64,000 bases of DNA from a virus, in IMG/VR virus record IMGVR_UViG_3300010354_004913, positions 27,226-91,225 of that record. One strand, 5' to 3'. Positions 1-64,000 of this stretch are shown piece after piece (the first letter of the stretch is position 1; each line of letters starts with the position of its first letter). The notes beneath the pieces are model-generated. The model searched no databases and had not been told where the DNA came from. It was given only the letters and a program-made list of their open reading frames with translations. The translations under genes and the position numbers were made by a program.

Positions 1-387
1 ATCTCCTTCTAATAGCCATTCTTTTTCATTATCTTCTACATCCCAATGATAAGGCACTAGTCGACCTGGCCATAATTCACTGACAAAAACTCTTCGAGGA
101 ATAGCATTTACTATTTTAGAAAATATATTTTGTACATTAATATCAAAATGAGTTCCTGGATAATAATCATACCATTCAATTTTTTCGAGCTCATAACCAG
201 CCTTATCCCATAACTGTATTACTTCTCTGTATGATCCTAGTAATTCGGGATTGTCCTTCCAACTTCCTTCTGATCTGTCAACAACAGTTTTCACAGAGTT
301 AAAATCGCCATCGTTCCTTGATTTACATATATCAATAATAGAATCCCAGTTGATTAAACCTTCAGTAGATCCTACAAATTTAGCCAT
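1..387 (-). CDS. Partial HxD protein, probable 2OG-Fe oxygenase fold (3' end outside window)
   Basis: The reading frame opens at ATG 387 and is still open at position 1, so only the first 129 residues are visible. Near the visible end the protein has a proline-glycine turn followed by HWD (His114, Asp116). The neighbouring protein at 1054-1707 has the same arrangement (PG...HAD), which suggests two relatives of the aspartyl/asparaginyl beta-hydroxylase family. The distal histidine and arginine would lie outside the window, so the call is inference. The start overlaps the stop of the upstream gene by 8 bp, so the two are probably translationally coupled. Confidence 0.5.
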   Translation of the reverse strand, partial: MAKFVGSTEGLINWDSIIDICKSRNDGDFNSVKTVVDRSEGSWKDNPELLGSYREVIQLWDKAGYELEKIEWYDYYPGTHFDINVQNIFSKIVNAIPRRVFVSELWPGRLVPYHWDVEDNEKEWLLEGD

Positions 388-1057
388 TAAATATTTCCTT
401 GTATATGTAATTCATGTTTTGATATCCCCACAAAACATGAGTACTTAGACTACGCTTAAACATTATTTCTAAATTTATTAGACCAGTATTCGCAGTTCCA
501 GTTTCCTCAATTCTAAATTTAGCAGTTTCATGTATAATACCTTGCATATATTTTTCTTCAACGAACGGATCATTAACTTTAACACATCCATACCAATCAA
601 TAGATCGCATGTTATTACTATCATCGATGTAATGACAATGCGGATACATAGTTAATTTATAAACACCTTCTTGATATTGATCTATCATAATATCTTTAAT
701 TTGTTTGCGCCATTGATCTTCGGGCCATGGTCTTCCACTGTATATGACTTGATTACAGCTTTCATTATACCATTTAAGATAAATCTTTTTATTTGTATAA
801 TCAACATCTATAATTTCAGGAGCATATAATTTATTTTTAAAATACTCAATCCACTTTAGTTCATTGTCCCAGAACCAATCTACCACTTCTTTAGTATAAA
901 GCGGACGATCATTATTATCCAAATATTGGTAATCGTTAGGAAAACTATAATTTTTACAAAATGTTTTTCCGTCCTCACTTACTAACGGTTCATAAGTTTG
1001 CTGAGACATACAGGCAAGTCCAGTATGGTCAAGTTTAAAGTATGGATTCCATTTCAT
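380..1057 (-). CDS. Hypothetical protein, possible small kinase-like fold
   Basis: A 225-residue protein with no family I recognise with certainty. Two stretches resemble a protein-kinase or aminoglycoside-phosphotransferase catalytic centre: HCHYIDDSNN (residues 140-149), like a catalytic loop, and SIDWYG (152-157), like a DFG or D-W motif. Upstream are a GKTFCK segment (30-35) and a W-rich amphipathic stretch that could be a reduced N-lobe. There is no clear glycine-rich loop. It lies between the two HxD proteins and overlaps the upstream gene by 4 bp (ATGA), so it belongs to the same operon. The kinase idea is an inference from motif spacing only. Confidence 0.6.
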   Translation of the reverse strand: MKWNPYFKLDHTGLACMSQQTYEPLVSEDGKTFCKNYSFPNDYQYLDNNDRPLYTKEVVDWFWDNELKWIEYFKNKLYAPEIIDVDYTNKKIYLKWYNESCNQVIYSGRPWPEDQWRKQIKDIMIDQYQEGVYKLTMYPHCHYIDDSNNMRSIDWYGCVKVNDPFVEEKYMQGIIHETAKFRIEETGTANTGLINLEIMFKRSLSTHVLWGYQNMNYIYKEIFNG

Positions 1058-1707
1058 TCTATTACTATTTTAAAATCACTATTTTTGTTTAATGTATTTA
1101 ATTCTGATTCTACAACTTTAAAAGACACTGAATTTTCTTTAATCATAAAATCTTTCATTAGACCTTTTTTGTTAATAAAGTTTAACCAAGGACTAATAAC
1201 ATTATCAAATCTATAACGAAAATCGTAAAGCTCTTTGTTAGGTGATATTGTTACTTTTACTAAAGAAGTAATTGGTGTATTAATCAATAATTTTCTAACA
1301 ACTAGTTGTAATCTATTAATTGATCCAAAATTTGCCGCAACATGTATTCGGCCAGCATCCATTTCATACCAATAACCGTCAGTTTCTAATAAAAACATTT
1401 GTTTATTAGAAAGATCAATCAAGTAACCTTCTTGACTTTGAATAGTGTAATGCCAACGATCGTCTATATCGGCATGTGCCATATAAGTGGTTCCTGGTTC
1501 TAAATTAATTAATCTTGCTTCACCTACTGGTCTTGGCAGTGCTGCTAATACTCGATCCAATATTGTGTTTTCAAACTCAGGTTTAATAACCCAAGGATCA
1601 TAAAAAAAGTTTCCAGTCGGCTGATTTACAGTAGTTTTTAGCAATGAAAAACTGCTGTCCAAATTAATAGGAGCATCGAATCTGTGTTCAGTTTTTGTTA
1701 ACATCAT
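1054..1707 (-). CDS. Aspartyl/asparaginyl beta-hydroxylase-like 2OG-Fe(II) oxygenase
   Basis: 217 residues. The centre carries a plausible facial triad of a 2-oxoglutarate, Fe(II)-dependent oxygenase: H78-A-D80, a distal H122 in GRIHVAANFG, and R132 as a candidate 2OG-binding arginine. The order HxD...H...N...R matches the aspartyl/asparaginyl beta-hydroxylase (PF05118) layout. The C-terminal 70 residues show no motif I know. It is the first gene of the leftward operon 1707-1 and starts 23 bp from the divergent QueC-like gene. The substrate is unknown; protein, peptide or small-molecule hydroxylation are all possible. Confidence 0.6.
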   Translation of the reverse strand: MMLTKTEHRFDAPINLDSSFSLLKTTVNQPTGNFFYDPWVIKPEFENTILDRVLAALPRPVGEARLINLEPGTTYMAHADIDDRWHYTIQSQEGYLIDLSNKQMFLLETDGYWYEMDAGRIHVAANFGSINRLQLVVRKLLINTPITSLVKVTISPNKELYDFRYRFDNVISPWLNFINKKGLMKDFMIKENSVSFKVVESELNTLNKNSDFKIVIE

Positions 1708-1723
1708 GTATTTACTGTATAAG
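1695..1723 (+). promoter_or_regulatory. Sigma70-type promoter for the QueC-like gene
   Basis: TTGTTA (1695-1700), a 17-bp spacer, then TATAAG (1718-1723). Transcription would start about 7 nt downstream, at or next to ATG 1731, so the message would be leaderless. The -35 box lies inside the first codons of the divergent gene. Confidence 0.4.
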
Positions 1724-1730
1724 TATTTTG

Positions 1731-2411
1731 ATGGAATTATATCTGAAGCCAGAATGGAAACGTATTGGGATCAGCATCAGCGGTGGTGCTGACAGTGCGC
1801 TTTTGGCATTTTTAGTTTGCTCAAACAGCGATGCTGAGATACATTTCACTAATCAAATTAGATTATGGAGAACTAGACCATGGCAAGAACATGTAGCCAA
1901 TCAAGTAATGGATTGGTTTCAAAATAATTTTACAAACAACTTTTACGTTCATAGAAACCTTATACCTCCAGAATTAGAATGGGCTAATAAAGGTCCTACT
2001 ATAATTGATGAATATGGCAAACTAAAAAGTGGCAATCAAATAATACTAAGATCTCATAATCAATATATTGCTAACAAATATAAATTAGATGCGTTATATG
2101 GTGGGATAACAAGAAATCCTGATGTTGAGATATCTGGTTCTCTTAGAGATAGAGACGAGGGACACATTCCTCCGTACTTTATACATGACGGTGTACATAT
2201 TTGTCATCCATTTGTATACACTAGAAAAGATTGGATAATTCAGCAGTACTACAAAAATAATATCACTGATCTATTAGAACTCACACGTAGTTGCGAAGGA
2301 GAGTTTGAAGGCATTGATTATAAAACATACGAACCAGGACAATTTGTTCCCACATGCGGTAAATGTTTCTGGTGTAAAGAACGAGAGTGGGCAATTGAAC
2401 ACACAAAGTAA
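1731..2411 (+). CDS. QueC-like PP-loop ATP pyrophosphatase
   Basis: 226 residues from ATG 1731. The N-terminus has the PP-loop signature SGGADS (residues 17-22), which binds ATP in N-type ATP pyrophosphatases. The C-terminus has an ELTRSCEG segment followed by CGKCFWCKER. This matches the four-cysteine zinc site that ends QueC (7-cyano-7-deazaguanine synthase, which converts 7-carboxy-7-deazaguanine to preQ0). The middle diverges from QueC and no QueE or FolE is visible nearby, so the substrate may differ. An upstream TTG at 1695 is in frame, but it overlaps the divergent gene and lies before the likely transcription start, so I prefer ATG 1731. Confidence 0.75.
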   Translation: MELYLKPEWKRIGISISGGADSALLAFLVCSNSDAEIHFTNQIRLWRTRPWQEHVANQVMDWFQNNFTNNFYVHRNLIPPELEWANKGPTIIDEYGKLKSGNQIILRSHNQYIANKYKLDALYGGITRNPDVEISGSLRDRDEGHIPPYFIHDGVHICHPFVYTRKDWIIQQYYKNNITDLLELTRSCEGEFEGIDYKTYEPGQFVPTCGKCFWCKEREWAIEHTK

Positions 2412-3651
2412 AACATTCTGTATGCACCCTTTTACAGGGTTAGCAACTAGAGAGGATGGCGCAATTAAAATTTGCTGCCGCAGTCAACCTATTAGTTGGA
2501 TTCAAAAAGAAAGTTTAGAACAGGCATGGAACAACGAAACCATTCAGCTAGTTAGAAAACAAGTATTAAACAATGAAAGACCGGAAGTTTGTAAACCTTG
2601 TTTTGATTTAGAAGATCAAGGGGTAGAAAGCCTAAGACAGCGACATATCAACGGCGTTATTCCAGAAGCACGTATTAACCTATATCCCGATACACCTCTT
2701 CAAGAAGTTATGCCTTTTGAATTTCCTACAATGGAAATTAAATTAAACAATTTGTGTAATTTAAAATGTAGAATGTGTAATCCTTTAGATAGTACAAGTT
2801 GGCAAGATTGGAAAGAGGTAGAATCGTTTTACGAAAAAGAAAATAATTACCTTGTACCAACAATTAGGCAACTGACAAAAACTCCTGGGCAATACATAGG
2901 ACCTTTTGACGATACTGAAAATTGGTGGGCAAGCTTTGAAAAACTATTACCATATTTCAGGCGTGTTGAGTTTGCAGGAGGTGAACCCCTCATGGATCCT
3001 CAACACTATAAAATACTTGATATGCTAAAACCTTACGGAAAGAATATAGAAATCAAGTATGCTACTAACGCAACAACATTGGGGATTAAAGGTGGAAGAA
3101 CTATTCACGATTATTGGCCTTACTTTAAATCGGTCGCTGTTAATGTCAGCATTGACGGCATTCATGATGTTTACAATTACATTCGCGGCAACAGCGACTT
3201 TGCTGAAGTTGAGCGTAATATTAAAGAAATACAAACTATTCCAAACGTCTCGAGAATAGTAGGTGCTTTTACTGCACAGGCAGGAAACATATTACAAGCA
3301 GCTGAATGTATTGATTACTTTATTAACGAAATGAATATTGTATTTTACAGTCATAGAGTAAGCTATCCAAACTGTCTAAGTGCTCAAGTATTACCGCAAG
3401 AATTAAAAGAGCTGGCTGTACAACGTTTAGAATCTGTCAAACAAAAATTGTTTACTTTTAATAATATACAAAAGTATCCGTTATTAGAAAAAATAACCTT
3501 ACAACAAATTAGAGATAATATTAATTATCTCCAGGCTAAAGATCAACACCATCTATGGGCAGACTTTATTGAATTTAATAAAAGACTAGATGCTACTAGA
3601 CATCAAGGTCCTTTAGAAAAAATTATTCCAGAATTTGCTCTCTATGTTTGA
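2395..3651 (+). CDS. Radical SAM protein with N-terminal cysteine-rich (twitch/SPASM-like) domain
   Basis: About 418 residues if TTG 2395 is used; an ATG at 2422 and a TTG at 2305 are also in frame. The radical SAM core has LCNLKCRMC (C121, C125, C128), which ligates the [4Fe-4S] cluster that cleaves S-adenosylmethionine, followed by FAGGEPL. In front of the core is a cysteine set, C9, CC27-28 and C66-x2-C69, likely to bind a second cluster as in twitch/SPASM proteins. The same set occurs in the minus-strand protein at 8070-9488, which is clearly a paralogue. The start overlaps the QueC-like gene, so the two are probably coupled. Substrate unknown. Confidence 0.85.
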   Translation: MNTQSKTFCMHPFTGLATREDGAIKICCRSQPISWIQKESLEQAWNNETIQLVRKQVLNNERPEVCKPCFDLEDQGVESLRQRHINGVIPEARINLYPDTPLQEVMPFEFPTMEIKLNNLCNLKCRMCNPLDSTSWQDWKEVESFYEKENNYLVPTIRQLTKTPGQYIGPFDDTENWWASFEKLLPYFRRVEFAGGEPLMDPQHYKILDMLKPYGKNIEIKYATNATTLGIKGGRTIHDYWPYFKSVAVNVSIDGIHDVYNYIRGNSDFAEVERNIKEIQTIPNVSRIVGAFTAQAGNILQAAECIDYFINEMNIVFYSHRVSYPNCLSAQVLPQELKELAVQRLESVKQKLFTFNNIQKYPLLEKITLQQIRDNINYLQAKDQHHLWADFIEFNKRLDATRHQGPLEKIIPEFALYV

Positions 3652-4459
3652 ACTAGTTCTAACTAATGGCAAAGAAGATCTTAGCTTATTTTTTAAACTA
3701 AGAAATACTAAAGTTGCTCACAAATGGTATCTTGAGCTTTGTAAAAACTATGAATTGTTTGAAACAGATAGATTAGACCATTGGGGTACAAACAAAGATA
3801 CATATATTAACGAACTTAACAAACAAATTGACATAATCAACCATTATCAGTATACTGTTGATCGGCGTGTTGGTTCAGATATTACACAGCAGGATCTAAA
3901 TTATCTACATAAATTTTTTGAAGATTTGCGAGGAGAAGTAACTGAAGGAACAGCATGGTATAATAGTGCTCCTGAACATGTACAAGTTGCTGTAATGCGT
4001 TTCAATGTATTGATTCATCAGTTAGAGTTTTCAATGCGAGTAAAAAAGTTACATCCAACAGTTGTGGTCACATTTAAAGACCGACCTCGATATGAACTAG
4101 ATGAAGAAGATATTAAACATTTTACTTACAAATGGAAACGAGACACAATCTATATTAATTACTGCCATGTTGGCAAGACTGTATTAGACGCATTTAACGA
4201 CGACGATAATCTAGTTGAAGCTATTCGTCCACAAACACATTACAGCGCCGACTTTATGATTAAGTTTGGTCCAAGTAGTAATCCACTTTTACACAAATTA
4301 AGAGAAATAATGATTAATCGCTGGATTAAAACAAAACAACTCAAATTTGATAATCTAAATTTGGGAATGATACCTGTAGCAGATTTGGTTAACAAAGTAG
4401 ATTTTGAAACTCTATTCAAATTCAATCAAGTCAAAGCTGTCAATTGCTTAACCAAATAA
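3644..4459 (+). CDS. Hypothetical protein in the radical SAM island
   Basis: 271 residues from ATG 3644, which overlaps the stop of the radical SAM gene by 8 bp. It is soluble, rich in charged and aromatic residues, and has no signal peptide or membrane segment. Residues about 80-150 look alpha-helical (a bundle around WYNSAPEHVQVAVMRFN), followed by a beta-rich segment. I recognise no catalytic motif. Tight coupling to the radical SAM gene suggests it works on the same substrate or is that enzyme's partner. Confidence 0.7.
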   Translation: MFELVLTNGKEDLSLFFKLRNTKVAHKWYLELCKNYELFETDRLDHWGTNKDTYINELNKQIDIINHYQYTVDRRVGSDITQQDLNYLHKFFEDLRGEVTEGTAWYNSAPEHVQVAVMRFNVLIHQLEFSMRVKKLHPTVVVTFKDRPRYELDEEDIKHFTYKWKRDTIYINYCHVGKTVLDAFNDDDNLVEAIRPQTHYSADFMIKFGPSSNPLLHKLREIMINRWIKTKQLKFDNLNLGMIPVADLVNKVDFETLFKFNQVKAVNCLTK

Positions 4460-4470
4460 ATTGACTTTTC
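4439..4470 (+). terminator. Weak hairpin with T-run at the end of the first plus-strand operon
   Basis: Arms GTCAATT (4439-4445) and AATTGAC (4459-4465) form a 7-bp stem with a 13-nt loop that holds the stop codon, followed by TTTT. The stem is AT-rich, so it is a weak terminator at best. The right arm contains the -35 box of the next promoter. Confidence 0.35.
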
Positions 4471-4489
4471 TATCTAATGGCAGTAAACT
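4461..4489 (+). promoter_or_regulatory. Sigma70-type promoter for the envelope-protein cluster
   Basis: TTGACT (4461-4466), a 17-bp spacer and TAAACT (4484-4489). It lies 34 nt upstream of the small membrane protein at 4523 and would serve the genes 4523-6214 and perhaps the radical SAM gene after them. Confidence 0.45.
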
Positions 4490-4522
4490 TGTAACTGTTA
4501 TCAACCACACACAGAGGCTTTC

Positions 4523-4651
4523 ATGATTAAATTTTTAGCAGGCACAATCTTTGGCATTGTAATATCAACAATTGGATTGTCTGGTCTTTTCTCTATGGGA
4601 GATAAGATGGTTGACAAATCTAAGGACGCTATTAAGGAGATGTCAAAATGA
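4523..4651 (+). CDS. Small single-pass membrane protein (42 aa)
   Basis: ATG 4523 opens a 42-residue frame preceded by AGAGG at a suitable distance. After a short basic start (MIKF) there is one hydrophobic segment of about 18 residues, then a charged amphipathic tail (DKSKDAIKEM). The stop overlaps the next ATG (ATGA), which supports real translation. It is the first gene of the secreted-protein cluster. Function unknown. Confidence 0.55.
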   Translation: MIKFLAGTIFGIVISTIGLSGLFSMGDKMVDKSKDAIKEMSK

Positions 4652-5280
4652 AACGCTTTATTCTTATTCCTATCGTGTTGGCACTAGCCGCTTGCTCTAC
4701 TACCAAACGAGGTGAAGGGGAGTTTGATCAAATTCGAAATCAAAAACTTAGTACAAGTTTCAAAAAAGATACTATTCGAATTGAAACTGATTGTGCTTGG
4801 TATAAACCTTGGAAAAGCGACTGCGATATTGTTGCTATCGAAGTAACTGCTACCGCAGCCACTAACGGAAATTCTGAAAATAATCTACGCACAGCATTGA
4901 CACGAGCTCAAATGACTGCGGTGGCCAATGTTCGTCACTTCATTCAAGAAGAAGTTAAAAGCGAACGAGTAAAAACTACCATTGCGAAGAACGTAGAAAA
5001 GGCCAGCGATCGTATGAAGAGCCGAACTACTGTAGGCGAAGCTGTGACTATGAGTGACAGCGATGCTGAAAAGGACACTAATTTTAGTGTTCGGGAAAAC
5101 AGTAACGATACTGCCTATCAGCTCACCGAAACTATTCGCACCAATGCTCAAGGTATTATGCGAGGATTTAAAGTTGTAAAACAAGAAGTATCAGGACCTC
5201 AGCAGGTTTCCGTGACTATGCGTTGGGACAAAGACAGCGATCGAGCTGCTTCAGTTCTACGTAAAAAGTTCGGCGGTTAA
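4648..5280 (+). CDS. Lipoprotein, LPP20-like
   Basis: 210 residues. A basic, hydrophobic signal peptide ends in the lipobox LAAC (Cys16), so the mature protein should be lipidated and held in the cell envelope. The mature part contains an A-rich helix with regularly spaced arginines (TALTRAQMTAVANVRHF) and a final beta segment (QVSVTMRWD), a layout like LPP20/FlgT-type lipoprotein domains. The next gene encodes a second secreted protein with a similar opening domain. A phage lipoprotein made from an internal operon may act in superinfection exclusion or envelope change, but nothing here proves a role. Confidence 0.75.
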   Translation: MKRFILIPIVLALAACSTTKRGEGEFDQIRNQKLSTSFKKDTIRIETDCAWYKPWKSDCDIVAIEVTATAATNGNSENNLRTALTRAQMTAVANVRHFIQEEVKSERVKTTIAKNVEKASDRMKSRTTVGEAVTMSDSDAEKDTNFSVRENSNDTAYQLTETIRTNAQGIMRGFKVVKQEVSGPQQVSVTMRWDKDSDRAASVLRKKFGG

Positions 5281-5281
5281 A

Positions 5282-6214
5282 ATGTTTTGGAGCCTTGCCT
5301 TCTGTATTCTTCTTCAAACTTGTATTCCGCCCCCGGCTCCAATTCGTGTAGTTGGCGTCGGGGACTCTGCTGAACAAGCTAGGGATGCTGCCTATAGAGA
5401 AGCTATGGAAACCTATATGGGTTCTGTTGTAGTCAGTGACAAGGAAATGCGAGATTATCAATTAGTCAAAGACTCTGTTATGGTCTATAGCAGTGCCTAT
5501 GTAGACAAAATGAGAGTGATTAGTGAGACTAAACAGGGAAACAAATTTCGAATAGAAATGGACATTTGGATAAGTTCTAGCAAGATAGCTAACAGAATTT
5601 TAACAATCTATCCTAAAGATCAGAACATCGATAGTGCTAGGATCAGCGAACAGTTTAGAACTTATGCTAGTTCAAAGCAAAAAGGTGATAAACTATTAGA
5701 AAATGTACTAGAAATTTTTCCTTCAAATGCCTTTTACATTTCTAATTTACCTATTGAATTTAAAATTGATACGTCAAGAGTACCTTATCTAAGAATTCCT
5801 TATACAGTAAATTGGAATAAGAATTATTTTATAGCGTTAGAAGAAACTGTAAAAGTAATTAGTGACGGAAAGGCTGCTAAAAACAATCCGGCCGCATCTG
5901 TAGTATTTGGCAGTGGTAGTTCTTGGTTTTTACAGCCTTACTTTTTCAACGATGTTGTTGCTGTTAGGATGATGTACAGCAAGTTTGAAGATAAAAAACC
6001 TGCAGTTCGACTTAATGTAGTAAACGGAAATAGTGTTGTATATACCACTTGCCAAAAACTCAATACTAGTTTTCATAGTTCCGGATACGGCACAATAGAT
6101 TTGCTTGGTAATAAAGTTTATCAAGGAGAATTTAATATTCGTTTACCTGCTAACTTGCCTGCTAACGTTAAAACTCAACTTTCTATCGAAACTGAAAATA
6201 ACTGCGCTGTTTGA
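5282..6214 (+). CDS. Secreted protein with LPP20/FlgT-like N-terminal domain
   Basis: 310 residues, starting 1 nt after the lipoprotein stop. A short hydrophobic signal sequence is followed by a proline-rich PPPAP. Residues about 22-80 (VVGVGDSAEQARDAA...) resemble the beta-alpha opening of LPP20/FlgT-family envelope proteins, in which a G.G.S.eeAr..A pattern is typical. The rest is beta-rich with no catalytic motif seen. The cysteine at position 14 does not sit in a good lipobox, so I expect a periplasmic or anchored protein. It probably pairs with the lipoprotein upstream. Confidence 0.65.
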   Translation: MFWSLAFCILLQTCIPPPAPIRVVGVGDSAEQARDAAYREAMETYMGSVVVSDKEMRDYQLVKDSVMVYSSAYVDKMRVISETKQGNKFRIEMDIWISSSKIANRILTIYPKDQNIDSARISEQFRTYASSKQKGDKLLENVLEIFPSNAFYISNLPIEFKIDTSRVPYLRIPYTVNWNKNYFIALEETVKVISDGKAAKNNPAASVVFGSGSSWFLQPYFFNDVVAVRMMYSKFEDKKPAVRLNVVNGNSVVYTTCQKLNTSFHSSGYGTIDLLGNKVYQGEFNIRLPANLPANVKTQLSIETENNCAV

Positions 6215-6224
6215 TAAGTACTTC

Positions 6225-7106
6225 ATGTTTAAAGTAACCAGCCGATGGGGACATCAATCTAGTATCAAAATAGAATGGAACCTTGGAAAGCGGTGTAATT
6301 ACAACTGTTCTTATTGCCCTAGTTCCATCCACGATAATACCAGCTCCCATACTCCCATTAATACACTATTGTCAGTAATTGATAAACTGGCAAACTTAAA
6401 TAAACCTATACGAATTAGCTTCACTGGGGGAGAACCCTGCGTACATCCAGAGTTCGATACATTACTACGATATGCTAAACACAAAGATATTCAGTGGATT
6501 AGTGTAACTACAAACGGAACTCGGCCGCCAGAATACTATCATTCTTTAACAGTTGATCAAATTGTATTCAGTATTCATTTTGAATACGATTGGAAGCGTG
6601 TAGTTAATACAATTATGGAAACAGCTACGCACAAGAATGTCATAGGCCAAATTATGGCTCATCATGATTACATGGATGACGTAAAGATTGTTAGAGATGT
6701 ATTAAATCACGACGGTGTTCCTAACACAGTAAGACGTATAAGATGGACTGAAGGAGATCACGATCTTTTCGATGATCTAAGATATCATCCTGATGACCTA
6801 AACTGGATTAAAGACCAAGAATCAACAGTTAAGGGTAACTGTATTATCGACGATGATCAAATTATTCATAGTAATGATGTTATTAAACTTCATCTTAATC
6901 AATATAAAGACTGGCATTGTTATGCCGGTTTAGAAAGTTTGATGATTAATTGGGATGGAGAAGTACATCGTGCTACATGTCGAGTAGGCGGCAGTCTTGG
7001 TAACATTTACCAAGGCACATTTATAATGCCCACCGAACCTATTATTTGTACTAGAAATTGGTGTACTTGCTCGGCAGATATTCCTATAACTAAACATTCC
7101 ATTTAG
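6225..7106 (+). CDS. Radical SAM protein with C-terminal SPASM-like cysteines
   Basis: 293 residues from ATG 6225. The cluster motif RCNYNCSYC gives C24, C28, C31 (CX3CX2C), followed by FTGGEPCVHPE and a VTTNGT strand, typical of the radical SAM barrel. The C-terminus has WHCYAGLESL, then ATCR, GNIY and a final CTRNWCTC, a SPASM-like auxiliary cluster site. The same ending occurs in the genes at 7090-8073 and, with changed spacing, 12360-13340, so the three form one family. The 3' end overlaps the convergent paralogue by 17 bp. Substrate unknown. Confidence 0.85.
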   Translation: MFKVTSRWGHQSSIKIEWNLGKRCNYNCSYCPSSIHDNTSSHTPINTLLSVIDKLANLNKPIRISFTGGEPCVHPEFDTLLRYAKHKDIQWISVTTNGTRPPEYYHSLTVDQIVFSIHFEYDWKRVVNTIMETATHKNVIGQIMAHHDYMDDVKIVRDVLNHDGVPNTVRRIRWTEGDHDLFDDLRYHPDDLNWIKDQESTVKGNCIIDDDQIIHSNDVIKLHLNQYKDWHCYAGLESLMINWDGEVHRATCRVGGSLGNIYQGTFIMPTEPIICTRNWCTCSADIPITKHSI

Positions 7107-7110
7107 TTAT
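7086..7110. terminator. Symmetric hairpin shared by two convergent radical SAM genes
   Basis: Arms ATAACTAAA (7086-7094) and TTTAGTTAT (7102-7110) form a perfect 9-bp stem with a 7-nt loop. Each arm contains part of the end of one gene: the plus stop TAG is at 7104-7106 and the minus stop TAG at 7092-7090. No long T-run follows on either strand, so it is more likely a transcript-end stabiliser or weak bidirectional terminator. Confidence 0.45.
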
Positions 7111-8073
7111 GTGTGTATCGGGTTGGCAACTACAATGATATAATTTACAAACTATAGACTCTGGTTGGATATTAGTATCAAAGTTTTCATCACATACATT
7201 TAATATCTTGCCTCCAAACGGATCTTGTCTACAAGACGCTGCTAACACCCGGCCGGAAGGATCTATACTTATACTCTCAAATCCAGCATTACAGGTCCAG
7301 CCTTGAAATTTATTCCAGCCATTGGTCAGTATTGAATGTGGTCGTGCGGCAACTGCTGAATTATTATCAAACAGTACAACACTTTCGTGAATTTTCATAT
7401 CATTTAATCTTTTAAATATCCAATCACTGTTTGGTATTCTTTTTATACTGTCATTAACATATTGAAACTGTTCAGGAGTGTAAACATCCATACCGTGACC
7501 AGGGGCGTCAATGATTTCTTTTGTTTGTATAAACCACGAATGTTTACTGGCTTTCATTAGATCGATGTAGCTAACACACTTATCCCAGTGTTTAGCATCC
7601 ATTAACATCAATGCTGTGACTTTTAAACCTGATTCAAATAATAAGTCTGCTACATTAATATAGTGATGTATATCTACAAATTCATGATGGCAACTAAGAA
7701 CTACATCATCAAAGCATTTGTAATGTTCTTCCCACCATCTCATTGTCCTTGAACCGTTAGTAGTTAATGAAATATAACAATCGTGTGTTTTTTTAATTTC
7801 TTCGCAGAATTTTTCTAGGCCTGGCCATACTGTAGGTTCGCCACCGCCTGTTATCATAACATGAAATTTTTCTTTTTTAGCAATCTTTTTATACGTGTCA
7901 AATAAAATTCTAAAATTTTTAATAATTAAATCAGTATTTTTTGGGTATCGATATCGTTCAATATGAGATCCAGGAAAACAATATGTACAATTAAAATTAC
8001 AAACATCTGTGGGGAAAAAAGAAACCCTCAAATATTCTGGTTCTTGTGTAGAAATGACTTTGATAGGTATCAT
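7090..8073 (-). CDS. Radical SAM protein with C-terminal SPASM-like cysteines
   Basis: 327 residues. DVCNFNCTYC gives C25, C29, C32. GGGEPTVWP and TTNGS follow as expected for the SAM-binding barrel. The C-terminal part (WTCNAGFESI, ASCR, then CKLYHCSC) matches the ending of the plus-strand protein 6225-7106, with which it is convergent; even the last residues are alike (ITKHSI and ITKWNV). This looks like an inverted, diverged duplicate. Its start overlaps the stop of the upstream radical SAM gene by 4 bp. Confidence 0.85.
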   Translation of the reverse strand: MIPIKVISTQEPEYLRVSFFPTDVCNFNCTYCFPGSHIERYRYPKNTDLIIKNFRILFDTYKKIAKKEKFHVMITGGGEPTVWPGLEKFCEEIKKTHDCYISLTTNGSRTMRWWEEHYKCFDDVVLSCHHEFVDIHHYINVADLLFESGLKVTALMLMDAKHWDKCVSYIDLMKASKHSWFIQTKEIIDAPGHGMDVYTPEQFQYVNDSIKRIPNSDWIFKRLNDMKIHESVVLFDNNSAVAARPHSILTNGWNKFQGWTCNAGFESISIDPSGRVLAASCRQDPFGGKILNVCDENFDTNIQPESIVCKLYHCSCQPDTHITKWNV

Positions 8074-9488
8074 GATAAATGGGATAATTCTGGAAATATT
8101 TCTTTAAAATTTAGCTTACGTTCAACATCCATGATATTTATATACTCTTTAAACGCTGATAAAAGGTGAGTATGATCTTCACTGTCCATAAAATCTAATA
8201 CTGCTTGCCAGCGTTTCCATCCGTAGGGATTTTCTTTCCAATAGTCGGCATCTTGTCTATAGTTTGTATGTAGCCATGTGGCAAGTTCTCCAAACAACTT
8301 ACGCACTTCTTCTTTGTCTTTCTGCGGAAGACATCTTATACTTAAGAAAGTAGGAATATACAATAGATGCATATTAAAAATACCGCCACCGGCTTGTATA
8401 CCACCTGTTACATTTTCAAAGTTAATTTTCTTAAAATTTTGTTTTATCTTCCAGCGAGCAAAATCTGGTAAATGTTTGATGTTTAATATCTGTATTGCGG
8501 TAGCAATACTAACTTGTATGTTGCTTGGAGTGTTATCTAACCTATGTAAATTCTTTTCTATAGTAGTCCAGTCACTAGGGTAACGAATATAATAATTTCT
8601 TAAATCAGTAGCATCTATACTAAATCCTACTTTTACTTTTTTAAATTTAGTCCATAGATCAATAATTTCTTCGTCGAGCAATAAGCCATTAGTATTATAT
8701 CTAACAAGTATTTTATCAGCATAACCTTGACGGATAATTTCTTCTAAGAACCATTTATGTTCTCTTATCATTAGCGGTTCACCACCTGCAAAATATACCT
8801 GTTTTAAATTAGGAATCTGAGCATACATTTCTTTCCAGAAGTCTGGATTTTCATGCCAAAAATTATTAAATGTTTCCCGATCCCATTGCATTTGTTCTTT
8901 TAATTCTTTAGACTGATATAATGGGTACATTTTTTTATGATCTGCTACCCATTGGCTACTGTCATGCGGAGAGCACATTACACATTTAAGATTACAAGTA
9001 TGTCCTAATCGTAGATCTAGATATACTAATTTTTCTGGTATAGATCCGTCTTCATTAGTTTGTGATATCAATTCTGGAATGTCGATACCTTCTTCCATCC
9101 AAGATCCAGTTTCCCAAACACGTTTACTAGCAACACCATTACTTTCTTCTTGAAAACATTTAGAACAACTATTAGGAATATTTCCTTCTAACATGATCTT
9201 TCTTACAGATTTCATGTAATCGTTGTTCCAGGCACTCATAGGAGTTTCTCTACCAAAGTTAGCCGGTATACCGTTCTCATTTTTAACTAGACCAACTGTA
9301 TGGTCATTGCCAGCTCCACTAGCATTTGCAGAACAACAAAGGCGCATATCTCCGTTTGGTCTAGTAGCAAAATGTATCCAGGGAAGAACACAAAATGTTT
9401 TACTACCGCTGGCATTTGCTATTTTATTCTGCCAAAGTCCTAACTTTGTAGTCTCAGACTGCATCCAATAAACTTCAGTTTCATCCAT
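8070..9488 (-). CDS. Radical SAM protein with N-terminal cysteine-rich (twitch/SPASM-like) domain
   Basis: 472 residues. Core motif HTCNLKCVMC (C165, C169, C172), then FAGGEPLM and a YNTNG strand. The front domain has C33 (SKTFCVLPW), C51-C52, and C108-x2-C111 (CSKCF), the same cysteine set and spacing style as the plus-strand protein at 2395-3651, so the two are paralogues on opposite strands. An insertion in the front domain makes this copy longer. It overlaps the upstream radical SAM gene by 8 bp and the downstream one by 4 bp, so the three radical SAM enzymes are made from one message. Confidence 0.85.
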   Translation of the reverse strand: MDETEVYWMQSETTKLGLWQNKIANASGSKTFCVLPWIHFATRPNGDMRLCCSANASGAGNDHTVGLVKNENGIPANFGRETPMSAWNNDYMKSVRKIMLEGNIPNSCSKCFQEESNGVASKRVWETGSWMEEGIDIPELISQTNEDGSIPEKLVYLDLRLGHTCNLKCVMCSPHDSSQWVADHKKMYPLYQSKELKEQMQWDRETFNNFWHENPDFWKEMYAQIPNLKQVYFAGGEPLMIREHKWFLEEIIRQGYADKILVRYNTNGLLLDEEIIDLWTKFKKVKVGFSIDATDLRNYYIRYPSDWTTIEKNLHRLDNTPSNIQVSIATAIQILNIKHLPDFARWKIKQNFKKINFENVTGGIQAGGGIFNMHLLYIPTFLSIRCLPQKDKEEVRKLFGELATWLHTNYRQDADYWKENPYGWKRWQAVLDFMDSEDHTHLLSAFKEYINIMDVERKLNFKEIFPELSHLS

Positions 9489-10500
9489 TACAATTTTTCA
9501 CACATGTCCACGGTTTTAATTTTTGTAGATTTATATCTAATTGATCCCATACTACTTCGTCTATTTTTATATCATTAAGATTAGGAACACCTAAGTTATG
9601 AAACTTAGACCGTGTATCTTTAACTACCAAATTTCTAAGTTTTTGTATTGGCAGTGTTTCTACAATCGGCTGTTCTATCCAATCAGATCCTACCCAACAA
9701 CAAGGAAATACATTCCCTCTACTATCTACATAAATTTCGTTTTTTTCAATACACTTAGGCTTAATAGTTGATTGTTCGACTATGTCTTCCCATATAGAAA
9801 TATCTTTACTTATTTTTTCTAGAGGCAAGAATTCTATAACAGATTCTTGAATAGCAGGTTCTAAATAATATTCTATATTTCCAGATTTATCTTCTACTGG
9901 AAATTCTTCCATGTCATAAAATCGTCTAGTATATTTAAAATTAATTTTATTAAATCCTAGGTCTAGCATCTGTTTTTTAAACTCATCAACTTCGTGTTGA
10001 TTATGCTTAAAAATTAAACAATCTATTTCTGCATTTCCACCAGCATTAATAAACGATACTGCGTTCTCGATTATTTTTTTCCAACTTGTTCCTCTTCTAT
10101 ACAAGACATGGCTTGATTCAAAGCCATCAATTCCAAAAGTACAGGTATGACTTTTTCCTAATGCCCTAGCTAGATCTTTCCACCATGTTACATCTCTAGC
10201 ACTGCCGTTTGTATGAATTCCAAGATGGCAATCGCTATTTACGGTTCTTATATACTCGTAAATTTCTAAGCAATCTTTTGCTATAATTGGATCACCATAG
10301 TTACCGCAAGCATAGAAATTTCTCAAATTTTTTAAAAACTCAATTGAAAACCATTTTTTAAAAATATCTAAAGTAACATCATACTGTCCTACAAAATTGC
10401 GCTCCTTGCCTCCATTGACATTTCGAGCACACATAGGACAACTAGCCTGACATTTGTCAGTTAGTTCTATATGTAAGTTTGTTACTTTATTTGGATACAT
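9481..10500 (-). CDS. Radical SAM/SPASM domain protein
   Basis: 339 residues. The cluster motif DKCQASCPMC gives C17, C21, C24. Later strands include GIHTNGS and FGIDG. The C-terminal region has CIEKNEIYVDSRGNVFPCCW and a final WTCVKNC, the usual layout of a SPASM domain with auxiliary Fe-S cysteines. This protein is closer to classical SPASM enzymes that act on peptides or carrier-bound substrates than its three shorter neighbours are. It begins immediately after the glutathione peroxidase stop, with no gap. Confidence 0.85.
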   Translation of the reverse strand: MYPNKVTNLHIELTDKCQASCPMCARNVNGGKERNFVGQYDVTLDIFKKWFSIEFLKNLRNFYACGNYGDPIIAKDCLEIYEYIRTVNSDCHLGIHTNGSARDVTWWKDLARALGKSHTCTFGIDGFESSHVLYRRGTSWKKIIENAVSFINAGGNAEIDCLIFKHNQHEVDEFKKQMLDLGFNKINFKYTRRFYDMEEFPVEDKSGNIEYYLEPAIQESVIEFLPLEKISKDISIWEDIVEQSTIKPKCIEKNEIYVDSRGNVFPCCWVGSDWIEQPIVETLPIQKLRNLVVKDTRSKFHNLGVPNLNDIKIDEVVWDQLDINLQKLKPWTCVKNCNG

Positions 10501-11013
10501 TTATTTTAACATTCTTTCAATTTCTAAAACAATTTTTTTAGAAAGAGGAGTCACATCAAAATTAAAAGTAAGAACTTCTGTAGCAGATTTACTTACAAGA
10601 TACTTATGAAAGTTCCATCTAGGAACATCTCTTGTAGTTTCTCCCAATAATTTGTAGAAACTATTTACTTCATTGACAGATTCACTATTGAACACACCCG
10701 GTGCTGAACAACTATTAGGAACAACATGAGACTTTTCAAAAACAGGAAAACTAATTCCATATTCACTTTCACAGAAATCTTGAATTTTATTATTAGAATC
10801 AAATTCTTGATTGGCAAAGTCACCACTAGGAAAACCTAATACAACAAACCCTTTATCTTTATAGGTATTATATAATTCTTCTAACGCTTCGTATTGTGGT
10901 GTAAGCCCGCAATGACTGGCAGTGTTAACAACCAAAATAACTTTGTCACTGTATTTTGATAAGTGTACACGTTCATTGTTCAATAATGTAAATTCATGGT
11001 TGTAAAAATTCAT
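10501..11013 (-). CDS. Glutathione peroxidase family protein (thioredoxin fold)
   Basis: 170 residues, the usual size of a bacterial GPx. It reduces peroxides using thiols. The catalytic tetrad is visible: Cys35 in ASHCGLTPQYE, Gln69 in FANQE, and Trp133-Asn134 in PRWNFHKYLV. It has Cys rather than selenocysteine. It lies within the radical SAM operon; a role in protecting oxygen-sensitive Fe-S enzymes from peroxide is reasonable but inferred. An AAGGAA ribosome-binding site precedes the start. Confidence 0.88.
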   Translation of the reverse strand: MNFYNHEFTLLNNERVHLSKYSDKVILVVNTASHCGLTPQYEALEELYNTYKDKGFVVLGFPSGDFANQEFDSNNKIQDFCESEYGISFPVFEKSHVVPNSCSAPGVFNSESVNEVNSFYKLLGETTRDVPRWNFHKYLVSKSATEVLTFNFDVTPLSKKIVLEIERMLK

Positions 11014-11032
11014 AATTGTTTCCTTAAAAACT

Positions 11033-11623
11033 TTATTTTTTTCCTATAATCATATACCTATTATATAAAGGTAACTGTAATTCTCCGCTCCACATCACAT
11101 TTATATGCGATTGCTGTGTAAATTCATCTAAGCTATTTGCTATTCTTACATGCTCTTCTATATTATAATTATTACTTTGAAGAACAATTAAACTGTGTTC
11201 TGGTACCTTACTAAGCCATACTTCATAATCTTGTTGTACTATGTGTTCACAACTAGTATTAATAACAACATCGCTAGAACACTTATAATCAATCATGTTA
11301 CTTGTTATTGCTTGAAACTTGTTTTGATTATGTTCCATTTTATTCATTTCAATTGCTATCGATTCGCAACTAGGATCGATGTCTATACTTGTTATTTTTA
11401 CAATAGGTAAGTTACTCTGAAATAATAAACTAGATAGTGTACCTACCCAGCCTCCGTGTATTTCCACAGTGCTAGGATTATTAACAAAAGGTTTTATATT
11501 GTTTATAAGCCATAACTTACTGTTAATTTGACCTTTCCAAAATGCATCTAATGTTCGAATTGGGTCTTGGCTATTTCTAATAGCACACATCCAATGATGT
11601 AAATGATCTAGATCTATATTCAT
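11033..11623 (-). CDS. Class I SAM-dependent methyltransferase
   Basis: 196 residues. The Rossmann motif I appears as VEIHGGWVG (residues 53-61), followed 20 residues on by the acidic strand end SIDIDPSC (D81), as in class I methyltransferases. A later segment, VVINTSCEHI, fits motif IV. The substrate is unknown. The start is coupled to the SGNH hydrolase gene (4-bp overlap), which suggests the two act on the same small molecule or glycan. Confidence 0.75.
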   Translation of the reverse strand: MNIDLDHLHHWMCAIRNSQDPIRTLDAFWKGQINSKLWLINNIKPFVNNPSTVEIHGGWVGTLSSLLFQSNLPIVKITSIDIDPSCESIAIEMNKMEHNQNKFQAITSNMIDYKCSSDVVINTSCEHIVQQDYEVWLSKVPEHSLIVLQSNNYNIEEHVRIANSLDEFTQQSHINVMWSGELQLPLYNRYMIIGKK

Positions 11624-12375
11624 AAATTTAATTTTTCTGCTATTCTTTCTGCAGTTAGTTTTAATGTTTTACAACCATAATGGCTGTCATCTCTAGCTCT
11701 GTCAACTGTCTTTAGTCTATCACACCCTAACAATTTAGCAGTATCACTAAAAAAACTTGCTTCATAGTATCTAGTGTTTTCCCATAACTGTTTACTAGAT
11801 AAGCTGGCAAATAACGCATGGGTCATTCCATGATGTTCACTTTTTGACCAAAGGTCCATGTAATTATTTTCTTCCATGTTCCATGATCCATAACTTTTTA
11901 GAGAATTTCTATAGTAATAAACTGTTCTAGAATAATCTGTCCATAAATGAACTACTGCAAGGGGCATAGGATAGTTAGCTTTTAAAATAATTGAATTATG
12001 AAAAGAGTATGTTATAGATGATCCACCTACCCCCATGTTGATAACTGGTCTATTAGTTATACTTTCTAAGTAGGTGCTTATGGTCTCACTGTCGTCAACT
12101 CCAACCCCAAACACATTTGAACATCCGAATATAACTATAGATTTATTCCAATCAATTTCGTTAAAATTTCTTGTTCGATAACAGTCTTTATTGTAGGTGT
12201 ATCTAACAGGTGCGCTTCTATACTTCCAGTTTTCGGGCTTTGTTTTAAGATTTTTTTGAAATAATTCTTCTGTATCTGTTCCTGAAAATAAAGAATTGAC
12301 TTCAGAATCAACAGGTAAAAATTTTCCCTGTTTAATTAATTTAGGTATAGTTTTAAATATTAAAAAGTTTTGCAT
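11620..12375 (-). CDS. SGNH/GDSL-like hydrolase
   Basis: 251 residues. Three blocks of the SGNH hydrolase superfamily are visible: block I VIFGCSNVFG (Ser86), block II NMGVGGSS (residues 113-120) and block V DDSH (Asp229, His232). Such enzymes hydrolyse esters, often removing acetyl or acyl groups from glycans or lipids. No signal peptide is seen, so it acts in the cytoplasm. It overlaps the upstream radical SAM gene by 16 bp. Confidence 0.75.
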   Translation of the reverse strand: MQNFLIFKTIPKLIKQGKFLPVDSEVNSLFSGTDTEELFQKNLKTKPENWKYRSAPVRYTYNKDCYRTRNFNEIDWNKSIVIFGCSNVFGVGVDDSETISTYLESITNRPVINMGVGGSSITYSFHNSIILKANYPMPLAVVHLWTDYSRTVYYYRNSLKSYGSWNMEENNYMDLWSKSEHHGMTHALFASLSSKQLWENTRYYEASFFSDTAKLLGCDRLKTVDRARDDSHYGCKTLKLTAERIAEKLNL

Positions 12376-13340
12376 TTTGGTATTTTACTATCAGCACTGC
12401 TAACACAGCTAGGAGTTATACAACTTACAGGACCACTGAATAAATTAAAATTTTCTAGATTTCCTAAGGGTGCGTCGTGGCAACTGTAACTACGTTTTAC
12501 TTCGTCTCCGCGAATAATCACACTTTGATAACCACTGTTACACATCCAACCTTTAAATTTGTTAAATCCAAACGCATTAAATCTTTCTGCTTGATCAAAA
12601 AGATACTCTCTACCTTGCTTATCATACATAGCGATTTGATAAATTTCTTCCCCATTAGCTTCTTGCGGAAATCCTGTTCGCATAATTTCGATCATTTCAT
12701 CCGTATAACCATCAACTACATAACTAGCAGTAGGATCGCTTTGAGGTTTTAATGTTACATTAATACCGTGTCTATTCAATCGTTGGCATCTTTCATAATA
12801 TTCCCAAAATCTTTCCGGAACCATTACTTGATTTACTGTAACATACACACTATTATACTGAAGTCTATGAATTTTTTCTATAAAATCTTTTTCTTTAGCA
12901 TGTTCTGCATGAAAACTAGCTGTGATACTTTTACGAGCAAACATGGCTACCGCGGTTGCCCAACTACGCCACCATGTTTCGCCAGGGCTAAGATTAGTAG
13001 TCATGTGTACACTTTGATAAGGAGTTTCAATGCCATCATCCAAGTGCCTCATTAAATCTAGTAATCCTCGATAGGCTGTAGGTTCGCCCCCACTAAAACT
13101 CCAATGAAATTGATTAAATCCATTGGCTCTGGCCTGCGTTTTGATCCTATCAACTACAGTTTTATACACTTCGATTGTTCTATGATCGGGGGTATCAGAT
13201 CTAGCATAGGGCCAACAATAACTACACTTGTAATTACAAAAACGCCCGAGTATCCAACTAATGGAAAACAACGGGCGGTCTAACATTGTACGTTGTCCAA
13301 ACCGAACAACCTTTTCAAAGGGTATTTCTGTAAATTTCAT
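12360..13340 (-). CDS. Radical SAM protein, first gene of the leftward operon
   Basis: 326 residues. RFCNYKCSYC gives C35, C39, C42; FSGGEPTAY and MTTNLS follow. The C-terminal WMCNSGYQSV, YSCHD and CITPSC segments align with the two proteins at 6225-7106 and 7090-8073, but the final C-x-C is replaced by more widely spaced cysteines. The gene opens the leftward operon 13340-7090, whose seven genes overlap, abut or lie within 20 nt of one another. A TTGATC/TTAAAT promoter lies 6 nt before its ATG. Confidence 0.85.
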   Translation of the reverse strand: MKFTEIPFEKVVRFGQRTMLDRPLFSISWILGRFCNYKCSYCWPYARSDTPDHRTIEVYKTVVDRIKTQARANGFNQFHWSFSGGEPTAYRGLLDLMRHLDDGIETPYQSVHMTTNLSPGETWWRSWATAVAMFARKSITASFHAEHAKEKDFIEKIHRLQYNSVYVTVNQVMVPERFWEYYERCQRLNRHGINVTLKPQSDPTASYVVDGYTDEMIEIMRTGFPQEANGEEIYQIAMYDKQGREYLFDQAERFNAFGFNKFKGWMCNSGYQSVIIRGDEVKRSYSCHDAPLGNLENFNLFSGPVSCITPSCVSSADSKIPKCKTF

Positions 13341-13346
13341 CTCTGT

Positions 13347-13375
13347 ATTTAATCCAATGTCTATTGACAGATCAA
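13347..13375 (-). promoter_or_regulatory. Sigma70-type promoter for the leftward radical SAM operon
   Basis: On the minus strand: TTGATC (13375-13370), a 17-bp spacer, TTAAAT (13352-13347). Six nt separate the -10 box from ATG 13340, so the mRNA would be leaderless. It overlaps the rightward promoter. Confidence 0.35.
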
Positions 13376-13392
13376 AAAAGTAAATATATAAT
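13364..13392 (+). promoter_or_regulatory. Consensus sigma70 promoter
   Basis: TTGACA (13364-13369), a 17-bp spacer and TATAAT (13387-13392), a perfect match to the sigma70 consensus. ATG 13399 begins 6 nt after the -10 box, so the transcript should start at or very near the start codon. No Shine-Dalgarno sequence is present. Confidence 0.75.
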
Positions 13393-13398
13393 TACAAC

Positions 13399-13986
13399 AT
13401 GAACATTTCAAAAAGCCCAGATCGCAACACTTTTCAAAAAGAAAAGTATCTTGAACGTCAAGCCGAAAAAGGTAAGACGCCTGATAATGACGAAGATACT
13501 CGTGCTATGGTCGAGTATTACGAGTCTTGGGATAAGAAAGAAGATCAACAAGAAGCAGACCCAGCATGGCGTAAAGATAACTTAGAATGGGATTTACGCA
13601 CCACAGATTGGATTTTGACCAAAGTTCGAAATAGCGAAAGCTATGCTCAAAATCTCTATGCCGCAATGTGTAATAATGATTTCATTAAACGAGAAATGTG
13701 GCCAGTGCTTAAAGAACAGAAATGGTCATGCTCTTGGCGTTATGCCGGAGGCATTGTTGCCCATATGCGACAAGAAGGTGACTACATAGACTGGTATTGT
13801 AGCGGTATTCGTGATATTGGTGTATATGCACCTGCCAAAGAAAACGAAGAATTTACCGAAGAACAAAAGGCAAGACTGGCTATTGTAGATAAATTTGTTA
13901 GTGAAAGTGTAGTTACGGATGAGATTGAAAAAGATTTATATGATCTTGGTTGGCTCGTTGTTAAATACAATGACAACCAGGATTAA
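13399..13986 (+). CDS. Conserved phage hypothetical protein (early)
   Basis: 195 residues, no recognised family. The N-terminal 60 residues are charged and probably disordered. The centre is rich in Trp and Cys (SCSWRYAGGIVAHMRQ, DYIDWYCSGIRD), and the end is acidic and helical. Being the first gene after a perfect sigma70 promoter, it is likely expressed early by host RNA polymerase. The next gene, a desaturase, starts 2 nt after its stop. Confidence 0.7.
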   Translation: MNISKSPDRNTFQKEKYLERQAEKGKTPDNDEDTRAMVEYYESWDKKEDQQEADPAWRKDNLEWDLRTTDWILTKVRNSESYAQNLYAAMCNNDFIKREMWPVLKEQKWSCSWRYAGGIVAHMRQEGDYIDWYCSGIRDIGVYAPAKENEEFTEEQKARLAIVDKFVSESVVTDEIEKDLYDLGWLVVKYNDNQD

Positions 13987-13988
13987 TT

Positions 13989-14795
13989 ATGGATCTTAAA
14001 AAGTTTAGCCATCAAATTTACAAATATAGAATACTGTATTTTTTAGGAGCAGCTTCAGTTATTGTTTCTATTTACTATGCGGTTGTGTACGGAGCATGGC
14101 TTTTGCTACTAGCATCATATCTATGGAGCCGTTGGGTCGGTTTTTTAGGTAACCAAATAGCATTACACAGATATTTTGCACATAAAAGTTTTACTACAAC
14201 TCCAATAAAACATCAATTTTTGTTATGGTTTTCTATTTTAGGTGGAGAAGGAAGTCCGATCACATGGGCAAGCCATCATAGGCATCATCACAAGTATACA
14301 GAAACAGAACGTGATATACACAGTCCTTATGAAAGTATTTTACTATCAACTGTAGGATGGCAAATAAAACCTGCGAAATGGTGGTTGTCTGAAAGACAAG
14401 TTAGAACTATACCAAAAGATCTACTAAGAGATGAATCAATTAAATTTGTAGACAAACACTATTATAATATTTGGGCTTTATTAATTTTAGGAAGTTTTTT
14501 AATAGATTGGAAATTATGTGTGTTTTTTGTACTTGCTCCAGTAGGACATGGTATTGTTAGTGGCGCAATTCTAAATTGGTTTGGTCATTGGAAGCTACCT
14601 AAGAGTTATAGAAGCTTTGAAACTCCCGACAAAACTTACAATAATCAACTTGTTGCTTTATATTTAGGTGGAGAAGGACTACATAATAATCATCATTACG
14701 ATACATCAAAATATGATCAAGCATTTAATCCAGGAGAAATTGACCTGGGAGGAAAATTAGTTAGAAAGTTTTTTGCTACGAACGCGGAGAAATAA
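13989..14795 (+). CDS. Fatty acid (acyl-CoA/acyl-lipid) desaturase
   Basis: 268 residues with several hydrophobic segments. The three histidine boxes that hold the di-iron centre are present: HRYFAH (60-65), HHRHHH (96-101) and HNNHH (232-236). The order matches membrane delta-9-type desaturases, which put a double bond in acyl chains using O2 and electrons from a ferredoxin or cytochrome b5. A phage copy could alter membrane fluidity. The ferredoxin at 57318 is a possible donor (inference). The gene lies in the early region. Confidence 0.88.
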   Translation: MDLKKFSHQIYKYRILYFLGAASVIVSIYYAVVYGAWLLLLASYLWSRWVGFLGNQIALHRYFAHKSFTTTPIKHQFLLWFSILGGEGSPITWASHHRHHHKYTETERDIHSPYESILLSTVGWQIKPAKWWLSERQVRTIPKDLLRDESIKFVDKHYYNIWALLILGSFLIDWKLCVFFVLAPVGHGIVSGAILNWFGHWKLPKSYRSFETPDKTYNNQLVALYLGGEGLHNNHHYDTSKYDQAFNPGEIDLGGKLVRKFFATNAEK

Positions 14796-14796
14796 A

Positions 14797-14979
14797 ATGG
14801 AACGTCCAGAAAAAATGGTTTTTAACGCAGAAGAAATTTTTGAAGACATTCCGGGAGATCCGGATAATGTTATTCTAAAATTTCCTCCCCAGCTTCTTGA
14901 ACAAGTTGGTTGGAAAGAAGGCGACACACTAAATATTACACTCGAAGAAGGGGCACTGGTTATTACTAAACATGGCTAA
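14797..14979 (+). CDS. AbrB/MazE-like (SpoVT fold) DNA-binding protein
   Basis: 60 residues from ATG 14797. The C-terminal 35 residues (PPQLLEQVGWKEGDTLNI... followed by GALVITK) match the swapped-hairpin AbrB domain of MazE-type antitoxins and transition-state regulators. No toxin gene lies beside it, so it is more likely a transcriptional regulator than an antitoxin. It overlaps the IF-1 gene by 8 bp. Confidence 0.7.
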   Translation: MERPEKMVFNAEEIFEDIPGDPDNVILKFPPQLLEQVGWKEGDTLNITLEEGALVITKHG

Positions 14980-15193
14980 AAATTCAGAATTATTAGAACT
15001 TACAGGAAGAGTATCTGAAGTATTACCTAACTCTACATTTAGAGTCAAGGTAGATAATATGGAACAAGTTGTACTTTGTTATATGGGCGGCAGACTCAAA
15101 CAAAATAAGATTAAAGTGATTCTCGGGGATCCAGTAAAAATTGAAATAAGCCCGTACGATCTTACCAAAGGTAGGATAACTTATAGGATGTAA
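14972..15193 (+). CDS. infA: Translation initiation factor IF-1 homologue
   Basis: 73 residues, the same length as bacterial IF-1. The whole protein follows the S1-type OB fold of IF-1: G-V-x-E-V-L-P-N-x-x-F-R-V at residues 12-24, an M-G-G-R-L-K-Q-N segment, and the ending PYDLTKGRITYR, which corresponds to PYDLSKGRIVFR of E. coli IF-1. It would bind the ribosomal A site and may bias initiation towards phage mRNA, perhaps the leaderless ones predicted here. The last point is inference. Confidence 0.92.
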   Translation: MAKNSELLELTGRVSEVLPNSTFRVKVDNMEQVVLCYMGGRLKQNKIKVILGDPVKIEISPYDLTKGRITYRM

Positions 15194-15195
15194 CA

Positions 15196-15858
15196 ATGAA
15201 TTCGGTCTTAGAACGTGTAAACTTAGTCTGTAACAACGTTCTAAAGACCAATGGTCAAGCGATTACATTTCGAAAACTTATTAATTCAATTAGAAAAGAA
15301 TTCAAACGAGTTTCCTTAGATTTAAAAATAAAAACTAAGAAAGACAAAGATTTAGAAAATAACGCATTCTACGTCAATGCCTTTTATGATCCCGAAGATG
15401 ATCGTAATTTAGAAACTTCAATAGAAGTATTAATACATCATTCGTTTGATGATAAAGATTTATTTCACAAACAACAAATATCAGAATTTCTAATTCAAAT
15501 TTTTGATGCTGTAGTACATGAATTACGACATCAACAGCAAAGCAGAAAACGTAATTATAAAACCTACAGTGATCACGCCCACGAACCATTTTCAAGATAC
15601 TTAGCAGATCCAGATGAATTAGATGCTTATAGTTTAAGTATAGCAATTGAATTATTACGTGCCATGCCTGTGGATAGAGCCAAAAGGTATATGACTAAAA
15701 TGACTCTACTGAGTAAAATGAAACACAACGGCAACCTTATTAGTCCAAATTTAAAAGCCTATGTTGACTATTTTGGCAACAATACTCTGTTAAAACGGTT
15801 AGCCAAAAAGGTCAACAAGCACTTAAATTCACTTGACAGCAGCCAAATTTTCCGCTAA
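15196..15858 (+). CDS. Putative HExxH zinc metallopeptidase-like protein
   Basis: 220 residues. VVHELRHQQQ contains HELRH (108-112), a zincin motif, and about 30 residues later DPDELDAYSLSIA supplies a candidate third ligand (Glu141). The protein at 20718-21446 has the same arrangement (HEIIH then DRDEIGAF), so they are paralogues. There is no signal peptide, so it should act inside the cell. The substrate is unknown, and peptidase activity is an inference from the motif. Confidence 0.65.
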   Translation: MNSVLERVNLVCNNVLKTNGQAITFRKLINSIRKEFKRVSLDLKIKTKKDKDLENNAFYVNAFYDPEDDRNLETSIEVLIHHSFDDKDLFHKQQISEFLIQIFDAVVHELRHQQQSRKRNYKTYSDHAHEPFSRYLADPDELDAYSLSIAIELLRAMPVDRAKRYMTKMTLLSKMKHNGNLISPNLKAYVDYFGNNTLLKRLAKKVNKHLNSLDSSQIFR

Positions 15859-15861
15859 AAT
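15833..15861 (+). promoter_or_regulatory. Sigma70 promoter inside the end of the HExxH gene
   Basis: TTGACA (15833-15838), a 17-bp spacer and TAAAAT (15856-15861). Transcription should start near 15868, which leaves about 27 nt before GTG 15895. GGAG at 15883-15886 then serves as ribosome-binding site. Confidence 0.7.
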
Positions 15862-15894
15862 ATGCTTATTGTAAACACTAACGGAGCGGATACC

Positions 15895-16593
15895 GTGGCT
15901 AAAGAGTTTAATACCCAAGAAGTTTTGGAACTGGCTTGTGCGGCTCAACGCTATAATGGAGATTATCTCAAAGAAATGTCCGCTGTCTACGAGGACAATG
16001 GCAGTATCCAGTATTGGAAGCAGCCTAATAAGACACACATATTATACAGTCTCGGTGCTATTAATTGGGGGTCGGAACAAGACCCCCGTATGATGCCGGT
16101 TAAACTTGAGATCACTGACGAAGATCGAGAACAGGCTGCTGATATTCGCAAGTATTACAAACGGTTAATGTTTGCTGCTGTTAAAGGCGACAACGACTTT
16201 CTTACAGAAGTAAATGCTATCCTTAGCTCTGACGATGTAGCAATGAATAAAATTGGCTACGTGGCATGTCTGCCTAGTGTTCAGAAGCGAGATGTAGCTA
16301 GAAACAGTATTGAAAAGCGTGTTCGAAGTGTAGACGTAGGGCATGTTGCCAATATTGGCAGTAATATTTTCGATAAGGACTGTGAGATTTTAGAGTCAAA
16401 ACACTCAAATAATTTTAATGCCTATAATATAACTGCTATAATTGATAATAAAATGGTGTCTTGGTTTAGTAAGGTAGACCTTAAGCTCGGTGCTTGTGTA
16501 GTTGTTAAGGCTAAGATTAAAGATCATTCCAAGCATTGGAAATTTAAAGACACTGACGTTACTCGTCTTAACTATGTGAAAGCGGTACAATAA
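15895..16593 (+). CDS. Conserved phage protein with possible C-terminal OB-fold
   Basis: 232 residues from GTG 15895. I chose this start over ATG 15862 because the latter lies directly against the -10 box and GGAG precedes the GTG by 8 nt. The last 65 residues (YNITAIIDNKMVSWFS..., then GACVVVKAKIKDHSKH, then VTRLNYVKA) resemble the OB-fold segment seen in several phage nucleic-acid proteins. The N-terminal part is helical and unknown. It probably binds nucleic acid, with low certainty. Confidence 0.65.
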   Translation: MAKEFNTQEVLELACAAQRYNGDYLKEMSAVYEDNGSIQYWKQPNKTHILYSLGAINWGSEQDPRMMPVKLEITDEDREQAADIRKYYKRLMFAAVKGDNDFLTEVNAILSSDDVAMNKIGYVACLPSVQKRDVARNSIEKRVRSVDVGHVANIGSNIFDKDCEILESKHSNNFNAYNITAIIDNKMVSWFSKVDLKLGACVVVKAKIKDHSKHWKFKDTDVTRLNYVKAVQ

Positions 16594-17030
16594 TGTATAA
16601 TGAAGAAGAATACGATCAATTTGCTCAAAAAATGGAACAATCATATCCTAAACTGTTCCGGGAGCCATATGGAGGATTTGCTGTAGGCCCAGGTTGGTGG
16701 CCTATTATTGAATCACTGTGTCGTCAAATTCATAATCATGTGGAATGGAAACAGAACCAATTGGAAAAATACCGACGTGGCGAAGGCTGTCCAGATGTGA
16801 TTGTTAGACAAATTAAAGAAAAGTTTGGCGGACTACGTTTCTACTACGACGGTGGAGACGATGTTGTTGATGGTATGGTACGTATGGCAGAGTCATGGGC
16901 ATCACATTCTTGTGAAGAATGTGGTAATCCTGGGCGTAGTCGAGACGGCGGGTGGATTAAAACCTTATGCGATGAACACGAAGCAGAACGTCAAGCAAGA
17001 TATAAAGAAAGATTTCCAGATGAAGATTAA
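16593..17030 (+). CDS. Conserved phage zinc-ribbon protein
   Basis: 145 residues. The middle has the phage-typical phrase IKEKFGGLRFYYDGGDD, followed by CEECGNPG and a later TLCDEHE, which together form a treble-clef or zinc-ribbon site (Cys, Cys, Cys, His). Proteins of this family are common in large phages but have no known function. The start overlaps the previous stop by 1 nt and its end overlaps the phosphoesterase start by 11 bp. Confidence 0.7.
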   Translation: MYNEEEYDQFAQKMEQSYPKLFREPYGGFAVGPGWWPIIESLCRQIHNHVEWKQNQLEKYRRGEGCPDVIVRQIKEKFGGLRFYYDGGDDVVDGMVRMAESWASHSCEECGNPGRSRDGGWIKTLCDEHEAERQARYKERFPDED

Positions 17031-17865
17031 AGTTGTTTCAGACCTGCACCTAGAATTTAGTGACATCAACATCAAGAATGATGAAGGTTGCGATGTACTA
17101 ATTCTCAGTGGCGACATTATGGTCGCTCAGGATCTACACGATCATCCAGAAATGGATTACAGTATGTACAGCAATATAAACCTTGCTGACCTCGGACGTA
17201 GACAACAGACAGCTATGCGTTTCCGTAACTTCTTGAAGCGTTGCTCATTTCAGTTTCCGCATGTTATCTACATAGCAGGCAACCATGAATTTTATCATGG
17301 CAAGTTTGTGTCTAGTCTAACAGACCTGCGTAATGAGTGCGCCAAGTACCCCAATGTCTATTTCTTGGAAAGAGATACTAAAGAAATTGATGATGTTGTT
17401 TTTATCGGTGGCACTTTGTGGACTGACTGTAACAAGGGCGATCCCTTAACTCTACATGCCTTAACTGACTTAATGAACGATTTCCGTATTATTCGGCATG
17501 ATGGGCACGGCTATACTAGACTGCGCCCAGCACATATTATGGAAAGACATAGACAAACACTAGGTTACTTTAAGTCAGTACTTACCGATCTTAAAGATCG
17601 TAAGGTTGTAGTTGTCGGACATCATAGTCCTAGTCATCTCAGCGTACATCCTAGGTATGCTAGTGATCATGCTATGAACGGCGGCTATCACAGTGATCTA
17701 AGTGAGTTTATTTTGGATCATCCGCAGATTAAATTGTGGACACATGGTCATACACATCATCCTTTTGATTACATGATTGGTAGTACTCGTATAGTATGTA
17801 ATCCCAGAGGCTATGACGGATATGAAGACACAGGATGGAATCCTAACTTTATATTGGAAATTTAA
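17020..17865 (+). CDS. Calcineurin-like metallophosphoesterase
   Basis: 281 residues from ATG 17020. All motifs of the two-metal phosphoesterase fold are present: SDLHLE (D8, H10), SGDIM (30-34), AGNHEFYHG (N88, H89), VVGHHSP and THGHTHHP near the end. Such enzymes hydrolyse phosphomonoesters or diesters, including nucleic-acid ends and cyclic nucleotides. No extra domain helps to fix the substrate. The stop and the next start share one base (TAATG). Confidence 0.85.
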   Translation: MKIKVVSDLHLEFSDINIKNDEGCDVLILSGDIMVAQDLHDHPEMDYSMYSNINLADLGRRQQTAMRFRNFLKRCSFQFPHVIYIAGNHEFYHGKFVSSLTDLRNECAKYPNVYFLERDTKEIDDVVFIGGTLWTDCNKGDPLTLHALTDLMNDFRIIRHDGHGYTRLRPAHIMERHRQTLGYFKSVLTDLKDRKVVVVGHHSPSHLSVHPRYASDHAMNGGYHSDLSEFILDHPQIKLWTHGHTHHPFDYMIGSTRIVCNPRGYDGYEDTGWNPNFILEI

Positions 17866-18275
17866 TGAAAATGTCATTGATGAAAAACTGGGCACCTAAA
17901 TGTGCTCATCCAGATTGTAAAACTCCTGTAGGGTATCATAAAAAGTATACCAAAAAGGATGGATCAATAGGAGCAAAATGGAAAACTTTTTGCGAACATC
18001 ATCGTACAGTAGGTAAGGAAAGTAGAGATACTTTCCTTAAATCTAAAGGAGGCTGTGAAAATCGAGATGCTCGACTAGGTTGGGTATGTCGAGACCCCGA
18101 TACTCCTAGTTTAACCATTGACCATTGGGACGGTAACAAGTATAATAATACACAAGAAAATTTAGTTGTATTATGTGCTAACTGCCATAACGAGAAAAGT
18201 AAGAAGTTTAAAGATACACTAGTTAGATATAAAAATGTTAATACTAAATTTTACGATTTTTTTGAGGAACAATAA
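17865..18275 (+). CDS. HNH endonuclease
   Basis: 136 residues. The N-terminus has CAHPDCKTPVGYHKK and a CEHH site that may bind zinc. The C-terminal LTIDHWDGNKYNNTQENLVV followed by LCANCHNEKS is a classic HNH beta-beta-alpha-metal motif (D-H, N, C-x2-C-H). It could be a homing or nicking nuclease or one that degrades host DNA. It is packed between the phosphoesterase and a coiled-coil gene with 1-nt overlaps on both sides, so it does not look like a recent intruder. Confidence 0.82.
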   Translation: MKMSLMKNWAPKCAHPDCKTPVGYHKKYTKKDGSIGAKWKTFCEHHRTVGKESRDTFLKSKGGCENRDARLGWVCRDPDTPSLTIDHWDGNKYNNTQENLVVLCANCHNEKSKKFKDTLVRYKNVNTKFYDFFEEQ

Positions 18276-18424
18276 TGGAACCTAACATCCCAGATATTTT
18301 ACGTAGTACAGCTCAAAATATGAATGAACTATTTCATGTATTAGCAAACCGTGTTGAACAATTGGAAAAAGAAAATGAACAACTTAAACGTGAACTTGAA
18401 GTCAGAGGGTCCAAAGTTGAGTGA
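18275..18424 (+). CDS. Small coiled-coil protein (49 aa)
   Basis: ATG 18275 shares its A with the HNH stop codon and opens a 49-residue frame. Residues 17-42 form a strong heptad pattern (NELFHVL, NRVEQLE, NEQLKRE), like a leucine zipper, so it is probably a dimer. A GAGGAAC ribosome site lies just upstream. Function unknown; it may be an adaptor for a neighbouring protein. Confidence 0.55.
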   Translation: MEPNIPDILRSTAQNMNELFHVLANRVEQLEKENEQLKRELEVRGSKVE

Positions 18425-18692
18425 AAAAGAGTTTAAGCTATTTAAAAAATGGCTTAAATCTCATTTAGATTTTGGTCCTGTGACTGTGACTTTTACCAAA
18501 GTTGACGGTTCTGAACGAATTATGGAATGTACAACTAATTCAGAACTTATACCTAAGGTGGAACAAGCAAGTTCAGAACCAAAAAAAGAAAAAAAGAAAA
18601 GTGACGAAGCTATCACGGTATATGATTTACAAGCCAATGGTTGGCGTAGCTTTAGGTGGGATTCAGTTAAACAAGTGAGATTTACACTATGA
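18375..18692 (+). CDS. SH3-like beta-barrel phage protein (DUF2693-like)
   Basis: 105 residues from ATG 18375. TTG 18417, preceded by GAGGG, is a good alternative that gives an 8-bp overlap with the coiled-coil gene. The part VTFTKVDGSERIMECTTN, a lysine-rich linker, then ITVYDLQANGWRSFRWDSV, is the pattern of the small SH3-like phage protein family often labelled DUF2693. Function unknown; a role in binding nucleic acid or a host protein is possible. Confidence 0.7.
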   Translation: MNNLNVNLKSEGPKLSEKEFKLFKKWLKSHLDFGPVTVTFTKVDGSERIMECTTNSELIPKVEQASSEPKKEKKKSDEAITVYDLQANGWRSFRWDSVKQVRFTL

Positions 18693-18916
18693 GACGAGTA
18701 GTCGGTGACGACTGTGAGATCCTCTGCGAGGATAATGGTCGTAAAATGGTAGCAGATATTCTTTCATTTAAAGAACATCAATATCTTAATGTTAGTTTAG
18801 AAAAACAGTTAAAATTAGAAATGCGTTGGAACGGTAATATCTACGAAGGCCGCCTAGGTCGAATGAGTTTTACTTCAGAAGGTCCTGTAATTAGAAATTT
18901 TAAACAAGGTAGATAA
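18689..18916 (+). CDS. Conserved phage hypothetical protein (75 aa)
   Basis: 75 residues, overlapping the previous gene by 4 bp (ATGA). It is beta-rich, with VGDDCEILCEDNGRKM, ILSFKEHQYLNVSLE and EGRLGRMSF. Short proteins of this type occur in many marine T4-like phages, but I know of no assigned function. No cysteine cluster, membrane segment or catalytic motif is present. Confidence 0.7.
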   Translation: MRRVVGDDCEILCEDNGRKMVADILSFKEHQYLNVSLEKQLKLEMRWNGNIYEGRLGRMSFTSEGPVIRNFKQGR

Positions 18917-18917
18917 A

Positions 18918-19340
18918 ATGAAGATTGGTCTTAGCTTTAGCCGCTGTATTAGAGATATATTTGACGGTACTGTAAATTATGACGACGTATTATTAATTAT
19001 TTGTCGAACCGATTTTAATCCCAATGACGATAGTCATTGGGCAGGTATTTGGAGTGGTTATCACCACGGTGGTGCTTGGAACCATCCTGAATGGTATAGT
19101 ATTCCTGAAGAAAAAGAAGGCGAACTTAGAGCGTTAGCCTGTATGCTGTATAATGACGGAAAAATGCATCAGCCTAGACAGTTTGGCGCCCATCCCCGAC
19201 GACTTCCCTATTATTGGTTAGAAACATTTTTGCCAGATCTAGAACTAGAAAGAAATCCTGCTGCCAAAAAAGCATTTGAAAAATTTCAGATGGTTGCGGG
19301 ATTAGTATCAACAGAACCTTTACAACACAATCACCAATGA
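18918..19340 (+). CDS. Conserved phage hypothetical protein
   Basis: 140 residues. The N-terminus (LSFSRCIRDIFDGTVNYDDVLLIICRTDF) recalls a conserved phage family without known function. A Trp/His-rich middle follows (HWAGIWSGYHHGGAWNHPEW) and the C-terminal 40 residues are helical. The histidines could bind metal, but no known enzyme motif is seen. The next gene starts within its stop codon (ATGA). Confidence 0.7.
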   Translation: MKIGLSFSRCIRDIFDGTVNYDDVLLIICRTDFNPNDDSHWAGIWSGYHHGGAWNHPEWYSIPEEKEGELRALACMLYNDGKMHQPRQFGAHPRRLPYYWLETFLPDLELERNPAAKKAFEKFQMVAGLVSTEPLQHNHQ

Positions 19341-20077
19341 ACTCTATTATATCTCAAATTCAAGCCAGGCAAAACAACCTTTCCATTGATCCATTTCTAG
19401 GATTCAATGATAGTCAAATGGCTGAACGCATAACTGAATTTAAAGAAGATCCTCTTACATTGTCTTGTGTAGTTAAGAGATTGCTAGAAACTGGTCAGGG
19501 TTATCGAAACATGAATGACACTACCACAGTGAATGATATCACTGGTGAGGACAGAATTCTAGCTAATCAGATTAAAGATTACTATAAGAAAAAATTCTTT
19601 TGGCGTGCCTTAAGTGATAATAGGACACTAAGTGATTATCGTAAACGACTAATTAATCTTTTAGAAAATAATATTAGAAACTGTAAAGATCAAGACTGCG
19701 GCATCTACTATAAGCTGCCCTACTTCTATGAAGAAGACATGGTCTATGATGAATTTAAAAAGACATTAGATACTTCTAAGCTCAGTGATCTAGGCAATGC
19801 TCGTCAAACATTGTTTTTGAAACAGCTGACTTTTCTCAGAACATCTTTCAGTGGACAGAGAAAAAATAAAATTGTGCGCTACTGGTTTAACGATGACAAC
19901 AATTGGCTGTATGGTCTCAGTCTAACACAGGACAATCCCTTGCTGGCAATCTTTGATAGCTATCTTAAAGAACATGGCACTGTGGTATTTGACACAAGAC
20001 TGGTAGAAGATAGAATTGATGATTTACACTACTATAAAATGTATAACTATAAATTTGTAAAGGAAAAATATGCCTAA
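19337..20077 (+). CDS. Conserved phage hypothetical protein
   Basis: 246 residues, soluble, mostly helical, rich in Asp, Asn, Tyr and Lys. Segments such as [18 protein letters not shown] and [11 protein letters not shown] look like amphipathic helices. CKDQDC is a C-x4-C pair, too little to call a metal site. It overlaps the lower end of the previous gene by 4 bp and the ClpP gene by 8 bp. No function can be assigned. Confidence 0.68.
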
Positions 20078-20660
20078 TTTAGTACCAATGGTTATCGAGC
20101 AAGAAGCTCGAGGTGAACGTAGTTACGACATTTATAGTCGTCTGCTTAAAGATCGTATTGTCATACTAGATACAGATGTTAATGAACACAGTGCCAGCCT
20201 GATTGTAGCACAGCTACTATTTTTAGAAAGTCAAGGAAATGAAGACATCAACTTCTTTATCAACAGCCCAGGTGGAGTTGTTACTGCGGGAATGGCAATT
20301 TACGATACAATGCAGTTTATTAAACCCGATGTTAGCACCATTGTTATGGGCCAGGCTTGCAGTATGGGCAGTCTCCTTGCCACAGCAGGAGCTCCAGGCA
20401 AGCGAAAAATGCTCCCAAACGCCCGTCACATGATTCACCAGCCCTCAGGTGGTGCTCGCGGGCAAGCTACAGACATGCAAATTCAAGTTGAAGAGATCCT
20501 AAAAATGAAAAAATCTTTGACCGAAATCTATGTCAAGCACAATTCAAAGGGCAAAACTTTTGCTCAATTTAGTGTAGATATGGAACGTGACAAGTTTATG
20601 AGCGCACAAGAAGCTTTAGAATACGGTTTGATTGATCAAATCGTAGAAAAACGCTCATAA
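20070..20660 (+). CDS. clpP: ClpP-like serine protease
   Basis: 196 residues, the full length of a bacterial ClpP subunit. The catalytic triad is intact: Ser98 in [10 protein letters not shown], His123 in MIHQPSGG, Asp170 in [10 protein letters not shown]. The N-terminal [26 protein letters not shown] is also canonical. It would form the 14-subunit chamber that works with ClpX or ClpA. No Clp ATPase is seen here, so it would use the host's. The sequence looks like a cellular ClpP, not a prohead protease, and no scaffold or capsid gene lies nearby. Confidence 0.92.
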
Positions 20661-20673
20661 AGTGCGTACATAA

Positions 20674-20703
20674 TTGGCTCCGGCAGTAAACTATAAATAT
20701 AAT
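20674..20703 (+). promoter_or_regulatory. Overlapping sigma70-like and T4-late-like promoter
   Basis: TTGGCT (20674-20679), an 18-bp spacer and TATAAT (20698-20703). The octamer TATAAATA (20692-20699), identical to the T4 late promoter, overlaps the -10 box and ends 18 nt before ATG 20718. Either or both could act. Confidence 0.5.
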
Positions 20704-20717
20704 TACTAGGAGCCAAA

Positions 20718-21446
20718 ATGGAAAGAAAGCCATTTAATTGGAGTATATTGACTAGAGATGCCCTGTATGGACTACTAAACTCCATACAGAATAAGATTGT
20801 TGATCATAATCTAGCTGTTGAAGACATTCATAGCATACTGTCTAAACATATTAAAAAATATCTACCTATTAAAGTTCGCTTAGATAGAGACATAAAAAAT
20901 GACAAGGGCTATATCTATGTGGGCGGAACCTATGACAGCACAATAGATAAGGCCGATAAACCTAGATATATCGAAATAATTTTTAGTTATAACCCAGATC
21001 AAAAACGTCTTAAATTAAGTCGTCATCGTTGGCAAAGATTGTGTCTTCTATTCGCTGATACAATGCTACACGAAATTATTCATACTAGACAGTATCGCAG
21101 TAGAAAATTTAAAGCTATTCCAGGGTATCAAAGTTTTGCCTATTATGCTAGAGATCGTCGCAAGCAAGAATATTACGGTGACAGAGATGAAATTGGTGCC
21201 TTTAGCTATAACATTGCCTGCGAACTTTATGATAGATTTTCTACAGATTTTGGAGCAGCAGCCAAATATTTAGATTCAAATCAATATCGTAGACATCAAA
21301 GAACTAGCTTCTACAGGTATATGGAAGCTTTTAATCATAATCATGACCATCCGATTATCAAACGAATCAAAAGAAAATCTCTTTCACAATTACCTAATGC
21401 CGAAATTGGCAAACCATTTCGAACATCAAACTACTTGACCTATTGA
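20718..21446 (+). CDS. Putative HExxH zinc metallopeptidase-like protein (paralogue)
   Basis: 242 residues. MLHEIIHTRQ holds HEIIH (118-122) and, about 35 residues on, GDRDEIGAFSYNIACEL provides Glu158 as a possible third zinc ligand. The same plan is found in the protein at 15196-15858 (HELRH then DPDELDAYSLSIA). GGAG precedes the start. No signal peptide. The role is unknown; two copies with separate promoters suggest different targets. Confidence 0.65.
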   Translation: MERKPFNWSILTRDALYGLLNSIQNKIVDHNLAVEDIHSILSKHIKKYLPIKVRLDRDIKNDKGYIYVGGTYDSTIDKADKPRYIEIIFSYNPDQKRLKLSRHRWQRLCLLFADTMLHEIIHTRQYRSRKFKAIPGYQSFAYYARDRRKQEYYGDRDEIGAFSYNIACELYDRFSTDFGAAAKYLDSNQYRRHQRTSFYRYMEAFNHNHDHPIIKRIKRKSLSQLPNAEIGKPFRTSNYLTY

Positions 21447-21463
21447 TTCTTAGACTGTATAAT
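21435..21463 (+). promoter_or_regulatory. Sigma70 promoter for the DNA ligase
   Basis: TTGACC (21435-21440), a 17-bp spacer ending in GACTG, and TATAAT (21458-21463). The leader that follows (TATTATTAAACAT, then AGGAGCAA) closely resembles the leader downstream of the promoter at 25784, so the two are probably copies of one element. Confidence 0.7.
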
Positions 21464-21493
21464 AAGAGTATTATTAAACATCTAGGAGCAAAA

Positions 21494-21625
21494 ATGACTA
21501 CCCCTTGCGATCAGGTCATTTATAATTTGGAAACACACAATAGCCGTTTGGACAAAGAAGCAATCATTGAAGTCCAAATGAATGCTAAGAACGATGAATT
21601 TTTTGCAGGGTGCCGACTGGCGTAG
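21494..21625 (+). CDS. N-terminal fragment of DNA ligase before an in-frame amber codon
   Basis: ATG 21494 has AGGAG 6 nt upstream and opens 43 codons that end in TAG at 21623-21625. The sequence (YNLETHNSRLDKEAI, NDEFFAGCRLA) is the usual N-terminus of a T4/T7-type ATP-dependent ligase. The main ligase frame continues in the same phase right after the TAG. In homologues the next residue is typically Tyr (LAYDP or similar), so a single base change from TAT or TAC to TAG would explain it. The fragment alone has no catalytic residues. Confidence 0.65.
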   Translation: MTTPCDQVIYNLETHNSRLDKEAIIEVQMNAKNDEFFAGCRLA

Positions 21626-21631
21626 GACCCT

Positions 21632-22810
21632 ATGATTACCTTTGGACTTAAACAAATACCGGAGAAAACAAATGAAGACGGCCCTGGCTTATCTTGGGAT
21701 GGTTTTAATAGTGTCATTCAGCGTTTATCTAATCGTGAGCTTACCGGTAACGTTGCCCGAAGCGCCGTTGATGCGATGATGAACACAGCCACTCAGTCTG
21801 AATGGAATGGGTGGTATCGTCGTATCCTTATCAAGGATTTGCGTTGCGGTGTAAGTGAAAAAACTATTAACAAGGTTGTAAAACGTGGACCTAAGAACTA
21901 TACTATTCCTATGTTTGAGTGTCAACTTGCTCACGATAGTAGTAATCACGAAAGCAAAGTGGCCGGAAGAAAACTCATCGAAGTTAAGCTCGATGGAGTT
22001 CGCGTTATTACTATTGTCTATCCAAGCGGGCGTGTTGATCAGTTTAGCCGTAATGGCAAGGAACTGGTTAATTTTGAGCACATAAAAGCACAGCTCAGTG
22101 AAGTAGGCAAAGGCTTTGATATTCCTTATGTGCTAGACGGTGAAGTTATGTCTAGCAGTTTCCAGGACCTTATGAAGCAGGTTCATCGCAAAGACAATGT
22201 CAATGCGTCGGATGCTATCCTGTATCTATTTGATATTATGCCTTTGGTAGATTTCCAAAAAGGTTTTAGCAATCTTCTACAGACAGAACGTAGCGGTCTA
22301 CTTCAAAGTTGGTATGAACTCGAACAAGAAAATTTGCCTAGCGTTCGTGTGCTCGAACACGAACTAATTGATCTAGATACTGCTGAAGGCAAACGTCTAT
22401 TCAACGAAATTAACCAAGAAGCTATTGACGGCGGCTACGAAGGTATTATGATCAAAGATCCCGACGCACCGTATGAGTGTAAGCGTACACATCATTGGCT
22501 TAAACTGAAGCCGTTTATTGAAGTATCACTAACTGTTACGGCTGTAGAAGAAGGCACTGGTCGTAATATAGGCAAGTTAGGTGCCTTAGTATGTGAAGGC
22601 AAAGACAATGGACAATTCATACGGGTCAATTGCGGTTCTGGCTTTAGTGATTCAGACCGTGATTCTTATTGGGTGGATCGTAAAGAAGTGGTTGGCAAGC
22701 TCGTGGAAGTTAGGGCTGACGCAATTACACAGAATCAAGATGGTTCTTATTCGCTACGTTTTCCGAGGTTCATACGTTTCAGAGGATTTAAAGATGGGGA
22801 AAAAATTTAA
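21632..22810 (+). CDS. ATP-dependent DNA ligase (main part, after amber codon)
   Basis: 392 residues from ATG 21632, in the same frame as the fragment before it. It joins nicks in DNA through a lysyl-AMP intermediate. The active-site motif is EVKLDGVRV (Lys119), with downstream motifs LDGEVM, YEGIMIKDPD and HHWLKLKPF, and a C-terminal OB domain. Catalytic parts are therefore complete; only the first ~45 residues, which touch DNA in related ligases, are cut off. Restart at ATG 21632 could work, because AGGA lies just upstream, overlapping the amber stop. Confidence 0.88.
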   Translation: MITFGLKQIPEKTNEDGPGLSWDGFNSVIQRLSNRELTGNVARSAVDAMMNTATQSEWNGWYRRILIKDLRCGVSEKTINKVVKRGPKNYTIPMFECQLAHDSSNHESKVAGRKLIEVKLDGVRVITIVYPSGRVDQFSRNGKELVNFEHIKAQLSEVGKGFDIPYVLDGEVMSSSFQDLMKQVHRKDNVNASDAILYLFDIMPLVDFQKGFSNLLQTERSGLLQSWYELEQENLPSVRVLEHELIDLDTAEGKRLFNEINQEAIDGGYEGIMIKDPDAPYECKRTHHWLKLKPFIEVSLTVTAVEEGTGRNIGKLGALVCEGKDNGQFIRVNCGSGFSDSDRDSYWVDRKEVVGKLVEVRADAITQNQDGSYSLRFPRFIRFRGFKDGEKI

Positions 22811-23042
22811 TATTAGACGTTCAATGAACAAGGATATCATTTACGGTGCCCTATTAGAACTTAGTCAAAATCAACGTGTTTGGCACGAAAGTTCTGTAAG
22901 CCCTGAATATAGTAAGTTGACAGATGAGGGGCGCGAAGCTATTATACATGTTGTTGAAGAAATGTTTCGTGGACTTCAAACTATACACAAGATGGAAATT
23001 GCCGACGAAGCTAAACGTCAAACTCTCGAGGCACTACAATGA
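22794..23042 (+). CDS. Conserved phage hypothetical protein (82 aa)
   Basis: 82 residues from ATG 22794, overlapping the ligase end by 17 bp. A basic start (MGKKFNIRRSMNKD) is followed by two or three predicted helices (DEGREAIIHVVEEMFRGLQ). No known motif. The next gene begins within its stop codon, so it is co-translated with the tandem MNERI genes. Confidence 0.6.
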   Translation: MGKKFNIRRSMNKDIIYGALLELSQNQRVWHESSVSPEYSKLTDEGREAIIHVVEEMFRGLQTIHKMEIADEAKRQTLEALQ

Positions 23043-23287
23043 ACGAACGAATTCGTGAACTTGCTGAACAGGCTAGAAAAGCATTAGCCACAGATGCTAT
23101 GAGTGGTGGCGAATTCAATATGAAAGCATACGAAGAAAAGTTCGCCGAGTTGATTGTCAGGGAATGTGCTGAATTGTCTGTGAATAGTCAATATGCCAAT
23201 ACTAAAAGTGAGTATTATGAAGGCTTCAATGAGGCATTGGTTTATGCTGGAAATAAGATTAAACAACATTTCGGAGTTGAAGAATGA
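23039..23287 (+). CDS. Tandem paralogue A (MNERI family, 82 aa)
   Basis: 82 residues. It begins MNERIRELAEQA and ends IKQHFGVEE, with EKFAELIVRECAEL in the middle. The following gene has the same three blocks, so these are tandem duplicates. The proteins are short, acidic and helical. The family is widespread in phage metagenomes as far as I know, with no known function. ATGA overlaps link it to both neighbours. Confidence 0.65.
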   Translation: MNERIRELAEQARKALATDAMSGGEFNMKAYEEKFAELIVRECAELSVNSQYANTKSEYYEGFNEALVYAGNKIKQHFGVEE

Positions 23288-23505
23288 ACGAACGAATCAA
23301 AGAACTTGCCGACGAGGCTGCTAAATTCAGTGCTGTTATGGCTCTGCCCACAGGCGAGCCCGGGGACAAATTATTTGTTGAAAAGTTCGCCGAGTTGATT
23401 GTGCGTGAATGTGCTGATGTGGCTAAAGAAACAAGATGGGCTGTGCCTCCTAGCCAAGAGCAGATTGCCAGAGGAATCCAACAACATTTCGGAGTTGAAG
23501 AATGA
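23284..23505 (+). CDS. Tandem paralogue B (MNERI family, 73 aa)
   Basis: 73 residues. MNERIKELADEA, EKFAELIVRECADV and IQQHFGVEE match paralogue A, while the region between the first two blocks and the one before the end differ. It looks like a duplication of the whole reading unit including the ATGA junction, followed by divergence of the linkers. Function unknown. Confidence 0.65.
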   Translation: MNERIKELADEAAKFSAVMALPTGEPGDKLFVEKFAELIVRECADVAKETRWAVPPSQEQIARGIQQHFGVEE

Positions 23506-23585
23506 ACGAGATTGGTTTGGCACTGCTGGCCTGTTATGTGATTGGTTTTGTCACTGGTTTTGTTTGGGGCTGGCAAAAGAATTAA
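23502..23585 (+). CDS. Micro-protein, single membrane segment (27 aa)
   Basis: ATG 23502 overlaps the stop of paralogue B (ATGA) and opens 27 codons: MNEIG, a hydrophobic stretch of about 17 residues (LALLACYVIGFVTGFVW), then a basic tail. It keeps the MNE start of the two genes before it, as expected if a third copy of the junction was reused. It may be a small membrane regulator; expression is not proven. Confidence 0.4.
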   Translation: MNEIGLALLACYVIGFVTGFVWGWQKN

Positions 23586-23601
23586 CTATGGACGCAATGA
23601 G

Positions 23602-23796
23602 ATGAAACACAATATAACAATACAGCCAGGACAATATTGGAGCAGCCTAAATAGAACAGAGTTTCATGTAGATGATGTAAGAGTTACTGAAACCGGAGTT
23701 TGGGTTCACTATACTAATACATTTACGCAACAGACCTATAGCTGTCTAGAAGAGGCATTTAGGCATAGATTTGACCCTATCGTAAATCGTGGGTAA
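23602..23796 (+). CDS. Small conserved beta-rich protein (64 aa)
   Basis: 64 residues from ATG 23602. The sequence IQPGQYW, FHVDDVRVTETGVWVHYTN and YSCLEEAFRHRF is typical of small phage proteins with an SH3-like or similar barrel (x-PG-x-YW followed by two strands). No catalytic site. It ends 26 nt before the membrane-protein gene, after which a TAAATA box follows. Confidence 0.6.
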   Translation: MKHNITIQPGQYWSSLNRTEFHVDDVRVTETGVWVHYTNTFTQQTYSCLEEAFRHRFDPIVNRG

Positions 23797-23802
23797 TAAA
23801 TA
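23795..23802 (+). promoter_or_regulatory. T4-late-like promoter box
   Basis: AATAAATA (23795-23802) differs from the T4 late octamer TATAAATA at one position and ends 20 nt before ATG 23823. AAGGAG lies between as the ribosome-binding site. Confidence 0.45.
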
Positions 23803-23822
23803 CTTTTTTAAAAGGAGAAAAT

Positions 23823-24515
23823 ATGTTTGGAACTTCATATATGGATAATTCAGTTAGCTACCGCTCAGCGGCAGAGATTAACTCAGCTATGGGCCGTGTC
23901 TATGGACACATGGCTTTAGCTGTGTTAACCAGTATGATTGTCAGTTACCTTGTGGGAACTAGTCAAGCACTACTGGCATTTTTCTTTACAGGATTTTTAA
24001 AATGGATTGTAATTTTTGCTCCACTAGTAGCCATTTTTGCTATCACATTTTTAATGGAAAAAGTTAGTAAAGTAGGCGCTACACTGATGTTACATGGATT
24101 TGCTGCCTTAATGGGCCTTAGCTTTGCTACTATCTTTGCGGTCTATAATATGGGATCAATTGTTAGTGCCTTTATGGGAGGCGCAATTTTGTTTGGAACA
24201 ATGAGTGGCTATGGTTACTTTACCAAAAAAGATCTAAGTAGTTGGGGCAGTTTCTTAATTATAGGTTTGATTGCTATTATTATTGCTAGTATTATTAACA
24301 TCTTTGTTGGTTCTACTGTAATGCAAATGGTTATTTCAGCTATCGCAATTATTATCTTCTTAGGACTTACTGCTTATGATACCCAAAGAATTAGAGAAGA
24401 AGTTAGTGTAGACAACAATGGAGTAGCTGAAATTAGAGGGGCCCTAACTCTATATCTTGACTTTATTAACCTATTCTTAAATCTATTACAATTATTCGGT
24501 GGCAAAAAAGAATGA
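23823..24515 (+). CDS. Bax inhibitor-1/YccA-family membrane protein
   Basis: 230 residues with about seven hydrophobic segments and a short soluble start. The last part carries the family signature: LGLTAYDTQRI, then GALTLYLDFINLFLNLL. In E. coli the family member YccA binds and slows the FtsH protease; others act as Ca2+ or proton leak channels. A phage copy could protect phage membrane proteins from FtsH or delay host death; this is inference. A T4-late-like box precedes it, so it may be made late. Confidence 0.88.
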   Translation: MFGTSYMDNSVSYRSAAEINSAMGRVYGHMALAVLTSMIVSYLVGTSQALLAFFFTGFLKWIVIFAPLVAIFAITFLMEKVSKVGATLMLHGFAALMGLSFATIFAVYNMGSIVSAFMGGAILFGTMSGYGYFTKKDLSSWGSFLIIGLIAIIIASIINIFVGSTVMQMVISAIAIIIFLGLTAYDTQRIREEVSVDNNGVAEIRGALTLYLDFINLFLNLLQLFGGKKE

Positions 24516-24946
24516 GAGATTTAATCAATATTGTAGAAGGTAAATCTATCACTGACGAATGGTTTAAGGACGGAGGATTTAAAACTTTTAAACGTCCAGC
24601 CAAAGAACGTTATAAAATTGCTGACAAGCCTGGCACTATTGATACGTTAGAGGGTCCGGTTAAGTATCCTGCGGGCTACTACATTATGACCGGACCCAAA
24701 GGTGAACAGTATCCAATTTCACCAGAAAAGTTTAAGGACTTAAAGGATGATTTGGGTAATGGTATATGTACACCTAAAAAAATTATCAAGGTGGCCAAAC
24801 TGGCAGATCACTCTGGAACGGTTGACACATCATGGGGTGAGAAGTTACACTATAATCCAGGCGAAGATGTTATTGTCCGCCACGGTGAGAATGACTACGG
24901 TGTAGTTAAAAAAGATATATTCGCACAAACATACGAAAAGGTGTAA
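24512..24946 (+). CDS. Protein with two PGDYG-like repeats
   Basis: 144 residues. Two similar units are visible: ADKPGTIDTLEGPVKYPAGY...YPISPEKF (about 38-75) and ADHSGTVDTSWGEKLHYNPGED...YGVVKKDIFAQTY (about 97-141). Each has the G-T-(I/V)-D-T start and ends like PGDYG-type modules, in which a P-G turn is followed by a Y-(P/G)-(I/V) strand. The start MRDLINIVEG is like that of another protein here (60286). Function unknown. Confidence 0.6.
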   Translation: MRDLINIVEGKSITDEWFKDGGFKTFKRPAKERYKIADKPGTIDTLEGPVKYPAGYYIMTGPKGEQYPISPEKFKDLKDDLGNGICTPKKIIKVAKLADHSGTVDTSWGEKLHYNPGEDVIVRHGENDYGVVKKDIFAQTYEKV

Positions 24947-24947
24947 A

Positions 24948-25787
24948 ATGGGTCAAAGAGCCAATTACTGGTCATGTTCTAAATTTGCTGACTGGATTCG
25001 AGGTATCGAAAAAGGTGGTGCTAAGACTGGTCGCGGCTGGCGTGAATGGGAACAAGAAGGCAAACGTCTTCATCCCGTTCGTTACTGGATTGCAGAAGAG
25101 GCACTAGATGCTGTTCAAAACTTTATCTGGTGGCCAGTTGATCAACTTTATAACATTAAATATTATGTTAATAATCGCTGGGTTACAAAAACTCATTCAC
25201 TTACAGCAGACCCGAAGGATATTAAACGTGGACAATGGTGTGACGTTGGTAATCGTTTTTTACCTTGCTTATTTGGCGAGCTGGTCAACTACGTAGAAGT
25301 TGAGTTAGCTTGGTGGCACATAGCATGGAGTGACAAAGATGAAAAAGCCAAATATAATACCCCCTTCTGGGCCACCGGGTGGTTCAGGTGGAGGACTTGG
25401 CGTTGTCCACAGGCTGGTTTGGATAACCTCGAGTGGCAACGTAATTTGGTTTGGAAAGAAGAAGAATGTGAGCCAGGTAGCCCAAACATTGGGCAACCGA
25501 CCTATCAGGCTATTAAAGCTCAAGAAATCTTAGATCTGTATCGTTGGTGGACTGAAGTTTATCCAAAACGTCCAGATGTACACGATGCTAGTGGCTGGAC
25601 AGCCTATTGTGACATGCGTCGTGCTCGCGGTGATCACATGCTAGACTTTGAAGATCGCACTCCAGAAGAAGCAGAAATGAGTCGTAAGGCTCTTGACAAG
25701 AGTCGTGAAATTGAAGAAGCATACGAAGCTGAAAACGAGGCTATGATGATTCGTCTTATCAAAATTCGTAATTCACTTTGGACTTGA
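24948..25787 (+). CDS. Trp-rich conserved phage protein
   Basis: 279 residues and unusually rich in Trp (WRE WE, FIWWPVDQ, WWHIAWSD, WFRWRTWRC). The sequence is soluble, with a helical acidic C-terminus (SREIEEAYEAENEAMM). I recognise no family with known function; similar proteins occur in large phages as I recall. The stop codon overlaps the -35 box of the next promoter. Confidence 0.68.
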   Translation: MGQRANYWSCSKFADWIRGIEKGGAKTGRGWREWEQEGKRLHPVRYWIAEEALDAVQNFIWWPVDQLYNIKYYVNNRWVTKTHSLTADPKDIKRGQWCDVGNRFLPCLFGELVNYVEVELAWWHIAWSDKDEKAKYNTPFWATGWFRWRTWRCPQAGLDNLEWQRNLVWKEEECEPGSPNIGQPTYQAIKAQEILDLYRWWTEVYPKRPDVHDASGWTAYCDMRRARGDHMLDFEDRTPEEAEMSRKALDKSREIEEAYEAENEAMMIRLIKIRNSLWT

Positions 25788-25812
25788 CATTGCCAGTGTT
25801 CGACTGTATAAT
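25784..25812 (+). promoter_or_regulatory. Consensus sigma70 promoter
   Basis: TTGACA (25784-25789), a 17-bp spacer ending GACTG, and TATAAT (25807-25812): both hexamers are perfect. The leader ACTTTATTGTTTAACAT followed by AGGAGCAA is a near copy of the ligase leader at 21464-21493. Confidence 0.78.
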
Positions 25813-25844
25813 TACTTTATTGTTTAACATACAGGAGCAACCAG

Positions 25845-27020
25845 ATGGCTACTAAACTTAAAAAAGCAAGTATCGCTTTTCGCCAAAAAGCCAATCGTGA
25901 TAATAGTCCTAGTTGGGACGGAGCAGACGAATGGAGTGGTGATAAATTTACTGCTCAATTTCGAGTAGCAATGGATTATTACCGCTTAGAATCCACTGTC
26001 AAAGACCTTAAAGTTAAAGTAGTCGAGTGGATGCACAGTCAAGGATATGATCGTGAAGATATCCGCGACTTTAGAAAACTCAAAGACAAATATCTCAACG
26101 GCACTATGGTAGGTGTAGCTGCCTGCCTTGTTAAAGGCATGCCCGAAGTACACGAAGGTTTCAATCATGGCAAAGATACCGGCGCATGGCTTCGAAACGA
26201 AATTACCAAAGTACTAGCAATGGGTAGTGCTGATCTAGAAGAAGATGAAGAAGACAAGGCAGCAAAGCCTGCAGGGCCAGTCATTACTATTCAAGACAGG
26301 GTAAGAGAATCCAGTTTGGCAATGACAGACGAAATCGAAGATGCTATTGAGTCGTGGCAAAATGACGCAGACAACTTTGATCCCAAACAATTTAAAGTTT
26401 TAAACCTCCTTAAAGGCAAGCAGGCCAAAGCAGCTCATGCTCGAATTATTCGCGACTACTACGGTCGCTGGTTATCTGAGTTGAATGAACTGGCTAGCGG
26501 TGAAGCTGATGAACAACTTCGAGAAGGATACAAGCATCGTAGTAAGAAGCAGATCCGTAAGATGATTGAGTTTTTGACTGAAATCGAATCGGCTTGTAAC
26601 ATGCTGATGCAAGAAGCCAAGGTTACTCGCAAGCCTCGTAAGGTCAAAGCAATTAGCAAAGATAAGGTTGTTGCTAAACTGAAATACAAAAAAACTGACG
26701 AACCTCTCAAGTTGGTCAGTGTGAATCCTGCTGACATTATTGGCAGCAAGGAACTGTGGATCTACAATACTAAGAGTCGTAAATTTGGCAAATATGTTGC
26801 CGCCGAGTTTCACGATCTCGGAGTTAAAGGTACCACTATCACTGGCTTTGATGAATCTAAGAGTGTGTGTAAGACACTACGCAAGCCTGCAGAACAACTC
26901 AAAGAATTCAAGAGTGCGGGTAAGGTAGCACTTCGCAAATTTTTAGAAGACATCAATGCGGTTGATACGAAAATGAACGGACGTATCAATGAAGAAATTG
27001 TACTGCTTAAGGTCTCTTAA
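25845..27020 (+). CDS. Conserved phage hypothetical protein, strongly promoted
   Basis: 391 residues. The protein is highly charged, with a helical centre containing an acidic linker (LEEDEEDKAAKPAGP, about residues 130-145) and a basic stretch (VTRKPRKVKAISKDKVVAK). The C-terminal half is beta-rich (ELWIYNTKSRKFGKYVAAEF). It has no motif I know, but the basic patch suggests nucleic-acid contact. The perfect sigma70 promoter and AGGAG site point to strong early expression. Confidence 0.7.
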   Translation: MATKLKKASIAFRQKANRDNSPSWDGADEWSGDKFTAQFRVAMDYYRLESTVKDLKVKVVEWMHSQGYDREDIRDFRKLKDKYLNGTMVGVAACLVKGMPEVHEGFNHGKDTGAWLRNEITKVLAMGSADLEEDEEDKAAKPAGPVITIQDRVRESSLAMTDEIEDAIESWQNDADNFDPKQFKVLNLLKGKQAKAAHARIIRDYYGRWLSELNELASGEADEQLREGYKHRSKKQIRKMIEFLTEIESACNMLMQEAKVTRKPRKVKAISKDKVVAKLKYKKTDEPLKLVSVNPADIIGSKELWIYNTKSRKFGKYVAAEFHDLGVKGTTITGFDESKSVCKTLRKPAEQLKEFKSAGKVALRKFLEDINAVDTKMNGRINEEIVLLKVS

Positions 27021-27033
27021 GATAAGTACACTA

Positions 27034-27076
27034 TGCGGTCTTAGGCATTCAACCCGCAATACAAATTCTGCATGCC
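27034..27076 (+). promoter_or_regulatory. Possible pseudoknot in the leader of the QueD-like gene
   Basis: TGCGG (27034-27038) can pair with CCGCA (27054-27058), and GGCAT in that loop (27044-27048) can pair with ATGCC downstream (27072-27076), which gives an H-type pseudoknot. preQ1 riboswitches are H-type pseudoknots and control queuosine genes, but the conserved preQ1-I bases are not clearly present. Low certainty. Confidence 0.25.
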
Positions 27077-27110
27077 ATCAAACTTGCTACTTTTTACAAG
27101 GAGACTAGAG

Positions 27111-27665
27111 ATGGCAAAATCTTCAACAGCTGATTTAATCAGACACATGGAAGACAATCTTCCATACCGTGGTCCTGTGTCTTATTCGTGGACCAGTACC
27201 AAAGAATACCACGATGCTTTTCCCTGCGCTTATAGGCAATGGCGGGCTGATAGTCACTGTAATTTAATACACGGTTACAGTTTTTCAATGAAGTTTTATT
27301 TCGGCACTAACAATCTCGATGTGCGAAATTGGGCTGCTGACTATGGCGGCTTAAAAGAACTCAAAAAAATTCTAGAAGATCAATTTGATCATACTTTGCT
27401 TGTAGCACAAGATGATCCAGAACTAGAAACTTTCAAATTACTACAAGAAAAGAAAATGGCTAAGATTGTGATCCTTCCCCGACTGGGCTGTGAAGGACTG
27501 GCAGATCAACTTTACAAATATGTAAATGGTGTTTACATTCCAGAAATGTGGGGACCAGGTGAGGCTGCTAGGCTTTGGTGCTATCGTGTAGAAGTCCGTG
27601 AAACTCAAAGCAATATGGCTTTCCGTGAAGGACACCGCGAATGGAACGAGGATCTGTTTGCTTAA
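27111..27665 (+). CDS. QueD-like 6-carboxytetrahydropterin synthase family protein
   Basis: 184 residues from ATG 27111, with AAGGAG 7 nt upstream; an ATG at 27072 lacks such a site. The family pattern is C-x3-HGY-x-F (CNLIHGYSF), DYGGLKELKKILEDQFDHTLL, GLADQLYKYV and a final RVEVRET. The first zinc histidine lies close to the C in SHCNLIHGY and the usual HGH is HGY, so the metal site is modified. QueD makes 6-carboxytetrahydropterin for queuosine and 7-deazaguanine synthesis. A QueC-like gene occurs at 1731 but QueE and FolE are not seen. Confidence 0.75.
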   Translation: MAKSSTADLIRHMEDNLPYRGPVSYSWTSTKEYHDAFPCAYRQWRADSHCNLIHGYSFSMKFYFGTNNLDVRNWAADYGGLKELKKILEDQFDHTLLVAQDDPELETFKLLQEKKMAKIVILPRLGCEGLADQLYKYVNGVYIPEMWGPGEAARLWCYRVEVRETQSNMAFREGHREWNEDLFA

Positions 27666-27674
27666 TCAAATATA

Positions 27675-27703
27675 TTGATTTACCAAGGCATAGATGTTAT
27701 AAT
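27675..27703 (+). promoter_or_regulatory. Sigma70-type promoter embedded in a terminator
   Basis: TTGATT (27675-27680), a 17-bp spacer and TATAAT (27698-27703). The -10 hexamer forms the tip of the terminator hairpin 27685-27715. The transcript for the UV endonuclease would start near 27710 with a leader of about 20 nt and no Shine-Dalgarno site. Confidence 0.6.
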
Positions 27704-27719
27704 ACACTATGCCTTTTTT
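27685..27719 (+). terminator. Rho-independent terminator after the QueD-like gene
   Basis: Arms AAGGCATAG (27685-27693) and CTATGCCTT (27707-27715) form a perfect 9-bp stem. Inside, TGT and ACA extend it past a bulged A and leave TATAAT as the loop. A T-run (27714-27719) follows. Confidence 0.75.
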
Positions 27720-27730
27720 AATTACACACT

Positions 27731-28759
27731 ATGACTAAACGTATCGGCTTCGCATGTAAATGGATCGATCATACTCGTCAAGTAGACGGTATCAAACCTA
27801 AAGATGACTGTAAAAAATATAATACAGGCACTACTACCGTTGCTTGGTTAAATAGACAAAGCAAGGATGTAGCAGTAGAAAAACTGTGGAATCTAATGAA
27901 GCAGAACATTGAAAGCACTCGCTTGCTAGTTGAGAAGGTGGGTAGTTTAGATGAAAATTTGCGAATGGTACGACTCAGTAGCGATATCCTTCCTGTGTAC
28001 ACTGAGTCAACTTGGTCTTGGTATTATAGGTCAGCCGATGTCAGAGATTACGCCCAAAGACATTTCAGAGCCGTGGGAGATATCGCTCGCAAGATGGGTG
28101 TTCGGCTTAGTTTTCATCCTGGGCAGTTTTGCGTCCTTGCTTCTGATAATGAAGATATTGTAAATAGAAGCATAGAGGAGTTTGAATATCATGTGGATAT
28201 GGCCCGTTGGATGGGATACGGCAACACATTTCAGGACTTTAAGATCAACGTCCACATCGCGGGTAGAGCCGGTCCCGAAGGTATCAAACGTGCTCTTTTA
28301 CGACTCAGTCCAGAAGCAAGAAATACCATTACCATCGAGAACGACGAAATCTCATGGGGCATTGACGCAAGCCAAGAGCTTGCCAACCACTGTGCCCTTG
28401 TACTCGACATACACCATCATTGGGTCCATACTGGAGAGTACATTCGACCCACCGACGATAGATATTTACGCATGATTGAAAGCTGGCGCGGAGTTCGTCC
28501 AGTTATTCATTATAGTGTTAGTAGAGAAGATCTATTAGTTAGTCACTGCAACAAAACAATGCCTAATTTAGAATTGCTACTAGAAAGCGGTTACAAAAAA
28601 CAAAAACTCAGAGCACATTCTGACTTTTATTGGAATCAAAAAGCCAACGAATATGCGCTGAGTTTCTTAGCAGTAGCCGATATTATGTGCGAAAGCAAAG
28701 CTAAGAATTTGGCTAGCTTTTCGCTACATAGTCAAGCAAAAGCATTAGGACTTTGCTGA
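27731..28759 (+). CDS. uvsE: UV damage endonuclease (UvdE/UvsE family)
   Basis: 342 residues. It nicks DNA 5' of UV photoproducts and starts an alternative excision repair. The TIM-barrel motifs are present: RLSSDILPVYT, RLSFHPGQFCVL, VHIAGRAGPEG, ITIENDEISWG and VLDIHHHWVH, which supply the metal-binding His, Asp and Glu residues. Length and order fit the family. The gene has its own promoter. A repair enzyme fits a phage of sunlit water. Its end overlaps the convergent gene by 15 bp. Confidence 0.92.
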   Translation: MTKRIGFACKWIDHTRQVDGIKPKDDCKKYNTGTTTVAWLNRQSKDVAVEKLWNLMKQNIESTRLLVEKVGSLDENLRMVRLSSDILPVYTESTWSWYYRSADVRDYAQRHFRAVGDIARKMGVRLSFHPGQFCVLASDNEDIVNRSIEEFEYHVDMARWMGYGNTFQDFKINVHIAGRAGPEGIKRALLRLSPEARNTITIENDEISWGIDASQELANHCALVLDIHHHWVHTGEYIRPTDDRYLRMIESWRGVRPVIHYSVSREDLLVSHCNKTMPNLELLLESGYKKQKLRAHSDFYWNQKANEYALSFLAVADIMCESKAKNLASFSLHSQAKALGLC

Positions 28760-29077
28760 CTTAGGTTTACGGCCTGGCTTTTTGCCGACTGTTTTCTTTT
28801 CGCCTGCTGGTTTTTGGCTAGCAGGCTTTTTCTTTGCTTTCATAGCTGCAGGCTTGGCCTGTGTTACAGCGTCAGTTATTTGATCATTAACCGCAGCAGG
28901 GAATGCTTTACATTCGTTACCGTCTGGTTGAGTCACGCTGTCGCTACACTGTGGGTTTACTGGTTTTGATTCAACTATAGGTGCTTCTACCTTGTAAGGT
29001 GCTGCCGCCTCTGCTTTGGCAGCAGCCTTTTCAGCCTCAGTCGGATAGCCTAATAATCGTTTAATAAAATTGAACAT
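28745..29077 (-). CDS. Lys/Ala/Pro-rich basic-tailed protein, histone H1-like tail
   Basis: 110 residues. The first 45 are Ala/Glu-rich; the last 35 are a basic tail of Lys, Pro and Ala ending PGRKPKSAKS, with a GRKPK element like an AT-hook. A central CSDSVTQPDGNEC segment could form a disulfide. The tail resembles bacterial histone H1-like proteins that coat DNA. AAGGAGG lies directly upstream, a very strong ribosome site. Its DNA-binding role is inferred. Confidence 0.6.
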   Translation of the reverse strand: MFNFIKRLLGYPTEAEKAAAKAEAAAPYKVEAPIVESKPVNPQCSDSVTQPDGNECKAFPAAVNDQITDAVTQAKPAAMKAKKKPASQKPAGEKKTVGKKPGRKPKSAKS

Positions 29078-29099
29078 AATGTCCTCCTTAGGATTTTAT

Positions 29100-29387
29100 T
29101 TATAATCTGCTAATATCATCTAAGCTGCTAGCAGGTTTATCCCAAATAGTACGCCGTTCGGCGCCTTTTTTTTGAGCAAATCTTTTCGAGTCGCAATTAG
29201 GACAACAATGAAAATAGTTGTTGTTTAATCTTTTAGGACTGATTTTTTCCTTAAGTCTTTGAAAGATTTTGCTGCAGTTATCACACCTAAAATAAACCCA
29301 TGTTCTTAGGCGGGAATATACATGCACGTTTCCTAGTTTGCTAGTCCTTTTGTGTACACATTCTTCTTGACGTTGTTCTAAGTACAT
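29100..29387 (-). CDS. Conserved phage zinc-finger protein
   Basis: 95 residues from ATG 29387. Two cysteine pairs, CDNCSKIF and CCPNCDSKRF, with basic residues between them, form a zinc-ribbon or HNH-like knuckle; the phrase PKRLNNNYFHCCPNCDSKRFA is of a kind I recall from several marine phages. It probably binds nucleic acid. It lies upstream of the basic-tailed gene on the minus strand and diverges from the ErpA gene. Confidence 0.65.
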   Translation of the reverse strand: MYLEQRQEECVHKRTSKLGNVHVYSRLRTWVYFRCDNCSKIFQRLKEKISPKRLNNNYFHCCPNCDSKRFAQKKGAERRTIWDKPASSLDDISRL

Positions 29388-29421
29388 AATGTTATTTACA
29401 TTAAGGTTATAAAATATACGG

Positions 29422-29428
29422 CTAAATA
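29422..29428 (+). promoter_or_regulatory. T4-late-like promoter box before the structural block
   Basis: CTAAATA (29422-29428) ends 17 nt before the ErpA start. It shares the TAAATA core with boxes upstream of several structural genes in this window. Confidence 0.45.
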
Positions 29429-29445
29429 TTCTAAAAGGACTATAA

Positions 29446-29799
29446 ATGATTACTCTCACTGACTCTTCTGTGGCTAAAATCAAAGATCTACTAGCAGAAG
29501 AAAATAATCCAAATATTAAACTTAGAGTGTTTGTACAAGGTGGCGGCTGTTCAGGTATGCAATACGGCTTCACTTTTGACGAAGATCAAGGTGACGATGA
29601 CTTTGTCGTTGAAAAAGATGGAGTAATTTTGCTTGTTGATTCGATGAGCATGCAATATTTAAACGAAGCAGTAGTAGACTACAAAGACGATATCATGGGA
29701 TCTAACTTTACTATTAAAAATCCAAACGCACAAACTACTTGCGGGTGCGGATCTAGTTTTAGTGTAGCAGATGAATTTCATGATCAAGTAGGGGCATAA
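29446..29799 (+). CDS. erpA: ErpA-type iron-sulfur cluster insertion protein
   Basis: 117 residues. It has the three A-type carrier cysteines: Cys35 in [13 protein letters not shown], and Cys99 and Cys101 in [15 protein letters not shown], and it resembles ErpA more than IscA or SufA. Such proteins pass [2Fe-2S] or [4Fe-4S] clusters to target enzymes. Here it is the first gene of the late block, 1 nt before the giant fibre gene. It could load the radical SAM enzymes or the ferredoxin, although its position suggests late expression. Confidence 0.93.
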
Positions 29800-29800
29800 C

Positions 29801-32800
29801 ATGGCAAGAGAAAATATAGATATTGGTATTCAAGGTAACGACGGTACCGGCGACAGTATAAGAGAAAGTTTTAGAAAAGTTAACGAAAACTTTAAACAAC
29901 TTTTTGCTGTTTTTGGCCAAGTTGATCGTATTGCTTTTACAGACCTAGACGACACTCCATCAAGTTACGACCCCGATACTGTTATAGTTGCTAATTCAGA
30001 CGGTACAGCATTATTAGCCAAGAAAATTGTTGGCGGTACTGGTATTGAAATTGACAACGCCGACGAAACAGAAGTTAGAATTATTAACACTGGCGGTACC
30101 GTAAGTTCAGATCCAACTCCTGAATTAGGAGGTCATTTAGACGGCACTGGAGCATTTTCTATTGTTAGAGTGGTAGACCCTGATGAAACTATTGCTGGCA
30201 ATATTTCTTTAGATAGAAGCATACCAGTTACTGCTGACGACATGGTAATGAGTAGAGGTTACGCCGATCGACGTTACCTTCAAAGTGGCGGAGTCCCTGG
30301 ATTAGGCAGTCAAGTACGTGTTAGAGATGAGCCGCCTGGCACTTCTCAATATACAAAAACTGTTGTTGACTGGGTAAACGGATATGCTGTAGTTACAAAT
30401 CATGGATTTAACACAGGATCTAACGGAGTCGCATTTCGATATTTTGCTCAAAATACTCCAGCATCAAATTTAATAAATGGTGGTACTGTATACTTAAGAT
30501 ACATAGATGCAAACAAATTAGGAATTTATGCCACTCAAGCAGATGCTATTAACAATGAAAACAGAATTCCTGTAAATACTCCAGTCATTATAAACAGAGG
30601 AACTGAAACTCTAGTAGACTTTTACTATGACGATGAGCTTTTAGGAAATTGGGTCAGTAATGAAGCTTTGCCTAGAAAGTCTGTTGTACGTAGGCAAGGA
30701 GATGTTATGGAAGGTGCGCTTATTCTTAGCGACCATCCTGGCACACTTGCAGGTGCCGGAGCACCTAATGGACAAGACGATCTCCAAGCAGCTACAAAGT
30801 TTTATGTAGATAATTCAAGTTATACTTCTGAATCAAATTTATTTGTCAGTACAACTGGTGATGACTTACAAATCAGTACTCCGCCCGGAAAAGAAGGAAG
30901 AGCATTTAGTTATGCTTATGCTACAGTAGGTGCAGCCTGTGCTCGAGCAGAAGAAATTATCAACGCAGCATTAACTGAACCAGGACCTTATCGACAAGAA
31001 CTTACTTATAGTAATGTTACTAATTTAGCTTACCTTAATTCTATAGGTGGTTACAGTCCTAGTCCTACTGTAGTTGCTAGAACTTTATATGTATATACTG
31101 GCGGTATAGGGGTAGATCAAAGTAAACTTGTATCTAATAGAGACCTGCGTGAAGGTAGTATTATCAAAGGTCTATCAAGCGGCGCAACAGCTAAAGTAAT
31201 TACCTATGACGGATTTGGCTTAGGTCCAACTAATACCGATGATGTGTACCAAGTAGAATTATTACATTATGACTCAGATATAACTAATTTTAAAACTGAT
31301 TTTAAATTTGCTGCTTCTAAAATTCTTTCTAATAAAGATTTTATTGCAGCAGAAACTGTGGCATATGTTCAAGACAAATATCCAAGTTTAACATTTGACG
31401 CAGTAAAATGTAACAGAGATGCTAGACTAATTGTCGATGCGCTGGCCGCCGATTTAAGGTTTGGCGGTAATAATCAAACTATTAAAGCAGGTAGGTCTTA
31501 TTTTAATGGTAACAGCAGTGTGTTACTGTCTGGGCAAGTAGCTCCAACAGCCGACGGTGTTGATTATATCAAACAATTGGCACAAGCGGTAATTGCTAAT
31601 ATTGACATACCTGTATCAGTCACATCTATAGATTTTGGAACTAGAACAACTACTCCACAAGTTATAGATACCTCGATAGAAGGAGAAGAAGGATCTAGTA
31701 TAATCATTGGCAGATTAATTGATGCCATTGAAGGTATAATAATTGACGGGCCAAATAATAAGAGTAAATTATTAGAATTTATTCCAGGTGAAAATTTAGA
31801 GTTTGGTCAACCCGTACCAGAAACACAAATTACCATAAGAGTAGAAAGCGGTATTTACTACGAGCAACTTCCCATTAGAGTTCCTACTAACGTATCGATT
31901 AAAGGTGATGAATTCCGTAGAAGTATTATTAGGCCTGCGCCAGGTCAAAGTCAAAGTCCATGGGCAGGAATTTATTTTTACAGAGACGATACATTTGATG
32001 GACTAACTAGGACATATACTTCTTCTGCGTTAGTTTGTTCTACTAATGAAGTAACAACAGTTAGTTCATTAGGCGACGGAACCACAGCAACTATTAATTT
32101 TGCTACACAAGCCTCAGTTCCGTTTGCTAGCGGAACAAGAATTTTTCTAACCGGAGCAAGCATAGACGCATTTAATGGACATCACGTAGTAATTACAGGT
32201 ACTACAAGTTCTATAACATTTGCTAGCACAGCCACAGGAAATATTGGTTCTTCGGGTAAAGTTAAGGGAACTATCGTTAGTATCAGCGGCGGATCATTAA
32301 CCGGATTAGAAACAGAAATGTACCTAACCGTTACTGGGGGTGCTGGAGTATTTGAACCTAACACGCAAGTTACAAGGCTTCTTAGCCCAAGCAGTTTTGA
32401 AATTAATTTAGCTCCAAAAACAAAATTAACAGCATCGACTGTTCAAGGTTTAAACGGCAGCGGCCTTGCTCCAACTGGTAGAAATTTTGGTTATCACTAT
32501 CTAGTGGATCCCGCAGGAGAAAACGGAGTATTTGATCCTGCTGTTAGCAAGACTGGTGGACATAGTACTTCAGCTGGCATACTTACCACTAACAGAACAA
32601 GTATTCGAAATCAAGTCATTTCCTATATTGACACAACATTTCCCACTTTGATATACGACGAGGACTTGTGTAGTAGAGACGTAGGACTAATAGTAGATGC
32701 TATTGTCTATGACATTACCAACGGTGGAGTTTCTAGGTCGCTAGCGGCCGGTCATGCTTATAGAAGAAATGCCAGTGCTAGATTAGCTATTACTACACAG

Positions 32801-35800
32801 TTAACAGAAACACTAGCTGGAATTACATATATTAATACCGTAGCTCAAACTTTACTAGCAGCTCAACCTACTGCTGCTAAAGATATGGTAGCTGATCTTA
32901 TAGCTGGTATTAAAAATATTATTATAGGAACAAACAATCCTCCTAAATCAAACAAAGACATGGATGTCTTCTTGCTAAACGACGGAACTATTCTTAGAAA
33001 TATTACTGCTCAAGGTCATGGAGGATTTATGTGCGTACTTGACCCAGAAGGTCAAATTCAAACTAAATCTCCGTACTTCCAAACTAACACTTGTTTGAGC
33101 GGCAGTGTTAATAAAAAGAGTTTTAGAGGAGGTATGTTTATTGACGGCTTTAGTGGAAACTTGCCAGCAACTATTAATTCTAGAACTAACTCAACTACAT
33201 TAGTATTAGGTGGATTAACTGTAAGAGCTCCAGGAATTCCTACTTCTTTTGTTATAGAAGGAATACGTTATCAAATTAACGCAGTAAGTAATTATGACAG
33301 AGTAGCTGGAACATGTACTGTTAAATTAGATGCTAGCACTCCATTTCCAGTAAACAATCCTAGTACAAGTTCTCCGTGGGCATATCCATATAGTATCATT
33401 ATAGGTACTCCAGGTAATAAATCTATGTTGGCCAACGACTTTACACAGGTAAATGACTTAGGCTACGGAGTTGTTGCTACTAATAACGGATTAAGTGAAC
33501 TAGTGTCAGTATTCACGTATTATAATTGGACCAGCTACTATTCAGTCAACGGAGCACAGATACGTTCATTAAATGGTTCAAGTTGTAATGGAGTTTATGG
33601 TCTTAGATCAGCAGGCAGAGATCCTAATGAAGTACCCGATCCTGTAGTGTTAGCTGATGACTTAGTTCAAGCTGCAAAAATTGTAAAAAGAACAAACTTT
33701 GCTTCTAAAAACTTAGCAGGTGAAACATCTATCTATATTGACTATTACAATTATATTCCGTATAATGTTTCCGAAGTTGAAATTGATCATACTCCAACAA
33801 GACAAAGCGCCGCAGAAAATTCTGTAGAACTTCCCAATAACATAACATTGGTAACAGCAGGTGGAGGTTATGCTGTAAATGAAATACTTACTATCAGCGG
33901 TGGTACTGTTATTCCAGGTCAACAGGCCACACAACTTATAGTAAAAACAATTTCAGGTGGTGGTCCTACTGGTCCAATTGCCACATTTGAATTAATCAAC
34001 CCCGGTAGATATAGTATACCGCCAACAGGAGGAACATTTGGAAATCCTATTACTAGTGGAATAGTTACTACTAGTTCGTCTGGTTCTGGATCAGCAGCGA
34101 CATTTAATATGACCTTTAGAGGTCCTGTAGCACTATATGAAATTTCTAATCTTGAACTAACAACCATGGTTGGCCAGGGCTTAGACTCAGGTGGTATCAT
34201 AATTTCAAAGACGGTACTTAAATTAAATCTAAACACACAGGGTCGAGCTGATGCCAGCACATCACTGATTTCTGACTTAATTGACGGTCAAGACATTATT
34301 ATAAGAAGTTTGCAAAATGTTAGATTTAGTGGCATTGAAGAGGTTCAACCAACTAGACCTAGCACAGCTTTAGAATTTAATGCCAGCTATGAAGATTCTG
34401 TGTATAGAACGCTGGCTTACAATTTAAGTTTTCCGACTGGGGCTTCATTACCTGCGAACCAAGCTGTGTTACAATTTGATAGAAGCATAGACTATCTCAT
34501 TGTTATTACTAATCCTGGTAAGATAGCCGATACAGATTATGTAGCCGGTGCTCCAAAAACTATGGGGTCAAAAGCTGGGGATACTAGAATAGCAATACAA
34601 CCTATTGGTACTCAGGCTGTAATTGACAAAATTGACTCTGGACAATATGTTACAGTAATCAACGGCCGAGCTCATATAATAAGCAATTATAATCCTCCAA
34701 ATCCAGGTTTAGGTCAAAGCGCATGGATTGAAATAAGTGAAAAGGCCTACGGTGACGGATCTAATTATCCTGTAACTGTTGCCGGCTTAGAGCCAAGAGA
34801 CCATGCTTCTAGTACTTTTAGTGCATTGCCCGTTACGGAACAAAGAACATTACGTGCTGGTTTACAAGAAGGCGAAAATGCTGAAATTACAGTTAATATT
34901 AGCACTTGTCGTGCTACAGGACATGACTTCTTAGATGTAGGCTCTGGTAGCTTTAATCAAACAAATTATCCAGGAAACATTTACGGTAGTCCTACTGAAA
35001 CTCCAACACAAGAAAACGAAGTTATAGAAGAAACACAAGGTCGTGTATTTTATGTTTCAACAGACCAAGATGGTATTTTTAGGGTAGGAAGATTCTTTGA
35101 AGTTGATCAAGGTACAGGTACAATTAAATTTAGTGCCAGTATTTCTCTAAGTCAATTAGACGGTATTGGTTTTAAACGAGGTATTGTTGTTAAAGAGTTT
35201 TCTAACAATCCAACATTTCCAAGTGCCAAAGAAGATGCTGTTCCCACTGAATTTGCTGTACAAGGATATATTGATAGACGACTAGGATATACTAGAGATG
35301 GAACTGTGGTTACTAGTTCTGAAAGATTGCCGCCCGGTGGTGGATACTTGCCTATAACTTTACCAGGAGGCACAGTAACTTTAGAAGCTAATTTACAAAT
35401 GAGTACATTACCTGGTGGTAAGAAAATTGTAAATCTTCAAGATCCAACTGATGCTAAAGATGCTGCTACTAAAAATTATGTAGATACACAAATTGCTGCA
35501 ACTGATTCTCTAGTAGAATTAAAAGAAGTTAATATAATGACTCCTAGTGATGGTCATTTAGCATTCTTTACACAGACTGGCCAAATGATGAATGCTGTAG
35601 TTACAGGGGATGTAGCTCTTACTCTAACCAGTGCTAATATTGCTACTCTTGTTGGAGGTATAACAACACCTCCAACTATTGATGCTGGTATTATTGGAAC
35701 AACTCTGTCTTCAGTTAGTAATGGTATTGTAGTTAATGAAGATATTAGTGCCTGGCCAGCAGCTGGTCATTTTAGAATTGGAAATGAAATATTTAAGTAC

Positions 35801-37303
35801 AATTCTAAAACAGATGTAGCTAAACGTTTTGACAATATCACAAGAGCTAAATTTGAAACTACTGGAGCTATACATGCTGTCGGCGCTGATGTAATATGTT
35901 TAGACGACAGCGAATTAGAGCTACAGATTATACCAGGCGCTATAGAAAACGCAGATGTTAATTCTGCTGCTGGTATTGAACAAAGCAAATTGCTAATGAC
36001 CATAGCTAATACTTTGGCAGCAGCACCAACTGGTACAGCTCAAGTTATACAAGCTGCTAATGGTTTGTCAAGTTTTGACGAAGATAACTTTGAAGTTACC
36101 AATGGATGGGTCGGAATTAAAGCAGGTGGTGTGTCTTTAGCAGAAATACAAAATATTGCCGATGGTAAAATTTTAGGTAACCTAAGCGGTTCTGCTGCGG
36201 CACCTCAAGAAATTACCACAGCAACAATTGTTACTAATGGTATTGATACTACATTTGTAAACAACATGAGTACAGTAGGTGCTGATGTATTAGTCAAACA
36301 ATATAATAGATTAAAACCTACAGCTACCTTTGTGTCAATAACTGGTAATGTTAATATAGCACAATGGGGTGGTGGTTCGGGAACTATATCTAACGTTCCT
36401 GTTACTAAATTAACAGGTACAGGAAACGGTTTAATTGTTAATATAGGATTTAGTGCTGGTGTATATAATGGTGTTACAGTAATACATGGCGGTACTGGAT
36501 ATGCTGACGGTGATCAACTGTTCATAGATGGTCGACTATTAGGAGGAATATCTGGAGGAGTTGGTATTGGCAATGACTTAACATTTACTGTTGAATCAGG
36601 TGTTAACAATATTGACGGTACAGTTTATTACGGATTGAGTAAAGTAAGCCAAACAGCATTAGCAAATGCTATAGTTAAAACTGATTCTACTGGCAATTTA
36701 GGTAATGTTGTTAATAAATTTAATAATATTTTTGCTACTAACTTTACAGGATCATTCCTGGGAACTTCCGGTATAACAATTAATAAGTTTGACAGTGATG
36801 CTACATTTACCGCAGCCGATGATACTACAGTTCCAACTAAGAAAGCAGTGAAAGACTGGATAAACGGCAGAATAACTACGGATAATACGTTCCCAGTGGG
36901 CGATGTTGCTAAATTACCTACACAAGGTGCTGTTAAAGATTATGTATCAGCACTTATCACCGGTGGCGGTACAGTAGCTAACATTCAATCGTTTAGTATT
37001 GCGGCAGCAATTACTGCTTCAGGCAGCGATCAAGCTACTGCTACAGTGTTAAACAAAACAATTAATGTAATCACTGTGGCTGATCCTCTTACAGGAGTAA
37101 AACTGCCAACTGCTAGTGCAGGTAATATTTTAATTATACGAAATCAAACAGCTAATGATTCGTTATATGTTTACCCCGATGTTGGAGCTAAGATCGGATT
37201 AGGTGGCGAGAATGACAGTATTAGTTTACCATCGAACGCATCCTTGTTATTCTTTGCCACAACGGGAACTCAGTGGCACTTACTAAATGCTGCATTCGCA
37301 TAA
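29801..37303 (+). CDS. Giant tail fibre/adhesin protein (2500 aa)
   Basis: 2500 residues, the largest gene in the window. It opens with a module (NDGTGDSIRESFRKVNENF) shared with the proteins at 37314 and 42652. Inside is a right-handed beta-helix-like segment (GIYYEQLPIRVPTNVSIKG, near residue 690), two related units (CNRDARLIVDALAADL and CSRDVGLIVDAIVYDI), and many Gly/Thr/Asn-rich beta repeats. Near residue 1875 is NLQDPTDAKDAATKNYVDTQ, a trimerisation-type fibre repeat. It is most likely the distal fibre or a spike that binds host polysaccharide. Enzyme activity is not shown. Confidence 0.85.
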   Translation: MARENIDIGIQGNDGTGDSIRESFRKVNENFKQLFAVFGQVDRIAFTDLDDTPSSYDPDTVIVANSDGTALLAKKIVGGTGIEIDNADETEVRIINTGGTVSSDPTPELGGHLDGTGAFSIVRVVDPDETIAGNISLDRSIPVTADDMVMSRGYADRRYLQSGGVPGLGSQVRVRDEPPGTSQYTKTVVDWVNGYAVVTNHGFNTGSNGVAFRYFAQNTPASNLINGGTVYLRYIDANKLGIYATQADAINNENRIPVNTPVIINRGTETLVDFYYDDELLGNWVSNEALPRKSVVRRQGDVMEGALILSDHPGTLAGAGAPNGQDDLQAATKFYVDNSSYTSESNLFVSTTGDDLQISTPPGKEGRAFSYAYATVGAACARAEEIINAALTEPGPYRQELTYSNVTNLAYLNSIGGYSPSPTVVARTLYVYTGGIGVDQSKLVSNRDLREGSIIKGLSSGATAKVITYDGFGLGPTNTDDVYQVELLHYDSDITNFKTDFKFAASKILSNKDFIAAETVAYVQDKYPSLTFDAVKCNRDARLIVDALAADLRFGGNNQTIKAGRSYFNGNSSVLLSGQVAPTADGVDYIKQLAQAVIANIDIPVSVTSIDFGTRTTTPQVIDTSIEGEEGSSIIIGRLIDAIEGIIIDGPNNKSKLLEFIPGENLEFGQPVPETQITIRVESGIYYEQLPIRVPTNVSIKGDEFRRSIIRPAPGQSQSPWAGIYFYRDDTFDGLTRTYTSSALVCSTNEVTTVSSLGDGTTATINFATQASVPFASGTRIFLTGASIDAFNGHHVVITGTTSSITFASTATGNIGSSGKVKGTIVSISGGSLTGLETEMYLTVTGGAGVFEPNTQVTRLLSPSSFEINLAPKTKLTASTVQGLNGSGLAPTGRNFGYHYLVDPAGENGVFDPAVSKTGGHSTSAGILTTNRTSIRNQVISYIDTTFPTLIYDEDLCSRDVGLIVDAIVYDITNGGVSRSLAAGHAYRRNASARLAITTQLTETLAGITYINTVAQTLLAAQPTAAKDMVADLIAGIKNIIIGTNNPPKSNKDMDVFLLNDGTILRNITAQGHGGFMCVLDPEGQIQTKSPYFQTNTCLSGSVNKKSFRGGMFIDGFSGNLPATINSRTNSTTLVLGGLTVRAPGIPTSFVIEGIRYQINAVSNYDRVAGTCTVKLDASTPFPVNNPSTSSPWAYPYSIIIGTPGNKSMLANDFTQVNDLGYGVVATNNGLSELVSVFTYYNWTSYYSVNGAQIRSLNGSSCNGVYGLRSAGRDPNEVPDPVVLADDLVQAAKIVKRTNFASKNLAGETSIYIDYYNYIPYNVSEVEIDHTPTRQSAAENSVELPNNITLVTAGGGYAVNEILTISGGTVIPGQQATQLIVKTISGGGPTGPIATFELINPGRYSIPPTGGTFGNPITSGIVTTSSSGSGSAATFNMTFRGPVALYEISNLELTTMVGQGLDSGGIIISKTVLKLNLNTQGRADASTSLISDLIDGQDIIIRSLQNVRFSGIEEVQPTRPSTALEFNASYEDSVYRTLAYNLSFPTGASLPANQAVLQFDRSIDYLIVITNPGKIADTDYVAGAPKTMGSKAGDTRIAIQPIGTQAVIDKIDSGQYVTVINGRAHIISNYNPPNPGLGQSAWIEISEKAYGDGSNYPVTVAGLEPRDHASSTFSALPVTEQRTLRAGLQEGENAEITVNISTCRATGHDFLDVGSGSFNQTNYPGNIYGSPTETPTQENEVIEETQGRVFYVSTDQDGIFRVGRFFEVDQGTGTIKFSASISLSQLDGIGFKRGIVVKEFSNNPTFPSAKEDAVPTEFAVQGYIDRRLGYTRDGTVVTSSERLPPGGGYLPITLPGGTVTLEANLQMSTLPGGKKIVNLQDPTDAKDAATKNYVDTQIAATDSLVELKEVNIMTPSDGHLAFFTQTGQMMNAVVTGDVALTLTSANIATLVGGITTPPTIDAGIIGTTLSSVSNGIVVNEDISAWPAAGHFRIGNEIFKYNSKTDVAKRFDNITRAKFETTGAIHAVGADVICLDDSELELQIIPGAIENADVNSAAGIEQSKLLMTIANTLAAAPTGTAQVIQAANGLSSFDEDNFEVTNGWVGIKAGGVSLAEIQNIADGKILGNLSGSAAAPQEITTATIVTNGIDTTFVNNMSTVGADVLVKQYNRLKPTATFVSITGNVNIAQWGGGSGTISNVPVTKLTGTGNGLIVNIGFSAGVYNGVTVIHGGTGYADGDQLFIDGRLLGGISGGVGIGNDLTFTVESGVNNIDGTVYYGLSKVSQTALANAIVKTDSTGNLGNVVNKFNNIFATNFTGSFLGTSGITINKFDSDATFTAADDTTVPTKKAVKDWINGRITTDNTFPVGDVAKLPTQGAVKDYVSALITGGGTVANIQSFSIAAAITASGSDQATATVLNKTINVITVADPLTGVKLPTASAGNILIIRNQTANDSLYVYPDVGAKIGLGGENDSISLPSNASLLFFATTGTQWHLLNAAFA

Positions 37304-37313
37304 GGATTAAAAC

Positions 37314-37628
37314 ATGGCCAAACAAACAATTAATTTAGGAACACCAGACAAAGGCAACGGTGATCCGTTGCGTGTGGCATTTAATAAAGTCAACAGTAAT
37401 TTTACAGAACTTTATACGCTTACTGGTGGAACTGCTGCTGATTTAAAAGAATTAGCACAAGACTATGCGGCAGAAATGTTTACTAATGGCAATCATAGTG
37501 GTATGACCATTGTTTATAATGATGCTGCTAATACATTAAACTTAATTAATGACTTAAATATAGATGGAGGCGCTGCTTCCACAGTCTATGACAATTCAGA
37601 CTTTGTAGTCGATGGGGGCGGAGCATAA
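37314..37628 (+). CDS. Small fibre-attachment module protein (104 aa)
   Basis: 104 residues. Its first 40 residues (INLGTPDKGNGDPLRVAFNKVNSNFTELY) are the same module that opens the giant fibre and the protein at 42652. The remainder is short and ends in GGGA. It looks like a free-standing attachment module or the remnant of a longer fibre. It is followed after 1 nt by the next fibre gene. Confidence 0.7.
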   Translation: MAKQTINLGTPDKGNGDPLRVAFNKVNSNFTELYTLTGGTAADLKELAQDYAAEMFTNGNHSGMTIVYNDAANTLNLINDLNIDGGAASTVYDNSDFVVDGGGA

Positions 37629-37629
37629 A

Positions 37630-40600
37630 ATGGCATCACAAATCAAACTAAGAAGAGACACAGCAGCCAATTGGACTGCGGCAAATCCAGTGTTAGGAGC
37701 AGGAGAACCTGGTTACGATACTACCAATAGTAAACTGAAAATCGGTAATGGAACTACTGCTTGGACCAGTTTGCCCTACTTTGATGATAAAGTAACTGAT
37801 TTTAGCGCAGTAGCTACTAACGTATTACCAGACGCTGATAACACTAGAGATCTAGGATCGCCAACTAAACAATGGCGTCACGTTTATACCGCAGGCGGCA
37901 GTATCTACTTAGACAATATTAAACTTACAAACGTTGATGGTAAATTTGTTGCTACAAAAGTTATTAATCCGGGACAAATAAACGAAGCACCGGATCCTAT
38001 AGATAGTGATGCCGGCAGTGAAATAGGCAGTGGCGCCGATATAGGCTCACTAAAAATCAGCGGTAGCACAATAGGAACCGTAGACGAAAGTGATCCTACA
38101 GGTTGGGGTGACTATGATCTCGTGCTTAATCCGGGCGGTGAAAGCGCAGCCAGCATTTATATTCCCAGTGTGGGAAATCAAGGCGAAGGCTATCCCTTAC
38201 AGATTTCCAATACACAAGATTCAACCAGTATCATACAACTATTTGGTCGTGGTGGGGTTCAACTCGTTACTAACACCGGCGAAGGTCAAGAAGTTTTTGA
38301 TTTTGGTGATGATGGTAAACTACGATTACCCGTAGGTGGCGATATCTTAAATGCCAACGGTGATTCAGTATTAGGCAGTGAATCAGGATTACCAACTGTT
38401 ACTATTCCTGAAGAACAGGGAAGTACTTATAAAGGACTACAAGTCAGTTACGGTGTCGTACATAGTAACAGCAGTACTAGTGAACTTAATGTTAACAAGA
38501 TTGTAATCCACAAACCTGCTCCGACAACAACCGAAATAGACCCAACAAGCAATCAGGATTATTTTAGAGTTAGCGGTTTAGGTGACAGTGATGTGTTGGC
38601 TATGTTTGTGATTTTTGGCGATGTCAATGGACCAAAGCCACTGTCGGACCTACAGGCATTTGCTGAAGCAGCCATTGACAATGTAATCTTAGATGGCGGC
38701 GTTGAAGGGCAGTATAATACCGTAGCAGATATGAAAGCGGCATTTTATACAAATTATGCCACACTGGCATCAGCCGCAGATGGTTTAGATTTAGACTTTG
38801 AATTTTATCAAACCTATGTACCAACTACTACGGGCACAACCACAGTTCGTCAAGGTTCAGGAGCAACATTTAGCGTAACAGTGGCTATACCTGGAGAACC
38901 ATATGCGACAGCATCGCAGTTTGCGTTTGGTACTAACTATCGTGTTGGACACAAGGTTAAACTGTCAGGCGCCGACATAGGCGGAACTACACCAGAAAAC
39001 GATGTTACTATTACTGTAACCAGTGTAGATGGTGATGGAGGGATCACAGGTGTTAGTTTTGAAGGAACATCAAATGTAGGTGCTAGTCCTGGAACAATCT
39101 ACAATGGCATTTCAGGAACAAACTTCAATGTAGGTTCAGGATTCAACGTATTAGGAATAAGTCAACTGGTAGACGGTAGTTACAGTAGTTTAAATCTAAG
39201 CGCATTGGGGTCACAATATGTAGTAGGCGATGTACTAACTCTATTAGGTGCGAACCTTACCAACGGCACCAGTCCCGCTAACGATATCACTATCACTATT
39301 CAGACTGTTGACGGTAGTGGTGTTCCTTCCGATTGGAGCGTATCAGGTACTATTCCTCGAGTATGGCCTGAAAACAGCATCAGTGATGGCGGCAACGATC
39401 AGTACGATACTGCTAACTATATCAACAGTTTTTATACGACCAATATTGGATATAATCAAGGCAACACCGTAGCAGATGGCACAGCCGTATTTGGCGCAGG
39501 ATCCAGTTATAGTTTTGTCTATGACACAGGTATCTTTGGGCTCTTAGTCACAGGCAATCAATCAACATTCATTGAAACCAGCGGTAACAGCGGAGCAGAT
39601 GGCAGTAGTACTACAGAAGCAGGCAACATCTACGGGCCAGACATTGCCGCTCAAACTTTTGACAATGCTGTCACACACATCAACTTAATAGGCGATCCGT
39701 GGGCTGGTCCAATCATTACATTTGTTCGTCCTGACAACAGCGATGAAACTATCGACATACTAATAGCCGATGACGGCAACGGAGCAGGCGTAGCCATAGC
39801 CAGAAGCAGTAATGGAAACGGTATCTTTAACCCTTACAGAGAAGAAGGTTGGAGCAACAACACCAGTCCTGCAGGCACACTATGGAACACAGATGGCTGG
39901 AACGATCTCAGCAATGTGACTACAAGGATTTATGATAACCTGTATGCAGCTTTTGGCTCAGGCGGTTTAGGTAATAAGATTGTAGGCACAGAATGCGTAA
40001 TGTATTTGCCAGACAACGGCAAATACTATGCTGTTAAGTTTGATGCTTGGACACAAAACAACAACGGCGGTGGATTTGCCTATACACGCAGAGAAATAGA
40101 TTTAGACAATCTACAAGAAGGTATTAGATTCTCTGACGGTACAAGACTTAAATCTGCTGAAGGCATAGGTCGCGTCAAGTTAGAAAGTCCAGGCGATCGT
40201 AAGATTGAAGAAGTATACGGATACAAATCAGTAACACTGACACCTATTGCAACCACTGACATAACTACAACAGCATCAAGAGCCGGCAGTAATACTTTTG
40301 ATGTTTGGATTGACTCTACTGCTACAACAATAGATGATGTTGTTGACAATCCAGCAAACTACGGCAACGCCTATGGTTTTGAATTTTCATTAGACAACAA
40401 TACTTGGTATAGTTGGACCGGCAGCACCGGGTTTGATGGCAACGAACGAGCCTACAGTATAAATCCCACATTGGTTACTTATAATCAAGGTGATACCATT
40501 TACTTTAGATACAAGACTGGTGGCACACCAGTGGTATGGTGGGATAGAACTGAGTTGCCTGGCGGAGGTGGTAACTTCCGAGGCGCTGTCATAGACTATC

Positions 40601-40836
40601 ATGCTTATACCGGTGAATCAACTATCATCGGAACTATACATATTGTCAGAGACAGCGGCGAAGAACATATCAGCCACCAAGAAGTTCAAAGTGGCAGTTC
40701 TGACGGTGAGAATGATGATCTTTGGGTAGTTGATCAAGAAGGGCAGATTAAGTATCGCCGTATCGATGGCGAAGGCAAAACACTAAAAGTACAGTGGAGT
40801 GCGCGAGTATTCTACGGTTCAGAATTCTACGATTAA
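37630..40836 (+). CDS. Tail fibre protein with Mtd-like N-terminal domain
   Basis: 1068 residues from ATG 37630. The start (IKLRRDTAANWTAANPVLG, then GEPGYDTTNSKLKIGNG) matches the N-terminal domain of the Bordetella phage major tropism determinant, common at the head of phage fibres. It continues with beta-rich repeats and ends in WWDRTELPGGGG and a VQWSARVFYGSEFYD tail. By eye its bases are less AT-rich (many GGC, GCC and CAGC codons) than those of the giant fibre, so it may have a different recent origin. Confidence 0.8.
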   Translation: MASQIKLRRDTAANWTAANPVLGAGEPGYDTTNSKLKIGNGTTAWTSLPYFDDKVTDFSAVATNVLPDADNTRDLGSPTKQWRHVYTAGGSIYLDNIKLTNVDGKFVATKVINPGQINEAPDPIDSDAGSEIGSGADIGSLKISGSTIGTVDESDPTGWGDYDLVLNPGGESAASIYIPSVGNQGEGYPLQISNTQDSTSIIQLFGRGGVQLVTNTGEGQEVFDFGDDGKLRLPVGGDILNANGDSVLGSESGLPTVTIPEEQGSTYKGLQVSYGVVHSNSSTSELNVNKIVIHKPAPTTTEIDPTSNQDYFRVSGLGDSDVLAMFVIFGDVNGPKPLSDLQAFAEAAIDNVILDGGVEGQYNTVADMKAAFYTNYATLASAADGLDLDFEFYQTYVPTTTGTTTVRQGSGATFSVTVAIPGEPYATASQFAFGTNYRVGHKVKLSGADIGGTTPENDVTITVTSVDGDGGITGVSFEGTSNVGASPGTIYNGISGTNFNVGSGFNVLGISQLVDGSYSSLNLSALGSQYVVGDVLTLLGANLTNGTSPANDITITIQTVDGSGVPSDWSVSGTIPRVWPENSISDGGNDQYDTANYINSFYTTNIGYNQGNTVADGTAVFGAGSSYSFVYDTGIFGLLVTGNQSTFIETSGNSGADGSSTTEAGNIYGPDIAAQTFDNAVTHINLIGDPWAGPIITFVRPDNSDETIDILIADDGNGAGVAIARSSNGNGIFNPYREEGWSNNTSPAGTLWNTDGWNDLSNVTTRIYDNLYAAFGSGGLGNKIVGTECVMYLPDNGKYYAVKFDAWTQNNNGGGFAYTRREIDLDNLQEGIRFSDGTRLKSAEGIGRVKLESPGDRKIEEVYGYKSVTLTPIATTDITTTASRAGSNTFDVWIDSTATTIDDVVDNPANYGNAYGFEFSLDNNTWYSWTGSTGFDGNERAYSINPTLVTYNQGDTIYFRYKTGGTPVVWWDRTELPGGGGNFRGAVIDYHAYTGESTIIGTIHIVRDSGEEHISHQEVQSGSSDGENDDLWVVDQEGQIKYRRIDGEGKTLKVQWSARVFYGSEFYD

Positions 40837-40851
40837 TCAAGGGCAAAACAA

Positions 40852-42621
40852 ATGACAACTATTAGAAAAATTGTAACCAGTAAAATAGACGGCGACGGTG
40901 CTGACAACACAAATATCGGCGAAATTCGTCCAAACAATGAAACTGCATTTTACTTAGATAATAATAACAAACTTACACTGATGATGTTTGACGGTGTAAG
41001 AACACACCGTAGAAGTAAAGTTTTAGCACCGGGTGTACTATGGGGTTCTAATGCTGATGCTGGTGACGACAGCGGTTCAGACACAATCAAGTTAATACCA
41101 GATGCTGAATTATTTGCCGCAGGCAGTAATCAATATATTGTAGTAGATCCCACAGGCGGTGAACCAGGACACATACACCTTAGAGCAGGAGGCACACAGG
41201 ACGACAGCACAGCAGACTTATATCTTGGCGGTGAGCAAAACTTTGTTAGGATCAGTGATACTAACGACAGCGTAACTATAAAAACAACCTTTGTAAGCGA
41301 CGGCGAGAATAACTATTTTTGGAACTTTAACAGTGCTGGTATTTTAACACTACCTGGTACTTTAATGTTTGATAACGGTACTGAAGTGTCAGGGAATAGT
41401 GTAACTGTTCCTGCGGATTCGACATTTGAGTTTAGCCTAAATCATTATCCCACAGCGTCAGGCTTGGCCGCAGCCGGCAGTTCCCCAGACTACTTATTTG
41501 TGGATATCACTGAAAATGACGACATTACTGTGGTACAACCAGGTTGGCAGATCAATTCTGGTTCGCCTTCGGCACCTATATGGAATAATGTCATAGAAAC
41601 AACTACTATTGGCAGTGAGTATAGAATTAATGTTTTAGGATTTACTTTTATACCAACAATGACTTATACATTTAGAAACCCAACGATAGCAGAATCGCTT
41701 TGGCAGTTTGACGAATTTGGTAACTTCATAACTCCAGGTAGTGGTTCTATCAGTCATCGAGATAACGATCTAAAATTAGAAGTTGTTGGAGGCACTGATG
41801 TTATTGTATTACGCACAGCAGGCGGTGATGTTGTTGTTACTTCCGCAGGGGATCTACAGTTAGACGGCAGTATCTTTACCGGAGGAATAGTAGAATTAAC
41901 CAATACAGGTGTTCTAAACACTTTCAGTCCTGCACCAGGCAGCGGTTATTACTTTAATATACAGAGTGCCAACGACTACGGCGTATCTATTAGATCTACA
42001 GACCTAAATGGAGACACTAAAGATTGGTTATTTGGCGTAGACGGCGGTCTAACTCTGCCCTACAACAATAGAATTACTGTTGGCGGTGACATGGACACCA
42101 ATGCTATCAACTTTATTCTTCAAGACAGTCTTTCAGAAGATACTCATCAGTTTTCCTTTGATGCCAGCAACGGTTATCCTTCGTTGAGTTTTCCAGACGG
42201 CAGTTTTCAAACCACAGCGTGGTCGGGCGGTCGTGTAGTTGATGTGCCTACAAGTAGTACAGGAACTACAGGAGACCTACAAGGTGACTTGGCGTTTAGT
42301 GCTGGATACATTTATTACTGTATTCAAAACTTTGGAAATTCAGTTAATCTTACCACATTAGCATCATCGGGTACAACTGTTTGGGTTAGTTCCGTAGGCT
42401 ATACTGGAGACTTGGTAGCAGATTTTACTGCTAATTCTACAGGCTGGACATACAATGGCGTAACTATCAATAGTGCTACTGCTGACAACACTTTTGGGCC
42501 TGGATACGCATTAGGAGGAGCGACTGGATTTAGCGTAGTAAACGGAACCGCTTATACCTTAATATACCCATCTATTACAAATATTTGGAAACGCATTGCC
42601 TGGAGCGGAGACACTTGGTGA
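40852..42621 (+). CDS. Tail fibre/receptor-binding protein
   Basis: 589 residues. The N-terminus (IRKIVTSKIDGDGADNTNIGEIRPNNET) is a different attachment start. The body has fibre motifs such as LGGEQNFVRISDTNDSVTI, WNFNSAGILTLPGTL and a later repeat of that motif (WQFDEFGNFITPGSG, WLFGVDGGLTLP), typical of phage fibre beta repeats. A C-terminal knob-like region ends in IWKRIAWSGDTW. Base use matches the gene before it. Exact receptor unknown. Confidence 0.75.
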   Translation: MTTIRKIVTSKIDGDGADNTNIGEIRPNNETAFYLDNNNKLTLMMFDGVRTHRRSKVLAPGVLWGSNADAGDDSGSDTIKLIPDAELFAAGSNQYIVVDPTGGEPGHIHLRAGGTQDDSTADLYLGGEQNFVRISDTNDSVTIKTTFVSDGENNYFWNFNSAGILTLPGTLMFDNGTEVSGNSVTVPADSTFEFSLNHYPTASGLAAAGSSPDYLFVDITENDDITVVQPGWQINSGSPSAPIWNNVIETTTIGSEYRINVLGFTFIPTMTYTFRNPTIAESLWQFDEFGNFITPGSGSISHRDNDLKLEVVGGTDVIVLRTAGGDVVVTSAGDLQLDGSIFTGGIVELTNTGVLNTFSPAPGSGYYFNIQSANDYGVSIRSTDLNGDTKDWLFGVDGGLTLPYNNRITVGGDMDTNAINFILQDSLSEDTHQFSFDASNGYPSLSFPDGSFQTTAWSGGRVVDVPTSSTGTTGDLQGDLAFSAGYIYYCIQNFGNSVNLTTLASSGTTVWVSSVGYTGDLVADFTANSTGWTYNGVTINSATADNTFGPGYALGGATGFSVVNGTAYTLIYPSITNIWKRIAWSGDTW

Positions 42622-42626
42622 TTCGG

Positions 42627-42633
42627 GTAAATA
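42627..42633 (+). promoter_or_regulatory. T4-late-like promoter box
   Basis: GTAAATA (42627-42633), preceded by GG, ends 18 nt before ATG 42652. The same GGGTAAATA occurs at 48857-48865. Confidence 0.42.
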
Positions 42634-42651
42634 TACTAAAGAGAGCGCACT

Positions 42652-44094
42652 ATGGCAATACAAACAGTTAACCTAGGTACTTACGCCAACGACGGCACAG
42701 GCGACGATCTCCGCACGGCTTTTACTAAAGTAATAGATAATTTTGATTATTTAGATCTGATTAAAGTTGAAGACGGTGAAAATTTAGGGTTACTACAGCC
42801 GGGAACACACGGTGTTTATGCCGATGTTAATGGTACTACATTACAATTTAAAAGCATTAAACAAGGTGACAATGTAACAATTACCAGCGACGGTAACACA
42901 ATAACCATACGTCCGGTTGATAGCATCAATGCTGTAGAAGAAGATCCAGAGCCACGATTAGGTGGTGATTTAAAAACTAACGGTAGATCTATTTACAGCG
43001 AAGACTTACCTTTAGAAATTTACGTTAAAAATAGTAATTTAAATTTATACGCATATAATTCAACTAATGGTACTTATAGACCATTAAATTTAAATGCGCT
43101 AACATTGACTGGTAATTATTTAGGTGCGCCTGGTACAAGTTTACTACAAACTAGAACTGATGATAATTTACAAATACAAGCAGATAAGGATTTAACGTTA
43201 ACTACAGTAAGCGGTAAAATTTTTATACAGGGGCCTTTAGAATCTAACAATATTATATCAGCATCATTTGTTGGTAACATTACTGGTAATTTAACTGGCA
43301 ATAGTGTAGGTACTCATACAGGTCCAGTCATTGGCAATGTATTTGGAAATTTAATTGGTAATGTTGATGGTAATGTTACTGGAAATGTCACTGGCAATGT
43401 TTTTGGTCAAGTTAGCGATATAACTAATCATAATCTAGAAGCATTAGCTAATGTTAGTTCAGATGTTGCTGGATTAGGAAATGTATTAACATGGGACGGG
43501 GGTCAGTGGGTTCCACAACCTATACCGCCTGTGACATTAGATTCATTAGTAGATGTAGAATTACTAACACCTTCTCAAGATCAAATTTTAAAATATAATG
43601 GTGTTAAATGGATCAACAGCATTGTTGATTTAAACTTATTATCAGATGTTGAAGTATTTTCTCCAACAATAAATCAAACATTAAAGTACGATGGTACTAA
43701 ATGGATTAATTCTGCTTCAGTGAGTTCTATAGAAGAACTAGAAGACGTTGAATTAAGTGCCCCTGTAGCAGGTCAAATACTACAGTACGATGGCGCAATT
43801 TGGACTAATGCGGCTCCAAATTTTGAATTATCTCTTAGCAATTTTGATTTAGGAGTTATAGGTCAAAATATAACTAATCCATTGCAATTATTATTTCAAG
43901 CATTAAATGTTGATTTTAGTGGCATTGACAATCCTGTTTCGTATAATGTAGACCTAGGAGAAATAGCTCCAGAATGGATTATGGGAGCAATTAGTGGTGG
44001 TGCTCCTGGCAGTTCTGTATTTGGAGCATCATTAGATGGAGGAGCTCCAGAAACATCATCATTTAGTGGAACAGCAGAGGGCGGTGCGCCTTAA
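42652..44094 (+). CDS. Tail fibre protein with DV-x-SP repeats
   Basis: 480 residues. It opens with the shared module (LGTYANDGTGDDLRTAFTKV). Residues about 215-260 are a run of short G-N-(V/I/L)-(T/F) repeats. Next come three units of the type L.DVEL..P...Q.L.Y.G..W.N, a linker also found in the following gene. The end has three GGAP tripods (SGGAPGS, DGGAPET, EGGAP). It is a beta-structured virion fibre or connector. Confidence 0.75.
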   Translation: MAIQTVNLGTYANDGTGDDLRTAFTKVIDNFDYLDLIKVEDGENLGLLQPGTHGVYADVNGTTLQFKSIKQGDNVTITSDGNTITIRPVDSINAVEEDPEPRLGGDLKTNGRSIYSEDLPLEIYVKNSNLNLYAYNSTNGTYRPLNLNALTLTGNYLGAPGTSLLQTRTDDNLQIQADKDLTLTTVSGKIFIQGPLESNNIISASFVGNITGNLTGNSVGTHTGPVIGNVFGNLIGNVDGNVTGNVTGNVFGQVSDITNHNLEALANVSSDVAGLGNVLTWDGGQWVPQPIPPVTLDSLVDVELLTPSQDQILKYNGVKWINSIVDLNLLSDVEVFSPTINQTLKYDGTKWINSASVSSIEELEDVELSAPVAGQILQYDGAIWTNAAPNFELSLSNFDLGVIGQNITNPLQLLFQALNVDFSGIDNPVSYNVDLGEIAPEWIMGAISGGAPGSSVFGASLDGGAPETSSFSGTAEGGAP

Positions 44095-44109
44095 AAGGAA
44101 AAATTTGCA

Positions 44110-45600
44110 ATGACTGTTAAAATTCAAATTAGAAGAGGATCATCGCTTAATTGGACAGCCAATGGCACTGTGGTTCTAGCAGCAGGAGAACCTGGATTTG
44201 AAACCGACACTGGAAAATTTAAAGTTGGTGACGGAATAAAACAATGGAACACATTGCCTTATGCTGGAGGATTAGAAAGTTTAAGATTACAAGATCTTGT
44301 AGATGTATCGTCTGCTAGCCCAAGTGTTAATCAAGTATTAAAATGGAATGGTGCCACTTGGGTCCCTGCTACAGAGGCTAGTTCAGGCGGTACTGTGACT
44401 AGTGTTAGCGGAACTGGTACAGTTAATGGTCTTACATTAACCGGAACTATTACTACATCAGGATCTTTAACTTTAGGTGGAACATTATCGGGCAACTTTG
44501 GCACAGAAACTATTACTACCACTGCTCAAAAGAACAAGATTAGATTTCACTGGGACACATTAGTAAGTCTTAACAATGATGTAGATCCTACTATCTATCA
44601 TGGTATGATTGCTCATGTTCACGATCAAGGAAGATTATATTTTGCTCACGGAGGCAGTTGGGTACCAGTAGCTAACCAATCTGAAATTGGTGGCGGTGGA
44701 GGCGCAGTTAATATTAATGATCTTAGTGACGTCGACATTACTAGCCCGTCAATAGGACAAGTATTAAAATGGAATGGTACATCTTGGATTAACGACACTG
44801 ACGCTACAGGTGGCGGAGGTGGAGGTGGAGGTAGCGGCACGGTTACTAGCGTATCTATAACTGCAGCTAATGGATTTGCAGGATCTGTGGCTACATCAAC
44901 ATCAACTCCTGCTATAACAATTTCAACATCTATTACTGGAATTTTAAAAGGAAATGGCACAGCTATATCTGCCGCAACTGCAGGAACCGATTATCAAGCT
45001 CCGTTGTCTCTTACTACAACTGGCAATTCTGGTGCTGCTACTTTAGTTGGAAATACATTAAACATACCTGTATATACAGGAGGTGGTGGTGGAGGTTCTA
45101 CAAGCTTAGACGGATTAACAGACGTTGTTGTAACATCACCATCAGTAGGACAAGTTATAAAATATAATGGCACTGCTTGGGTTAATGACACTGACGCCAC
45201 TGGCGGAGGCAGCGGTCTGACTAGTAGAAGAACATCAAACGTAACTACAAATTCGTTGGCTAATAATGCTAGCGAAAATAGAACTATTACCAGCGCAGCT
45301 AAATCGTATGCGCTGTTAAAAATACAAACATCTGCAGCAGCATGGGTAAGATTATATACAGATACTAGCAGTAGAACAGCTGACGAAGCTAGACTTGAAG
45401 GTGAAGATCCTCTAGCAGGTTCCGGAGTAATAGCAGAAGTTATCACTACGGGTTCACAGACTGTGTTACTTGCTCCAGCTGTAATAGGATGGAATAATGC
45501 TTCACCACCAGTAGCTGAAATTCCAGTAAGAATAACTAATAAATCAGGCAGTACTACCACTATTACTGTTACAGTTACTTTGGTAGATTTAGAAGCTTAA
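44110..45600 (+). CDS. Tail fibre protein with Mtd-like start and poly-Gly linkers
   Basis: 496 residues. The start (IQIRRGSSLNWTANGTVVL, GEPGFETDTGKFKVGDG) is the same Mtd-type N-domain as in 37630-40836. Three copies of the unit DV...SPS.GQVLK(W/Y)NG..W follow; the second and third copies end with NDTDATGGG and the glycine runs are up to eight long. The C-terminal 120 residues (SYALLKIQTSAAAWVRLYTD...) are a compact beta domain, probably the receptor-binding knob. Confidence 0.75.
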   Translation: MTVKIQIRRGSSLNWTANGTVVLAAGEPGFETDTGKFKVGDGIKQWNTLPYAGGLESLRLQDLVDVSSASPSVNQVLKWNGATWVPATEASSGGTVTSVSGTGTVNGLTLTGTITTSGSLTLGGTLSGNFGTETITTTAQKNKIRFHWDTLVSLNNDVDPTIYHGMIAHVHDQGRLYFAHGGSWVPVANQSEIGGGGGAVNINDLSDVDITSPSIGQVLKWNGTSWINDTDATGGGGGGGGSGTVTSVSITAANGFAGSVATSTSTPAITISTSITGILKGNGTAISAATAGTDYQAPLSLTTTGNSGAATLVGNTLNIPVYTGGGGGGSTSLDGLTDVVVTSPSVGQVIKYNGTAWVNDTDATGGGSGLTSRRTSNVTTNSLANNASENRTITSAAKSYALLKIQTSAAAWVRLYTDTSSRTADEARLEGEDPLAGSGVIAEVITTGSQTVLLAPAVIGWNNASPPVAEIPVRITNKSGSTTTITVTVTLVDLEA

Positions 45601-45601
45601 T

Positions 45602-48600
45602 ATGTTGTTAAAAGAATATATTGTTACTTTAAAAAACAAAAGTGACTTAGAAAGTTTCTATTCCGATATGGAACAGAAAAATCAAAAACTTTTTATTCCA
45701 AATCGAGCAGTAGAGTGTGTTGAAAAAAGAAGTATCAGCAGAAATACGCACTATCTACTTAATATTGACGAAGCAGAAGAACTTAAGAAAGACCCTAGGG
45801 TAGCTGCAGTCAGCTTAAATTCTACTGAGTTAGGTCTACAAGTTGAATCACATGCTACGCAGCTAGCAAACTTTAATAGATCAAGTAGCATAGCGTTTGG
45901 TCATAAAAACTATGGCCTTTATCGTTCGTATATTACTAAAAATGATCCCACATGGACTGGGGACAAAGTAGCATCTATAACACTTAATAGAACTGGACAG
46001 GATGTTGATGTAGTTATTGTAGACGAAATACTGTATCCTAACCATATAGAATATAGTAGTAGATCTAATCAAATAGATTGGTTCGCTGAATATGATACAC
46101 TGGTAAGAACTACAGGAACTCAAATTGCTAGAATAGAACGAGCATCTGATAATGTATCTAGAATTACAACTAAATCTCCGCATGGATTAAAAGCTGGAAA
46201 TTATGTAACTGTAGTATGCCCTAGTGATTCTAGTTTTAATGTTACTAATGTTCCTATCATTGATGTAAGTGCTACACCAGTTGGGCTAGGCGGAGACGGG
46301 GTTACTATTAATAGATTTAGATATTCTAACCCGGGCAGTGTTGTAAATGTAATTACAAGAACAGTCATTTCTGTAGCTCGCTCTAACGATGTTACCACAG
46401 TAATTTGTTCATCGTCACACAGTTTATCTAATGGGCAGACCATTGGAATTAATATTACTACAACAGGTTATTCAACTTTTGCCGCAGCCAATGTTCCAAT
46501 AACTATAGTAAATTCTACAACATTTACCTATCCAAATATTGGATCCGATGTTAGCACAACATCAGTGTCGGGAAATGTATATCCCGACGGAAATCTAGGA
46601 ACTTGGACAGGCAATTATCTTTATAATAATTACAGTGGCAATAATAATCATGCTACAGTTATAGCTGGAATTATCGGAGGCAGTACTCAAGGTTGGGCTA
46701 GAGATGCTAATTTATATAATATACGACATGATTATTCTAATAACAATACATTTGTTCCATTAGAATATGTTATAGATTATGTAAGATACTGGCATTTAGA
46801 TAAACCTATAGATCCAGTTACTGGAAGAAGAACTCCTACATTAGTAAATTGTAGTTGGGGTGTTTCTAGAAGTACCACTGCTAGAAATAATTACACAGGC
46901 GGTAACAATACTAACATTAGTAGAATTTTTTATAGAGGGTCTACTATTGAAGCTACAGATTTAGGCAACTCCCCATTAGATGTTGGATTCAGCGGTGTAT
47001 GTAACTCAAATACTGTAATTGGCGAACTCAAGGGGGCACAAGTTGGAAGTACACCAGCTACCACTGTTATCTTTAGTAGTTCCGGATCTACTGGTACAGG
47101 GCAATTCGCTAAAGCATCACTTATAGGAACTATTAATGCTGGAGATTATGTAGAATGTAATGCGACCGGGTGGCTTAAAGGAGCAAGAATAACTAGTGTA
47201 ATAGATGCTGGAACAGAATACATTTTTACAGTTAATTTTTTTAAAAATACAACTGTTACATCTACTTCGACTGCTACATGTACCTTTTATAGTTCAACTA
47301 TGGAAAACATAGGGTTTGAAATAATTACAACTAATTCCACCACAGCCACCGTTACATCAATACCAGCAGCCCTAGGCGGATCTTCAAGTATGATTGATAC
47401 CGGTGCTCCAACAGGATTTAGTGTTAATGGACTTAATACTTACGACGACGCAACTTGGTCTATAGTTTTACCATTTAATATTGTGTTTGCTGGAAATAAT
47501 TATGGGCCAAGTTACGGTAGTGGAACGGTAGGAGACGATGCTTACCTTAACGTTAGCTCTAATAGTTTTGTTGTTTTTGGCGGTGGCCCTGTTTTAGGAT
47601 TTAATAAAGAACCGCAGCCAACTGGCCCAAGTGCTAGAAAAATTGTAATCAGTGGTTCAGATTTAAGTGCTAGAAAAGTGTATACTCAAACTACAGGTAG
47701 TACACCAAACAGAATTTTTAGAATACGATGGGAAGGACATAATGCTCCGGAGGGCGGAGATGTTAACAATCCTACTATGATTTGGGAAATGAAATTCTTT
47801 GAAGCTACTAATAATAGAATTGAATTACACGTAGGATCTAATGCTAATTATCGAGGAGAGTTTACATCATCACAATTATTAGATTATGGTATTAATTTAA
47901 ATTCTTCTACCGTTCCTCAACGATACGCAGCGTTAGATGCAGATATAGAAGACTGTATTGACGATGGAATAATTTTTGTAGGAAGTTCTGGTAATAATAA
48001 CTATAAAATTGACGCCGTAGGTGGATTAGATTACAACAATTATTATGTTGAAAAAGGTGTGTCTTATTACTACCATCGAGGCAGCAGTCCTGGTTCACAA
48101 TCTAATGTAATTTGTGTTGGCGCATTAAGCTCATCAAGTAGTATAGAAAGAAAAACATTTACTAGCAACGCAGGACCTAGAGTAGATTTATATGCGCCTG
48201 CAGAAAATATAATTTCAAGTGTCTATGACGGTTCAGGCGCAGGCACATCAAGCACAATACGTAATACAACTTATGAAGTAAGTATTAGTGCTGTTAGTAG
48301 AAATAATGCTACTAGTACCGCTACAATCACAACAGCTACCGCTCACGCATTAAATACTGGTGATTTAATTACTATACAAACAGTTAGCGACTTTAGTTTT
48401 CAAACTACAATGACTCCTATAGTTGTAACTGGTCCTAACTCGTTTACATATACTAATGTAGGACCTAATGTTGCTGTAAGCACTCCGGCTACTGGTACTG
48501 TATGGCCTGGATACTTCTATCAAAAGTATGAAGGAAGTAGTATTGCGGCTGCTCAAGTTTCAGGAGTACTTGCTCTTGCTTTAGAAGAATATCCAGATAT

Positions 48601-48829
48601 GGATCAAACAGAAGCAAGGAATTATATAACTAGATATGCCCGGGCTGGACTTATGTCTAACACTGCGGGCGGATATTCAGACGATCTAAGTTTACAAGAC
48701 GGTCCAAACAAAATTCTATACTACTATAAAGAACGCGAGATATCTGGATTTGTGTCTCCAAAAGTAAATTATAGAGTACGTCCAGAAAGCGGACTAGTAT
48801 TTCCTAGACCTAGAATAAAACGTACTTAA
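45602..48829 (+). CDS. Virion-associated subtilisin-like (S8) serine protease with beta repeats
   Basis: 1075 residues. The N-terminal 75 residues resemble an I9 propeptide. The S8 triad is readable: Asp141 in DVVIVDEIL, His350 in NNHATVIAGIIGG, Ser980 in EGSSIAAAQVSG, with the oxyanion Asn in GSSGNN. Between Asp and His sit two copies of a beta module (T.SPHGL..G..., FTYPNIG...), and a third copy lies before the Ser, so the fold is split by large insertions. Lying among fibre genes, it may mature fibres or cut host surface proteins. The usual HGTH is NHAT, so activity is likely but untested. Confidence 0.82.
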   Translation: MLLKEYIVTLKNKSDLESFYSDMEQKNQKLFIPNRAVECVEKRSISRNTHYLLNIDEAEELKKDPRVAAVSLNSTELGLQVESHATQLANFNRSSSIAFGHKNYGLYRSYITKNDPTWTGDKVASITLNRTGQDVDVVIVDEILYPNHIEYSSRSNQIDWFAEYDTLVRTTGTQIARIERASDNVSRITTKSPHGLKAGNYVTVVCPSDSSFNVTNVPIIDVSATPVGLGGDGVTINRFRYSNPGSVVNVITRTVISVARSNDVTTVICSSSHSLSNGQTIGINITTTGYSTFAAANVPITIVNSTTFTYPNIGSDVSTTSVSGNVYPDGNLGTWTGNYLYNNYSGNNNHATVIAGIIGGSTQGWARDANLYNIRHDYSNNNTFVPLEYVIDYVRYWHLDKPIDPVTGRRTPTLVNCSWGVSRSTTARNNYTGGNNTNISRIFYRGSTIEATDLGNSPLDVGFSGVCNSNTVIGELKGAQVGSTPATTVIFSSSGSTGTGQFAKASLIGTINAGDYVECNATGWLKGARITSVIDAGTEYIFTVNFFKNTTVTSTSTATCTFYSSTMENIGFEIITTNSTTATVTSIPAALGGSSSMIDTGAPTGFSVNGLNTYDDATWSIVLPFNIVFAGNNYGPSYGSGTVGDDAYLNVSSNSFVVFGGGPVLGFNKEPQPTGPSARKIVISGSDLSARKVYTQTTGSTPNRIFRIRWEGHNAPEGGDVNNPTMIWEMKFFEATNNRIELHVGSNANYRGEFTSSQLLDYGINLNSSTVPQRYAALDADIEDCIDDGIIFVGSSGNNNYKIDAVGGLDYNNYYVEKGVSYYYHRGSSPGSQSNVICVGALSSSSSIERKTFTSNAGPRVDLYAPAENIISSVYDGSGAGTSSTIRNTTYEVSISAVSRNNATSTATITTATAHALNTGDLITIQTVSDFSFQTTMTPIVVTGPNSFTYTNVGPNVAVSTPATGTVWPGYFYQKYEGSSIAAAQVSGVLALALEEYPDMDQTEARNYITRYARAGLMSNTAGGYSDDLSLQDGPNKILYYYKEREISGFVSPKVNYRVRPESGLVFPRPRIKRT

Positions 48830-48858
48830 ATTGTACTAGATACATTATCTTTTTTTGG

Positions 48859-48865
48859 GTAAATA
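48859..48865 (+). promoter_or_regulatory. T4-late-like promoter box
   Basis: GTAAATA (48859-48865) ends 17 nt before ATG 48883 and is followed by an ACGGAG ribosome site. The upstream intergenic stretch holds a T-run but no clear hairpin. Confidence 0.45.
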
Positions 48866-48882
48866 CTTAAAACGGAGCTAAA

Positions 48883-51800
48883 ATGCCATTATCTGTATGG
48901 ACTCAAGATTCTAATTATAACTTTGGAATACACGAAGAAAGAATTACGGTTAATTTACCGCTGCCTGTAACTCCAACAACAGGAGTAACTTATCAAGTTA
49001 TTTCTGGGAACTTACCCAGAGGATTACGTCTTGTTGGGTCTAATATTATAGGAACACCTTTTGAAGTTTCTAGAACTACCGAATACAAATTTGTTGTTAG
49101 AGCGAAAAAAGGTATAAATTTTGCCGACAGAACTTTTAGAATAACCATAGTAGGAAGTGACGATCCTCAGTGGCTAACACCAGCCGGACCGTTGCCCGTA
49201 GGTGCTAATCAAGCTTATTATATTTTAGATAGTAGTTATATTGACTTTCAACTATCTGCTGTAGATACTGACACTGCAGCAGGACAACAACTTAAATTTT
49301 TTATAGCTAGTGACGGAGGAGAATTGCCTCCTGGACTTATAATGACCGAAAGTGGACGTATAACTGGATTTGTACAACCACTATTATCAGTTCCTCAGAA
49401 TGCTGGTGAAGGCCCTTACGACACCGACTTATTTGATAATGTGGCCTACGATTTTGGATATAGACCAACCAATGGTTACGATACCTATGTGTACGATTTA
49501 ACTGTTTATGATTTTTTTGTTCCTACCGGAAGACCAAGAAAGTTAAATAGAAATTATGAATTTATAGTAACTATTACAGACGGTGATACTTTTACTACAC
49601 GAAAATACAGAATTTACGTAGTTGGTGACGATTTCTTTAGATCTGATAACGTTATTACAACAGCAGGCAGCGGCACGTATACAGCGGATGTAACCTACGT
49701 TAGATCTCCTATCTTTACTACTCCAGCTGATCTAGGATTTAGACGAGCAAACAATTATCAAACTTTTAAAATTGATACATGGGAAGGATTTAATGACGAT
49801 CTAGGTCCTATTGTTTACGAATTTGAAAGCATTAATGCTAGACTTAACGGCATGGCTATTAGAGAAACAGCTAGCGATAATAGGTTAGGATCTACAAACG
49901 TAAGAATAACTAGGGCAACATTAGAACCATTAATAGGATATAAATTAAATTTTAACGGAGAATTTACTGGCGCAACTAACACAACATATACTATAATTGA
50001 TGTAGATCAATTAGGTGGCGATATTTATAGAATGACTTTAGATAAACCTTTAGAAATAACTATTCCCAATGGTGCTGCTATCTTTATAGGAGACGACAGC
50101 GTTCTTCCTCCAGGCATGGACTTTGACCCGACTAAAGCAGAAGTATTTGGCACTGTTCCTTATCAACCTGCTATAACTAAAGAATATAATTTTACTATTA
50201 GAGCTATAAGATTTGGTCAAGGTACGGAAGTGGCTAGTAGTCGCAGAGTTTTTTCAGTTAAAATATTTGGAGAAGTTGATAGTGCCATGTCATGGAACAC
50301 TCCTAACGATTTAGGCACAATACTAGCAGGGTACGTAAGCACATTATTTGTCAGCGCATCGAGCACATACAACGGTACTATAATGTATAAACAGCTCGAT
50401 GGTAAAATGCCTCCTGGTTTAAGTTTAAACTTTGACGGAGAAATTGTAGGAAAAACAAATGAGATTGGTCAACAAGTTTCTTACAAAGGTATGTGGAAAC
50501 CAAGCACAGCATATACTACAAACAATATAGTAAGAAAAAACAGTAACTTAAATATTACTTCGATTGTTAGAAAAAAGAACACAGGATTTATTGTTACCGA
50601 AACAGATCACGGTTATAAAGACAACAGTCTTGTAAGAATAATCACAGATGATTTAACCTTTAACACATATTCTAGTATTGCTATTGAATGCGGTCCTATT
50701 AAAATAAACTCTAGAATAGGGTCTGGTAATAACAGAGTAAAATTTAGTATACCTAAACAAAAAAATATACCACTTGCTCCTACTTTTCCTAAAGGTAGCA
50801 TTACCGGAACACCTGCTAGTAATGTAGCTATATCTATTAGAACTGTCAATGTTAAATCTACTACAGGATCTGGCGTAGGCGCACAGTTTAAAATATTTAA
50901 ACCGTCAGATGCCTTAGTTAGATACACTGGTATAACTGAAATTTATTTAGAAGATCCCGGAATTGGATATTTGCCTGGAGACTATATTACAATTAGTGGA
51001 GCTGATCTAGACGGTGTCGATGGCATAAATGACATGACGTTTTGGATTCCAAATGGAATTGAATACTATTATAAAGTAAATGGAAACAGTAATAGTTTAT
51101 ATAATGGTAGATTTTTTGCTACAGAAAGCTCATCAGACTCTATAACATTGGTATATGCTGAAGATCCAGGAACATTCGGTAGCGGTACAATTAGTGTAGC
51201 TGTTGACTCTAATACATTTGAAGGTCAGACCCAGATTACTCCTTTGAATTATTTTAGTTATAATAACAAAGGAAGTACCACAGTAATGAAAGTTGCCGAG
51301 GGAAGAACAGAACCAGAAGCTATGTTCTACAAAGCATTGGTAAATCATACCAGCGGTCCAACATTTATAAACAGCAATTGGGAATCTTACACATTTGAGC
51401 TCGAGACGTCGACCCTAACAGAAATTGATACTAAGACTACTACATTTGATAATCAAACTACAACCTTAGATCGAACATATCAATTTACTATACAGGCAGC
51501 TGATCCTTTGGGATATAGTGCTATCGAACGACAATTTACAGTTCGTGTAAGTAATCCTAATCAAAAGTATTACAGTAACTTGTACGCAAAACCGTTCCTT
51601 AAACAATCTCAAAGAGATTTGTATAAAGGATTTATTAATAATTACGAAATTTTTACTCCAGACTTAATATACAGACCTTATGATCCTGAGTTTGGGATTC
51701 AACGAAATTTAAAAATGTTAGTGTTTGCCGGAATAGAGACAAAAGAAAGCAAAGACTATATTGCCATGATGGCTAAAAATCATAAACCTAAAAGATTTAA

Positions 51801-52431
51801 ATTCGGCAGCGTTGAGAAAGCAGTGGCAAAACTACCAGGAACTAACACAGAATTATATGAAATTGTCTACATTAAAATGATAGATCCGCTGGAAAAACAA
51901 TTACCTAACGGAAAATCTAAACCGTTGCCTCAAGTTGTTAAATTAGAATCGAGCAGTAATAATATCACAGTAGATCAAAATAACCAATTTTATCAAGGAC
52001 CATTTACATTAGATAGTCAAACATGGAACAGAGCAAATCCTTTTTATGTATCATTAGACAGCACCACAGTTTTTGCTGGAGACCCCGGCTCCAGCATAAG
52101 ATTTCCTAGCAGTATTAGTTTATGGCGATACAGAATTAAAAATATGATCGATACTGCTAGAGAAAGAAACTACTTACCATTATGGATGCGTAGTATTCAA
52201 CAGGGCAGCGTAACAGAATTAGACTATGTTGCTGCCGTACCAATTTGTTTCTGTAAGCCAGGGGGCGCAGATTACATTATGTTAAACATTAAAAACCATC
52301 TTGAAACTACAGATTTTGACTTTAAATTAATAGATTTTACCATAGACAGGTATATCATAGATTCTGTAGAAGAGGGTTACAACACAGATAAATATCTAGT
52401 ATTTAAAAATGATAGGACTTCAATAACATGA
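48883..52431 (+). CDS. Virion structural protein with Ig-like (He_PIG) repeats
   Basis: 1182 residues. At least four putative Ig domains of the He_PIG kind are visible, each with the phrase (G/D)..(L/M)P(R/P)G(L/M)...G...G: GNLPRGLRLVGSNIIGTP, GELPPGLIMTESGRITG, SVLPPGMDFDPTKAEVFG and GKMPPGLSLNFDGEIVG. The C-terminal 350 residues are a distinct globular part with ATP-independent, beta-rich character (SSIRFPSSISLWRYRIKN). The phage tail location and length suggest a fibre or baseplate adhesin. The end overlaps the next gene by 4 bp. Confidence 0.75.
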   Translation: MPLSVWTQDSNYNFGIHEERITVNLPLPVTPTTGVTYQVISGNLPRGLRLVGSNIIGTPFEVSRTTEYKFVVRAKKGINFADRTFRITIVGSDDPQWLTPAGPLPVGANQAYYILDSSYIDFQLSAVDTDTAAGQQLKFFIASDGGELPPGLIMTESGRITGFVQPLLSVPQNAGEGPYDTDLFDNVAYDFGYRPTNGYDTYVYDLTVYDFFVPTGRPRKLNRNYEFIVTITDGDTFTTRKYRIYVVGDDFFRSDNVITTAGSGTYTADVTYVRSPIFTTPADLGFRRANNYQTFKIDTWEGFNDDLGPIVYEFESINARLNGMAIRETASDNRLGSTNVRITRATLEPLIGYKLNFNGEFTGATNTTYTIIDVDQLGGDIYRMTLDKPLEITIPNGAAIFIGDDSVLPPGMDFDPTKAEVFGTVPYQPAITKEYNFTIRAIRFGQGTEVASSRRVFSVKIFGEVDSAMSWNTPNDLGTILAGYVSTLFVSASSTYNGTIMYKQLDGKMPPGLSLNFDGEIVGKTNEIGQQVSYKGMWKPSTAYTTNNIVRKNSNLNITSIVRKKNTGFIVTETDHGYKDNSLVRIITDDLTFNTYSSIAIECGPIKINSRIGSGNNRVKFSIPKQKNIPLAPTFPKGSITGTPASNVAISIRTVNVKSTTGSGVGAQFKIFKPSDALVRYTGITEIYLEDPGIGYLPGDYITISGADLDGVDGINDMTFWIPNGIEYYYKVNGNSNSLYNGRFFATESSSDSITLVYAEDPGTFGSGTISVAVDSNTFEGQTQITPLNYFSYNNKGSTTVMKVAEGRTEPEAMFYKALVNHTSGPTFINSNWESYTFELETSTLTEIDTKTTTFDNQTTTLDRTYQFTIQAADPLGYSAIERQFTVRVSNPNQKYYSNLYAKPFLKQSQRDLYKGFINNYEIFTPDLIYRPYDPEFGIQRNLKMLVFAGIETKESKDYIAMMAKNHKPKRFKFGSVEKAVAKLPGTNTELYEIVYIKMIDPLEKQLPNGKSKPLPQVVKLESSSNNITVDQNNQFYQGPFTLDSQTWNRANPFYVSLDSTTVFAGDPGSSIRFPSSISLWRYRIKNMIDTARERNYLPLWMRSIQQGSVTELDYVAAVPICFCKPGGADYIMLNIKNHLETTDFDFKLIDFTIDRYIIDSVEEGYNTDKYLVFKNDRTSIT

Positions 52432-54065
52432 CCAGTGCAATAGTATCAGCTACAATTGATGACGCTTTTCCAGTAGCGGGCGTCGATAACGATAGCCAAG
52501 GATTTAGAGATAATTTCAACGTTATTAAAACTGGACTAGCCACTGCTGCCAGCGAAATATCTGATTTACAAACTAATGCTGCTAGAAAAGATGTAAACAA
52601 CGATTTCGACGGAAATATTATAAGCAATGCTGTAACCAGTCGAGTTTACGGATCAGCCTATCAAACTACAATTACTGGAAGTAGTGGTAATATTAGTCTT
52701 AACGACGGCGAATATCAACAACTAACAATTAACAATAATTGTATTTTAACATTTACCAATTGGCCGGAAGAAAATCAATACGGCAAAATTAGATTAGAAC
52801 TACGCAGTGACGGTATTTCTTCGTCAAAAGAAGTTCAATTTTCTACAGAAAGTGCTGGAGTAGTAAGATACGAGCTTGGAGCATTAACTAGTAAAGCCAC
52901 AGGCGCACATAGAAATTCCAAAGGCCTTTCAGCAACATCTACAGAATTTAGTTTTCCAACAGGAAATATTACCAGCGGAAGTTTCCAACCAGCGGACTTT
53001 TTATACGGCACAGGATTGCGTGGCTCTGTTTCCATTGTGACAGTAACCAATCTAGGAGCAGCTAATGCCACTGCCACTGTAGCTCCAATTCAAATTAATT
53101 ATTCTAATATTTCTGTAGGAGCAGAAGTAGTTGTTACAATGGCTGCATCAATAGCAACCGTAACTAACGGAGATCCCATTACATTATCAGATACTACAGG
53201 ACTAGTACTTCCTGCTGGTTCGTATTATGCGTTTAAAGACGGCGGTAATATCAAGGTATCGACTACACCTGGTTCATATACTGCTATAACAACTGGCACA
53301 GGTACATATACTGGCAATAACAAAGCAGCAACGTTTGCTCTACCAGTTGGTCCAAAAAACTATACTAATATAACTGTGGGCGCTGAGGTAATTCTTACAA
53401 TGGCAGATTCAATATCTGCAGTGACTGATGGTGATCCTGTTACACTAGCAGACACTACAGGACTTACAGGTATTAACACTTCAACTACATATTATGCGTT
53501 TAAAAACGGCAGTGACATTAAATTATCAAGTTCGCCAATTTCTTACACAGCTATAACCACTGCCATAGGAACATATACCGGAAATAACAAACCAGCTGGA
53601 TTTCCTTTAACCGGTAACTCAAATAGAGTTACATTAAGCAGTGCCATTGCTTCATCTATGTATGTAAACATGCCAATTGTGTTCACAGGCACCAGTTTTG
53701 GCGGAATTGCTGCAGGAACATACTTTGTTCATAGTATTATCGACAGCACAGGTATTAGATTAAAGGATGCCACAGGTACATTAGTTACAATGTCTGGTGG
53801 GGTAGGTACACTAGCCATAACTCCACGAACTGTGTTAACTACATCATTTCCGGCACAACCAGCACAACCAGCACCAAACGCAGATAAATCAATTCTTGAA
53901 GCAACTAACCTAACTTTAACAGTAAACAGTGCTATAATTCCCGATCAAAAGCTTATATTAGATGCTGATAATTCCAAAGTTAAAATTATCGAGGCATGGA
54001 AACGTCCGTATTCCGAAGTAGGACTCAATATTGTATATTTGAAATACATAGGAGAGTTTGGATGA
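52428..54065 (+). CDS. Tail fibre-like structural protein with internal duplication
   Basis: 545 residues. The start (IDDAFPVAGVDNDSQGFRDNFNVIKTGLATAASEI) is the attachment module seen in several phage fibres and related in style to the NDGTGD module of its neighbours. Residues about 223-310 and 311-394 are a tandem repeat of about 85 residues (V(S/T)VGAEV, SYTAIT, TYTGNNK). A GTTQPAQ-like Pro/Ala linker precedes the end. Its last codon overlaps the next start. Confidence 0.75.
   Translation: MTSAIVSATIDDAFPVAGVDNDSQGFRDNFNVIKTGLATAASEISDLQTNAARKDVNNDFDGNIISNAVTSRVYGSAYQTTITGSSGNISLNDGEYQQLTINNNCILTFTNWPEENQYGKIRLELRSDGISSSKEVQFSTESAGVVRYELGALTSKATGAHRNSKGLSATSTEFSFPTGNITSGSFQPADFLYGTGLRGSVSIVTVTNLGAANATATVAPIQINYSNISVGAEVVVTMAASIATVTNGDPITLSDTTGLVLPAGSYYAFKDGGNIKVSTTPGSYTAITTGTGTYTGNNKAATFALPVGPKNYTNITVGAEVILTMADSISAVTDGDPVTLADTTGLTGINTSTTYYAFKNGSDIKLSSSPISYTAITTAIGTYTGNNKPAGFPLTGNSNRVTLSSAIASSMYVNMPIVFTGTSFGGIAAGTYFVHSIIDSTGIRLKDATGTLVTMSGGVGTLAITPRTVLTTSFPAQPAQPAPNADKSILEATNLTLTVNSAIIPDQKLILDADNSKVKIIEAWKRPYSEVGLNIVYLKYIGEFG
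53094..53609 (+). repeat. Tandem ~85-codon repeat within the fibre gene
   Basis: Two diverged copies, 53094-53348 and 53358-53609, both encode (S/T)VGAEV...TGDP-type strands and the phrase TYTGNNK.A.F.LP. The protein match is clearer than the DNA match, so the duplication is old. Confidence 0.6.
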
Positions 54066-54295
54066 TTCATCCACTGGCTGAAGATTTTACACAACTCAAA
54101 GATGCTGAAGTCGAATCTCGACTTCAGGATCTAAGTAAAAAATACTGGATGACAAACAATCCTCATGTACGCCAACAAATGAACGTGTTGATAGGCATTT
54201 ACAGAGAAGAATTGAGTACAAGACGCCAGCGAGCTTTACAGCAACAATACCAAAACAGAGACAAAGGTCTTGACAAATTAATTAAAGTAAACTAA
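54062..54295 (+). CDS. Small conserved phage protein after the fibre block
   Basis: 77 residues from ATG 54062 (ATGA overlap with the fibre gene). Helical and charged throughout: HPLAEDFTQLKDAEVESRL, KKYWMTNNPHVRQQMNVL, REELSTRRQRALQQQYQN. I recall similar short proteins beside T4-like tail genes in marine phages; no function is known. The basic C-terminal half could contact DNA or a virion protein. Confidence 0.68.
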   Translation: MIHPLAEDFTQLKDAEVESRLQDLSKKYWMTNNPHVRQQMNVLIGIYREELSTRRQRALQQQYQNRDKGLDKLIKVN

Positions 54296-54304
54296 AATAC
54301 TTTA

Positions 54305-54805
54305 ATGAATCTAAACAAATACAGCGTTCCTGTCTTTCAAGAAAATGATCTTATGAGATTGATTTATCAAAATCACGATGATCTATTACAAGCTATTCTT
54401 GTAGAAGACACAGTGGAAACTAGAAAACTAAAAGAACACTACCCAATCAAATTAGCATCAGAATTTGAATCAGCTATTAGTGTTGAAGACTTTGACAAAA
54501 TTTGTCAAAATGATTGGTTCATTCCAGACGAATACAAAAATATGGACATTGAAGGATTCTTAGTCTATGTCTGCCCTAAAGAAAATTATCAGCGTCTTAT
54601 AGAAGAATTACAGGAATTTAGAGCAAGAAACATGCTCGATTTGTTACGTTGGCTAAAATATTTTGTTGATACTTGTAGGGCAAACAAAATAGTATGGGGA
54701 GTAGGTCGCGGATCTAGTGTAGCCAGCTATGTGCTATATTTGATCGGTGTTCATAGAATAGACAGTTTGAAATATAATTTAGACTGGCGAGACTTTTTAA
54801 GATAA
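54305..54805 (+). CDS. DnaE (DNA polymerase III alpha)-like fragment
   Basis: 166 residues. The C-terminal 60 residues (DLLRWLKYFVDTCRANKIVWG, VGRGSSVASYVLYLIGV, IDSLKYNLDWRDFLR) match the start of the palm of bacterial replicase DnaE, where GPGRGSAAGSLVAY...IDP..Y.L.FERFLN is the norm. The three catalytic aspartates of DnaE lie after this point and are absent here, as is the PHP domain, so it cannot be a polymerase. It may decoy or bind the host clamp or replicase. The 9-nt spacing before it and the gene after show it is an intact unit. Confidence 0.75.
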   Translation: MNLNKYSVPVFQENDLMRLIYQNHDDLLQAILVEDTVETRKLKEHYPIKLASEFESAISVEDFDKICQNDWFIPDEYKNMDIEGFLVYVCPKENYQRLIEELQEFRARNMLDLLRWLKYFVDTCRANKIVWGVGRGSSVASYVLYLIGVHRIDSLKYNLDWRDFLR

Positions 54806-54829
54806 GTATAGTTATTAAGGAGAATTACT

Positions 54830-55042
54830 ATGGCTCAAAAAGAAGCAGGTAAAAAAATCTATCGTTCAATGCAAGGTAAAGAAATTGACATTGACAAATT
54901 ACGTATTAGAAATGAAACAACTTTGGCTGTAGGTAATGCCAGAGTAAATGCTCGTGGTGATGAGATTGGTCCTGGAGGCAAAATCATTAAGAAACGCGAA
55001 GAAGTTGTCACAGAGTACTACACAGGAAAACCTAGCGAGTAA
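54830..55042 (+). CDS. Conserved phage hypothetical protein (70 aa)
   Basis: 70 residues, basic and highly charged: IYRSMQGKEIDIDKLRIRNE, GNARVNARGDEIGPGGKI, KKREEVVTEYY. I recall this small protein from many marine T4-like phages near structural genes, without assigned function. A good AAGGAG precedes it. It lies next to the co-chaperonin, so a role in folding or assembly of virion proteins is possible. Confidence 0.7.
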   Translation: MAQKEAGKKIYRSMQGKEIDIDKLRIRNETTLAVGNARVNARGDEIGPGGKIIKKREEVVTEYYTGKPSE

Positions 55043-55045
55043 AAA

Positions 55046-55384
55046 ATGAACACTGTTAAAGGTACAATTAAACCTCTAAGAGATAATGTCTTAGTAGTTG
55101 ATATGGATTTTGATGAACAACGTACACGGTCAGGTATCATTATTACATCAGATGACGGTAAGGGACACGGTGTTAAGCCTCGATGGGCTCGTGTATGGGC
55201 AGTAGGGCCCGATCAAACTGATGTACAAGTTGGCGAATGGATCTACGTAGAACACGGTCGTTGGACTAGAGGAATCAGTGTCGAAGACAATGGTAAAGAA
55301 ATTACCATTAGAATGGTTGAACCAAAATCAATTATGCTTCAATCTAACGAAAAACCAGAAGACGTATATTTAGGTGCCGAATGA
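55046..55384 (+). CDS. GroES-like co-chaperonin (gp31-type role)
   Basis: 112 residues. IKPLRDNVLVVDMDFDEQ at the start, then a mobile-loop-like stretch RTRSGIIITSDDGKGHG, and RWARVWAVGPDQTDVQVGEWIYVEHGRWTRGI follow the GroES beta-barrel order. T4 gp31 and similar phage proteins replace GroES to fold the capsid protein inside GroEL. The length is slightly greater than GroES. The stop overlaps the MazG start by 4 bp. Confidence 0.85.
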   Translation: MNTVKGTIKPLRDNVLVVDMDFDEQRTRSGIIITSDDGKGHGVKPRWARVWAVGPDQTDVQVGEWIYVEHGRWTRGISVEDNGKEITIRMVEPKSIMLQSNEKPEDVYLGAE

Positions 55385-55740
55385 CAAATCCATTTCAAGA
55401 TCAAGAAAAGTTTATGCGAGCCTGTGATCAAACTGTGGGCGAAACTAATGCTTATCAATTTCATTTATACAAAAATCTTATTGAAGAAGAATTTAAAGAA
55501 CTTCAAGAAGCAGATAATCAATTAGAACAGTTAGATGCTTTAATAGATATATTAGTTGTAACTATTGGTGCTATTCATTCTGCTGGATTTGACGCAGAAG
55601 GGGCTTGGAAGGAAGTCATGCGTACTAATTTTGCTAAAATTGATCCTATTACTGGTAAAGTTAATAAGCGTGAAGATGGCAAAGTACTAAAGCCAGAGGG
55701 GTGGCAACCTCCCAATTTGAAACCTTTTTTAACAAAATAA
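55381..55740 (+). CDS. MazG-like nucleotide pyrophosphohydrolase
   Basis: 119 residues. The metal-binding pattern of all-alpha NTP-PPases is visible: EEEFKE (35-40) and LDALIDIL (51-58), with Asp56. The ending NFAKIDP resembles the usual SN..K motif. Such enzymes hydrolyse dNTPs or, as argued for cyanophage MazG, ppGpp-like signals; the substrate is not certain. It closes the GroES operon and is followed by a terminator. Confidence 0.82.
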   Translation: MTNPFQDQEKFMRACDQTVGETNAYQFHLYKNLIEEEFKELQEADNQLEQLDALIDILVVTIGAIHSAGFDAEGAWKEVMRTNFAKIDPITGKVNKREDGKVLKPEGWQPPNLKPFLTK

Positions 55741-55742
55741 CC

Positions 55743-55770
55743 ATAAGAGTCTTGACTGACTCTTATTTTT
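55743..55770 (+). terminator. Rho-independent terminator after MazG
   Basis: Arms ATAAGAGTC (55743-55751) and GACTCTTAT (55758-55766) form a perfect 9-bp stem followed by TTTT (55767-55770). The 6-nt loop is TTGACT, the -35 box of the next promoter. Confidence 0.75.
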
Positions 55771-55780
55771 ATAGTAAAAT
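55752..55780 (+). promoter_or_regulatory. Sigma70 promoter whose -35 box is a terminator loop
   Basis: TTGACT (55752-55757), a 17-bp spacer and TAAAAT (55775-55780). ATG 55787 comes 6 nt later with no ribosome site, so the mRNA would be leaderless. Confidence 0.65.
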
Positions 55781-55786
55781 ACAAAA

Positions 55787-56029
55787 ATGAGCTTTCGTAT
55801 CACTTGGGACATAGCTAACATTACGCAACAGATTTATAAGATGAGAGCTGAGGTTTGTTCTCCTTATAATGACGGATTTTCGCAATGGTCGATTAAACAA
55901 GATTTATATCAATTAAAATGGCTTATAGATCAATCGTTAGAATCATGCCCAACATTCTCAGACGAAGAACAATGGCTCAAAGAACAAGATCAAAAAAGAA
56001 TGTGGAAAACTATAAAGGATAGCAAATGA
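55787..56029 (+). CDS. Conserved phage hypothetical protein (80 aa)
   Basis: 80 residues, helical: ITQQIYKMRAEVCSPYNDGF, IKQDLYQLKWLIDQSLESC. No motif known to me. It is the first gene of the replication operon that runs to the clamp loader, ferredoxin and dCMP deaminase. It is probably translated from a leaderless message. Confidence 0.6.
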   Translation: MSFRITWDIANITQQIYKMRAEVCSPYNDGFSQWSIKQDLYQLKWLIDQSLESCPTFSDEEQWLKEQDQKRMWKTIKDSK

Positions 56030-56187
56030 ATTGTAACACTTGTCACAAAGAATACAGCCCTGTGTGCGACTATAATCAAGGACGCTGTCCTCTCCATCCA
56101 CCTTATATCAATCCTCATTCGATGAGATTTTATAATTTATTCAAATCAATAAAGGAATTTTTTAGTCGTGAAAGAAAACCTAATTAG
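56026..56187 (+). CDS. Small cysteine-rich protein (53 aa)
   Basis: ATG 56026 overlaps the previous stop (ATGA) and opens a 53-residue frame. NCNTCHKEYSPVCD followed by GRCPLHPPY gives C-x2-C...C...C-x2-H, a likely zinc site. The C-terminus is basic. Its end overlaps the next gene by 20 bp. Expression is likely from the close packing; function unknown. Confidence 0.55.
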   Translation: MNCNTCHKEYSPVCDYNQGRCPLHPPYINPHSMRFYNLFKSIKEFFSRERKPN

Positions 56188-56425
56188 CCAGGCGGGGTTT
56201 AGCACTACTTTTGAAAAAGATCGATTATATAAACTAATTGATCTAGTTGTAAAAGAATGTGTTCAAGCAGTAAAAAATACTCCAACTAATTGTGCCATTA
56301 CCACTTATGATTTAGGAGTAGCTGAATGTACAATACAAAAAAGCCTAGATCAATTAACAACCAAATTTAATTTACCGAGAGAAAAAAAGGATAGCAATGA
56401 AAGACTTATGGGTAGAGAAGTATAG
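56168..56425 (+). CDS. Conserved phage hypothetical protein (85 aa)
   Basis: 85 residues from GTG 56168, with AAGGA upstream. The sequence is helical: DRLYKLIDLVVKECVQAVKN and CTIQKSLDQLTTKFNLP. No motif known. The last 29 bp overlap the clamp-loader start, which suggests coupling. Confidence 0.55.
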   Translation: MKENLISQAGFSTTFEKDRLYKLIDLVVKECVQAVKNTPTNCAITTYDLGVAECTIQKSLDQLTTKFNLPREKKDSNERLMGREV

Positions 56426-57308
56426 ACCAAAAACACTTGATGAATATGTTTTTAGGGATGCCCATCAAAGACATCAAATTGAAAGATGGGTATCTGAAAA
56501 AACTATTCCCCATTTGTTGTTAAGTGGTAATGCCGGTATCGGTAAAACTACTTTAGCCAAAGTACTGTTCAATGAGTTAGAGATTAACGATCTTGACATT
56601 ATGGAAATTAATGCCAGTCGAGAAAATAATGCTGAAACTATCCGAGACAAGATCACTAACTTTGTGCGTATGATTCCTTTTGGAGATTTTAAGATTGTCT
56701 TATTAGACGAGGCTGATTATCTTACTCCTAACGCACAGGCTATTCTACGTGGAGTTATGGAGGAGTATCATACTACTGCTCGATTTATACTAACGTGTAA
56801 CTATCCTAATAGAATTATTCCAGCCATTCACAGCCGTTGTCAAGGATTTCATTTTGAAAAAATTGATGCCACTGAGTTTACTGCTAGAGTAGCTACAATT
56901 CTTGTCGAAGAAGGCATTGATTTTGATTTAGATACACTAGACACATTTGTTAAGTCGTCTTATCCAGATCTGAGGAAAACTATCAATAATGTTCAAATGA
57001 ACAGTCTAGATGGTAAGTTACATGTACCTGAAAGCAACGAATCCAACGACGACTATCGCTTTCAAATGGTTGAACTTTTTAAACAGGGCAAAATTCGAGA
57101 CGCCCGTAAACTAATTTGTAGTCAAGCTAGACCAGAAGAAATTGAGGACATCTATAGATGGATGTATGACAATGTTGAAATCTTTGGCGACGAAATGACT
57201 CAAGACAAAGCACTATTAATCATCAAGCAAGGTCTTGTAGATCATACTCTTGTGATCGATCCCGAAATTAATCTAGCTGCTACATTAGTAAGACTTGCTA
57301 ATTTATAA
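56397..57308 (+). CDS. Clamp loader ATPase subunit (T4 gp44/RFC small-subunit type)
   Basis: 303 residues. It opens DNA sliding clamps with ATP. WVEKYRPKTLDEYVF is the RFC-type start; Walker A is GNAGIGKT (44-51), Walker B is VLLDEAD (101-107), and the SRC arginine-finger motif is HSRCQ (145-149). Length and order match T4 gp44. The partner gp62 and clamp gp45 are not in the window. The start overlaps the gene before it by 29 bp. Confidence 0.92.
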   Translation: MKDLWVEKYRPKTLDEYVFRDAHQRHQIERWVSEKTIPHLLLSGNAGIGKTTLAKVLFNELEINDLDIMEINASRENNAETIRDKITNFVRMIPFGDFKIVLLDEADYLTPNAQAILRGVMEEYHTTARFILTCNYPNRIIPAIHSRCQGFHFEKIDATEFTARVATILVEEGIDFDLDTLDTFVKSSYPDLRKTINNVQMNSLDGKLHVPESNESNDDYRFQMVELFKQGKIRDARKLICSQARPEEIEDIYRWMYDNVEIFGDEMTQDKALLIIKQGLVDHTLVIDPEINLAATLVRLANL

Positions 57309-57317
57309 GGGAATAAG

Positions 57318-57641
57318 ATGACACACTTAGTAACAGAAAACTGTATCAAATGTAAACACACAGATTGTGTAGATGTTTGTCCTGTTGATTGTTTTCACGA
57401 AGGACCTAATTTTTTAACTATTGATCCCGACGAGTGTATTGACTGCGGAGTTTGTATACCAGAATGTCCCATTGATGCTATTGTACCAGACAATGATACT
57501 AATGTTGATGTAGTATTTTGGTCAGATTTAAATAGAAGGCTTAGCCAAAAATGGCCTGTAATTACCAAACGTAAAGATCCGTTGCCGGAAGCTGAAGAAT
57601 GGAAAGACAAGCCTAATAAAATCGATCTACTAGAAGAATAA
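57318..57641 (+). CDS. fdxA: 7Fe ferredoxin (FdxA type)
   Basis: 107 residues. The cysteine set C9, C12, C17, C21, C25, C40, C43, C46, C50 matches Azotobacter ferredoxin I: C9, C17 and C50 for the [3Fe-4S] cluster, and C21, C40, C43 and C46 for the [4Fe-4S]. [23 protein letters not shown] is highly typical of proteobacterial FdxA. It is a low-potential electron carrier and could reduce the radical SAM enzymes or the desaturase. It sits between replication genes, an odd place for a redox gene. Confidence 0.95.
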
Positions 57642-57647
57642 AATAGT

Positions 57648-57821
57648 ATGAGGGAAATAGTAACTCCAGATGGTAAAGTTTATGCTCGAGTAGAGGTCGA
57701 CAACGAGCATCTTAGTATACAACTAGTCAACTATCATGGAGTTGTTGTCAAGATGGATAAAAAAATTATTCCTCAATTAAGACAATTGCTAACAGAAGCA
57801 GAATTTTTTAAATTGTTATGA
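57648..57821 (+). CDS. Small hypothetical protein (57 aa)
   Basis: ATG 57648 opens a 57-residue frame that ends in an ATGA overlap with the deaminase start. The sequence is beta-rich (GKVYARVEVDNEHLSIQLVN) then helical (IIPQLRQLLTEAEFFKLL). This composition and the overlap support a real gene. No match recognised. Confidence 0.55.
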   Translation: MREIVTPDGKVYARVEVDNEHLSIQLVNYHGVVVKMDKKIIPQLRQLLTEAEFFKLL

Positions 57822-58330
57822 AACAAAAATATGTTGACCTTTATATGGATTGGGCTCGTCGGGCAGCTGAATTAAGTCATGCTCGACGACTTCATGTTGG
57901 TGCTGTCATAGTCAAAGACGATACTGTTATTAGTTATGGCTACAACGGTATGCCAGCCGGATGGGATAACGACTGCGAAGATAAAGACTGGATGGATCGA
58001 GGTGCAGGTGGGTGGTTGGATCCAGAAGAAATCTACGAGCGGTGGCCTCATGTGGAATACAATGAAGAAGCAGAAGAAGAATATAGATACCGTTGGAAAA
58101 CTAAACCAGAGGTACTACATGCTGAGTCAAATGCCATTGCTAAATTAGCTAGATCAACAAATAGCGGTGCTGGAGCCGATCTCTTTATTACCCATAGTCC
58201 CTGTATCGATTGTGCTAAATTAATATATCAGTCCGGAATTAAACGTGTTTTTTTTGGAGAACACTATAGAGATAACGCAGGGATTGATTTTTTAACCAAA
58301 TCAAACATAGAGGTAATAAAACATGGCTAA
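57818..58330 (+). CDS. dCMP (deoxycytidylate) deaminase
   Basis: 170 residues. The zinc cytidine-deaminase motifs are HAESNA (His101, Glu103) and SPCIDCAK (Cys129, Cys132). The N-terminal SHARRLHVGAVIV and YNGMPAG are also typical. It converts dCMP to dUMP, feeding dTMP synthesis. The insert between the two parts (about 50-95) is longer than in the smallest bacterial enzymes and rich in Trp and Glu. The 3' end overlaps the next gene by 8 bp. Confidence 0.9.
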   Translation: MKQKYVDLYMDWARRAAELSHARRLHVGAVIVKDDTVISYGYNGMPAGWDNDCEDKDWMDRGAGGWLDPEEIYERWPHVEYNEEAEEEYRYRWKTKPEVLHAESNAIAKLARSTNSGAGADLFITHSPCIDCAKLIYQSGIKRVFFGEHYRDNAGIDFLTKSNIEVIKHG

Positions 58331-59177
58331 ACGAATTTTAATTATGGGGTTGCCTGGTAGTGGTAAAACCTACTTTGCTGAAAGATTGAAGAAATATCTG
58401 GAAGATTTTTCCAGAGCTGATCAAATGCCTGCTGAACGCATGATGCATTTAGAAATGCCGCCTGCTTACTGGAAGGCCAAAGTAGACTGGTTTAACGCCG
58501 ACGATGTTCGCAGACGTTATAATGATTGGGACTTTAGCAAAGAAGGACGCATTCGTCAAAGTCTTCGTATGTTAGAATTTGCTATTAAATGCTCTGGCGA
58601 CTTTGTCATTTGCGATTTTGTAGCACCTCTTCCAGAAATGCGTCATAATTTTAAAGCAGACTGGACTATCTGGATGGATACTATCGATTCCGGACGTTAC
58701 GAAGACACTAACAAAGCGTTTATTCCGCCAGATATGTATGACTTCCGTATCACAGAACAAAATGCGGAAAAATGGGTTGAGTTTGTAGGACAACATATTT
58801 TAGATGAAAAGCGTAGGCCGATATTTAATTGGCAAAACGAAACTGTACAGATGTTAGGTCGTTGGCAACCGTGGCATGAAGGGCATCGTAAATTATTCGA
58901 ACGTGCTATTGCTAAAACTGGTCAAGTATGTATTATGATTCGAGACTGTCAAGGATGGAACGGGTCAAATCCATTTGCCATTGAACAAGTTAAAAACTTT
59001 ATTCGTAGAGATCTAGATCCGCTTTATCAAGGTCAATACGAAATACAGGTTGTTCCTAATATTGTTAACATTACTTATGGTCGTGATGTAGGATATAAGA
59101 TCGAACAAGAAGTGTTCGATGATGCCACACACAGCATTAGTGCTACTAAAATTCGTCAATCCATGGGTCTTAAATGA
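58323..59177 (+). CDS. Kinase-nucleotidyltransferase fusion
   Basis: 284 residues, two domains. The N-terminal half has a P-loop GLPGSGKT (9-16) and WFNADDVRRRYNDWDFS, like the APS-kinase or polynucleotide-kinase family. The C-terminal half has the HxGH motif (HEGH, 185-188) and ISATKIR (272-278), the signature of cytidylyl- or adenylyltransferases such as NadR and NMNAT. It may couple phosphorylation and nucleotidyl transfer of one substrate, as in NadR, though the order of domains is reversed here. Substrate unknown. Confidence 0.8.
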   Translation: MAKRILIMGLPGSGKTYFAERLKKYLEDFSRADQMPAERMMHLEMPPAYWKAKVDWFNADDVRRRYNDWDFSKEGRIRQSLRMLEFAIKCSGDFVICDFVAPLPEMRHNFKADWTIWMDTIDSGRYEDTNKAFIPPDMYDFRITEQNAEKWVEFVGQHILDEKRRPIFNWQNETVQMLGRWQPWHEGHRKLFERAIAKTGQVCIMIRDCQGWNGSNPFAIEQVKNFIRRDLDPLYQGQYEIQVVPNIVNITYGRDVGYKIEQEVFDDATHSISATKIRQSMGLK

Positions 59178-59398
59178 ACAAATATCACGTCAGATTTAAC
59201 ACAAAACACAACGGTAGTGAGTTAGTCTGGCGAATATTTGAAAATGGTGTTGAACATTTAGCTTCAGACGTTCGTATTGTTGGGGAAACTTTTACAGAAA
59301 CAACACACGAACACGGAGAAACTAAGTGGAATATAGCTTGCCATGGTAGACTTATATGGGTCGATACTGTGGCAGTTATAGTTACTGGTAAAGATTAA
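59174..59398 (+). CDS. Conserved phage hypothetical protein (74 aa)
   Basis: 74 residues, beta-rich: VRFNTKHNGSELVWRIF, HLASDVRIVGETF, KWNIACHGRLIWVD. I recall this small protein from marine phages; it has no known function. ATGA overlap with the fusion gene before it. It ends just before the terminator. Confidence 0.7.
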   Translation: MNKYHVRFNTKHNGSELVWRIFENGVEHLASDVRIVGETFTETTHEHGETKWNIACHGRLIWVDTVAVIVTGKD

Positions 59399-59420
59399 GG
59401 GGGCATAAGCCCCCTTTTTT
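59397..59420. terminator. Strong terminator between convergent genes
   Basis: Arms AAGGGGGC (59397-59404) and GCCCCCTT (59409-59416) with an ATAA loop form an 8-bp GC-rich stem, followed by TTTT (59417-59420). It ends the plus-strand replication operon and may also slow minus-strand transcripts from phoH. Confidence 0.88.
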
Positions 59421-60132
59421 AATCTCCGTATACTTCTAGTACTTCTCTTACTGCTTCATGACGTTCAATGTCCTTATGGTCAAATTGTACTACGTCTATA
59501 TGATCTAATCGTTTACCTTGTAATTTACTTACAAAATCAATTAGACCATTGTCTTTTAATCTGTCTGCTTGATTCAAATCTCCTGTTACAACCATCTTGC
59601 TATTTTCTCCTAATCTGGTCAGTAACATTTTCATCTGATTCTGCGTGGCATTTTGCATTTCATCTGCTACTATGTAGGCATTTTTGAATGTCCTACCACG
59701 CATATATGCTAGTGGGCTTATTTCAATTATTCCGTCATATAACATTCCTTCAATGTCTTTTTGTTGATAATATTCTGCTAATACATCAAAAATAGGTCTT
59801 GTCCACGGTGCCATTTTTTCGTTTAATGTACCGGGTAAGAATCCTAGATCTTCATCTACACTTACGGCGGGTCTTGTAACGACGATTTTTTCAATCAATC
59901 CATCTCTTAGCATTTTTATTCCGTTTTGAACAGCCAATAGGGTTTTACCCGTACCAGCTGGACCCAACGCAAACACTATGTTTTTAGTGTCGTCTTGGAG
60001 CTTGTAAAGGTATTCTTCTTGGTGTTTATTACGAGGCAGCAAAGTTACTCTTTGCTTTTTTTGAGGTGTATATGCTTGAAAATCTATCACGTTTACATTA
60101 GAGGTAAAGCGTTTTTTCACTCTTTTACTCAT
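59419..60132 (-). CDS. phoH: PhoH-family ATPase
   Basis: 237 residues. Walker A is GPAGTGKT (57-64), Walker B is IVADEMQNA (154-162), and VVTGDLNQADR (181-191) is the sensor-like motif. The family is widespread in marine phages; the activity is probably RNA-linked ATPase or helicase, and phosphate control has not been shown here. It is alone on the minus strand, facing the terminator, with a 150-nt upstream region that may form a hairpin (60155-60194). Confidence 0.92.
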   Translation of the reverse strand: MSKRVKKRFTSNVNVIDFQAYTPQKKQRVTLLPRNKHQEEYLYKLQDDTKNIVFALGPAGTGKTLLAVQNGIKMLRDGLIEKIVVTRPAVSVDEDLGFLPGTLNEKMAPWTRPIFDVLAEYYQQKDIEGMLYDGIIEISPLAYMRGRTFKNAYIVADEMQNATQNQMKMLLTRLGENSKMVVTGDLNQADRLKDNGLIDFVSKLQGKRLDHIDVVQFDHKDIERHEAVREVLEVYGD

Positions 60133-60154
60133 TAAGTTCTCCCACTTAGAAAGC

Positions 60155-60194
60155 AGGACTTGTAGCGACCGCCTTTGATAACTACAGAGGTCCT
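60155..60194 (-). promoter_or_regulatory. Possible hairpin in the phoH leader
   Basis: On the minus strand AGGAC and TGTAG pair with CTACA and GTCCT around a 16-nt loop, with mismatches between the two helices. The structure would lie 22 nt upstream of ATG 60132. Weak evidence; no known motif matched. Confidence 0.2.
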
Positions 60195-60253
60195 ACATTT
60201 TTATTTAACCATTCTACAGAAATTTAATAACATAAGATATGATCTAGCTACGA

Positions 60254-60260
60254 CTAAATA
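60254..60260 (+). promoter_or_regulatory. T4-late-like promoter box
   Basis: CTAAATA (60254-60260) ends 25 nt before ATG 60286. A similar box precedes the structural block at 29422. Confidence 0.42.
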
Positions 60261-60285
60261 AGTATAGTGATTTTTAGGACGTAAA

Positions 60286-60861
60286 ATGAGAGATATTTTA
60301 GACATTATCAAAAATGTTGAATCCATTTATAGTGCCAACACCAGTTTAAGCGAGCTCAAAGATTTCGAACGTGTTTTAGACGAAATGGATATGTACGTAT
60401 ATAAAAACTGGGAGGACGGCGAACTTGCCGAAGGCCCTTTTGTGGAACGTCATTGGGTAAAAGCTAGCTTTATGTGGCCGATGGAAAAGATGCCTGACCC
60501 CATGGCAGCAAAACGTTTACTAGATTATGGATGTAGAGTACGATACGAAAAAACATTTTTAATAGAGCCTAGACAGGTCAAAGAACCAGACGACCTACGT
60601 CCTGGCACTAAAAAAGGTAAACTAGATCGAAAACCTATTTGGGTTGTAGAAATTACCATGCCTAGGAAGTTAGTAGCAGATACATTTGAAGGTTACATGA
60701 CTAAAATGAGAGAAAGCATTGGCATTGGCAGAACAGAAGGCACTCAAGCTGCTCCAGCTGAAGCAGCAGATAATATGTTAGCAGCACCTCAATCACCAGC
60801 AGGCGCTGCTCCAGCAGCAACACCACAACCAGGAGCACCAAGTGCAGCGCCAGCAGTTTAA
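60286..60861 (+). CDS. Conserved phage protein with Ala/Pro-rich tail
   Basis: 191 residues. The globular part (FVERHWVKASFMWPMEKMPDP, AKRLLDYGCRVRYEKTFLIEPR, RPGTKKGKLDRKPIWVVEI) is a phage family without known function as far as I recall. The last 45 residues are a low-complexity Ala, Pro and Gln tail, probably disordered. It precedes a second conserved gene with a 20-bp overlap and is likely a virion or assembly protein. Confidence 0.7.
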   Translation: MRDILDIIKNVESIYSANTSLSELKDFERVLDEMDMYVYKNWEDGELAEGPFVERHWVKASFMWPMEKMPDPMAAKRLLDYGCRVRYEKTFLIEPRQVKEPDDLRPGTKKGKLDRKPIWVVEITMPRKLVADTFEGYMTKMRESIGIGRTEGTQAAPAEAADNMLAAPQSPAGAAPAATPQPGAPSAAPAV

Positions 60862-61576
60862 AGAATCTCTACGCTCAGATGATTTACACAATCTAGTAAG
60901 TCATGTTTTTGAGGTTGACAGCTATGCTAGTAAAATGGGCGACGATAAAGATATCGTAGTTCTAAGCTTTACTGTCGAAGACCTTGCTCCAGCTCAGGAT
61001 CTAGTAAACTTTGTAGAACGAGGTTACGATTTTGTGCTAGATGCTGACTCTAGTCCTGGCGAACTAGAAGATGGACGTTATAAAGTATTCATAGAAATTG
61101 AAAGAAATAAAAGAATAGCAGAACAAATTCAAGAAGTTTTAGACGGTGTTGGTAAATTAACTGGCATAGATGAATTTAAGTTTAGATATTATAAAAGTTT
61201 TAACTCGCTACCATTAGACGCACTACAAGAAACTATTCCAACTGATAAAAATAGCTATGAAATTTCAATTAAAGAAAACAGTCTAAATAATTTTAGCAAT
61301 TTTTTTAATAAAAGTTATTTAGAAAGCGTTAGTATAGATAATAACGATTTAGTTTTTCAAAAAAGATATTCAGAACCATTAAGAATGCGTATTAAAGGTT
61401 TTGGTCAACGTCATCAAGTATACGAAAGCTTACCGGGACGTATCATGATTGAAACTAAAGATGTTTCTGAAATTCTATATCTAACAAAATACCTAGGCGA
61501 TTACAATATTACAAAAATAAACAATTGGTTTGTGTTTGAACATAATGATTACGCGGTTGTATTGGAGAAGTTGTAA
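60842..61576 (+). CDS. Conserved phage virion-associated protein
   Basis: 244 residues from GTG 60842, with GGAG 9 nt upstream inside the previous gene. HNLVSHVFEVDSYASKMGDD, ERGYDFVLDADSSPGELEDG and YKVFIEIERNKRI are phage-typical phrases of a family I associate with T4-like marine phages. No enzyme motif. Function unknown; it ends directly against the spanin-like gene. Confidence 0.68.
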   Translation: MQRQQFKESLRSDDLHNLVSHVFEVDSYASKMGDDKDIVVLSFTVEDLAPAQDLVNFVERGYDFVLDADSSPGELEDGRYKVFIEIERNKRIAEQIQEVLDGVGKLTGIDEFKFRYYKSFNSLPLDALQETIPTDKNSYEISIKENSLNNFSNFFNKSYLESVSIDNNDLVFQKRYSEPLRMRIKGFGQRHQVYESLPGRIMIETKDVSEILYLTKYLGDYNITKINNWFVFEHNDYAVVLEKL

Positions 61577-62127
61577 TGTGGCAAATAACTTGGATTCTGA
61601 GTTTTTTACCTGATTGGTTTTGGACTCTAGTATTAATTGTTGGTGTACTGGGTCTAATTGCATCTTGGATATTAAAAAAGATTCCATTTATTTCTAATAA
61701 CGCATTACCAATTAAAGTTATTTCCATTTTGATGCTGTTAGTAGGTGTATACTTTCAAGGTGTAATAGCTAACGAAGAAAAATATAAAGCAGAACATGAA
61801 AGGCTTAAAGCTGAAATAGCAGCAGCAGAAGCTAAAGCCAAAGAACGTAATGTTGAAATACAAAAAGAAATAGTTTACAGAGATCGTGTTATAAAAGAAA
61901 AAGGCGATACTGTGATTAGATATGTTGACAGAGTAGTTAAAGGTGATCCTGTAGTAATTACTCAAGAAGTTGTTAAAGAAAGAAATCTCAGCGACGAAGA
62001 GCGTAAAAAATTAGAAGAACAAATTAGAGAATTACAAAGAGCAGAAAAAGAATGTCCTGTGCCTAGTTTAGTCATACAAGGTATTAACGAAGCAGCAAAA
62101 CCTCCAGCAAAGGGAGATAAAAAATGA
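61576..62127 (+). CDS. Inner-membrane spanin-like protein (i-spanin/Rz-like)
   Basis: 183 residues. Two hydrophobic segments (about 5-32 and 46-64) are followed by a long coiled coil (KYKAEHERLKAEIAAAEAKA...) and a charged C-terminal part with GDPVVITQEVVKERN. It overlaps a small lipoprotein gene by 4 bp, the order typical of Rz/Rz1. An i-spanin usually has one transmembrane segment; two is a variation. It would join the inner membrane to the outer-membrane lipoprotein during lysis. Confidence 0.7.
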   Translation: MWQITWILSFLPDWFWTLVLIVGVLGLIASWILKKIPFISNNALPIKVISILMLLVGVYFQGVIANEEKYKAEHERLKAEIAAAEAKAKERNVEIQKEIVYRDRVIKEKGDTVIRYVDRVVKGDPVVITQEVVKERNLSDEERKKLEEQIRELQRAEKECPVPSLVIQGINEAAKPPAKGDKK

Positions 62128-62402
62128 AGTATTTAGGTATTATACTAATTACAATTTTTTTAAATGGTTGTAGTTTATTACCTAAATTAACTGCTGCTAA
62201 ACCTAAATTTCCAGAACCAATTAAAGAACTTACTGAACCTTGTCCCGATCTCAAACAGATCGAAGGCGACAAAGTAGCAATTACTGACCTACTAAGATCA
62301 GTGGTCAATAACTACACTTTATATTATCAATGCTCGTTAAAGAATGACGGCTGGAACGAGTGGTATAAACAGCAAAAAGAAATATACGATAAAATAAAGT
62401 GA
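62124..62402 (+). CDS. Outer-membrane lipoprotein, o-spanin-like (Rz1-like)
   Basis: 92 residues. The signal peptide ends with the lipobox LNGC (Cys16). The mature part is short and helical and ends in NDGWNEWYKQQKEIYDKIK. As the partner of the coiled-coil membrane protein before it, it is a likely o-spanin. It is longer and less Pro-rich than lambda Rz1. The ribosome site of the endolysin comes right after it. Confidence 0.7.
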   Translation: MKYLGIILITIFLNGCSLLPKLTAAKPKFPEPIKELTEPCPDLKQIEGDKVAITDLLRSVVNNYTLYYQCSLKNDGWNEWYKQQKEIYDKIK

Positions 62403-62420
62403 TCTAACTAAGGAGCGAAA

Positions 62421-63044
62421 ATGAGTTTTATTCTTACTAGGGAGCAATTGGCTCAATTAATACCTGGTAACCCATACCTTGATTATTGGCATAACGCCTT
62501 ATCTTTATGTTTACCAGACTATGATATAAACACACCAAGACGTGTGGCTGCATTCATAGCTCAATGTGCTCACGAAAGCGGTGGATTTAAATTCTTAAAA
62601 GAAAATCTCAACTATCGTGCTGCCAGTTTAATGAAAGTATGGCCAAGATATTTTCCTACTCAAGACATAGCTAACCAATATGCTAACAAACAAGAAATGA
62701 TTGCCAATCGTGCCTATGGCGGGCGTATGGGTAATGGTCCGGAAGAATCAGGAGACGGTTGGAGATTTTGCGGTAGAGGATTGATTCAGTTAACTGGCCG
62801 TAACAATTATCAAGCATTTGCTGATAGTATTGAAACTCCTGTTGATGAAATTCCGGCATACTTACAAACATTTGAAGGTGCTGTACAAAGTGCCTGCTGG
62901 TTTTGGGAAACAAACAAACTTAATCAATGGGCAGATGCTGGAGACATCTTAACATTAACAAAAAGAATCAATGGCGGTACATTAGGTTTAGCTGATAGAC
63001 AGAAACACTATGAACACGCACTACATGTTTTAGGAGCACACTAA
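62421..63044 (+). CDS. GH19 endolysin (chitinase-like muramidase)
   Basis: 207 residues. It cuts peptidoglycan glycan strands at lysis. The GH19 signature AQCAHESGGFKFLKENLNY holds the two catalytic acids (Glu52 and Glu61); CGRGLIQLTGRNNYQ and NGGTLGLADR are also family-typical. No signal peptide, so it needs a holin to reach the wall. It lies between the spanins and two membrane proteins. A TAAGGAGC site precedes it. Confidence 0.9.
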   Translation: MSFILTREQLAQLIPGNPYLDYWHNALSLCLPDYDINTPRRVAAFIAQCAHESGGFKFLKENLNYRAASLMKVWPRYFPTQDIANQYANKQEMIANRAYGGRMGNGPEESGDGWRFCGRGLIQLTGRNNYQAFADSIETPVDEIPAYLQTFEGAVQSACWFWETNKLNQWADAGDILTLTKRINGGTLGLADRQKHYEHALHVLGAH

Positions 63045-63574
63045 TGAGCGAAGTAAAAACAGAAGTAAAACCTCTCAGTAGAAGCGAACGAGAAGCTAAA
63101 ATTAAAGACAAAGCAGGATTCGTCATTGTATTCTTAGCTGCTATTTTAGCTATTAATACTATGATAGGTGGACAAAATTCTAGTAAAATTATGAATAACA
63201 CAATTGCCGCTAATAATCAGTGGGCATGGTATCAAGCTAAAAACGTTCGTGGTGTGCTTTATGAAACTGCTGCTGCTAGTGCTACCGATCCTCAAGTCAA
63301 AGCTAAATTTGAATCTGAAAAAGATAGAATGGAAGCAGACAAGAAAGAAATAGCAGAAAAAGCCAAAGCATTAGAAGCAGAGAGAGCAGTTGCTCGAGAA
63401 AAGTCTCCATGGTTTACTTGGGGAGGCAGTGTATTACAAATTGCTATTGTGCTATTAACGGCTAGTATTCTTGCTGTAAGCATGCCAATGTTCTGGATAA
63501 GTTTAGTTGTTGGTGCCGCAGGAAGTCTATTTGTTAGCCAGGCACTGTGGTTATGGTTACCAATAACATTATAA
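63044..63574 (+). CDS. Membrane protein, DUF4337-like
   Basis: 176 residues. One hydrophobic segment (about 25-42), a coiled-coil middle (KFESEKDRMEADKKEIAEKAKAL) and two more hydrophobic segments near the end. NNQWAWYQAKNVRGVLYE is the phrase typical of DUF4337 membrane proteins. It overlaps the endolysin stop by 1 nt. It may be a pinholin-like or regulatory part of the lysis cassette. Confidence 0.72.
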   Translation: MSEVKTEVKPLSRSEREAKIKDKAGFVIVFLAAILAINTMIGGQNSSKIMNNTIAANNQWAWYQAKNVRGVLYETAAASATDPQVKAKFESEKDRMEADKKEIAEKAKALEAERAVAREKSPWFTWGGSVLQIAIVLLTASILAVSMPMFWISLVVGAAGSLFVSQALWLWLPITL

Positions 63575-63584
63575 GAGGTGAGCG

Positions 63585-64000
63585 ATGAGCGAAAAAGAAT
63601 ACGAAAAGATGAGTGCTTCTGAAAAGAAGAAAGAAGATTGGATGAATAGTAAATGGCGTCCCATGATGGGATGGTCATATATGTTAACTTGTATTGCGGA
63701 CTTTGTGATATTCCCCATCTTATGGAGTGTTTTACAAAGTGTTAGCAAGGGACAGGTTAATATCCAATGGCAACCTATTACACTTCAAGGCGCAGGACTA
63801 TATCACATTGCAATGGGTGCTGTGTTAGGTATTGCCGCCTACGGACGCACACAGGAAAAACTAGGAGGAGCAAACAATGGCGGAATCCAACTACCAGCAA
63901 ATGTCGGAACAACATATACGCCTCCACCGCCAGTGGGACAGTCAGCCGCGCCCAACTTTGGTGCACCAATGGCCACAACAGTTACCCAAACATTCGGAAC
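63585..64000 (+). CDS. Partial 3TM holin (3' end outside window)
   Basis: The frame opens at ATG 63585, after an AAGAGGTGAG site, and is still open at 64000 (138 codons). Two hydrophobic segments are visible (WSYMLTCIADFVIFPILW and QGAGLYHIAMGAVLGIAAY), then a Pro/Gly-rich stretch. The charged start and this layout fit the 3TM holin family seen beside GH19 endolysins. The true end is unknown. Confidence 0.7.
   Translation, partial: MSEKEYEKMSASEKKKEDWMNSKWRPMMGWSYMLTCIADFVIFPILWSVLQSVSKGQVNIQWQPITLQGAGLYHIAMGAVLGIAAYGRTQEKLGGANNGGIQLPANVGTTYTPPPPVGQSAAPNFGAPMATTVTQTFG

Follow-up and report, generated by a model that had tools for sequence, protein, structure and literature searches.

A putative interlocked terminator-promoter element in phage DNA, with the -35 box in the hairpin loop

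Between a MazG-like gene and the small gene that follows it, a 64,000-nucleotide stretch of viral DNA (the window; IMG/VR record IMGVR_UViG_3300010354_004913, positions 27,226 to 91,225) carries an element in which a terminator hairpin and a promoter occupy the same bases. Judged from its sequence and from its relatives in other phages, this element is most probably an interlocked intrinsic terminator and sigma70-type promoter of ~38 bp that would insulate and restart transcription within about 45 bp. Its bases, at 55743-55780, are very probably a real, selected part of the genome and not a coincidence.

All components of the element lie on the + strand, within the 46 bases that separate the two genes. 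The upstream gene (55381-55740), which encodes a MazG-like nucleotide pyrophosphohydrolase, ends in the stop codon TAA at 55738..55740. It is followed by a hairpin (55743..55766) that is supported by folding, by a terminator scan and by covariation in relatives, and whose left arm ATAAGAGTC (55743-55751) and right arm GACTCTTAT (55758-55766) form a perfect 9-bp stem around a 6-nt loop. The T-tract TTTT (55767..55770), recognized in the sequence and by the scan, completes the intrinsic terminator. The loop is at the same time the -35 hexamer TTGACT (55752..55757; TTGACA in most relatives), from which a 17-bp spacer (55758-55774) leads to the -10 hexamer TAAAAT (55775..55780; TATAAT in most relatives). 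Six nucleotides separate the end of TAAAAT from the ATG at 55787, placing the start codon of the downstream gene (55787..56029, 80 aa) at the predicted transcription start, as expected of a leaderless mRNA. This anatomy, from the 9-bp stem, the TTTT and the TTGACT loop to the 17-bp spacer, TAAAAT and the ATG 6 nt on, had been described in an earlier note made from the sequence, and its description proved exact at the base level. The 80-aa protein belongs to no family in PHROGs or Pfam, and an Rfam search of the window returned no match.

The predicted RNA fold of the hairpin has an energy of -11.3 kcal/mol (z -5.4), and none of 200 shuffles folded as well. In the promoter and terminator scan, the element scored 10/12 as a promoter, with a 17-bp spacer, and contained a 9-pair terminator. 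It combines the stable stem and following T-tract of an intrinsic terminator with the -35/-10 consensus of a sigma70 promoter, spaced within 16-18 bp. The copy in the window is nevertheless weaker than most, with the 10/12 hexamers TTGACT/TAAAAT, three G-C pairs in the stem and a T-tract of 4 nt.

When read as RNA from the upstream gene, the hairpin and U-tract would form and polymerase would stop, and when read as double-stranded DNA, the same bases would present the downstream gene with a sigma70-type promoter, TTGACT/TAAAAT. Polymerase bound there would begin ~30 bp past the loop, beyond the hairpin; since this start lies beyond the left arm, the promoter's own transcript would be unable to form the terminator, a consequence of geometry that presumably holds in cells. 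The net effect would be insulation and restart in one minimal joint. We infer that termination and initiation take place at the element in infected cells, that the polymerase involved is of the host sigma70 type and that a 5'-terminal AUG is where translation begins. The 91-kb record is a fragment, and a phage-encoded polymerase or sigma factor may be involved instead.

A more far-reaching reading, which we consider doubtful, couples the two processes: the terminated polymerase would stay on the DNA at the overlapping promoter, restart and make a leaderless mRNA, the joint handing polymerase from gene to gene as separate transcripts. We know of no natural element built for post-termination reinitiation. 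In vitro, E. coli polymerase has been described to remain on the DNA after termination and to reinitiate at promoters close by (PMC6978380, PMC6978322, PMC11347151). The element would allow a natural test of whether a terminated polymerase restarts on the spot.

Sigma70-like hexamer pairs alone occur at chance level in the AT-rich window (71, versus 69.8 in shuffles), so the case is carried by their combination with the hairpin and by the relatives. The comparison with shuffled controls proposed in the earlier note was run on the contig and 14 relative contigs. Under strict criteria, these contigs, which were picked partly for carrying the element, contained 14 interlocked sites with the -35 box in the loop, versus a mean of 0.2 and a maximum of 1 in 20 dinucleotide shuffles, a result that leaves the claim of a recurring element standing. 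Across ~1.8 Mb of relative contigs, we found 22 hairpin-promoter overlaps, some of them one site repeated in near-identical contigs, and every one had the 17-bp spacing.

It is quite unlikely that the element is just an ordinary terminator and an ordinary promoter that overlap through short intergenic space, the interlocked geometry itself being unselected. Phage intergenic regions are indeed short, and promoter and terminator also occur in tandem in the same contig upstream of the window (G000:544) and in RB49. However, the -35 box is far commoner at the hairpin centre than at other offsets: in the relatives, the distance between the two centres peaks at zero (12 sites in one 4-nt bin and at most 3 in any other), and in RB49 it is mostly +28 to +48. 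The 17-bp spacer is moreover constant, and the -35 box persists through changes of the stems. Space pressure may be the cause of selection, in which case this explanation differs from the interlocked reading mainly in emphasis.

To gather relatives, viral contigs were searched with both proteins, MazG and the 80-aa one, and the sequence past the MazG stop codon was inspected. After the same MazG gene, many phages carry AAAGGGTC-TTGACA-GACCCTTT followed by a T-tract, TATAAT and ATG, and another phage carries AAAGGGAC-TTGACA-GTCCCTTT; most MazG-encoding relatives have no element past the MazG stop codon. The pattern GTCTTGACAGAC was present as a single copy in each of 5 of 20 relatives; the element is therefore not repeated in high copy. 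Across 23 aligned elements, 97.3% of the stem cells are paired, a value partly built in by selection of the elements on their inner five pairs, and two-sided changes occur in 7 of the 8 pairs. These changes occupy 27 cells, versus 6.5 when shuffled, and slid registers pair in 12 to 66% of cells. In the outer three pairs, on which no selection was made, both sides vary as well, and 18 to 22 of 24 elements retain the pairing. The stem letters change compensatorily around a constant frame of TTGACA, 17-bp spacer and TATAAT, and the hairpins, with a T-rich tail, have a mean energy of -13.0 kcal/mol.

We also scanned the collection with the pattern GTC-TTGACA-GAC-N14-TATAAT, which presumes a GTC/GAC inner stem. 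In viral contigs it matched at least 120 stretches, versus 16 for a control with the left arm reversed. The matches listed fall into 75 distinct contexts, of which 58 have stems of at least 5 bp (typically 8 bp) and 56 a T-rich tail; none of the 10 control contexts has such a stem. Bacterial and archaeal genomes (257 billion bases) gave 57 matches, that is, background only, with stems of just 3-4 bp in 53 of 56 distinct contexts. The suggestion of a recurring compact terminator-promoter element is therefore borne out in many more phages, by covarying stems, a fixed -35/17/-10 frame and the T-tract. Among cultured phages, the interlocked form occurs in S-CREM1 (near 65750, 79007 and 165385) and S-SM2 (167151), both phages of Synechococcus, and in the Pseudomonas phage PA5oct, where the spacer is 18 bp; a scan of Syn9 found no interlocked element. 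When named phages were queried by BLAST with the short element, most matches were look-alike terminators of other phages that lack the -35 loop; S-CREM1 was the useful match. As a separate observation, S-SM2 (121655; L323 ~601) and L324 carry a nested hairpin before a conserved gene beside hsp20, the right arm of which provides the -35 box (TTGACG in S-SM2, TTGACT in SynMITS9220M01).

The gene neighbours of the element are diverse: the 79 distinct elements are flanked by 23 gene families on the upstream side and 25 on the downstream side. With the element, the MazG family precedes 9 different downstream families, and MazG neighbours vary without it as well. In five relatives, dnaJ-like genes are preceded by an interlocked joint, again with differing stems. 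The ATG lies 5-9 nt past the -10 box in nearly half of the elements, and ~20 nt past it in others, several of which have a stretch resembling a ribosome-binding site.

The earlier note had named two further sites of the same kind, and one of them is real. There, a -35 hexamer TTGATT (27675..27680, + strand) precedes the hairpin AAGGCATAG-(13 nt)-CTATGCCTT plus T-tract (27685..27719, + strand), seen in sequence, fold and relatives; the arms pair (z -5.7), and the loop contains TATAAT (27698-27703). This sister element serves a gene identified by protein family search as a UvdE-like endonuclease (27731..28759, + strand). Its predicted start falls inside the right arm, and the new transcript would lack the left arm. 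The forms with -35 and with -10 in the loop are two registers of one design. Among 50 uvdE relatives, the arrangement recurs in L504 and L507, whose stems differ (one pair is G-T in L507), and L461 has a similar hairpin upstream of uvdE with a weaker promoter. Of the uvdE relatives (L452-L531), 29 have a recognizable promoter, and in 23 of these a distance of five or six nt separates the -10 box from the chosen ATG; in two or three others, a hairpin with -10 in the loop is present instead. A QueD-like gene is located in the window at 27072-27665. The second site, a weaker candidate at 4439-4489, was rejected as a third element: it folds no better than shuffled sequence (z -0.71; 46 of 200 shuffles folded equally well) and is not kept, three relatives of the gene upstream having neither hairpin nor promoter at the matching place.

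The palindrome around the -35 box might alternatively be an operator, bound by a dimeric repressor or activator as an inverted repeat, with the RNA hairpin incidental. Inverted repeats of 22-24 bp with a 6-bp centre over the -35 box are a common operator layout, but we regard this explanation as very unlikely. The arms covary between phages and differ among sites of a single contig (G005, G006, G010 and S-CREM1), which argues for a hairpin rather than the operator of one protein. In nearly all elements the 3' arm runs into a T-rich tract, in most MazG-linked cases a few nt separate the upstream stop codon from the left arm, and the sister form places -10, not -35, in the loop. That the hairpin, instead of terminating, stabilizes the 3' end of the upstream mRNA or serves in its processing, with the promoter overlapping it, is hardly credible: terminator hairpins do also shield RNA 3' ends, but intrinsic terminators are recognized by just such a G+C-containing stem running straight into a canonical U-tract.

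The 6-nt distance between the -10 box and ATG extends beyond the interlocked elements. In the contig and its relatives (window genes and 14 relative contigs, L095-L186), 3212 first-ATG ORFs were surveyed, and in 48 of them a -10 box with a -35 box ends exactly 6 nt before the ATG; every other distance from 0 to 34 is represented by 1 to 11 ORFs, and shuffled upstream regions give a mean of 4. Under strict criteria, 34 ORFs have the 6-nt distance, versus at most 8 for any other. In the window, the class comprises the promoters of the genes at 13399, 54305 and 55787, the first two being of the plain type: TTGACA-17-TATAAT (13364..13392, + strand) and TTGACA-17-TAAAAT (54270..54298, + strand), found by the promoter scan, each 6 nt ahead of the start codon. 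The distance peaks at 21-26 nt in cyanophages and around 29-32 nt in RB49, and the 6-nt class is absent from Syn9, S-SM2, RB49 and PA5oct. This spacing predicts leaderless mRNAs in the phage group, and with them how these phages and their hosts begin translation.

The interlocked joint illustrates that opposite transcription signals can share bases and persist while the stem is rewritten, a design that recurs with differing stems in dozens of other phages, many of them aquatic, cultured Synechococcus phages among them. The joint explains how about 50 bp can accommodate a stop codon, a terminator, a promoter and a start codon, and may be viewed as a minimal natural insulator-plus-promoter part. 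The contig that carries it has a gp44-like clamp loader and a GroES/gp31-like gene, as a T4-like phage might, and its nearest group is that of the Pseudomonas jumbo phage PA5oct. The phage contig also encodes a tryptophan halogenase-like protein (L002:7320-8543; PHROG 2928, E 2e-79) and several radical SAM domain proteins (window 2305-3651, L003:7474-8619 and L003:9288-10265). A 1075-aa protein (window 45602-48829) matches a subtilase (S8) domain near its C-terminus; large genes lie in a row there, its own and a tail-fibre-like one (37612-40836) among them.

The element shares a G+C-containing perfect stem, a short loop and a T-tract with intrinsic (Rho-independent) terminators; in place of a stable TTCG-type tetraloop, it has a -35 hexamer that is fixed across phages. 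With sigma70-type promoters it has the TTGACA, 17 bp, TATAAT frame in common, but inverted repeats flank its -35 box and, in the phage group, the -10 box is often 6 nt from the ATG. A literature search found no description of a promoter box inside a terminator loop. Leaderless mRNAs, of which lambda cI is an example, resemble the predicted transcript in that its +1 would be the A of the ATG; the difference is that the class predicted here, from sequence, has dozens of member genes within a phage group.

The closest likeness is to the promoter-early stem-loops (PeSLs) of T4-type phages, composite promoter-terminator motifs that were reportedly described by Arbiol in 2010 and by Comeau in 2014. 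Like PeSLs, the element combines a small intergenic stem-loop terminator with a strong sigma70-like promoter and occurs between many different gene pairs. In our own scan of RB49, from which the PeSL geometry used in this comparison is taken, 12 cases have the promoter beyond the hairpin, 2 have -10 inside the loop and none has -35 there; in the tandem cases, the -35 box is about 29-45 nt past the loop start. Some RB49 early promoters (L431-L439; for example, 115005, 121708 and 134521) have a G+C-rich palindrome as their 17-bp spacer. A tandem hairpin, ATAGCACC-TTCG-GGTGCTAT, followed by a T-tract and then TTGACT-17-TATAAT, is located at L002:544-563 (G000), on the same contig upstream of the window. 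Whereas the RB49 PeSLs are mostly tandem, hairpin first, both signals share the same bases in the interlocked element; since it lacks the tandem order, we regard it as a PeSL variant and not as a PeSL proper. Its varied gene neighbours resemble the gene-shuffling role claimed for PeSLs, a likeness to be read alongside the variation of MazG neighbours where the element is absent.
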